A stretch of DNA of 33,705 bases, taken from positions 1 to 33,705 of the forward strand of contig JABMRT010000129.1 of the NCBI GenBank assembly GCA_013202295.1. The letters are read 5' to 3'. The notes beneath the pieces were generated by a model that was not told where the DNA came from, searched no databases, and saw only the letters and a list, made by a program, of their open reading frames with translations. Both the position numbers and the translations under genes were made by a program. This DNA is from Candidatus Zhuqueibacterota bacterium (GTDB taxonomy: Bacteria > Zhuqueibacterota > QNDG01 > JABMRT01). Positions 1 to 33,705 of the stretch are shown here, in pieces. How positions within the stretch are numbered: position 1 is the stretch's first letter; each line of letters opens with the position of its first letter.

Positions 1-16
1 CCCTTTTAATATCCAC

Positions 17-1405
17 TTATTTCATCAGTATCATTTTCTTCATATCGGAATAACTGCCTGATTGAATTTTACAGAAATAAATTCCTGAGACGAGTTTATG
101 CGAATCGAATAGTATTTGATGGGATCCGGCATTCAATTCTTGATTCATCAAAGTATAGACAACCTGTCCAGCTACATTGAAGATTTGAACAGTAGTATGC
201 TCTGCTTTCTCCAGTGTAAATGAGATTGTTGTACTTGGATTAAACGGATTGGGATAATTTTGAAGTAATGCAAATCCCTCAGGTGCATTTGCCACAGGCA
301 TGTCAACGGCATCTGGGTTAGCAAGAGCCCCCACCAATTCAAGATCAAAACTGATGTCTGAACTCGTAGCGTTAGTTTGATGTATTTCGACAGCAATTAA
401 ATTCGTGCCTGGAAGCAGATCTTGAGTATCCTCGACCGAACTTGATTCTGAATCATCATCATCGGGGGTGAAAGTCAGATAATAGATGTCACCTTCCGGC
501 ATGTTGATCCGCTCAACCTCATACCCATTGAAATAAATCACGGCACCATCATCATATTTTACTGAAAGGATTAACTCTGAATACCGGTCAGGATCAGGCA
601 AATCAAAACTGTATCTGAAATAGGTTGTCGGATATTTATTCGAATCATCGGATCCATAACTGACCACTGTTGCTTCATCGCCATCGCCATATCCTAATTC
701 GCCAGGACCTGATGCCCAACCTGAATCGTCAAATTCCGGTTCAATCCAGTCGAAACCCTGATCCGAGCCATCATCCAGATAATTCCATACTGAACCGGGA
801 TTCACGATAGGTTCAATGACTGCTGCCGAGCCAACCAGTTGAAGATCAAAACTAAGATCTGAACTTGAACCCCCTACCTGATGTACTTCAACAGCCATTA
901 CATTCGTCCCTGCGACAAGATTTGAAGCATCTTCAAAGGATTCAGCAATTACGTTTTCATGGTCGGTTGGGGTCTCTGTCAGATAATCAATGAGTCCCTC
1001 AGGCAAGTTTATCCGTTCAATTTCGACACCATTCAGATAGACGACAGCACCATCATCATGAAGAACTTGTAAAGACAGGCTTGAAATTTCCGAAGGATCC
1101 GCAACCTCGAAAGTATGCCGGAAATAATAGGTGATGTATTTATTATCGGAGTCAGGCCCATATTCTATGACAGTCGCTTCATCACCATCGCCATACCCTA
1201 GCTGAGCAAAGTCAAGGCCCCAGTTTGAATCATCAAAGGCTGGATCAATCCATGCTGTACCCTGGTCTGTTCCATCATCCAAATAGGTCCATTCAGAACC
1301 CATTTCGATCAGAGTTGTCTGTGCTGTCAACTGATTGATTCCCAGAAAAATCAATGATACTAAGATGAAGCTTGTTATGAACATGTTCGCATTTTTCTTG
1401 TTCAT
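17..1405 (-). CDS. T9SS-sorted protein with two tandem jelly-roll-like domains
   Basis: Predicted exported protein of 462 residues. A signal peptide (about residues 1-29, ending LTAQ) is followed by two copies of a roughly 165-residue domain (about 30-195 and 200-370). Each copy opens with W-x-YLDDG-x-DQG, then D-x-FDDS-x-W, ELGYGDGDEATV, YFR, DDGAV-x-Y-NG-x-E-x-ER and GTN-x-x-AVE-x-HQ. This pattern is known from galactose-binding-like jelly-roll modules in secreted FCB and Planctomycetes proteins. The C-terminus (about 385-462) is a type A T9SS sorting domain with QNYPNPFNPSTTISF and GIYF, ending KKMILMK, so the protein is probably exported by T9SS and anchored or released at the surface. 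The start at 1405 is chosen because TGGGAGGAAAAAATC lies directly before the ATG; an in-frame upstream start at 1447 has no such site and would spoil the signal peptide. Ligand and enzymatic role are unknown; no catalytic motif is seen. Confidence 0.85.
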   Translation of the reverse strand: MNKKNANMFITSFILVSLIFLGINQLTAQTTLIEMGSEWTYLDDGTDQGTAWIDPAFDDSNWGLDFAQLGYGDGDEATVIEYGPDSDNKYITYYFRHTFEVADPSEISSLSLQVLHDDGAVVYLNGVEIERINLPEGLIDYLTETPTDHENVIAESFEDASNLVAGTNVMAVEVHQVGGSSSDLSFDLQLVGSAAVIEPIVNPGSVWNYLDDGSDQGFDWIEPEFDDSGWASGPGELGYGDGDEATVVSYGSDDSNKYPTTYFRYSFDLPDPDRYSELILSVKYDDGAVIYFNGYEVERINMPEGDIYYLTFTPDDDDSESSSVEDTQDLLPGTNLIAVEIHQTNATSSDISFDLELVGALANPDAVDMPVANAPEGFALLQNYPNPFNPSTTISFTLEKAEHTTVQIFNVAGQVVYTLMNQELNAGSHQILFDSHKLVSGIYFCKIQSGSYSDMKKMILMK

Positions 1406-1527
1406 GATTTTTTCCTCCCAAATTAGATGATTCTTACTCAAGAACATTCAGACGATTAAATGTAAAATATACTTTTATTAAGATCCACTTTTTATTTCTG
1501 GATACATTTATTTGCAAATAAAAAATA

Positions 1528-1557
1528 ATCCTCTTCCCGAAATGTCAGGAAGAGGAT
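1528..1557 (-). terminator. Rho-independent-type hairpin after the 1631-3382 gene
   Basis: A 10-bp perfect stem (ATCCTCTTCC at 1528-1537 paired with GGAAGAGGAT at 1548-1557) with a 10-base loop. On the minus strand it is followed by a T-rich run (ATTTTTTATTT). It lies downstream of the minus-strand gene ending at 1631 and upstream of the gene starting at 1405. A second, weaker 7-bp hairpin (1586-1592 with 1601-1607) sits just before it. Confidence 0.8.
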
Positions 1558-1630
1558 AAAAGGAAATGCATCGGTTAATAATTATAGAATGGATTATTCC
1601 CCATTCTGTGAATGTGTCACAGATCCTATT

Positions 1631-3382
1631 CTATTTTACCAATAACATCTTCCTGCTTTCAATATGATTTCCGGTCTGTAACTGATAGATATAAATACCA
1701 GATTCAACCTGAAGACCAGCCAGATTCGTTCCATCCCATTGAACAGAATGATGGCCATTTTGCTGTGTTTGATCCATCAACACTGCTACTGTTTGACCCA
1801 GTGAATTAAACACACTCAGTTTGACATGCGCTGATTTTTCCAGATCAAAATAGATTGTGGTTTCGGGATTGAATGGATTTGGATAATTCTGGAGCAAAGC
1901 GCATTCAGTGGGCAGTGTCTCGATTACAGGATCCACACTGGTTGCAACTTCAGTATTGATACGGGCAGAGACGTTATCCGCGCCACCTGTAATGCCGTCA
2001 TAGTTTTTATATGCAGGCCAGATAGGACCGTCGAAATATTTCTCACCCGGTGTGTCATCGCCAAGATCATCCGTATCCGGGACAAATCCGGTTGCTACCA
2101 CTTCAACCGGTGTGCCATCTTCTGCCAACTCGGTTAACATTGTAAAAATACTGGCTGAGTAGTCTGAAATTTTTGTTAATTCACCGCGGAATCGATACCA
2201 GGTATCCGGATAAAGCTCGGGTAAATCCACGATGCTGGGTCTTTTATCATCAGCACTGAGACCATCCCAATATCCTTCTATATTTAAACCACTGGCGCCG
2301 CTGCCACCGGGATCACACTGAAGTCCCATGATGTTGGAAGACCCAATATCCGTATCACTGATAAACCAGCCAACTCGATCATCATCAAACTGACCTGCTG
2401 CATCGGTTTGAACGTCTATTTCAACAGTGATCTTTTGGAAGTCCGGATCGGTCCAGTCAAACGGATGGGCAGTCCAGACGATGATATTATCATTGGCAGC
2501 GACTCCAGGAGTGCCGTCAATACCTGCGTCTGCTGTGATAGGTGAAGCATCGTCACTGAACCAGTCCGCGTGCTCATTTAAGGTAACACCATCGGCAAAA
2601 CCAATATCGAAACTTTCAAAAAATGAATTCGAAATTATTACAATTTCAAATGAAGCGTTGTCTGCTGCGCCTTCTATGCCGTCATAGTTTTTGTATGCGG
2701 GCCAGATGGGGCCGGCAAAATACTTGGCATTCGGTGCATCGTCGCCAAGCAGGCTGGTATCTTCGACATATCCGGTTCCCACGACATCAAAGGGATTACC
2801 GTCTCCATCCAATTCAGTCAGCATCACAAAAATTTTCGCCGAACCATCTGTGAGTTTCATGATTTCCGCACGAAAGCGATGCCAGGAATTGGCATTAAGT
2901 ACAGGCAAATCCGCGATAAGCGGCCTTTTGTCATCTTCAGTGACACCATCCCAATAGCCTTCTATGGCAAAACCACTGCCGCCTGGATCGAGTTGAAGTC
3001 CAAAAATATTGGAAGAACTTTTGCTGACATCAGAAATCATCCATCCGATGCGATCATCATCAAATGCACTGCTTGCATCGGTTTGAAAGTCCATCTCTAC
3101 GATGATCCCGCAAACGTCCGGATCGGTCCAATCAAACGGATGTGCTGTCCATGTGCAAATCGCATCGCCTGGTGCCAGGCCGTTTGATCCGGCCACACCG
3201 ATACCCGCCGTGATAACAGGACCAGTTCCATTTTCATCAAACCAGTCTGCATGGTTTCCTATAGCGGTATCTAACGTAAAACCTGTTTCAAAATCTTCTG
3301 ATACGATCATCTGAGCAAAAATCAATTGCGTGAATAACAGAGTAAACACAATCATAAATCCGCATACTTTTCTCTTTCCCAT
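1631..3382 (-). CDS. T9SS-sorted protein with two tandem copies of an unassigned lectin-like domain
   Basis: Predicted exported protein of 583 residues. A signal peptide (about 1-24, ending LIFAQ) is followed by two copies of a roughly 220-residue domain (about 28-250 and 254-475). Shared blocks include HADWF, WTAHPFDWTDPD, FDDDR-x-GW-x-ISD, SSNI-x-GLQ, DPGGSG, IEGYWDG, DDKRP, RFR, MLTEL and GPIWPAYKNYDGI. The aromatic-rich beta pattern suggests a concanavalin-A-like sandwich, but I do not recognise the family and that fold is a guess. The C-terminus (about 500-583) is a type A T9SS sorting domain (QNYPNPFNPETTIYF, SGIYIYQL, ending RKMLLVK), so secretion by T9SS is likely. AAGGGGAGGTAAGA precedes the ATG and fixes the start. 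It appears to have its own promoter at about 3423-3449 and a terminator at 1528-1557, so it is probably monocistronic. Confidence 0.85.
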   Translation of the reverse strand: MGKRKVCGFMIVFTLLFTQLIFAQMIVSEDFETGFTLDTAIGNHADWFDENGTGPVITAGIGVAGSNGLAPGDAICTWTAHPFDWTDPDVCGIIVEMDFQTDASSAFDDDRIGWMISDVSKSSSNIFGLQLDPGGSGFAIEGYWDGVTEDDKRPLIADLPVLNANSWHRFRAEIMKLTDGSAKIFVMLTELDGDGNPFDVVGTGYVEDTSLLGDDAPNAKYFAGPIWPAYKNYDGIEGAADNASFEIVIISNSFFESFDIGFADGVTLNEHADWFSDDASPITADAGIDGTPGVAANDNIIVWTAHPFDWTDPDFQKITVEIDVQTDAAGQFDDDRVGWFISDTDIGSSNIMGLQCDPGGSGASGLNIEGYWDGLSADDKRPSIVDLPELYPDTWYRFRGELTKISDYSASIFTMLTELAEDGTPVEVVATGFVPDTDDLGDDTPGEKYFDGPIWPAYKNYDGITGGADNVSARINTEVATSVDPVIETLPTECALLQNYPNPFNPETTIYFDLEKSAHVKLSVFNSLGQTVAVLMDQTQQNGHHSVQWDGTNLAGLQVESGIYIYQLQTGNHIESRKMLLVK

Positions 3383-3422
3383 TCTTACCTCCCCTTCATT
3401 GTGGTTTAAGAAAACATCCTAA

Positions 3423-3449
3423 ATTATAACGCGCTCAACATGTTTCCAA
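3423..3449 (-). promoter_or_regulatory. Candidate promoter of the 1631-3382 gene
   Basis: Read on the minus strand, TTGGAA (3449-3444) is followed after 15 bases by a perfect TATAAT (3428-3423), about 40 bases before the start codon at 3382. The spacer is short for a sigma-70 promoter and the -35 box is 4 of 6, so the call rests mainly on the -10 box. The surrounding 3450-3560 is very AT-rich. Confidence 0.4.
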
Positions 3450-3600
3450 TCACCTCCTTATTAATATTGATCATTTATAGAATGATTATTAAATACTATA
3501 TAATATTAATAATAATTTCAAGAGGTTTATTGATGTTATTTAATATTGTGATGAAGTATATTTTTGGGATTCTAGTATGGGATCAGCGATAGGGAGTGTA
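3450..3600. other. AT-rich intergenic stretch with no gene
   Basis: Together with 3383-3449 and 3601-3700 this makes a gap of about 318 bases without a gene. The middle part is strongly AT-rich with short homopolymer runs. I see no open frame with a ribosome binding site and no RNA gene in it. It lies between the candidate promoter of the 1631-3382 gene and the nested hairpins at 3601-3703. Confidence 0.5.
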
Positions 3601-3703
3601 TAATTGATCGCGCCAGGGTTCCGATCCTGGTGCGCATGATATGGGAGGATTGAATCCTCCTGATTGTTACGCCCAAAGATGGGAATCTTTGGGCGATCAA
3701 TTA
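3601..3703 (-). other. Nested multi-hairpin element at the 3' end of the Smr gene
   Basis: Three hairpins lie in series. GCGCCAGG-type at 3610-3635 (imperfect, one 2-base bulge). GGAGGAT (3644-3650) with ATCCTCC (3654-3660), perfect. CGCCCAAAGAT (3670-3680) with ATCTTTGGGCG (3685-3695), a perfect 11-bp stem with a 4-base loop. All three are enclosed by an outer inverted repeat TAATTGATCGC (3601-3611) and GCGATCAATTA (3693-3703). The outer arm includes the stop codon of the Smr gene. No T-run follows any stem, so this is not a standard intrinsic terminator; it may be a terminator, an mRNA-stabilising structure or a structured RNA. Confidence 0.55.
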
Positions 3704-3997
3704 CTTTAATTCAACTATAGTTGCGCCCCATCCTCCAGAACTGGGCGAGGCATCGGAGAATGATACAACATCCTTATGATTTTCCAGCACCTGATGGACT
3801 TCCCATTTCAATCGACTTTTACCCTTGCCGTGAATGATCCGCAACTGTTTCAACTGAAGCGTTCTCGCATTTTCAATGAAGGCATTTACAACTTCCTCGA
3901 TCTGTTCGGGGAAAAAGCCGTGCAGATCCAGTACATCGGTCACCTCGATTTTGTCCGGAATTCCTTCTGGAATCGGGAAGTGGTTCTTCAGGCTCAA
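3701..3997 (-). CDS. Smr-domain protein (MutS2 C-terminal-like)
   Basis: A 98-residue protein that is essentially one Smr domain. The two hallmark motifs are present: LDLHG (residues 23-27) and HGKG (56-59), the latter followed by a K/R-rich stretch and ending GGWGATIVELK. Smr domains are DNA- or RNA-binding and often nick nucleic acid. Here there is no MutS2 ATPase part, as in the small stand-alone Smr proteins known from many bacteria. The start is a TTG at 3997; AAAGAGGA lies 11-12 bases upstream and overlaps the end of the gene before it (stop at 4003). The 5-base gap suggests translational coupling with that gene. No ATG gives a better start without losing the N-terminal part. The substrate is unknown. 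The 3' end runs into the nested hairpins at 3601-3703. Confidence 0.85.
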   Translation of the reverse strand: MSLKNHFPIPEGIPDKIEVTDVLDLHGFFPEQIEEVVNAFIENARTLQLKQLRIIHGKGKSRLKWEVHQVLENHKDVVSFSDASPSSGGWGATIVELK

Positions 3998-4002
3998 TAA
4001 TT

Positions 4003-4452
4003 CTATTCCTCTTTATGGATGGTAATAAGAACAGCAGATTGAAATGGAATGGAGAAGACGATATTTGTCCCCTCTTTAATATAGAAAGGATTGGGACTGT
4101 TTTGATCCAGTGTATAAAGCACAGGATCGGGAGGTGCGGCATAGACTGTGCTGTCATTGTAATCTCCCGGTTCGTCCGAGCCACCAGCAAGCGCGGTCAT
4201 TGTGACCTGATTGCCATAGTCCCGTGAATGGAAATTACAGATATAGGTTCCAGCTGATACGAGCTTATCCTGATCGTCCCTGCCATCCCAAAAAATGGAG
4301 TAATTGCCGGTTCCGACCTGACCTTCAACCAATGTGCGAACCAGTGTCTCCTTCTGCTCTTCTGATAAGGGATCACTGCAGTGGAGTGAGATGAACAGTA
4401 CTCCAAAAATGATTAATAGAGATGTTTGTGTTTTCCAGTATATGGATTTCAT
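4003..4452 (-). CDS. Small exported protein with apparently permuted FlgD-like/T9SS sorting-domain halves
   Basis: A 149-residue protein. A hydrophobic N-terminal segment (about 9-24) is followed by Cys25-Ser-Asp, which suggests a lipoprotein, although the preceding SLH is not a classic lipobox. Residues 35-88 resemble the second half of the FlgD-like/T9SS sorting domain (RTLVEGQVGTGNYSIFWDG, then LVSAGTYICNF). Residues 111-146 resemble its first half (LYTLDQNSPNPF, then GTNIVFSIPF and AVLITI) and the protein stops there. In the other three sorting domains of this window the order is the reverse. No second copy of either half is present and no reading frame continues the C-terminus, since the Smr gene begins 5 bases later. 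The role is unknown; surface assembly is only a guess. The start is the ATG at 4452. Confidence 0.7.
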   Translation of the reverse strand: MKSIYWKTQTSLLIIFGVLFISLHCSDPLSEEQKETLVRTLVEGQVGTGNYSIFWDGRDDQDKLVSAGTYICNFHSRDYGNQVTMTALAGGSDEPGDYNDSTVYAAPPDPVLYTLDQNSPNPFYIKEGTNIVFSIPFQSAVLITIHKEE

Positions 4453-4494
4453 GATAATAATTGCTCTTTAAGATTCTATGCTGTCATGTATGAG

Positions 4495-4526
4495 ATTTCT
4501 CACCCCAATAAATTGGGGTGAGAAAT
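4495..4526 (-). terminator. Long perfect hairpin after the S9 peptidase gene
   Basis: A 14-bp perfect stem: ATTTCTCACCCCAA (4495-4508) paired with TTGGGGTGAGAAAT (4513-4526), loop TAAA. It sits 13 bases beyond the stop codon of the S9 peptidase gene and ahead of the next minus-strand gene (start 4452). There is no T-run after it on the minus strand, so it is either a terminator of the hairpin-only type or a 3'-end protecting structure. Confidence 0.6.
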
Positions 4527-4539
4527 GACAAGAGTAGTG

Positions 4540-6552
4540 TTATTTATTCCACTGATCAATCCAGTCCAATACAGTTTGCCACCAGATCTGGGCGTTTTGC
4601 GGTTTGTTGACAAAATGGCCTTCGTCTCCAAAATACAGAAAACGTGAGGGCACATGCATACGTTGGAGCGCAGTGAACATCTGCAGTCCCTGTTCTATAG
4701 GAACTCGGAAATCCTGCTCGCCATGAACAACCAGCATCGGAGTTTTAAAATCCTTTGCGGAGCGAAGCGGTGACCACCGTTCATAATACCGCGTGTTCTC
4801 ATACGGTGTGCCATCAAATTCCCATTCAGGGAACCAGAGTTCCTCCGTCGTTCCATAAAATGAGTAGGGATTGGATAATCCTGCATGTGAGACGAGGCAG
4901 GTAAACCGATCGGTATGTCCGGCGATCCAGTTGACCATATACCCGCCATAGGATGCACCTGCCGCACTGATCCGGTTGCCATCGATGAAGCGATATTTCT
5001 TTAGTACGAAATCCAGTCCGCTCATAAGATCGCGGTAGGGCACACCCCCCCAATTTTTGGAGACTGCATTGCAGAATTCCTGACCGTATCCCTTGGATCC
5101 TCTCGGATTGATCATCACAACCACAATCCCGCGTGATGCGAAAAGCTGGGCGTTCCAGCGATAGTGAAACTCGTCTTCCCAAGCGCCTTGAGGACCGCCG
5201 TGAATGAGTAGAATAGCGGGATAAGTACGGGCCGGATCAAAAGCGGGGGGCTTGACGAGAAAGCCATGGACCAGCTTGCTGTCCGAGCTTGGAAACCAAA
5301 ACTCCTCAGCCGGATTCATTTCAAGCCGGCTCATCCTGGTGCGGTTTGTATAGGTGATTTGAAATGTGCGGTCACCCTCATCATTGCTGCTGAAGATTTC
5401 ATGCGGCATGTGTGTATGAGATCGCACGAAATAAAGCCTGCTCTCATCCGGTGCGATGGAAAGCCGGGTGTTGCTCCCCTGATGCACGAGTCCCTTTATT
5501 TTTCGATTTTTCAATTGGACGCGGAAGATGACAATTCGGCCCTGATTGCCTGCGGTAAAGTAGATGAAGTCGCTGGAGGGCGCCCACCTGATTTCGTCGA
5601 TATCCAGATCAAAGCTGGCTGTGAGGTTTGTGCTGGTGCGTTTTTCCCGATTATACAACATCAAGTCATACTGATCGGCTTCGAAACCAGGACGCTGCAT
5701 GGCCCGATAAGCGATGAATTTGCCATCCGGTGAATAGACCGGCTGGTTGTCATTGCCGAGATTTGGCGTGATGCGCCGAATCGATCCGCCCTTTGATGAG
5801 GCGGTATAAATGTCATTATTGGTGGATAGCGCTTCGAGTGAGTCCGTCTTGCGCACAAAAGCGATCTCCTTACCATCCGGAGAAAAATTGAAATCATGGT
5901 CACTGCCCAGACTGATTGGAGGAATATCGTGCTCTCCTGAAGAGATGTGCCATGATGCACCTCCTGTGGCTGGCATGATATTGAGATATGACCGTTTGCT
6001 GTTGCGCCAGGAGTTCCAGTGCCGGAAGAACAAATCATCGATCACGCGGACGTTTTCATTCTTGTATTGCATCACATCGGTGGTGTCTTGATTCATTTCG
6101 GGGACAAGTTCCTGCGTTGTATATGCGAAATATTGGCCGTCTGGGGACCAGTTGAATTGTTCCACATCTACATCCAATGCTGTAATCTGCTGAGATTCGC
6201 CGCCATCCATGGGCAGAACGTGAATCTGACGACTGCCGCTTCGATCTGAGATGAACGCGAGAATTGAACCGTCCGAACTGAAGCATGGACTGCCATCATA
6301 ACCCGCATAGGTAGTCAACTGCCGTTCATTGCCGCCCATGTTGCTGACAAGGTAGATATCTGTATTCTGGCTGTTCTTTTCTATGTTATATTGTTTCACC
6401 TCGTAGGCCAGCCATTCTCCATCCGGAGAGAGGACCATGGAACCGATGCGTTTCATCTCCCACATATCGACACTTGTGATGGCTCGTTTTTGTCCGAATC
6501 CCAATGCAGGAATGAACATGCATGCCAATACAATTTTAATGAAATGTTTCAT
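4540..6552 (-). CDS. S9 family prolyl oligopeptidase-like peptidase
   Basis: A 670-residue exported serine peptidase of the prolyl oligopeptidase/acylaminoacyl-peptidase family. After a signal peptide (about 1-20, ending GFGQ), residues 30-400 hold WD40-like (PD40) beta-propeller repeats with the pattern SPDG-x-x-(I/L/F)-A(F/Y). These usually gate access of short peptides to the active site. Residues 420-670 are the alpha/beta hydrolase domain. The triad is visible: Ser534 in GASYGG, Asp614 in HGEQDFRVP and His646 in GDEGHF, with the oxyanion-region HGGPQG upstream. Length fits the family. It probably cleaves peptides in the periplasm. AGGAT precedes the ATG by about 11 bases. It lies 33 bases after the pyruvate-kinase-like gene, so the two are probably co-transcribed, and the hairpin at 4495-4526 ends the unit. 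Confidence 0.9.
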   Translation of the reverse strand: MKHFIKIVLACMFIPALGFGQKRAITSVDMWEMKRIGSMVLSPDGEWLAYEVKQYNIEKNSQNTDIYLVSNMGGNERQLTTYAGYDGSPCFSSDGSILAFISDRSGSRQIHVLPMDGGESQQITALDVDVEQFNWSPDGQYFAYTTQELVPEMNQDTTDVMQYKNENVRVIDDLFFRHWNSWRNSKRSYLNIMPATGGASWHISSGEHDIPPISLGSDHDFNFSPDGKEIAFVRKTDSLEALSTNNDIYTASSKGGSIRRITPNLGNDNQPVYSPDGKFIAYRAMQRPGFEADQYDLMLYNREKRTSTNLTASFDLDIDEIRWAPSSDFIYFTAGNQGRIVIFRVQLKNRKIKGLVHQGSNTRLSIAPDESRLYFVRSHTHMPHEIFSSNDEGDRTFQITYTNRTRMSRLEMNPAEEFWFPSSDSKLVHGFLVKPPAFDPARTYPAILLIHGGPQGAWEDEFHYRWNAQLFASRGIVVVMINPRGSKGYGQEFCNAVSKNWGGVPYRDLMSGLDFVLKKYRFIDGNRISAAGASYGGYMVNWIAGHTDRFTCLVSHAGLSNPYSFYGTTEELWFPEWEFDGTPYENTRYYERWSPLRSAKDFKTPMLVVHGEQDFRVPIEQGLQMFTALQRMHVPSRFLYFGDEGHFVNKPQNAQIWWQTVLDWIDQWNK

Positions 6553-6585
6553 GTGATTTTTATCCTGAAATTTAACAGAGAATAT

Positions 6586-7152
6586 TTAACGGATCCAAGG
6601 TTTGCAGAGTATGCCCTGCAATTGCATGTCAAAGAAAGAAAAGGTGTTTGTCGGCCGGATGACTGCTGCTGTATCCGTGCCGTGCGCTGATCCCGCTACA
6701 GATATAACAGATTCATCGGTTCTGATCAAACCCGCATCTGTCGCCATCATTGCGATTTCTACAGCGACCTTGATGCCCTCACCCATGATTCGCAATGTAT
6801 TGGCGATGATATCCTCCAGCCCATGGGTTCCGAACTTCAGTCTCAGCCCTCTGCCCACACCTGCAAACGCGTGAGGACAGGTGAGTAGCACTCCGCCGTT
6901 GGCTTCTATATGGCTGCGGTATTCGGGAAGCATCTCCTGTTCATTCTCAGAATTGAATCCGGTTGCATGACTGACAACCACAATCCGGTGAGATTGAAAT
7001 TGATCCACAGCCAGGGCGCCGGTTTTTCCGCTGGTGCTGGCCACAAGAAGGGTTCCGATAGACAGACGGTCGGCCCACTCCTTTACCAGTTTCAGAGTTT
7101 GCTCAGTGTTTTCTGATCCGGGCTTGTCGAAGTAAGTTGTTTGGAGATCCAT
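6586..7152 (-). CDS. Stand-alone pyruvate kinase alpha/beta (C-terminal) domain protein
   Basis: A 188-residue protein matching the pyruvate kinase C-terminal domain alone: TLLVAST-SGKTGA near residue 35-47, then VVVSHATGF, HAFAGVGRGL, and the end AGSAHGTDTAAVIRPTNT. The catalytic barrel is absent. Such single-domain proteins are known in archaea and bacteria but their reaction is not established; a ligand-binding or phosphate-sensing role is possible. A GGAG ribosome binding site lies 8 bases before the ATG. Its neighbours on the same strand are the CAP-domain gene upstream (95-base gap) and the S9 peptidase downstream (33-base gap). No signal peptide is visible, so it should be cytoplasmic, unlike both neighbours. 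Confidence 0.8.
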   Translation of the reverse strand: MDLQTTYFDKPGSENTEQTLKLVKEWADRLSIGTLLVASTSGKTGALAVDQFQSHRIVVVSHATGFNSENEQEMLPEYRSHIEANGGVLLTCPHAFAGVGRGLRLKFGTHGLEDIIANTLRIMGEGIKVAVEIAMMATDAGLIRTDESVISVAGSAHGTDTAAVIRPTNTFSFFDMQLQGILCKPWIR

Positions 7153-7247
7153 ATGTTTTCTCCGAAAAAAATAAATGAATCAGGAGTCGAACGGAAATTT
7201 ATGAAAATTCCAAAGCAAAACAAAAAGAATTATATAGAATTTTCGCC

Positions 7248-7910
7248 TTATCTGAGACGGCTTTTATTTGGCGGCTGAATTCGCCCGAGAAAGTGCTGTG
7301 TCACATAGATCGATTCGAATTCCTGAAAGCGTCCTGTCACAGCGCCCACACCAATCCATTCGAAGTGTGGATTCAGGAGATTCTCCCTGTGACCTGGTGA
7401 GACTATCCAGTGATCCACCATGGCTTTACCGAATTGTCTATATGTGAAATTAAGGATGGGTTTGTGAGTTTCGGCATCCACGGGAATCTGTGTGCCGGTT
7501 GATGTATCCATATAATAATAACGATCAGCGATTTGAAGGATGTAATCCACACCGAGATTTTCACCAATGGTTACGTTGATCAGATCGATTCCTTCCAGCT
7601 TGATCCGGTCATCCAGATGCAGTCTTTCAGGATAAATGGAGGTATGAGATAAAGTCTGCATTTCAGCCTGTTCTATGCTGTATGTGGTCGCAGATTGATG
7701 CAGTAAAGTATGAGATGCAACCGGAGAAAGGTTATACTCCTCTCTGGCCGCGTTGGTCGCAATAATGATTGCTCTCTCTAACAGATATGGATTGTAGGTT
7801 TTTATACGGATTGAGTAATCAAGAAGTGAGGTGGGTGATTGCGATTGTAAAGAGTCCGGGCTATTTTGTAACCCGAGTAATAATAAAAAGAGAATCAGGT
7901 AATGGCTCAT
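7248..7910 (-). CDS. CAP (SCP/YkwD-like) domain secreted protein
   Basis: A 220-residue exported protein. A hydrophobic N-terminus (residues 1-14) is followed by a CAP domain. The family marks seen are N-x-x-REEYNL in the first helix, LSHTS, GENLG and MVDHWIVSPGHRENLLNP followed by W-x-GVGA. Bacterial CAP proteins are extracellular; some act on or bind cell-wall or lipid ligands, but a common function is not established. A GGGAT site lies upstream of the ATG at 7910. It is probably the first gene of a minus-strand unit with the pyruvate-kinase-like and S9 peptidase genes, although the 95-base gap leaves room for a separate promoter. Confidence 0.85.
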   Translation of the reverse strand: MSHYLILFLLLLGLQNSPDSLQSQSPTSLLDYSIRIKTYNPYLLERAIIIATNAAREEYNLSPVASHTLLHQSATTYSIEQAEMQTLSHTSIYPERLHLDDRIKLEGIDLINVTIGENLGVDYILQIADRYYYMDTSTGTQIPVDAETHKPILNFTYRQFGKAMVDHWIVSPGHRENLLNPHFEWIGVGAVTGRFQEFESIYVTQHFLGRIQPPNKSRLR

Positions 7911-7999
7911 GAATCAATCCCGCACGATTCATTGAAAAAGGATGAAGAAACACGCTGTAAAATGTAATTCAACTTAAATCAAAAAAAGCACAAAACGAA

Positions 8000-8039
8000 G
8001 AAGGGAACAATCTTGGAGTCAATCTCCTTTGTTCCCTTT
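8000..8039 (-). terminator. Hairpin terminator after the DksA-like gene
   Basis: AAGGGAACAA (8001-8010) pairs perfectly with TTGTTCCCTT (8029-8038). Inside it GGAG (8015-8018) pairs with CTCC (8024-8027), so the whole forms a long bulged hairpin. On the minus strand it is followed by T-rich sequence including seven Ts. It lies 24 bases beyond the stop codon of the zinc-finger gene and before the CAP gene. Confidence 0.8.
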
Positions 8040-8062
8040 GACGAAATATTATGTCATTTTAT

Positions 8063-8299
8063 TTACGAATCCCTTGCTAAGCTTGAATACTCTGAACCGC
8101 CATCGTCTTCGAAATCTTCCATATTTATACCGTCAGGAATATCCTCAATGTTGAGCCCACAGATGATGTCACCCGAGTACGGCTGTGTCTGACTGCACTT
8201 CACGCATGTGGTCGTGTATGGTAAAATTTCAAGTCGCTCATTTGGGATTTCTGCTTCGCACAGTTCGCAAAGCACTTTGATTGTTTGTTTTTTGACCAT
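8063..8299 (-). CDS. Minimal TraR/DksA-type C4 zinc-finger protein
   Basis: A 78-residue protein. Cys11, Cys14, Cys32 and Cys35 form the DksA/TraR C4 zinc finger: C-x-x-CEAEIPNERLEILPY-x-x-x-C-x-x-C. The coiled coil that DksA inserts in the RNA polymerase secondary channel is missing. The second half (about 47-78) is acidic, with repeated DxxxxED spacing, and has no known fold. DksA-family members modulate transcription initiation; for so short a form that role is inference. GAGGAA lies about 6 bases before the ATG. It is transcribed alone: a good candidate promoter lies at 8412-8439 and a terminator at 8001-8038. Confidence 0.8.
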   Translation of the reverse strand: MVKKQTIKVLCELCEAEIPNERLEILPYTTTCVKCSQTQPYSGDIICGLNIEDIPDGINMEDFEDDGGSEYSSLARDS

Positions 8300-8397
8300 A
8301 GTTCATTTCCTCAGTCAGTCGGATTAATAGCTGTATACAATTGAAGTCTTGATTTGTTCCTGAAGAATTTGCTCTTGAATTCCATCAGTGAACATGG

Positions 8398-8524
8398 ATT
8401 AATGAACACACAAAATAATAAATTTTCTCATTTTGTCAAGTGCTTTTTTAAATTTTTCGAGGATTTAATAATTAATGAAAATTTCAACCAGATATGATAG
8501 AATATACAAGTGTTCATTAATGAA
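8398..8524. repeat. Three ATTAATGAA repeats and an 11-bp inverted pair around the promoter
   Basis: ATTAATGAA occurs three times (8398-8406, 8471-8479, 8516-8524). The outer copies also form an inverted pair: TTAATGAACAC at 8399-8409 and its reverse complement GTGTTCATTAA at 8510-8520. The last copy lies in a perfect 12-bp palindrome TTCATTAATGAA (8513-8524). They flank the promoter of the zinc-finger gene and could be regulator sites; the region is AT-rich, so chance is not excluded. Confidence 0.4.
8412..8439 (-). promoter_or_regulatory. Sigma-70-type promoter of the DksA-like gene
   Basis: On the minus strand a perfect TTGACA (8439-8434) is followed after 16 bases by TATTTT (8417-8412). 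The ATG is about 113 bases downstream, leaving a long leader. The motif ATTAATGAA occurs at 8398-8406, just downstream of the -10 box, and again at 8471-8479 and 8516-8524 upstream. Confidence 0.55.
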
Positions 8525-8551
8525 GAAAATGGTTTGAACTGAAGAAAGAAA

Positions 8552-8578
8552 CTCCCCGAGATGATATGTCCCGGGGAG
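8552..8578 (-). terminator. Hairpin terminator after the giant surface protein gene
   Basis: CTCCCCG (8552-8558) pairs with CGGGGAG (8572-8578) around a 13-base loop. On the minus strand it is followed by TTTCTTTCTTC. It begins 12 bases beyond the stop of the giant gene. Confidence 0.75.
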
Positions 8579-8590
8579 GTATAATGCTTT

Positions 8591-11500
8591 CTATTTGAGT
8601 AGCAACATGCGCTTGACCTGCTGCCACTCTCCTGCCTTGATCTTGTAAAAATAAATCCCGGATGAGAAGCCTGTGGCATCCCAATGAATTTCGTACATGC
8701 CGGGACGCATCTCTTCATTCATGAGTGTGGCAACCTGTCGTCCGAGTACATTATATATTTGAATGCGCACACGAGACGGTTTTGGTAACCCATACCGGAT
8801 AGTCGTAGCCGGATTGAACGGGTTTGGATAGTTTTCATAAAGCTCAAATACTTTGGGCGCGGCCCCGATCCGTGCGGATTCCACACCGGATATCATCAGA
8901 TTGATATGCAGGGTGTCTGATGCAGAAGCCTCTTCCGGATCGCGTACTGTAAAGACAATGTTAATTTCTCCATAGGCATCAAATAGTGAAATTGAGGCTT
9001 TATGGGTTATGCTATCGATCCCAACATTGATTGCCTGTTCCTCTGTCAGGATGTCATATGTCCAGCGTAAAAGGCTGTCCGGGTGATCGGGATCGGTTAC
9101 ATAGGAATCCAAAGGCAGCATCCAATTCACAGTATCCATGTTCGCCCATTGCGGCTGAGGCAGATCAAATTCGAAGTAGGGAGGATCATTGACTTGAATG
9201 ATTCCCACATTGACGATCAGAGAATCAATTTGTGGATCACTTGAATGATTATCCAATGCAAACACCTTGAACGTCACATGGTCTGATCCGTTTGGTGGCG
9301 TGCCGCTGATCAATCCGCCCGTGGGCTGCATCCATTCCGGGTAATCCTTGAAATAGAGCGAAACTCGCGGACCGTCAATGTCTGTTGCACTGGCGATGTA
9401 TCTGAAGCTGGATTTCTCCGTGGCTGTCGCAGTGTCGGGCGACGTGATAACCGGGGCGTCATTGACCGCGATCACACGGAGTTGCACCTTGACCTGGGCC
9501 TCGAGTGACCCATCCAACGCGATGATGAGGAAGGAAGTGTCTTGAGTGCCTTCCACGGGTGTGCCAGAAATAGTGGCTCCGTTGACAGACAGCCAGTTCG
9601 GATAGTCATCCAAACTTATCGAAACCGGATCGCCTTCAATGTCCGTTGCAGTTGCAGTATAGGAGAAGTGTGTATCCTCAGAAACGGAGGCCGTATCCAG
9701 TGATGTGATCACTGGAGGATCGTTTACGGCCTGAACCGTGAGAGTGACATGCAGGCGTCTTTCGAGTTCTCCGTCCGAAGCAACCACTGTAAATGATGAG
9801 GATGGTGTGCCATTTTCAGGCGTACCAATCAGTTCATCGTCCGAAGCTGTAAGCCAGGCAGGTGCATTTTCGAATGCAAATGTGACCTGATCACCTTCAG
9901 GATCGGTAGCTGTTGCAGCATAAGTGAACTCAATATCTTCGATTGCATTGGCTGAAACCGGGGATGTGATTACTGGTGCGTCATTGACCGGTGTGACAGA
10001 CAAAGTAATTGTTCGTGTATCCGATAAATCCCCGTCACTGACTGTGAGCCGGAACGAAGTGTTTTGCGCACCTTCAGGCGGTGTGCCGCTGATGATGATC
10101 TCATCCGCTGGCGTGAGCCAGTTGGGATGCTGATCATAGGTAAACGTCAGTGGATCGCTTTCCGGATCGGTAGCTGTTCCTGTATACGTAAAGAGTTCAT
10201 GCTCAATTGAGGTTGCGCTGAGTGAAGATGTGATTTCCGGTGCGTCATTGATGGAACTCATGTTCACCTGAACAGTTGCCTGATCAGTCAAAGAACCATC
10301 ACTGACCGTGACCTGAAATGATGTGTTGGTCGCGCTTTCTGGCGGTGTCCCGGAAATTTGGCTGGCCGATGGGGTCATCCATGCCGGATATCCAGTAAAT
10401 GAAAATGTGAGAGGATTGGATTCCGGATCTGTCGCAGTTGCTGTATAAGTAAAGAGCGCATGCTCTGTGGCAGTCACAGATGTCGCGGAAGTCAGAACAG
10501 GCGGATCATTGACTGCAGTAATCTGAACAGTGACCGTCTGTGCATCCGAAAACTCACCATCCGAAACAGCAACCTGGAAGGAAGTGTTTGTCGCACCTTC
10601 AGGGGGCGTCCCTGTAATTTGGGCATTGGATGGATTCATCCATGCCGGATAACTGGAGAAAGTAAATGTCAGTGGATTACTCTCCGGATCGGTTGCTGTT
10701 GCTGTGTATGTGAACAATGCGTGCTCAGTGGCTGTGGCCGAGGTGGCAGATGTCAGTTCTGGAGCATCATTCACCAGATTCAGATTGACAGTTACGGTCT
10801 GATCATCCGAAAGTGATCCATCCGACACATTGATATGGAACGAGGTATTGGTTGTGCCTTCAGGTGGCGTTCCCGAAATTTGACTTCCGGATGGACTCAT
10901 CCATCCCGGATAACTAGAATAAGTAAATGTGAGTGGGTTGTTTTCCGGATCGGTCGCGGTTGCTGTATACGTAAAGAGTGTATGCTCCGTCGCAGACACA
11001 GAGGTCGCAGAAGTTAAAACCGGCGGATCGTTCACAGACTGCATACTCACAGCCACTGTGATCTGGTCCGTTAAATCGCCATCCGAGACCTGTACCTGAA
11101 AGGATGTGTTGGTTGCGCCTTCGGGCGGTGTACCCGAAAGTTGACTTCCGGATGGGCTCATCCAGCCGGGATAACTAGAGAAAGTGAAAGTTAATGGATC
11201 ATTTTCCGGGTCCGACGCAGTCGCAGTATAGATGAATAGGTTATGCTCCGTCGCCCCCACGCTTGAGGCGGATGTCATAACCGGCGCGTCATTCACGGGT
11301 GTGACAGAGACAGTGACAGTTTGCACATCACTGAGTGATCCATCGGTTGCTGTTACACGAAAGGAAGTATTGGCCGCGCCTTCGGGTGGTGTGCCGCTGA
11401 TGACAGCGCCAGACGGGGACAACCATCCCGGATGTTGATCATATATAAAGGTAATCGGATTGGATTCCGGATCTGTCGCAGTCGCAGTATAAGAGAAAGA

Positions 11501-14500
11501 TGCATGCTCTGTGGCGGATGCTGTAGTCGGTGATGTGAGTGTGGGTGCGTCATTTACAGATTGAAGCGTGACTGCAACGGTTTGATCATCCGTGAGCGAT
11601 CCATCTGAAACCTCTACATGAAATGAGGTGTTGCCTGAACTCTCAGGCGGCGTGCCTGAAATCTGATTTCCTGACGGTGTCATCCATGCAGGATAGCTTG
11701 AGAATGTAAATGTGAGCGGATCACTCTCCGGATCCGATGCATTGGCGGTATAGGTAAAGAGCTGATGTTCTGTGGCCGTTACACTTGAAGGCGAGGTTAG
11801 CACCGGCGCGTCATTGACCGGCGTGATTGTGACGGTTACGGTTTCGAGATCCGTCAGTTCGCCATCCGAGACAGTCACTCGGAAGGTGGCATTGGTCGCG
11901 CCTTCAGGCGGCGTGCCAGAAATTTGACTTCCGGATGGACTCATCCATGCCGGATAATTCGAGTATGTAAAGGTTAGCGGATTACTCTCCGGATCCGACG
12001 CTGTGGCTGAATAGGTAAAAAGTTGATGCTCGGTTGCTCCCACACTCGTGGCTGATGTGATAACCGGCGGATCATTGATTGTGTTTAGATCCACAGTGAC
12101 GATGAGATCGTCTGTCAGCGATCCATCCGATGCGGTCACTGTAAAGGATGTGTTGGTCGCACTTTCCGGTGGTGTGCCAGAAATCTGACTTCCGGATGGA
12201 CTCATCCATCCCGGATATCCGGAAAATGTAAAGGAGACAGGATCGCTTTCCGGATCGGTCGCAGTGGCTGTATAAGTGAAGAGTTGATGTTCCGTGGCCG
12301 AGACGCTGGATGCAGATGTGATGACCGGCGGATCATTGACAGCCTGAACCGTGACACTGACCAGCATGTCCACAGTATAAACGCCATCCATTACTGATAC
12401 GTTGAAAGAGGTGTTGGATGCGCCTTCCAATGACGTGCCGCTGATGGTGGCACCGCTGGGTGACATCCAGGCCGGATAACTGTCAAACGAGAAAGTTAAC
12501 GGATCGCTGTCCGGATCGGTGGCCGCGGCCGTGTATGAGAAGAGCACATCCTCAGTTGCTGTAGCAGAATTAGAGGACGTAAAAACAGGCGGTCCGATTG
12601 TAATATCAAAATTCCGCGTCGTGGGTTCTCGCACATTACCTGCCTGATCAAAAGCCTTGACCGTCCAAGTGTGGCTTGCGACACTCAGATCTGCTTCTGC
12701 GGTCCAACTCGTTTGTGCCTGACTAAGATTGTCCTTGGCGACCTGACCATCTACAATGACCTGATACTTCTGGAAACCAGATCCCCCATCCGTAGTCGAT
12801 TGCCAGCTGAATGCCGGACGCCGGGCATGGATTTCGGCTCCCTCCGCAGGCGTGAGTAGGTTGAACGTATTGGGTGGTTGTGAATCCACAAATACATCCC
12901 ATTCCACCGATGAGCGGACATTGCCCGCATTATCCAATGCCTTCACCATCCATGTATGTGTGCCTTGAGAAAGGGCAGAGGTCGGTGTGGCTGAGTTGGT
13001 CTGGTGGTTGTCGCGATTTCGCGCACCATCAATCCACAATTCATATTCCGCGAGACCCGATCCGCCATCCGGTGCAGTCTGCCACGTGAACGCAGGGGAG
13101 GTGGATGCGACTGTTGCACCGCCCGAAGGGTTTGTGAGATTGAAGGTATTCGGCGGGGTGAGATCAATCCTGAGTGTAAATGTGGATTGCGCGGTTCGTT
13201 GATTGCCGAGTTCATCCTCCGCGATCACGGTCCAGTTGTGGGTGCCTTCATCCAGCGCCTGAGCACTTGGAAGGGTTACACTGGCGCTGCTTGATGCGAC
13301 CGGGTCAACGGCAGTATTGCCATCCACTATTAATATATATTTTTCTAACCCAATTCCTGAATCGGTTGACCCGTTCCATGAGAGAACAGGGGTGGCATCA
13401 TTCTGCCAACTGTTGTCTGCTGGAGATGAAAGATTGAAAGTCGAGGGCGGCACATTGTCAATTCGAATCGTCCACGTCTCAGTGGATTTGCGTGTATTGC
13501 CCGCCGAATCCACTGCATTCACATACCAGTTGCGATCTCCGGCACTCAGTGTCGTGGAAGAGATGGTGGTTGTTCCAGAAGCAATATTATCCTGATTGGT
13601 CAGGCCATCCACCACAAGCTGGTATTTCATCAAACCGGTTCCCGAATCCGTGGTTCCGTTCCAACTGAATGCGGGCGTGGTGTCCACGGTCCAGCTGTTA
13701 TTGGCTGGAGAACTCAAGCTGAATGTGGCGGGAGGATCCTGATCCTCCATTGCAGTGAGGTTACGCGTTTCTGTAAACCGAACCAAGCCGGCCGCATCCA
13801 AAGCTCTGACCTTCCACGTATGAGGGCCTTCCGAAAGCTGTTGCGCCAGTGTCAGTGTGTGACTGGTGGTATAAATGAAAGCTTCAACCTGGACGTCGTC
13901 AATAAACAGATCATAATGGTCCAGTCCGGAAAGGGCGTCTGTGGTCGCCTGCCACTCAAAGGTGGGCATGAGTTCGACTACCGCATTCTGTGCAGGAGAG
14001 ATGAGTGCAAACGCGGCGGGCGGATTGGAATCAACGCTGAATACCGGTCCGCCCACGCTACAAAGAAGGACATCTTCATCATTGTATGCTTCGATGCGGA
14101 TTTGTGCAGTCAGGCTATTCACAGTAGACGGGGTCCAGCTGTATGAAAGCACAGCCGGATTGACATTGCCGTTGATGAGGGTGGGGAATCCATCCCCGGG
14201 TGAAGTGGATAGTTTGATTCGAAAATAACTGTAATAGGTTGTGGTGGTTCGCATTTTCCACGCGATGGTCTGTGATTGATCTCCGCGAAGAAGAACACTT
14301 TCGACAGGAGCCGTAATCGTTAAATTCTCATTTGCCGTTTGGGCGTAGACATCGCTGTCGCCGGTTCGCGCGTCCTGCCAGGCCGCGATTACGCCGCCAG
14401 ATCCATCCGCAATCAAGGCATGATTCATCTGATTGCCGGCCGCACTGGCAACCACTTCACCATTCGCGGTCCATCGTTTGGAACCATCGGGGGTCACATG

Positions 14501-15724
14501 CTGACCATAAAGATCATAATCCGAACCATTTCTAAAATCGGTCCAGTAAATGAACGCGCCGCCGGAATCATCCGACGCAATCTGCGGTGTAATGTGATAT
14601 GAGGCAGACGCGACAATCGCCATCCCTTCGGAGGACCATTGCTGCGTGCCGGAACCATCCAATGCTTGCACCCAGATATCGTATGTGCTGAAATCATCCC
14701 ATGCAATGAGCGCACCCCCAGCACCATCCCCGGCAATTTGCGAATTGATCTGACTGCCGGTACGGGTGGTTGCGGCTGTGCCATTGGCTGTCCACTGAAT
14801 CGTGCCGCTGCTGTTCAGGGATTGGCAGAAAATATCCGAGTTCCCATTGCGATTGTCATGCCAGCTGATCACCAGATTGGAGCCGGATAAATCAACTGAA
14901 GGTGAAGCCTGATCACTGCTGGCCGTAGACACTGGAATGCCTTCATAGCTGCCGCCATTGTTCCACTGACGCGTGCCGGCCTGCGGTGTGATGTATTGAG
15001 CATAAATGTCAGTGCCGTTCGATCCGGAACTCCGATAATCCTGCCAGACAATATAGGCGCCATTTCCGTCAAAGTGCATCACATGTTTGGTTTGATCCCC
15101 AGCCGCTTCGGAGACGGGAACACCCGCGTTGATCCAGAGACGGGTCCCATTGCCATCAATCCGCTGTGCGAAAAGATCCGTGCCATTTGTGATTTTATTT
15201 CTATCATCTTTCCAGACGAGAATGGTATTGCCCTGTTCGTCCGCAATCATTTTGACGAAGGATTGCTTGCCGGTTGCCGTACATACTGTAATCGCGGATG
15301 GCCATAAAAGAGTTTGACTTTGATTGATACGCTGGATTTTAATTTTGCCTGTGGCTTCATCATGCCATGCTATATATGATCCACCTGCGCCATCAGACGC
15401 AACGGCTGGATTCTTCTGATTGCCCGCATCCGTGGAAATGGGTACCCCATTGGTATCCCATTGCAATGTACCATCGCCCGAAATCCACTGTGCATAAATA
15501 TCCGAATCCCCGGCTGGATTGTGTTCATAGACGATCACCGCTCCACCGTTTTCATCCGAAGTCATGCTCAAATTGACGAGTGATGCTGTGGATGGAGCCA
15601 CACGTACGCCGTGTGCGGTCCATTGAAATTGTGCATATATTGGAATCGTGAGGAGTGAGAGGAGTATCGTTAAAATCCAAATCACTGGTGATGAATTTAT
15701 ATATGGTGTATAGTGCGCTTTCAT
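8591..15724 (-). CDS. Giant T9SS-sorted adhesin-like protein with 13 cadherin-like/putative Ig repeats
   Basis: A 2377-residue exported protein. After a signal peptide (about 1-32, ending PIYAQ) there are four regions. Residues 33-465 hold eight propeller-like blades (W-x-x-x-G-x-x-(V/I)S, then GG-x-x-(I/V)AW-x-D-x-R, then D-(I/V/L)-YAQ). Residues 468-565 form a beta domain. Residues 567-1040 are five Ig/FN3-like modules starting PP-x-(T/A)F-x-L and ending with a W-V-x-A-x-D motif. Residues 1041-2180 are 13 repeats of about 87 residues with (I/L)TS, E-x-x-x-F-x-Y, ATDPESDPLTF, W(M/L), SGTPPEG and SDG, ending VNDAP. The DPE and ND motifs suggest calcium binding. The C-terminus is a type A sorting domain (ENYPNPFNPATTIRY, ending KRMLLLK). 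It should be a surface adhesin or matrix protein; the ligand is unknown. AGGGGGAATGATATTTCT precedes the ATG. Confidence 0.9.
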   Translation of the reverse strand: MKAHYTPYINSSPVIWILTILLSLLTIPIYAQFQWTAHGVRVAPSTASLVNLSMTSDENGGAVIVYEHNPAGDSDIYAQWISGDGTLQWDTNGVPISTDAGNQKNPAVASDGAGGSYIAWHDEATGKIKIQRINQSQTLLWPSAITVCTATGKQSFVKMIADEQGNTILVWKDDRNKITNGTDLFAQRIDGNGTRLWINAGVPVSEAAGDQTKHVMHFDGNGAYIVWQDYRSSGSNGTDIYAQYITPQAGTRQWNNGGSYEGIPVSTASSDQASPSVDLSGSNLVISWHDNRNGNSDIFCQSLNSSGTIQWTANGTAATTRTGSQINSQIAGDGAGGALIAWDDFSTYDIWVQALDGSGTQQWSSEGMAIVASASYHITPQIASDDSGGAFIYWTDFRNGSDYDLYGQHVTPDGSKRWTANGEVVASAAGNQMNHALIADGSGGVIAAWQDARTGDSDVYAQTANENLTITAPVESVLLRGDQSQTIAWKMRTTTTYYSYFRIKLSTSPGDGFPTLINGNVNPAVLSYSWTPSTVNSLTAQIRIEAYNDEDVLLCSVGGPVFSVDSNPPAAFALISPAQNAVVELMPTFEWQATTDALSGLDHYDLFIDDVQVEAFIYTTSHTLTLAQQLSEGPHTWKVRALDAAGLVRFTETRNLTAMEDQDPPATFSLSSPANNSWTVDTTPAFSWNGTTDSGTGLMKYQLVVDGLTNQDNIASGTTTISSTTLSAGDRNWYVNAVDSAGNTRKSTETWTIRIDNVPPSTFNLSSPADNSWQNDATPVLSWNGSTDSGIGLEKYILIVDGNTAVDPVASSSASVTLPSAQALDEGTHNWTVIAEDELGNQRTAQSTFTLRIDLTPPNTFNLTNPSGGATVASTSPAFTWQTAPDGGSGLAEYELWIDGARNRDNHQTNSATPTSALSQGTHTWMVKALDNAGNVRSSVEWDVFVDSQPPNTFNLLTPAEGAEIHARRPAFSWQSTTDGGSGFQKYQVIVDGQVAKDNLSQAQTSWTAEADLSVASHTWTVKAFDQAGNVREPTTRNFDITIGPPVFTSSNSATATEDVLFSYTAAATDPDSDPLTFSFDSYPAWMSPSGATISGTSLEGASNTSFNVSVMDGVYTVDMLVSVTVQAVNDPPVITSASSVSATEHQLFTYTATATDPESDPVSFTFSGYPGWMSPSGSQISGTPPESATNTSFTVTASDGSLTDDLIVTVDLNTINDPPVITSATSVGATEHQLFTYSATASDPESNPLTFTYSNYPAWMSPSGSQISGTPPEGATNATFRVTVSDGELTDLETVTVTITPVNDAPVLTSPSSVTATEHQLFTYTANASDPESDPLTFTFSSYPAWMTPSGNQISGTPPESSGNTSFHVEVSDGSLTDDQTVAVTLQSVNDAPTLTSPTTASATEHASFSYTATATDPESNPITFIYDQHPGWLSPSGAVISGTPPEGAANTSFRVTATDGSLSDVQTVTVSVTPVNDAPVMTSASSVGATEHNLFIYTATASDPENDPLTFTFSSYPGWMSPSGSQLSGTPPEGATNTSFQVQVSDGDLTDQITVAVSMQSVNDPPVLTSATSVSATEHTLFTYTATATDPENNPLTFTYSSYPGWMSPSGSQISGTPPEGTTNTSFHINVSDGSLSDDQTVTVNLNLVNDAPELTSATSATATEHALFTYTATATDPESNPLTFTFSSYPAWMNPSNAQITGTPPEGATNTSFQVAVSDGEFSDAQTVTVQITAVNDPPVLTSATSVTATEHALFTYTATATDPESNPLTFSFTGYPAWMTPSASQISGTPPESATNTSFQVTVSDGSLTDQATVQVNMSSINDAPEITSSLSATSIEHELFTYTGTATDPESDPLTFTYDQHPNWLTPADEIIISGTPPEGAQNTSFRLTVSDGDLSDTRTITLSVTPVNDAPVITSPVSANAIEDIEFTYAATATDPEGDQVTFAFENAPAWLTASDDELIGTPENGTPSSSFTVVASDGELERRLHVTLTVQAVNDPPVITSLDTASVSEDTHFSYTATATDIEGDPVSISLDDYPNWLSVNGATISGTPVEGTQDTSFLIIALDGSLEAQVKVQLRVIAVNDAPVITSPDTATATEKSSFRYIASATDIDGPRVSLYFKDYPEWMQPTGGLISGTPPNGSDHVTFKVFALDNHSSDPQIDSLIVNVGIIQVNDPPYFEFDLPQPQWANMDTVNWMLPLDSYVTDPDHPDSLLRWTYDILTEEQAINVGIDSITHKASISLFDAYGEINIVFTVRDPEEASASDTLHINLMISGVESARIGAAPKVFELYENYPNPFNPATTIRYGLPKPSRVRIQIYNVLGRQVATLMNEEMRPGMYEIHWDATGFSSGIYFYKIKAGEWQQVKRMLLLK
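9185..12600 (-). repeat. Thirteen tandem 87-residue cadherin-like/putative Ig repeats in the giant gene
   Basis: Units of about 262 bases repeat 13 times. Central units (about the 2nd to 10th) are closely alike even at DNA level: short blocks such as TTGACTTCCGGATG recur almost unchanged near 10886, 11146, 11928 and 12187. The outer units are more diverged, especially the last three (ends of the array near 9185-9970). This pattern suggests that the middle of the array grew by recent duplication or is kept alike by recombination. Confidence 0.85.
12600..14025 (-). repeat. Five tandem Ig/FN3-like modules in the giant gene
   Basis: Five units of about 94 residues. Each begins PP-x-(T/A)F-x-L-x-P and continues with a W-x-x-(T/S)TD-x-x-(S/T)G core, (I/V)DG and a W-x-V-x-A-x-D block. 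They lie between the beta domain that follows the propeller-like region and the cadherin-like array, and probably form a stalk. Confidence 0.75.
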
Positions 15725-16207
15725 AGAAATATCATTCCCCCTGTTGGCATTATATAAAAGCGATCTTTAAATCCGATCTGTTCATTCAACCCGGAGCATT
15801 ACGCTTGACTGGCTAAATTAAGCAAATACTATACCATATTGCCTGATATTTTCTATGTGTCCGGGGTTTAAAACCTCCTGTTGTAAGTTAATAGAAAACA
15901 GAAAACTATATTTCCGCTTGAAGGTTAAGGAAATGTGAGGCTTGGGCGATGTGATTCTCAATAAGAAAAATGCGGAAATATTTACCTGTGTCGTTGCATA
16001 GCCTGCCATGTGATTACATAATGTAACCTTTATGACAAAAATGCAATAAGTTTTTTCTGAATTATGTATAATTCCATTCGTGTTTCAAAGTCATTGCACT
16101 TGATTTATCACTGTAATTGTCACGACTCCCGCATTTGCGAAAACGGTTGACTAATTGTTGAAAAATGGTTATGTTTTTCTCTGCCTTTTTTTAAGGATGT
16201 ACTTGTA
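15725..16207. other. Divergent intergenic region with dyad-symmetric sites
   Basis: 483 bases between the giant surface gene (minus) and the PorX-like gene (plus). It holds no credible gene. A possible TATAAT -10 box for the giant gene lies at 15749-15754 (minus strand, no good -35). Dyads seen are ATATTTCCGC (15908-15917) with GCGGAAATAT (15972-15981), TTACAT-A-ATGTAA (16014-16026) and GAATTA-TGTA-TAATTC (16059-16074). The porX-like promoter is at 16148-16176. The dyads are candidate regulator sites for either gene. Confidence 0.5.
16148..16176 (+). promoter_or_regulatory. Sigma-70-type promoter of the PorX-like gene
   Basis: TTGACT (16148-16153), a 17-base spacer and TATGTT (16171-16176). 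The start codon is at 16208, with AAGGAT at 16193-16198 as ribosome binding site 9 bases before it. Spacing of all parts is normal. Confidence 0.6.
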
Positions 16208-17767
16208 ATGAATCAAGTTAAAGGTCAAATATTGTGGGCAGATGATGAAATTGATCATCTGAAATCCCACATTCTCTTTTTAGAGCAGCGCGGGTATGCA
16301 GTCACGCCTGTAACCAATGCCGGTGATGCAATCGAGTTGGTTAAGAAACAGCGTTTCGATCTGATTCTGCTTGATGAAATGATGCCGGGTATGGATGGCC
16401 TGGAAGCATTGAATCGCATTAAAGAACTCGATCCGGCTTTGCCAGTGGTCATGGTGACGAAGAGTGAAGAAGAAAATCTCATGGAAGATGCGATCGGCGG
16501 GCGTATAGAGGATTATCTTACCAAGCCAGTCAATCCAAGTCAGATTCTGAGCTCTTGTATTCGCATCCTTGAGAAGCGGCGTATCTCAGGTGATAAATTG
16601 ACACGGGATTATACCAAAGAGTTCATGGAAATTTCCAATTCGCTCGGGAGCGACATGTCGCCGCAAGATTGGATTGACATTCATATCAAGCTCTCCGAAC
16701 GTGAAGTGGATCTGGATGCCCATCCCGATTTGGGGCTTCGGCAGACGCTGCTTGATCAGCGCCGGGAATGCAATCAAGTATACAGCCGGTATATTGAAGA
16801 CAATTATCTGACCTGGCTTCAGGGCTATGATGTACCGATTCTTTCAAAGGATCTGGTTCGTGAAAAAGTCATCCCCCATTTACGTGAAGACAAACGTGTG
16901 CTTTTCGTGGTCGTTGATAATCTAAAACTTGATCAATGGCTCGTTCTTGAAAATCTCCTATATGATTATTTTACAATCACACGCGATTACTATTTTTCAA
17001 TTCTTCCCACAGCCACACCTTATAGCCGCAATAGTTTATTTGCCGGTTTAATGCCATCCCAAATTGAAGCCGACTACCCCGATTTATGGGTGCACAGCGA
17101 AGATGATGAAACCAGCTTAAACCGTCATGAACACGCCCTGCTTGATCATCTACTGGAGCGAGAAGGTATTGTCCTGAAACCGGAAACCAAATATATAAAG
17201 GTCATGGATGCCGACGAAGCAAAAAATGCGGCCAATCAGGTGGATTCATTTCTGTCTGTTCCTCTCTCGGCCATGGTCTTTAATTTTGTGGATATCATGT
17301 CCCATCGACGTAGCGATTCCGAACTGCTCAAAGAGATTGTGCCGGATGAAGCGGCTTTCCGCTCTCTAACGCGCACCTGGTTTGAACATTCCGCATTGAT
17401 CCATATCTTAAAAGCGGCTGCCCGAACTGATGTCACGGTTGTGCTGACATCCGATCATGGATCCATCCGGACGATGCGCGGTGCAACCGTGCATGCCGAC
17501 AGACAGACCTCCACGAACGTGCGCTACAAGTATGGACGAAGTATTCGTACAGATTCCAAACAGGCATTCGAAATCAAAGATCCCCAAAAATATGGCCTGC
17601 CCGCGCGCGGCCTTAACACCAATTATCTGATCGCCAAAGAAGATTTTTATTTTGTATATCCGACCAATTATCACAAATATCTGGCACTTTACAGGGACAG
17701 TTTTCAGCATGGCGGTATTTCGCTTGAAGAAATGATTCTGCCTGTGATCACTCTGGTCGGAAAATAA
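16208..17767 (+). CDS. porX: PorX-like response regulator with PglZ/alkaline phosphatase domain
   Basis: A 519-residue two-domain cytoplasmic regulator. Residues 6-120 are a receiver domain: Asp12-Asp13, phosphoacceptor Asp56 in LLDEMMPGMDG, Thr84 and Lys106 in TKP. Residues 225-515 are a PglZ domain of the alkaline phosphatase superfamily: VVDNLKLDQW (Asp237), Thr270 in TATPYSRNS at the place of the catalytic threonine described in PorX, and TSDHGS (Asp416, His417) as metal ligands. In Bacteroidota PorX pairs with PorY, controls T9SS genes and cleaves oligonucleotides. The close match in both domains and the T9SS cargo genes nearby support the same role here. No PorY kinase is in the window. 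It is the first gene of a plus-strand run; tsaE follows after 13 bases, a neighbourhood I recall from Bacteroidota. Confidence 0.88.
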   Translation: MNQVKGQILWADDEIDHLKSHILFLEQRGYAVTPVTNAGDAIELVKKQRFDLILLDEMMPGMDGLEALNRIKELDPALPVVMVTKSEEENLMEDAIGGRIEDYLTKPVNPSQILSSCIRILEKRRISGDKLTRDYTKEFMEISNSLGSDMSPQDWIDIHIKLSEREVDLDAHPDLGLRQTLLDQRRECNQVYSRYIEDNYLTWLQGYDVPILSKDLVREKVIPHLREDKRVLFVVVDNLKLDQWLVLENLLYDYFTITRDYYFSILPTATPYSRNSLFAGLMPSQIEADYPDLWVHSEDDETSLNRHEHALLDHLLEREGIVLKPETKYIKVMDADEAKNAANQVDSFLSVPLSAMVFNFVDIMSHRRSDSELLKEIVPDEAAFRSLTRTWFEHSALIHILKAAARTDVTVVLTSDHGSIRTMRGATVHADRQTSTNVRYKYGRSIRTDSKQAFEIKDPQKYGLPARGLNTNYLIAKEDFYFVYPTNYHKYLALYRDSFQHGGISLEEMILPVITLVGK

Positions 17768-17780
17768 ATCAGGCAGATGT

Positions 17781-18254
17781 ATGGCATCGTTCTTTGAATT
17801 GAAAAGTACAAGTGCTGAGAAGACGCATCAACTCGGCAAACGTCTGGCAAAAATTCTCCAGCCGGGTGAGATCGTGGCGCTGACCGGCAATCTGGGCAGC
17901 GGAAAGACCTTGCTGATCCAGGGGATCTGCGCAGGATTGGAAGTTTTAGATCCAGTGACCAGCCCGACGTTCACGCTGGTTCAGGAATATACTGGCCGTG
18001 TCGGTGTGTTTCACTTTGACTTTTACCGGCTACAATCCCAGGCTGAGATCGAAGATCTGGGGTTGGGATATTATTTTGAGGCGGGTGGTGTCTCCTTGAT
18101 CGAGTGGTCCGAAAAGGGGCGGGATTTGATTCCCAAAGAAGCGATCTACATCGAATTGCAGCGTGTGAAAGATGAGGGCATGCCGCGTGAAAGCGAGCGC
18201 ATGATTCGGATTACAGATCCGTTAAACCGCCCCTTACTGGATATTTTGTCATGA
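17781..18254 (+). CDS. tsaE: tRNA threonylcarbamoyladenosine biosynthesis ATPase TsaE
   Basis: A 157-residue ATPase of the complex that makes N6-threonylcarbamoyladenosine at position 37 of ANN-decoding tRNAs; TsaE is thought to recycle the TsaB-TsaD pair. Seen here: the P-loop G36-N-LGSGK-T43, SPTFTLVQEY, HFDFYRL and EWSEKG, all typical of the family, at normal length. The stop overlaps the tsaB start by four bases (ATGA), a sign of translational coupling, and the partner gene follows directly. The ribosome binding site before the ATG is weak (AGGCAG). TsaD and TsaC are not in the window. Confidence 0.95.
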   Translation: MASFFELKSTSAEKTHQLGKRLAKILQPGEIVALTGNLGSGKTLLIQGICAGLEVLDPVTSPTFTLVQEYTGRVGVFHFDFYRLQSQAEIEDLGLGYYFEAGGVSLIEWSEKGRDLIPKEAIYIELQRVKDEGMPRESERMIRITDPLNRPLLDILS

Positions 18255-18919
18255 TTGTTCTGGGAATTGATACAGCCACCAAAGTATGCGGCGTGGGACT
18301 TGCCGGTGAATCCGGTCTTATCGCGGATTACCGATTACAGCAAGGATACACACACGCGGAACGGCTGGCCGGAGCAACAGAAATGATCATCCGTGACGCG
18401 GGATACACGCTTTCTGACTTGAATGGAATTGCGATTTCAATAGGCCCCGGATCCTTCACAGGGCTGCGCATTGGGCTGGGTTTTGCGAAAGGATTGGCCT
18501 ATAGTTTGGACATTCCCATCGCAGCTGTCTCCACACTGGATGCCTTGATTGATCCGGCACCTCCTGTTTGTCCCACAGCTTGGGTGATGATTCCCTCACG
18601 AAAAGGTGAGGTTTACAGACAGATTTATACATCCGAAAACGGATCATGGCAGTCAGACGAAGCGTCGCATGAAATCCTGATACCGGATCTGGTCTCTGAA
18701 TTATCCAAAGACGCAATCCTGTTTCTCGGACCGGGAGACGATCCCGAAACATTGTCCGCCGATGAATACAAGATGATTCGCCGGATTGATCAAATTTTTT
18801 CATTAACGTGCGGATTTCATATCGCTCGTCTGGGACGACAGAAAATCCTGACCGGTCAAACAGAGGATCTGGATTCACTGGTTCCTCATTATATAAAACG
18901 GTTTCAAGGTGTCACATAA
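18251..18919 (+). CDS. tsaB: tRNA threonylcarbamoyladenosine biosynthesis protein TsaB
   Basis: A 222-residue protein of the ASKHA fold that forms the scaffold for TsaD in t6A37 tRNA modification. The N-terminal ILGIDTA-type strand (VLGIDTATKVCGVGL), H-x-E in the YTHAERLA stretch and the signature GPGSFTGLRIGL-x-x-AKGLA are clear. The last third is more variable, as usual in this family. Overlap with tsaE by four bases. The rimI-like gene starts within or just after its 3' end; this tsaE-tsaB-rimI order is found in many bacteria. Confidence 0.95.
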   Translation: MIVLGIDTATKVCGVGLAGESGLIADYRLQQGYTHAERLAGATEMIIRDAGYTLSDLNGIAISIGPGSFTGLRIGLGFAKGLAYSLDIPIAAVSTLDALIDPAPPVCPTAWVMIPSRKGEVYRQIYTSENGSWQSDEASHEILIPDLVSELSKDAILFLGPGDDPETLSADEYKMIRRIDQIFSLTCGFHIARLGRQKILTGQTEDLDSLVPHYIKRFQGVT

Positions 18920-18926
18920 AGAGAGC

Positions 18927-19406
18927 ATGTTGATTGAGCCGCTCATACGGCCGATGCGAGCGGAAGATCTCGAACGCATTCTCGAAATCGAGGCCGTCAG
19001 TTTTGTAAGCCCCTGGACATGGAACCATTTCAAACAGGAACTGACCAAGACTTATGGCCGGCTTCGTGTGGCAGTTATTCAAAAGCAGATTTCAGGATAT
19101 CTGATGGCCTGGTTCATTGAGAATGAACTGCATATTGCCAATCTGGCGGTGCATCCTGATTATCGCTGTCAGGGAATCGCTGAAAAACTGGTTCGAAATA
19201 TGCTGAATGAAGTACCACAATGCATCCTTGCGACGTTAGAAGTACGAGAGAGCAATACAGCAGCCCGTAACTTGTATGAAAAGTTTGGATTTGGTGTTGT
19301 GGAAATCCGTAAAAAATATTATGAACAGGAAGGGGAGGACGCATTGATTATGAGCAAATATTTCAATCCACCAAATGTTTTACCCTTCCAAAATTCCAGG
19401 ATCTAG
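18927..19406 (+). CDS. rimI: Ribosomal protein S18 alanine N-acetyltransferase (RimI-like GNAT)
   Basis: A GNAT acetyltransferase of 159 residues. IRPMRAEDLERILEIE and SFVSPWTW-x-x-x-F at the start, then LAVHPDYRCQGIAEKLV (the acetyl-CoA pyrophosphate loop, Q/R-x-x-G-x-A) and LEVRESNTAARNLYEKFGF are the RimI pattern. RimI acetylates the N-terminal alanine of ribosomal protein S18; related enzymes act on other targets, so substrate is inferred from similarity and from the tsaE-tsaB context. I place the start at the ATG at 18927, 7 bases after the tsaB stop with AAAGAGAG before it. An in-frame GTG at 18909 would overlap tsaB and add six residues; it cannot be excluded. Confidence 0.88.
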   Translation: MLIEPLIRPMRAEDLERILEIEAVSFVSPWTWNHFKQELTKTYGRLRVAVIQKQISGYLMAWFIENELHIANLAVHPDYRCQGIAEKLVRNMLNEVPQCILATLEVRESNTAARNLYEKFGFGVVEIRKKYYEQEGEDALIMSKYFNPPNVLPFQNSRI

Positions 19407-19459
19407 GATTCAACTCTCCACTCAACGTGTTGGTTTGTTAAAGCAACATAGAGGTGAAT

Positions 19460-20326
19460 ATGGCTTGGTTTAAACGCAGCAAACCGGGATTGGTGCCGCA
19501 AAAGAAGAAAGAACTGCCTGACGGCTTGTGGGTGAAATGCTCCGGATGCGGCGAAGTGATTTATAAAAAGCAGCTCGCGCAGAATAGCTTTGTGTGCACG
19601 CATTGTGATTTTCATTTTCGAATCCGCGGGATTGATTATATTGAACTGCTTCTTGATTCCGGCACTTTTAACGAAACGGACAAAAATATCGCGTCGATAG
19701 ACTTTCTGAAATTCAAAGATGACAAGGGGCGGTATGAGGAGAAACTGAAGATTGCACAGAAGAAGTCGGGATTGAAGGACGCAGTTCGCACTGGTATCGG
19801 GCGTGTGGGCGGGTATCCGGTCGTATTCGGTGTGATGGATTTTTCGTTTATTGGTGGCAGCATGGGATCTGTGGTGGGTGAAAAGATCGCCCGCGCCGTG
19901 GATCTGGCCGATCATGAGAAAATTCCGATGATCATGGTATGCGCTTCTGGCGGCGCCCGGATGCAGGAATCAATCATCTCTCTGATGCAGATGGCAAAGA
20001 CCTCTTCCCGGCTGGCGCGGTTCTCCAGGAATGGTGGGCTCTATGTGGTCGTTCTGACCAATCCCACAACAGCGGGTGTGGTCGCGAGTTTTGCAATGTT
20101 GGGTGATGTTCATCTGGCAGAACCCGGCGCACTGATCGGTTTTGCCGGTCCGCGTGTGATCAAGCAGACCATTGGTCAGGATTTGCCCGAAGGATTTCAG
20201 CGTGCGCAATTCCAGCTTGAACATGGATTCGTAGATTCAATTGTTCATCGTAAAGAGATGCAGGATACATTGATAAAAATCCTTTCATTTTATTATGACT
20301 CTTCAGAGGAGGCCAATGGAGCGTAA
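19460..20326 (+). CDS. accD: Acetyl-CoA carboxylase carboxyltransferase subunit beta
   Basis: A 288-residue subunit that, with AccA, transfers carboxyl from biotin to acetyl-CoA, the first step of fatty acid synthesis. A zinc ribbon lies at the N-terminus (Cys27, Cys30, Cys46, Cys49; W-x-KC-x-x-CGE). The crotonase-fold part has GRVGGYPVVFGVMDFSFIGG, ASGGARMQE, LTNPTTAGVVASF and GFAGPRVI, followed by LPEGFQ, all diagnostic. Start at the ATG at 19460 with GAGGTG just before it; an in-frame GTG lies within that site. Its last 11 bases overlap the surE start. AccA is not in the window. Confidence 0.96.
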   Translation: MAWFKRSKPGLVPQKKKELPDGLWVKCSGCGEVIYKKQLAQNSFVCTHCDFHFRIRGIDYIELLLDSGTFNETDKNIASIDFLKFKDDKGRYEEKLKIAQKKSGLKDAVRTGIGRVGGYPVVFGVMDFSFIGGSMGSVVGEKIARAVDLADHEKIPMIMVCASGGARMQESIISLMQMAKTSSRLARFSRNGGLYVVVLTNPTTAGVVASFAMLGDVHLAEPGALIGFAGPRVIKQTIGQDLPEGFQRAQFQLEHGFVDSIVHRKEMQDTLIKILSFYYDSSEEANGA

Positions 20327-21086
20327 GCCTTTTTTTATGTTATCCAATGATGATGGTATAGATGCACCGGGTCTCCATGCGATGTACGATGTACTCAAAG
20401 AAATTGGCGAGGTGGCTGTGGTTGCACCCGCGACAGAAATGAGTGCGGTCGGACACGCCATCACTCTTTCAGATCCACTCAGGGTGTGGTCTTATCATCG
20501 CCGGGGTGAGTTCTTCGGATATGCGGTGAAGGGCACGCCAGCAGATTGCATCAAGATAGGGTACTGGGCCTTACTCAAACGCAAACCTGATGTGGTCATT
20601 TCCGGGATCAATCTCGGCGCCAACACCGGGATTAATACCATCTATTCCGGTACGGTTTCAGCCGCGACAGAAGGCGCGATACTCGGTGTGCCTTCATTTG
20701 CGATCTCGCTGGCGACTTATGAAGATCCTAAATTTGAATACGCGGCCAAATTTGCCGCGAAGATTACACTTGAATTGCTACAGCGTGGTCTGCCGGAGGG
20801 TGTTTTTCTTAATGTTAATGTACCAGCCTGTGATGAGGAAGAGATTCAGGGCATATCCATTACGCGACAGGGTAAGGCGGTTTACAAGGAGACTTTTGAC
20901 AAGCGGAATGATCCGCGCGGGAATGTGTATTACTGGCTCAGCGGTCAGAAGGTGGAGCCTGAGACGTCACTTGATGTGGATGATGGCGCGGTCGCAGCCA
21001 ATCGGGTATCCATCACTCCGGTTCACTATGATCTTACGAAATATGACGTGCTTGATGAGTTGAAGTCCTGGTCTCTGGAGCCATGA
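20316..21086 (+). CDS. surE: 5'/3'-nucleotidase SurE
   Basis: A 256-residue metal-dependent phosphatase that removes phosphate from nucleoside monophosphates and is linked to stationary-phase survival. The N-terminal LSNDDGIDAPG motif holds the metal-binding Asp pair; VVAPATEMSAVGHAITL, GTPADCIKIG, SGINLGANTG-x-x-x-YSGTVSAATEG and NVNVPA follow in family order. The ATG at 20316 has a strong AGAGGAGG at 20306-20312 that lies inside accD, and the genes overlap by 11 bases, so the two are translationally coupled. It is the last gene of the porX-like to surE run; no clear terminator follows in the 170-base gap. Confidence 0.95.
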   Translation: MERKPFFMLSNDDGIDAPGLHAMYDVLKEIGEVAVVAPATEMSAVGHAITLSDPLRVWSYHRRGEFFGYAVKGTPADCIKIGYWALLKRKPDVVISGINLGANTGINTIYSGTVSAATEGAILGVPSFAISLATYEDPKFEYAAKFAAKITLELLQRGLPEGVFLNVNVPACDEEEIQGISITRQGKAVYKETFDKRNDPRGNVYYWLSGQKVEPETSLDVDDGAVAANRVSITPVHYDLTKYDVLDELKSWSLEP

Positions 21087-21190
21087 TCATTTATTGAATC
21101 CATTTCTAAAATTCCAATCACATTACAAATGGAACACAATCCAAATTAATTCACTCGAGGGCAATTTCACTTCGACGAAAAATAAACAAA

Positions 21191-21219
21191 TTTTGATTTA
21201 GAAATTGTTTTACTATATT
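21191..21219 (+). promoter_or_regulatory. Candidate promoter of guaA
   Basis: TTTTGA (21191-21196), 17 bases, TATATT (21214-21219), with the guaA start at 21257. The whole stretch is AT-rich, so the boxes are only weakly distinctive. I see no purine riboswitch fold in the 170-base gap. Confidence 0.35.
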
Positions 21220-21256
21220 AATTATCCTGAAAATAAATTAATAATTTTGGAATTAT

Positions 21257-22795
21257 ATGACACAATTACATGATGAAACCATACTGATTCTTGATTTTGG
21301 ATCGCAATACACACAGCTTATTGCCCGTCGTGTTCGCGAGCAGCAGGTATATTGTGAAATCATTCCGTTTAATACGTCGATTGAAACAATAATAAAGCGC
21401 AATCCCAAGGGGCTTATTCTGTCTGGCGGACCGTCAAGTGTTTACGCGGAAGACGCACCCATCCCTGACAAGCGAATATTTGATTTGAATATCCCCGTAC
21501 TTGGTATTTGTTATGGACTTCAGCTTATTGGATTCCTCCTTGATGGCGAAGTGGATCGTGCGGCCCGGCGCGAGTTCGGACACGCCCGGTTGACTGTGGA
21601 CGATTTCCAGGATTTATTCAAAGATCTGCCCGACGAGTTCGATGTCTGGATGAGCCACGGGGATCACCTTACGGCATTGCCCTCTGGATTTGAACGTCTG
21701 GGACATACAGAGAATGCGGAAATCGCCTCAATCGCGAATCGATCACGAAAGATTTACGGACTTCAATTCCACCCCGAAGTGGTGCATACACCCCTGGGAG
21801 CGAAAATCCTCGACAACTTTATAAAAGGAATTTGTCAATGTTCCGGGCAGTGGACGGCTGAACATTTTGTAGAATCCTCAATCCAAAAAATTAAAGATCA
21901 GGTCGGAGACGGACGCGTGATTTGCGGGCTTTCCGGTGGTGTCGATTCCGCTGTGGCCGCCACGCTGATCCACAAAGCTGTCGGAGACCGCCTCACTTCC
22001 GTATTCGTAGACAATGGCCTTTTACGAAAAAACGAAGCAGAAGAAGTACAGGCGGCATTCAAACATTTAAACCTCGTTTTTGTGGATGCAACCGAACTAT
22101 TCCTGCAGGCGCTGCATCAGGTATCAGATCCCGAACAGAAACGCAAAATCATCGGCAAGACATTTATCGATGTGTTTGATGCACAGGCCAAATCCATCGG
22201 AGAGGTCGATTATCTCGCGCAGGGCACACTTTATCCCGATGTGATTGAGAGCGTCTCCACATGGGGGCCCTCCGTGACGATCAAGTCGCATCACAATGTG
22301 GGTGGCCTTCCAGAACGCATGCATCTGAAACTTGTGGAACCGCTTCGCGAACTTTTTAAGGATGAAGTGCGTGCGGTTGGACGAGCACTGGAAATCGATC
22401 CACTAATTCTCGGTCGTCATCCATTTCCCGGGCCGGGCCTAGCGGTACGCTGCATTGGTGAAATTACATCCCAGCGTCTTGATTTGCTTCGTGAGGCGGA
22501 TGCGATTTTTATTGAAGAACTTCATAGCTCCAATACGTATAATGAAATCTGGCAGGCATTTGTGGTGCTTCTTCCCGTACACACCGTCGGTGTGATGGGA
22601 GATGAGCGCACGTATGAAAATGCTGTGGTGCTTCGCGCGGTGACCAGCCAGGACGGCATGACTGCAGACTGGGCCAAGTTGTCCCCGGAGTTGCTTTCGC
22701 GTGTGTCCAACCGTATCATCAATGAGGTGCGGGGGATCAATCGTGTGGTTTATGATGTCAGTTCAAAACCGCCCGGCACGATTGAGTGGGAATAA
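21257..22795 (+). CDS. guaA: GMP synthase (glutamine-hydrolysing)
   Basis: A 512-residue two-part enzyme converting XMP to GMP with glutamine nitrogen and ATP. The class I amidotransferase part (about 8-195) has the nucleophile Cys85 in GICYGLQ and His172 and Glu174 in FHPEV. The ATP pyrophosphatase part has the P-loop SGGVDS (226-231) and the C-terminal dimerisation segment with [11 protein letters not shown] and the end KPPGTIEWE, as in the family. Length is normal. The ribosome binding site (GGA, 6 bases before the ATG) is weak. glmS, another glutamine amidotransferase of a different class, follows after 59 bases. Confidence 0.97.
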
Positions 22796-22854
22796 GGTGT
22801 TGAATAATCAGGATTGAATTGTTCCATTTTAATATAGAGGATTAAATAACGCTT

Positions 22855-24681
22855 ATGTGTGGTATCGTTGGATATATCGGAAGCAAGCAAGTCCTACCCA
22901 TATTAATTACCGGATTGAAACGCCTTGAATATCGGGGATATGATTCAGCCGGTGTGGCGCTCCATGATGAAGGTCAACTCTGGGTTCGAAAGCGTAAAGG
23001 TAAAATCAAAGATCTGGAAATTGAACTGAATGGAGAGACTCCCCAAGCAACCGCAGGTATTGGCCATACGCGATGGGCCACGCATGGAGCTCCGAATTAT
23101 GAGAACGCGCATCCCCATATGGATATGCATGGAAAAATCGCATTGGTACATAATGGGATTATCGAGAATTACAACGACCTTCGATCCGAGTTGATTGAAA
23201 AAGGATTTAAATTTAAATCCGAAACGGATTCAGAAGTGCTGGTGAATCTTATCTCAATGCTTTATGAAGGAGATATGGTTCAAGCGATTCGGGAAGGATT
23301 ACAGCTCGTACAAGGTACATTCGGGATTGCCGTTTTGTCCCAGGATGATCCTGAAAAAATCTTTGTCGCCCGGCGCGGCAGCCCGCTGGTGATTGGTCTC
23401 GGAGAGGGTGAAACGCTGATTGGTTCTGATGGGGCCGCGCTAATCGAATATACGCGCAAAGTCATTTATCTTGAAGATGATGAAATGGCTGTCATCGACA
23501 GCCAGGGCGCTCGGGTCCGAACCCTGCAGGATAAAAAGGTCAATCCGATAATTGATAAAATTGAATATGATCTGAGCCGCATTCAGAAAAGCGGTTATCC
23601 CCATTTCATGCTTAAGGAAATATTCGAACAGCCTCAGACCATCATTGATTCCATGCGCGGCCGTCTGCTTATTGAAGATGGCAACGCCAAATTGGGCGGT
23701 CTGGAAAGCTGTCTGGATCGTATTCACAATACAATGCGGTTTATCATCACGGCCTGCGGTACGTCTTGGCACGCTGGATTGATTGGTGAATATCTCATAG
23801 AGCGATTGGCCGGAATCCCGGTAGAAGTGGAGTATGCCTCCGAATTCCGATACCGCGATCCCATTCTCTCAAGGGCCGATTCTGTGCTCGCGATTACCCA
23901 GTCTGGTGAAACGGCGGATACCCTTGCTGCCTTGCGTGAAGCGAAGCAAAAAGGCGCATTGGCTTTAGGGATGTGTAATGTGGTGGGAAGCACCATCGCT
24001 CGGGAATCCGCAGCGGGTGTATATCTGCATGCCGGACCTGAGATTGGTGTGGCCTCCACAAAAGCATTTACGTCACAGGTCATTACTCTGGTTCTGATCG
24101 CGCTCGCTATGGGCCGCAAGGGAAATCTGTCCTCCGAAGATGGACAGGCTCTTGCCCAATCAATGCATGAATTGCCGGAGAAGATGAAAGAGATTTTTGA
24201 CCAAAAAGATCAGATTCATCGCATTGCAGAGCGGATGGTTGAACATCACAATGCTCTCTATCTCGGCCGCGGATTCAATTATCCGGTTGCGCTTGAAGGG
24301 GCCTTGAAGATGAAGGAAATTTCCTATATTCATGCAGAAGGGTATCCCTCTGCTGAAATGAAGCATGGGCCGATCGCCTTAATCGATGAGAAAATGCCGG
24401 TAATTTTTATTGCGATCAAAGATCCCGTTTATGAAAAAGTGATCAGTAATATTGAAGAGGTGAAGGCGCGGGGTGGGTGGGTGATTGCTGTAGCCAATCC
24501 GGGAGACAAGACCATTAAAAGGCTGTGTGACGAGGTCATCGAAGTACCAGAAACCAGCCAGTGTCTGACTCCGGTGCTAACGGTGGTTCCTTTACAGCTT
24601 TTAGCATATTACACCGCAGTTTTGAAAGGGTGTGATGTGGATCAGCCTCGTAATCTTGCAAAAAGTGTAACTGTTGAATAA
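22855..24681 (+). CDS. glmS: Glutamine--fructose-6-phosphate aminotransferase (isomerising)
   Basis: A 608-residue enzyme making glucosamine-6-phosphate from fructose-6-phosphate and glutamine, the entry to peptidoglycan and lipopolysaccharide amino sugars. The class II amidotransferase half starts MCGIVGYIG, whose Cys2 becomes the N-terminal nucleophile. GHTRWATHG and HNGIIENY follow. The isomerase half has two SIS domains with TACGTSWHA, SQSGETADT in near form (TQSGETADT), GRGFNYPVALEGALKMKEISYIHAE and the end DQPRNLAKSVTVE. The start is fixed by the need for Cys2, yet the nearest AGAGG (22836-22840) is 14 bases upstream, unusually far. No glmS ribozyme fits in the 59-base gap to guaA. Confidence 0.97.
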   Translation: MCGIVGYIGSKQVLPILITGLKRLEYRGYDSAGVALHDEGQLWVRKRKGKIKDLEIELNGETPQATAGIGHTRWATHGAPNYENAHPHMDMHGKIALVHNGIIENYNDLRSELIEKGFKFKSETDSEVLVNLISMLYEGDMVQAIREGLQLVQGTFGIAVLSQDDPEKIFVARRGSPLVIGLGEGETLIGSDGAALIEYTRKVIYLEDDEMAVIDSQGARVRTLQDKKVNPIIDKIEYDLSRIQKSGYPHFMLKEIFEQPQTIIDSMRGRLLIEDGNAKLGGLESCLDRIHNTMRFIITACGTSWHAGLIGEYLIERLAGIPVEVEYASEFRYRDPILSRADSVLAITQSGETADTLAALREAKQKGALALGMCNVVGSTIARESAAGVYLHAGPEIGVASTKAFTSQVITLVLIALAMGRKGNLSSEDGQALAQSMHELPEKMKEIFDQKDQIHRIAERMVEHHNALYLGRGFNYPVALEGALKMKEISYIHAEGYPSAEMKHGPIALIDEKMPVIFIAIKDPVYEKVISNIEEVKARGGWVIAVANPGDKTIKRLCDEVIEVPETSQCLTPVLTVVPLQLLAYYTAVLKGCDVDQPRNLAKSVTVE

Positions 24682-24696
24682 ACAGGGAAAAAGGCA

Positions 24697-26544
24697 ATGA
24701 AACGATTTCTTTTGTATCCGACTATTTTAATTTTCTCCATCCTTCTATCCACTCCCGCATTAGCACAGGAAGGACAGGCCATTGACAGCCTGTTTTACCG
24801 GGGCGTTGCTGCTTATCAGCAAGGTGATTTCCAAGAGTCGCTGCAAACCATGGAATTTCTGGATCGTGTTTATCCGGGACACCGTCGCCTCACTGCATCT
24901 CTCCTCATGCAGGCCAAGGCCCTATACCGGATAGGTGAGACTCAGCGCGCGATTGAAAGTTATCAGGAACTGAAAAAGGATTTTCCTAAAAGCGAATATG
25001 CGGATGATGCGCAATACGGGCTCGCTGAATGCTATTATCAGCTCGGAGAATATCTCCGGGCCGCCCGTCAGTTGATGGACGTTCTGGAAAAGAGTGAGGA
25101 TGAGAGACTCCAGAGGAAGGCCGCGAAAATGGCTTCCGGAGTGATGGACAATCGTCTTCGGATTGATGAGCTTCGAACATTGCTTACAGATGTGAGCGGA
25201 GAAAAAAGCAAGGTTGCGGTCACAATCCGTCTTGCACAGAAGGAGATAGACAGAAAGCAATTTCAGGCAGCGCATGATGTTCTTCAATCCTTCATAAACC
25301 AGTATCCGAAGAGCGCGTATGTATTTCAGGTCGAAGAGCTGTTAAGCCGTGCGGATCAGCTTGGCAAGGGCATGGTGAAATTTGGCGTCATTCTTCCTCT
25401 GTCCGGTCCAATGGCTCAGGGCGGCAATGCGGTTCTCGCAGGGATTGAATATGCCGTTCGTAAACACAATGCGGAAAGCTCGATTCAGGTCGAATTGGTG
25501 ATTCGTGACTCGGGCGGACGTGTTTTAAAGGCAATTCGTGCCACACAGGATTTATGTAAAAATAATGTGATTGCCCTGATCGGCGAGATGAGCAGTGAAA
25601 TCTCTGCGGCTGTGGCTGCTGTGGCAGAAGCCAATGCTGTGCCGTTGCTCATGCCGGTTGCTTCAGAAAGTGGATTGACCGATATCGGTCAGAATATTTT
25701 TCAACTGAATGCCAATCTGGATATCCGAGCAGACGTATTGGCTGAATATGCCGTGAATGGATTGGGTCTTCGCCAGTTTGCAGTATTTGGAATTCTTGAT
25801 GATTTCGGTGAAGGATACGGTAAAGTCATGCGAGATGCATTCGCCAGAACAATTCTACCGCAGGGTGGTGAAGTGCTGATGGAACAGTGGTATTTCACCG
25901 ATGCTGTAGATTATGGTGCACAGTTCAAAGCAATCAGACAATTCGGTGTCGAACAGATGATCAGAGATTCATTGATTGTGATTGTCCCAGAGGACATGCT
26001 CGAAGAGACAGAACAGAAACCATTTGTACTTTACACCGAGCAGACAGTCAGTGAACTTGTAGATTCTACAGATCTTGCAATCACTCCGTTTGACGGATTC
26101 TTTATGCCGGTTTACAATGAAGCACTTCAATATATTATTCCCCAGCTGGCGTTTTACAATATCCAGACACAAGTTCTTGGTGGTGTGCCCTGGCATGATG
26201 CCGAGCTTTTGGAAACGGAATCTCGTTATATTGACGGTGTGATCTTTCTTAGTGATTTCTATGTGGATCCATCTGATTTTCGCTATTATCGATTTCGTGA
26301 TGCTTACAGAAAAGAGACAGCGCGCAATCCCGAGAAACTGGATGTCTTCGGATATGATACAATAAATTTGCTACTCAGTGTAATCTCAAAGGGCATCTAC
26401 CGCCGCGATGGATTGCGAGAGGCATTGGCCTCCACAAATAACTATCCGGGGATACGCGGTACCATTTCCTTTAATGAAAATCGGATTAATCCATTTATTT
26501 CTCTGTTACAATACAAGGGCGGCAAAATCTCCAAAATCCGTTAA
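24697..26544 (+). CDS. Exported TPR plus type 1 periplasmic-binding-fold protein (LpoA-like architecture)
   Basis: A 615-residue exported protein. A signal peptide (about 1-24, ending PALAQ) is followed by TPR-like helical repeats over about 28-220 (AYQQGDFQESL, YRIGETQRAIESY-x-x-L, YADDAQYGLAECYYQLGEY). From about residue 227 to the end is a type 1 periplasmic-binding (LivK/Peripla_BP_6) fold, beginning KFGVILPLSGPMAQGG and including GEMSSEISAAVA. The order TPR then binding fold is that of E. coli LpoA, the outer-membrane activator of a penicillin-binding protein; there the ligand pocket is not used for import. No Cys lipobox is seen, so it would be periplasmic. GGGAAAAAGG lies before the ATG. 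Flanking glmS and pgeF fit a cell-wall role, but an amino-acid receptor is an alternative. Confidence 0.75.
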   Translation: MKRFLLYPTILIFSILLSTPALAQEGQAIDSLFYRGVAAYQQGDFQESLQTMEFLDRVYPGHRRLTASLLMQAKALYRIGETQRAIESYQELKKDFPKSEYADDAQYGLAECYYQLGEYLRAARQLMDVLEKSEDERLQRKAAKMASGVMDNRLRIDELRTLLTDVSGEKSKVAVTIRLAQKEIDRKQFQAAHDVLQSFINQYPKSAYVFQVEELLSRADQLGKGMVKFGVILPLSGPMAQGGNAVLAGIEYAVRKHNAESSIQVELVIRDSGGRVLKAIRATQDLCKNNVIALIGEMSSEISAAVAAVAEANAVPLLMPVASESGLTDIGQNIFQLNANLDIRADVLAEYAVNGLGLRQFAVFGILDDFGEGYGKVMRDAFARTILPQGGEVLMEQWYFTDAVDYGAQFKAIRQFGVEQMIRDSLIVIVPEDMLEETEQKPFVLYTEQTVSELVDSTDLAITPFDGFFMPVYNEALQYIIPQLAFYNIQTQVLGGVPWHDAELLETESRYIDGVIFLSDFYVDPSDFRYYRFRDAYRKETARNPEKLDVFGYDTINLLLSVISKGIYRRDGLREALASTNNYPGIRGTISFNENRINPFISLLQYKGGKISKIR

Positions 26545-26548
26545 TCGC

Positions 26549-27331
26549 ATGTTCTTTAAACGAATCGATTCGACATTCAACGGTAAATTCAGTGAACTCT
26601 TTAAGAGCCATTATGTGAGTCATGGATTTAGCACCCGGCAGGGCGGATTCAGTTCAGCGCCATTTGATACACTGAATCTGGGTTCAGGTACTGAAGACAA
26701 GACCATGTCCGTATCCCAGAATCGAAAACGCTTCTTTCAAGCAGTCGAAATCACTGAATCCCAGTGTGTTTTTCCTATCCAGGTTCATGGAGATTGTGTA
26801 CGGACTGTCACAATTCCCGGCACCTATCCGGATACTGATGCTGTGATTACAAATCAATCCGGACTGGTTCTCACTATTCAAATTGCAGATTGCGTGCCGG
26901 TTTATCTTATCGATCCTGTTCAAATGGCTGTGGGGCTTGTGCACGCTGGATGGCGGGGAAGCTGTGCCGGAATTGTAGAAAAAACAATCTGTCAGATGAA
27001 TCAGGATTTTGGTTCAGTCCCTTCCGATATTCAAGTGTTTATCGGGCCTTCGATTGGTCCCTGCTGTTATGAAGTGGGTGAGGATGTGGCATCGCAATTT
27101 GAAAATCAATATTTATCAGGAACCTGGCTTGATTTGTGGCAGTATACTGAGGATCAAGCTCAGCAAGCCGGTGTTCACAGAAAGAAAATATATAGAGCGA
27201 ATTTATGCACCCGATGCCATTCAAGCTGGTTTTTTTCTCACCGCGGAAGTCAGGGAAAGACCGGTCGAATGATGGCATTTTTAGGTGTCCGTGCCAATGA
27301 AAATCCGGTTTCTACGGATCAAATAAAGTAA
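26549..27331 (+). CDS. pgeF: Peptidoglycan editing factor / purine nucleoside phosphorylase-type laccase-domain protein
   Basis: A 260-residue protein of the YfiH/PgeF family (laccase domain, formerly polyphenol oxidase). The three zinc ligands are visible: His80 in QVHG, Cys115 in ADCVP and His132 in HAGWRG. HGFSTRQGG, GPSIGPCCYEVG, C-x-x-C, FFSHR and GRM also match. E. coli PgeF removes L-Ser wrongly built into peptidoglycan precursors; other members cleave purine nucleosides, and the sequence alone does not decide between them. The ATG at 26549 comes 4 bases after the stop of the preceding gene. A longer in-frame opening to 26408 would run inside that gene and is rejected. Confidence 0.9.
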   Translation: MFFKRIDSTFNGKFSELFKSHYVSHGFSTRQGGFSSAPFDTLNLGSGTEDKTMSVSQNRKRFFQAVEITESQCVFPIQVHGDCVRTVTIPGTYPDTDAVITNQSGLVLTIQIADCVPVYLIDPVQMAVGLVHAGWRGSCAGIVEKTICQMNQDFGSVPSDIQVFIGPSIGPCCYEVGEDVASQFENQYLSGTWLDLWQYTEDQAQQAGVHRKKIYRANLCTRCHSSWFFSHRGSQGKTGRMMAFLGVRANENPVSTDQIK

Positions 27332-27368
27332 GAATAATCTTACAACCCATTTTAACAAGGAGGTCAAA

Positions 27369-28106
27369 ATGAAAAGAGCAATACTTGGTTCTGTCATCGG
27401 AATGCTGGTACTACTGTTTATGGCTGCACCTGTCTGGTCGCAATCTGACCTGAATTCGGTTCGTCTGTTTCAATCCTATTTCTATGATGCACCCATTACC
27501 AAGGTGACATATGGTGACTTTGGATTAGCTCATTCCAGCTTTGATGGCGGCAGCAGTCTTTTTATCGGTGGACAGGGTGGTTACGGCCTGAATGAAAAGA
27601 TTGAGATTCAGGCGCAATTGGGTTATTTGAGTTGGAGTTTTGATGATTTTGACGGCCAGTCAGGTCTTGCTGATTTGGATGTATATGGCCGTTATTTTAT
27701 CTCCAACAATGGTAAAACACAGATTTCAGCTGGCGGCCTAATAAGTTTGCCCATAGGATCTGAGGATGTGGGTCAGAGCAGCATGGATCTGGGCGGATTC
27801 GGCGCACTTCGCCATAATCTTAAAAACGGTATGGTGGTCACTGGTTCATTGGGATTGATCTCCCTTGAGGCGGGTGATGAAAGAGAGATGACCATCCGGC
27901 TTGGCGCTGGTGCAATATATCCACACAGCAAAGAAATGGCGTTTGTAGGTGAATTTGTAACTCAGACTGAGATTGAATATACCATGCTCTCTGGCGGAGT
28001 TGATTATCTCATGGGCAATGGTCGTATACGGGGCGCCCTGGGGATTGGGTTGGCGGACGGCGCACCTGATCTTCAGATCACTGCGACCTATGGCCTGAAT
28101 TTTTAA
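27369..28106 (+). CDS. Outer-membrane beta-barrel protein, function unknown
   Basis: A 245-residue protein with a signal peptide (about 1-25, ending VWSQ). The rest is alternating hydrophobic/polar strands separated by Gly- and Asp-rich turns (for example GGQGGYGLNEKIEIQAQLGY and RGALGIGLADGAPDLQITA). It ends in YGLNF, and a terminal Phe after an aromatic/Gly strand is the usual recognition signal for barrel insertion by the Bam complex. I cannot name a substrate. The site AAGGAGGT (27357-27364) matches the anti-SD sequence in full, so strong translation is expected. It may have its own promoter in the short gap after pgeF. It is followed by the 13-bp hairpin at 28167-28195. Confidence 0.7.
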   Translation: MKRAILGSVIGMLVLLFMAAPVWSQSDLNSVRLFQSYFYDAPITKVTYGDFGLAHSSFDGGSSLFIGGQGGYGLNEKIEIQAQLGYLSWSFDDFDGQSGLADLDVYGRYFISNNGKTQISAGGLISLPIGSEDVGQSSMDLGGFGALRHNLKNGMVVTGSLGLISLEAGDEREMTIRLGAGAIYPHSKEMAFVGEFVTQTEIEYTMLSGGVDYLMGNGRIRGALGIGLADGAPDLQITATYGLNF

Positions 28107-28166
28107 TCCACAGCACTTTTTTTTTATTATTCAACTAAAAATTCGTATATTACATCAAGTTATTCC

Positions 28167-28195
28167 GGGATCGAGCTGCTTGGCAGCTCGATCCC
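28167..28195 (+). terminator. Perfect 13-bp hairpin between two barrel genes
   Basis: GGGATCGAGCTGC (28167-28179) pairs perfectly with GCAGCTCGATCCC (28183-28195) around a 3-base loop. It is followed by TGTATTTAATT, only moderately T-rich. It lies 60 bases after the stop of the first barrel gene and 31 bases before the start of the next, so it is probably a terminator, possibly a leaky one. Confidence 0.7.
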
Positions 28196-28226
28196 TGTAT
28201 TTAATTCCTGATTTCAGGAGTCAACA

Positions 28227-28925
28227 ATGGCACGTCGTTTCATAATCGCAATGGGACTGTTGCTCATATCCTCCCAGATTTTATTAGGGCAGGATGAGAA
28301 GGGCCCCTTTTCAATTGAATTTTCGGCAGGTTCAGGCCCGATTCTTCAGCCGGACAATTTGAAGACCTATTTCAAATCCGGTTTCGCACTCCAAACTGGT
28401 CTGAAAGCAGACGTAAGCAATATCGTGAGCTTCCGTCTCAATGTTCACTATCTCCCTTTGAAGTTGAATTCAGATCGCGTGGTGGAGGAACTCGAACCTA
28501 TTCAACCAACAATTTCATCTATAAGTTATGATGGTGGAACAAGGCATTCTCTATTGAGTGGACTGGATCTTCTGATATATTTTAATAGCTCAGATCGAAC
28601 CATTCGTCCTTATATATATGGCGGCGGAGGATACGCTCTGGTTCTCCGACAGGATATTATTAGCAAGATTGTTCTTGCTAATGGGAATGAATTCGCTGTT
28701 CCTCTCGAATATACAGACAATGAACATTATCCAGCGATAAGGGCTGGGTTGGGTCTTGAAGGTGGTGGTAAAAATACACGATATTATATTGAGACGGAAT
28801 ATATTGTCATGTTGTCGGAGGATCTCCAACATGAAATTGTGCTATATCCAGAAAACGAACTTTATTCTCCGCATGGCCCAACACAAACTATTTTTATCCA
28901 TGCCGGATTGCGTGTCGGACTTTAG
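28227..28925 (+). CDS. Second outer-membrane beta-barrel protein, function unknown
   Basis: A 232-residue exported protein. Signal peptide about 1-21 (ending ILLGQ). The body has the strand pattern of OmpA-like or opacity-type small barrels: FSIEFSAGSGP, TGLKADVSNIVSFRLNVHY, RPYIYGGGGYALVL, RAGLGLEGGGKNTRYYIETEY and a final strand IFIHAGLRVGL. Unlike its upstream neighbour it ends in Leu, not Phe. The two are not closely similar. AGGAG (28216-28220) is the ribosome binding site and is partly enclosed in a small hairpin CCTGA-TT-TCAGG (28207-28218). holA starts 68 bases after its stop. Confidence 0.65.
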   Translation: MARRFIIAMGLLLISSQILLGQDEKGPFSIEFSAGSGPILQPDNLKTYFKSGFALQTGLKADVSNIVSFRLNVHYLPLKLNSDRVVEELEPIQPTISSISYDGGTRHSLLSGLDLLIYFNSSDRTIRPYIYGGGGYALVLRQDIISKIVLANGNEFAVPLEYTDNEHYPAIRAGLGLEGGGKNTRYYIETEYIVMLSEDLQHEIVLYPENELYSPHGPTQTIFIHAGLRVGL

Positions 28926-28993
28926 AGCGATTTAGCAATTCAAAGAATATTTCTTCATTTATAAAGCTGTTCATTTAATGAGAACAAAGGTCC

Positions 28994-30010
28994 TTGGATT
29001 ATAAACAAATCACAACCGATGTCAAGAATGGAAACATCAAACCGGTTTATTTCCTGTTTGGCGAAGAGCCCTATCCCATCGAGAAATTGGTACGGTTGGT
29101 GATCAACTCGCTGACAGATGAATCCACGCGCGATTTTAATTGTGACGTGCTTTTTGCTGATGAAACTGATGCAGATTCGATCATCAGCCTGGCTTCCTCG
29201 TTTCCCATGATGTCGGAACGGCGCGTTGTGGTGTGTCAATCCACTCAAAAATTTTCGACATACGATAAAAAGAAAATTCTGGCTTATGCGCAAAATCCTG
29301 CCGAATTTACTTGTTTCATCCTAACTGCCGGAAAAATCGATCGCCGGCAAAAGTTTTACGCGGATCTCATTAAATCCACTATCTCATTTGAGAGCAAACC
29401 TTTGTATGAGAATCAGGCAGTGCAATGGATATCCCGGTATTGTGCTGAGAATGGGTTGACCATTTCGAGAGGTGCCGCTCTGATTCTAGTGGAGCAGTCG
29501 GGTACCACTCTCTGGAATGCGGTGCATGAGCTTGAGAAAGTAATGGCCTTTATCGGCGAGAGTAAAGATATTAAACTGGAAGACGTGACCGCTGTTTCGG
29601 GCATGTCCCGTCGATACAATCTCTGGGAACTTACAGATGCGGTTGCCCGGAAAGATTTTCAATCCGGACTGCAAATTCTGGATGAACTGCTCGAAGCCAG
29701 GCAGTCTGCAGTGGGCATGGTCATGGATCTGACACGACGAATCGTCCAATTGGTACAATGCCGCGCTCTGATTGATAAAGGGAATTCCCAAGATCAGGTT
29801 ATCCAGAAGCTGGGATTGCGCTCCTACTTCGGCCGTTTGTTTGTCCAGCAGGCGCAAGGATTCTCAATGGTCGATCTCAAGTCTGCGATCCGGACATTGG
29901 TCTGGGCAGATCATGCCATGAAAACGGGATATTTGCAGGGGCACCTTGCCATGACACTGGTGCTCTATGATCTTATCCAGGGACAGTCACAGAAACGTTT
30001 CTTTTCATAA
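28994..30010 (+). CDS. holA: DNA polymerase III subunit delta
   Basis: A 338-residue clamp-loader subunit (E. coli delta is 343). The start IKPVYFLFGEEPY is the family's N-terminal strand and loop. The middle has the RRVVVC-type strand and LAYAQNPAEFTCFILTAG; the C-terminal helical part with GLRSYFGRLFVQQAQGFS and AIRTLVWADHAMKTG is also typical. Delta opens the beta clamp so that it can be loaded on DNA. Start: TTG at 28994 with AAAGG just upstream (28986-28990); no ATG lies near and the family N-terminus begins right here. It is followed by the ECF sigma factor after 27 bases, an unusual partner that is probably only operon packing. Confidence 0.92.
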   Translation: MDYKQITTDVKNGNIKPVYFLFGEEPYPIEKLVRLVINSLTDESTRDFNCDVLFADETDADSIISLASSFPMMSERRVVVCQSTQKFSTYDKKKILAYAQNPAEFTCFILTAGKIDRRQKFYADLIKSTISFESKPLYENQAVQWISRYCAENGLTISRGAALILVEQSGTTLWNAVHELEKVMAFIGESKDIKLEDVTAVSGMSRRYNLWELTDAVARKDFQSGLQILDELLEARQSAVGMVMDLTRRIVQLVQCRALIDKGNSQDQVIQKLGLRSYFGRLFVQQAQGFSMVDLKSAIRTLVWADHAMKTGYLQGHLAMTLVLYDLIQGQSQKRFFS

Positions 30011-30037
30011 TTTCAATGGAACTTTTAGAGGAAACCG

Positions 30038-30649
30038 TTGTTAGATAAAACGAGCCCTATGACGGATAAAAAACCGTCACCGAAGTCGCCCACGGATGAA
30101 GAACTGATCCTGTACTTTCAAGAAGGCGATGTTTATGCATTTGAACAGATTGTACACCGATACAAGGAACCTCTTGTTAATTTCATCTACCATTTTCTGG
30201 GAGACCGAAGTAACGCTGAAGATGTGGTTCAGGAAACATTTATTCGGGTTTACAAGAACAAACATTTGTATCGCAACATCGCTAAGTTCAGCACATGGAT
30301 ATACACGATTGCGAGCAACCTGGCAAAGACAGAATTAAGAAGACGGCGGCGTAGACGCATATTGTCTATCAGCCAGATGGGATTTGATGATAAAGATTAT
30401 GATCTGCCGGATCATGTAAAAACACCGGAGGGGATTGTCGATGGAGAAATGAAAGAATCGATAATCCGCGAAGCCATCGAAAAATTACCGGCAAAGTTTA
30501 AAGAGGTCGTTATACTCAGGGATGTTCAGGAATTTTCATATGAAGAGATCAGCGAGATTTTGGATATTCCTATCGGCACTGTGAAATCAAGGGTGAATCG
30601 AGGAAGACAACGGTTGCAGAAAAAGCTGCAGTATCTATTAGACAAATAA
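30038..30649 (+). CDS. ECF-type RNA polymerase sigma factor
   Basis: A 203-residue extracytoplasmic-function sigma factor of the RpoE/SigW type. Region 2 (about 25-95) has FEQIVHRYKEPLVNFIYHFLGD, AEDVVQETFIRVYK and FSTWIYTIASNLAKTELRRR. Region 4 (about 145-200) has LPAKFKEVVILRDVQEFSYE and IPIGTVKSRVNRGRQRLQ. Start: the TTG at 30038 has AGAGGA (30027-30032) at 5 bases; the in-frame ATG at 30059 has no such site, so the TTG is preferred. An anti-sigma factor gene follows after 15 bases, the standard pairing. The two barrel genes upstream are possible targets, which is inference. Confidence 0.93.
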   Translation: MLDKTSPMTDKKPSPKSPTDEELILYFQEGDVYAFEQIVHRYKEPLVNFIYHFLGDRSNAEDVVQETFIRVYKNKHLYRNIAKFSTWIYTIASNLAKTELRRRRRRRILSISQMGFDDKDYDLPDHVKTPEGIVDGEMKESIIREAIEKLPAKFKEVVILRDVQEFSYEEISEILDIPIGTVKSRVNRGRQRLQKKLQYLLDK

Positions 30650-30664
30650 TTTTGGAGGGCGCCT

Positions 30665-31237
30665 ATGGCTCCTTGTCAACGGTTTGCGCAGGACTTATCG
30701 GATTTTGCTGACAATGAGCTCGATAAAATTTCGAAGGGACGGCTCACAGACCATTTGAACAAGTGTCCAAACTGTGCGAAGTATCTGAAGCAGATTCAGG
30801 TATTAAGATCATATCTTCGAGAATTATCGCCGATTAAACCTACACAGGAATTCGTTCCCATTCTTCGTGATCGGATGCGGAAATTCCAGCAAGAAAAATC
30901 CAGACCAGAACGCACAATGTTTTTCCCAGGCCATCGTCTTGTCCCTGTTCTGGGTATTGGAGCTCTTTCCCTACTGGTTGTCTTTTTATTGGTTGACCAA
31001 TCTCCAAAGTCTTCCGTTCAATCAACACGGATGGCTGTTCAAAAATCCCAATCTGTTGAATCTCCCAATAATGCACTTGCTCTTGAATCCGACACGCAAG
31101 ATCAGAAAGTTGCTAGTGGGCAATCCGGATTTGCGGCTCAGGTTGCGGAATCCGATACGCTGGCACGGGCGGACAGCACGTCCAATTCACAGGATCTGGA
31201 TGCAGTTCGATCTAGAATTCGAGCAGTGAATTATTGA
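30665..31237 (+). CDS. Membrane anti-sigma factor with zinc-binding N-terminus
   Basis: A 190-residue protein. The N-terminal zf-HC2/ZAS anti-sigma domain has Cys4, His30, Cys34 and Cys37 (H-x3-C-x2-C in DHLNKCPNC). A single membrane segment lies at about 91-111 (HRLVPVLGIGALSLLVVFLL). The outside part (112-190) is low-complexity, rich in Ser, Gln and Asp, and ends RIRAVNY. It should hold the ECF sigma factor at the membrane and release it on envelope stress by proteolysis; the zinc motif is also found in redox-sensing members. GGAGG lies 7 bases before the ATG. It is the last gene of the operon and two hairpins follow at 31301-31376. Confidence 0.85.
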   Translation: MAPCQRFAQDLSDFADNELDKISKGRLTDHLNKCPNCAKYLKQIQVLRSYLRELSPIKPTQEFVPILRDRMRKFQQEKSRPERTMFFPGHRLVPVLGIGALSLLVVFLLVDQSPKSSVQSTRMAVQKSQSVESPNNALALESDTQDQKVASGQSGFAAQVAESDTLARADSTSNSQDLDAVRSRIRAVNY

Positions 31238-31300
31238 TCCCGATTAAAAGATTAAATTGAGTGAGTCCAATTGATTTGCGATTAATCCTCAAAACTATTC

Positions 31301-31327
31301 AGTCCCGACTAGTCGGGACTTTCTTTT
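31301..31327 (+). terminator. Perfect palindromic terminator after the anti-sigma gene
   Basis: The 20-base perfect palindrome AGTCCCGACTAGTCGGGACT (31301-31320) is followed by TTCTTTT. A second, weaker hairpin lies at about 31354-31371 (ACTCCGA with TCGGGGT, one G-T pair). Because the first hairpin is symmetric it could end transcription from either side. Confidence 0.85.
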
Positions 31328-31468
31328 ATTCACGGCCTTTGGCCACAAATAAAAGCCACTCCGATTACTCGGGGTAGTTGTTTGAAGGGTTTTTCTATTT
31401 CATTAGCCCATTAGATCCAGAGAGTAAGATGTAATCACGAGCTTTATTCCGGTATTCTTATTTTCCTA

Positions 31469-31496
31469 TTGACATCCGTTATAATTTTATTAAATT
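31469..31496 (+). promoter_or_regulatory. Sigma-70-type promoter of the GAF gene
   Basis: A perfect TTGACA (31469-31474), 16 bases, TAAATT (31491-31496). The start codon is at 31536. The gap 31238-31535 (298 bases) holds this promoter and the two hairpins; otherwise nothing is seen. Confidence 0.55.
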
Positions 31497-31535
31497 ATAG
31501 GGCTCTGAACTTGATATCAAAGTGGTGGAGGAGAC

Positions 31536-32789
31536 GTGCGGATCCCTAGAGATAAAGATCGCATGCTGTGGGTTGTGCTTCTGTTTGTGGCGATTGTTGC
31601 AATCGGATTTTTTATACCTGTTTCGATTCAGCAATGGTCAGGAGTGATCATAAAGGGAGGATTGTTCCTCCTGATTCTTGTCGGGGCATATGTTCTTTTA
31701 CAAAATCTTGATCGTGTGGGATTCTCATCGTCCAAAAAGCAGGAAGTGGGTGAAATATCCAACACAGCACATGTACTCCAATCCATAAGCCCGACTGGTG
31801 AATGGAAGGGATTCAGTCAGGCGTTTCACTGGTTCGTACTTGAATATCTGTCAATGCTTCGGGGGGCACTCGTGGCCTCTTACGCTGGCTACTTTCTCCG
31901 GAAAAATGAAAGTGTTCTTGTACTACAATCCGGTGTGGATGAGCATGGCCGTAATGATTATCAAGGACAAATCCATAACGGAACACTCGTTCAGGAAGTG
32001 ATCCATGAGAAACAACCCGTACTGAAAGGCAATCTGGATACACGTCCTGTCATGGATGGTTTTGCTGACAGTGAGATTCAATCCTTCATCGGTGTACCCC
32101 TGCGCTGGGATGATGATGTGCTTGGCGTACTTGCTTTTGGCAGCCGAACGGAAGATTGTTTTGGTGAAGAGGATGTGGCATTTTTAAAACAGGCCGGATC
32201 GATCCTTACACACATCATGTCTGTTTTTCGACGTGGACTCCGTTGGGAGACGGATCAGCAGGTTTTGGAAATCCATCTTGAGATGGAGAAAGCGCTTCGC
32301 CAAGCCGAGGATGAAACTTCAGCACTTATTGCCTTTGTGGAATCCATAAAAAAGCTTTTTCCGTTTGATCGGGTGACTCTCAGCCTTCGAGAAGGTGATG
32401 AGGGTGTCATTCATCAGGTTTATGGGCAGATCGATCAGCTGGATCGGGGAACCCGATTCTCCCTTGATGAGGGATTAAACGGTTGGGTGATGAAACGAAA
32501 TGCGCCTTTGTTGATTCCGGATATGGAGAAGGGAAATTATGCGCGACCCCGTTATTATCAAGGTGAAGACACCCGGCATGGATTTCGTTGTTTTCTGGGT
32601 GTTCCACTCGGTCGTGGATCTCAGGCATGGGGTTGCTTGAGCCTGGAAAGTAAAAATGTGGAGCAATATGGTGAGAAGGGAAAAGAAATGCTGTTCACCC
32701 TGCTTATCCATTTGGAAGCTGTATTAGAACGGATTTATTCTACAAGTACGAAGTCGCAATCTAATATAAGTATCAATAGAACGATTTAA
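31536..32789 (+). CDS. Membrane-anchored double GAF-domain protein
   Basis: A 417-residue protein. Two membrane segments (about 10-29 and 36-57) anchor it, with the rest in the cytoplasm. Two GAF domains follow: about 88-235 (with SFIGVPLRWDDDVLGVLAFG) and about 255-410 (with DRVTLSLREGDEGV, LNGWVMKRNAPLLIPDM and FLGVPLGRG-x-x-WGCLSLES). No kinase, GGDEF, sigma-54 or DNA-binding domain is attached, so it can only sense and pass a signal through partners. GAF ligands range from cyclic nucleotides to haem; none can be named. The GTG start at 31536 is chosen because GGAGGAG lies at 31527-31533; an ATG at 31563 would cut into the first membrane segment. Likely co-transcribed with the 63-residue gene and rdgB. 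Confidence 0.8.
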   Translation: MRIPRDKDRMLWVVLLFVAIVAIGFFIPVSIQQWSGVIIKGGLFLLILVGAYVLLQNLDRVGFSSSKKQEVGEISNTAHVLQSISPTGEWKGFSQAFHWFVLEYLSMLRGALVASYAGYFLRKNESVLVLQSGVDEHGRNDYQGQIHNGTLVQEVIHEKQPVLKGNLDTRPVMDGFADSEIQSFIGVPLRWDDDVLGVLAFGSRTEDCFGEEDVAFLKQAGSILTHIMSVFRRGLRWETDQQVLEIHLEMEKALRQAEDETSALIAFVESIKKLFPFDRVTLSLREGDEGVIHQVYGQIDQLDRGTRFSLDEGLNGWVMKRNAPLLIPDMEKGNYARPRYYQGEDTRHGFRCFLGVPLGRGSQAWGCLSLESKNVEQYGEKGKEMLFTLLIHLEAVLERIYSTSTKSQSNISINRTI

Positions 32790-32825
32790 GTAAAAAGATA
32801 TTTTTTAATTGTTGGAGGTTGTTAA

Positions 32826-33017
32826 ATGGGAAAATCCAAATCGTTTGCAGATAAAATGAATAAAAAGGACTCTTCAACCCATTGTTCGGAATGTGGTGAG
32901 TCAATAACTGCAGTTAAACTCATTTCATCTGAGAGATCAAAAAAAATAAACGCATGGCGTTTCAATCAACGTTTTGTCAGAGTATGCAAATGCAATGAGA
33001 ATGAAATTATTTCATAA
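32826..33017 (+). CDS. 63-residue Cys-rich (zinc-ribbon-like) protein
   Basis: A small basic protein I cannot assign to a family. Cys20-x-x-Cys23 (CSECGES) and Cys54-x-Cys56 (VCKCNENEI) could bind one zinc ion across a central basic stretch (KLISSERSKKINAWRFNQRF). The N-terminus is Lys-rich. It has a strong ribosome binding site (TTGGAGG, 32813-32819) 6 bases before the ATG, so it is probably a real gene although short. It lies 36 bases after the GAF gene and 26 bases before rdgB on the same strand. Zinc-ribbon proteins of this size often bind nucleic acid or protein; no more can be said. Confidence 0.7.
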   Translation: MGKSKSFADKMNKKDSSTHCSECGESITAVKLISSERSKKINAWRFNQRFVRVCKCNENEIIS

Positions 33018-33043
33018 ACCGGACCGGCTGGAGTCCGGAAATT

Positions 33044-33649
33044 ATGTTTAATACATTTGTACTGGCAACATTAAATCATAATAAAGTTAAAGAAGTACAA
33101 GACGTTTTTTGTCAAGAAAAGTGGAAACTGGTTTCACTTCATGAATTTATAGAGGCAAAACCTCCGAAAGAGGATGGTGAAACCTTTACTGAGAATGCTC
33201 TAATCAAGGCACGTGCGGCTTATGGGTTAACGAAGCTTCCCTGCCTGGCCGATGATTCAGGTCTTGAAGTGGATGCACTTGAGGGGCACCCCGGGATATA
33301 TTCAAGCCGCTTCGCCGGCGAGCATGCTACGGATCAGGAGAACAATCAGAAGCTTCTGAAAATGCTTACCAGTAAATCTGACAAAGAACGTACTGCCCGA
33401 TTTAAATGTGCAGTTGCACTTGTGGCGGATGAAGTTGAATATACGGTTGAAGGCGCTTGTGAAGGATACATCATCAATCAACCGCGGGGTGATGATGGTT
33501 TTGGATATGATCCGCTTTTTCTTGTGCCGAATCTTGGTAAAACATTTGCAGAGATTCCTCTGAAACAAAAAAATCAGATCAGTCACCGCAGTATTGCTTT
33601 TAAGAGAATGGCTCAATTGATCCATCAGTTGGACTTGAAAGAGATTTAA
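33044..33649 (+). CDS. rdgB: Non-canonical purine NTP pyrophosphatase, RdgB/HAM1 family
   Basis: A 201-residue enzyme that hydrolyses XTP, ITP and dITP to monophosphates so that deaminated purines are kept out of DNA and RNA. LATLNHNKVKEVQ near the start, LADDSGLEVDALEGHPGIYSSRFAGEHATD in the middle (metal- and base-binding residues) and the late GDDGFGYDPLFLVP, KTFAEIPLKQKNQISHRSIAF are the full family signature at normal length. The start is the ATG at 33044; GGAG (33030-33033) lies in a small hairpin CCGGAC (33019-33024) with GTCCGG (33033-33038). A tRNA gene follows 11 bases after the stop. Confidence 0.96.
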   Translation: MFNTFVLATLNHNKVKEVQDVFCQEKWKLVSLHEFIEAKPPKEDGETFTENALIKARAAYGLTKLPCLADDSGLEVDALEGHPGIYSSRFAGEHATDQENNQKLLKMLTSKSDKERTARFKCAVALVADEVEYTVEGACEGYIINQPRGDDGFGYDPLFLVPNLGKTFAEIPLKQKNQISHRSIAFKRMAQLIHQLDLKEI

Positions 33650-33660
33650 AAAATATTATT

Positions 33661-33705
33661 CGGGGCGTAGCGCAGTCCGGTTAGCGCACCTGCTTTGGGA
33701 GCAGG
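33661..33705 (+). tRNA. tRNA-Pro (anticodon TGG), 5' part, cut by the window end
   Basis: The 45 bases show the 5' acceptor arm CGGGGCG, positions 8-9 TA, a D-arm (GCGC at 33670-33673 with GCGC at 33684-33687) and a full anticodon arm: CCTGC (33689-33693), loop TTTGGGA with anticodon TGG at 33696-33698, GCAGG (33701-33705). The first base C is typical of bacterial tRNA-Pro. The variable loop, T-arm and 3' acceptor strand lie outside the window. Confidence 0.95.

Follow-up and report, generated by a model that had tools for sequence, protein, structure and literature searches.

The closest described domains are the C-terminal sorting domain of T9SS cargo (T9SS CTD; PF18962, Por_Secre_tail), represented by the CTDs of RgpB (5AG8), PorU, PorZ and mirolase, and the Ig-like domain of FlgD (PF13860; FlgD structures 3OSV and 7BHQ). 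By mutagenesis in Porphyromonas, two motifs were shown to be required for T9SS export, one in the loop between strands β3 and β4 (Lβ3β4) and one at the C-terminus; the β3-β4 motif is not conserved in the mirolase CTD (PMC11285876). For RgpB, the main export signal has been placed in the last two strands (PMC4804311).

Here we consider a small lipoprotein encoded in a stretch of 33,705 nucleotides from Candidatus Zhuqueibacterota bacterium (contig JABMRT010000129.1; the whole stretch is referred to as the window). It contains strand segments homologous to those of the T9SS CTD and shares with it the P-N-P-F start motif, G-x-Y and WDG, but the agreement extends over 90 of 93 columns only after rotation. 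In contrast to the T9SS CTD, the segments follow in the order β4-β7/β1-β3, an N-terminal lipid anchor is predicted, there is no cargo domain, and the β3-β4 glycine and the free C-terminal strand have been lost. Its second half also matches the FlgD Ig-like domain (E = 6e-4 against FlgD in PDB); unlike in FlgD, the first half comes after the second, and the whole is a free-standing lipoprotein. The same β4-β7/β1-β3 succession can be read in the middle of a pair of domains in tandem FlgD_ig arrays (loci L014 and L100), but in the arrays each half has its complement within its own domain, whereas the lipoprotein consists of the middle only. Neither Pfam nor NCBIfam has a model for this lipoprotein family, and our literature search returned no paper in which the T9SS CTD or FlgD is connected with circular permutation.

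We believe, with a probability of about 0.8, that the protein is an anchored, circularly permuted FlgD-like/T9SS-CTD-like Ig sandwich, which would act in the envelope by binding or as a scaffold and most likely carries no export signal.

Results

The gene and the features used below are given in Table 1. The initial annotation placed the gene at the right coordinates, with one correction concerning the strand. The open reading frame is read from 4452 to 4003 on the minus strand (149 amino acids plus a stop), and the plus strand has stops throughout. The product consists of a signal stretch, a polar linker, a second-half-like stretch, a loop and a first-half-like stretch at the C-terminus: IVFSIPFQSAVLITIHKEE. 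The motifs VRTL, G-x-Y-x-I-x-WDG, AGTY and NQVTMTAL lie in residues 35-90; QNSPNPF, NIVFSIPF and AVLITIHKEE lie in residues 111-149, where the chain ends. The lipobox was identified by eye and from the alignment, as a hydrophobic stretch followed by a cysteine. No cargo domain is found in the mature protein.

Table 1. Coordinates of the lipoprotein gene, its parts and neighbouring features in the window
Feature	Position	Strand	Evidence or remark
Permuted FlgD/T9SS-CTD-like lipoprotein gene (permutation strongly supported by sequence)	4003..4452	-	149 aa; 28 aligned orthologues; dN/dS 0.09-0.24 in close pairs
Signal peptide, residues 1-24, lipobox ...FISLH|C	4381..4452	-	Cys25 invariant, 28/28
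Predicted lipidated Cys25 and linker CSDPLSEEQK, residues 25-34	4351..4380	-	Family C-x-N/D/S-P-...; Cys25 and Pro28 invariant
Residues 35-90, corresponding to β4-β7 of the normal fold	4183..4350	-	FlgD_ig 32-69/79; hhalign to normal columns 38-91
Residues 91-110, new β7-to-β1 connection	4123..4182	-	Alignment of family members
Residues 111-149, corresponding to β1-β3 of the normal fold	4006..4122	-	hhalign of this half alone to normal columns 3-35
Secreted S9 prolyl-oligopeptidase-type peptidase, upstream, 670 aa	4540..6552	-	PF00326, PD40
Smr-domain protein, downstream	3701..3997	-	PF01713; start 5 bases past the lipoprotein stop
Normal-order sorting domain (comparison)	20..283	-	PF18962
Normal-order sorting domain (comparison)	1634..1912	-	PF13860/PF18962
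Normal-order sorting domain (comparison)	8594..8857	-	PF18962

It had been proposed from the letters that residues 35-88 resemble the second half of the sorting domain and residues 111-146 its first half, and that the three other sorting domains of the window have the opposite order. Both observations stand. Residues 33-70 match positions 32-69 of the 79 positions of FlgD_ig (PF13860), that is, the second half only, at 24.9 bits; the Pfam cut-off of 27 bits is not reached by the window protein, and 17 of the 28 members match the model at E ≤ 0.01. Residues from about 105 to 146 match the first half of sorting domains from the same genome. A search of the own genome with the protein returned 138 matches at E ≤ 1, nearly all of them sorting domains. 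At least a dozen of the proteins found match both halves side by side and in reverse order, the counterpart of residues 105-146 first and that of residues 38-88 second (contigs C208, C72, C123, C58, C296, C155, C260, C270, C42, C177, C21 and C218). The three window domains, all on the minus strand, are in this normal order as well.

For a quantitative comparison, the profile of the mature family was aligned by hhalign, in every rotation, with a profile of 42 normal-order domains from the fetched loci. The native order gave 54 of 93 aligned columns (normal columns 38-91) and a score of 85.1. With the start moved to anywhere between residues 86 and 113 approximately, 90 of 93 columns were aligned, with a score of about 130 and an E-value of about 1e-24; such a rotated profile begins in the loop that precedes the P-x-P-F motif. 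Taken by itself, the P-x-P-F half scored 53.9 against the 42-domain profile, whereas 200 shuffles of its columns gave a mean of 10.2 (s.d. 2.4) and never more than 18.1. When this half was shuffled within the rotated profile, the score never exceeded 88.2, and its reversal gave 84.9. A plateau at one end of the rotation scan, together with these controls, is as a circular permutation predicts. Single sequences put back into the normal order were still below the Pfam cut-off; the absence of a gain is explained by the first half not being scored in a single-sequence HMM search.

The rotation scan, the shuffle controls, the own-genome matches and the conservation in 28 aligned orthologues thus strongly support the suggestion of the initial annotation that the FlgD-like/T9SS-CTD Ig fold is circularly permuted in this protein. 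We regard the permutation as established at the level of sequence homology; a common three-dimensional fold would be expected from it.

In a search of 99 relatives, 28 further genomes of the phylum gave a match over the full length, with 28-54 % identity in the first search and a length of 140-165 amino acids in most. According to the 28-member profile, the family is present in 29 of the 82 genomes of the phylum, one copy in each, at E ≤ 2.3e-27. With the threshold relaxed, the family is followed by partial matches to normal domains with E-values of 1.6e-12 or weaker, which leaves a clean gap below it. The swapped order occurs in all 28 aligned members, and normal-order homologues, which were sought as a possible refutation, do not occur among the orthologues. 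Eleven residues are invariant in the alignment: C25, P28, G49, W55, G57, G68, Y70, P120, P122, F123 and G128. In close pairs dN/dS is 0.09-0.24 by the Nei-Gojobori count, with synonymous sites approaching saturation in some of them. We are dealing with a conserved gene that is present once per genome and subject to purifying selection. The 121 genomes sampled from five other phyla (1, 17, 60, 39 and 4 genomes) yielded no member, but this sample is small and the absence weak evidence. A search of genome contigs with the single protein returned four normal-order domains and no orthologue.

These data bear on a less favourable explanation, namely that the protein is what remains of two sorting domains after decay or fusion and does not form a folded whole. 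Such an origin would agree with the Pfam match below the cut-off, and a tandem array trimmed on either side would give the same picture (see L100 below). However, the worry about a degraded copy is answered by the full-length conservation in 29 genomes and the dN/dS values; there are no stops, and the invariant residues are distributed across both halves. We give this explanation almost no credence.

Structure prediction adds little to the above. AlphaFold2 with the single sequence of the whole protein was unusable (pLDDT 42). With an alignment composed of the halves of canonical domains from the window and related loci, which biases the model to the normal fold, the mean pLDDT was 67.5 and pTM 0.63; the β4, β5, β6, β2 and β3 blocks had pLDDT of 83-93, and the loop and β1 (residues 65-102 counted from Cys25) were below 50. 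Since the alignment leans to the normal fold, this model indicates compatibility only. A Foldseek search against PDB gave chance matches (all E > 0.001, TM about 0.3), which is expected for a permuted partial model and a sequential aligner; it offers no support.

The initial annotation also considered a two-piece module that would pair with the half domain of a partner by strand exchange; the completing halves could equally come from a second copy, as in a swapped dimer. The normal RgpB CTD alone does dimerise with its last strand swapped, both in crystals and in solution (PMC4804311), and the new C-terminal strand β3 is a free end in our case. But each of the seven strand segments occurs once in the chain, with 90 of 93 canonical columns in register, so no half of a partner is needed. 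In addition, each genome has one copy, and we saw no protein that carries the complementary halves alone. Strand exchange consequently appears very improbable, and we retain the single permuted sandwich.

The point of the cut can be localized from the comparison with the 42 normal domains. Their β3-β4 turn reads I-Y-N-x-x-G-x-x-V, with the glycine in all 42, and their last strand β7 has a basic residue (K/R) in 40. Members of the family end in I-Y-K-D (T-I-H-K-E-E in the window protein), at the start of the old β3-β4 turn, and restart across this turn with L-V-R-x-L, about ten residues past the lipid anchor. The old strand β7 is internal and runs into the loop to β1, and both new termini lie in the loop β3-β4. 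The Lβ3β4 glycine and a free C-terminal β7 with a basic residue are both absent from the family.

The loop joining β7 and β1 is conserved like the core (mean majority fraction 0.55 versus 0.47-0.60 in the strand regions). In 20 members outside the order of the window organism, it is close to GGK-x-G-x-NN...F-x-PGFW...EL. Considering this conservation, we propose the loop as a putative functional surface.

The S9 peptidase gene lies upstream of the lipoprotein gene, adjacent and on the same strand, in 21 of the 29 genomes, mostly at less than 100 bases. A 22nd member of the peptidase cluster (locus L056) was left out of this count: it is a different, more distant peptidase. The Smr gene is adjacent to or near the lipoprotein gene in eight genomes of the window organism's order, and the arrangement PK_C-lipoprotein-Smr without S9 is found in three genomes.

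Discussion

Because the permutation breaks both motifs needed for export in Porphyromonas, the domain is most likely not an export signal. The argument is good, although it is not a proof, since it is based on Porphyromonas mutants and the Lβ3β4 motif is absent from the mirolase CTD. The loss of both motifs, together with the lipobox cysteine invariant in 28 of 28 members, supports the assignment of the protein as a lipoprotein rather than a cargo; the earlier view of Cys25 as the mark of an anchored piece thus appears correct. Most likely, an export domain has been disarmed here and put to a new use as an envelope module with a lipid anchor.

The following arrangement can be proposed. In every orthologue the segments are ordered β4-β5-β6-β7, a conserved loop, and β1-β2-β3. 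The whole mature part would form one permuted FlgD-like/T9SS-CTD-like Ig sandwich, in which the two new ends should meet at the former β3-β4 hairpin, so that no partner would be needed to close the sandwich. Lipid-modified Cys25 would then tether the domain at the β3-β4 tip, and the β7-β1 loop, which takes the place where cargo is normally attached, would face away from the membrane. We take this loop, which reads GGK-G-NN-PGFW in most members, to be the likely site of binding. The cut through Lβ3β4 and the internal position of β7 would most likely leave no export signal, and the protein may have an anchored role in the envelope, binding other components or acting as a scaffold, possibly for the secreted S9 peptidase encoded next to it.

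A closer relation to this peptidase is also conceivable: the lipoprotein could be its dedicated subunit or membrane anchor. Both products are exported to the envelope, and the adjacency described above, with mostly short gaps, extends across distant families. Nevertheless, S9 orthologues without the lipoprotein are present in many genomes, and at five loci (L103, L105, L106, L112 and L116) S9 is followed directly by Smr, the lipoprotein gene being missing between them. Conversely, the lipoprotein has no adjacent S9 in eight genomes (G001, G002, G004, G009, G037, G051, G074 and G075). An obligate pair is excluded, as each gene is found without the other, and we consider a dedicated subunit unlikely.

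As the fold is that of the cargo signal, one may also think of a T9SS accessory: as a membrane-anchored CTD mimic, the lipoprotein would bind to the CTD receptor and modulate secretion. The translocon protein SprA is indeed present in all 82 genomes of the phylum. Being universal, it does not track the family, and its co-occurrence is uninformative; the lipoprotein itself is found in only 29 of these 82 genomes. Both known recognition motifs are missing from it, and no T9SS gene adjoins its gene. A role of this kind seems quite improbable to us.

Returning to the disarmed domain, it is tempting to go further and to propose that permutation turned an export-signal domain into an anchored scaffold or receptor, since the two motifs read by the translocon are those hit by the cut and the join. 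In that case the permutation itself would have switched off export and left the fold available for a new function at the envelope, which might concern T9SS cargo or the S9 peptidase. This extension is possible, and we advance it tentatively.

The family may be viewed as an experiment of nature that shows where in the CTD fold the export signal resides: the fold would be kept, and exactly the two motifs found by mutagenesis are removed. Expression as a small soluble domain is feasible, which makes the claim easy to test.

As to the origin, the simplest route would be a tandem duplication followed by the loss of both outer halves, which is suggested by the layout rather than by a tree; the probable source is a tandem FlgD-like pair trimmed at both ends. 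Within the phylum, tandem arrays offer a candidate for an intermediate stage. At locus L100 (G035:C22:1500-4500), in a genome of the phylum without the family, the C-terminal part of a protein consists of a FlgD_ig-like domain and, after it, a sorting domain in normal order. Its stretch from β4 of the first domain to β3 of the second matches positions 34-139 of the permutant model at 42.9 bits, and we consider this protein a possible intermediate. It also contains SPGFWL, similar to the PGFW of the family. A long array of FlgD_ig-like repeats with a sorting-domain-like end was observed in an Elusimicrobial protein (L014, 3795-7001).

Several other genes of the window can be mentioned. At 6586-7152 (minus strand) there is a stand-alone pyruvate-kinase C-terminal (PK_C) domain protein, whose gene adjoins the lipoprotein or the S9 gene in several genomes of the window organism's order. 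An exported CAP-domain (PF00188) protein is encoded at 7248-7910 (minus strand), and an exported protein of 2377 amino acids with 13 cadherin-like stretches, five Big_13 domains and a normal-order sorting domain at 8591-15724 (minus strand). The gene at 16208-17767 (plus strand) combines a response-regulator receiver with a PglZ domain (PF00072, PF08665), an architecture that we take to be that of the T9SS regulator PorX.
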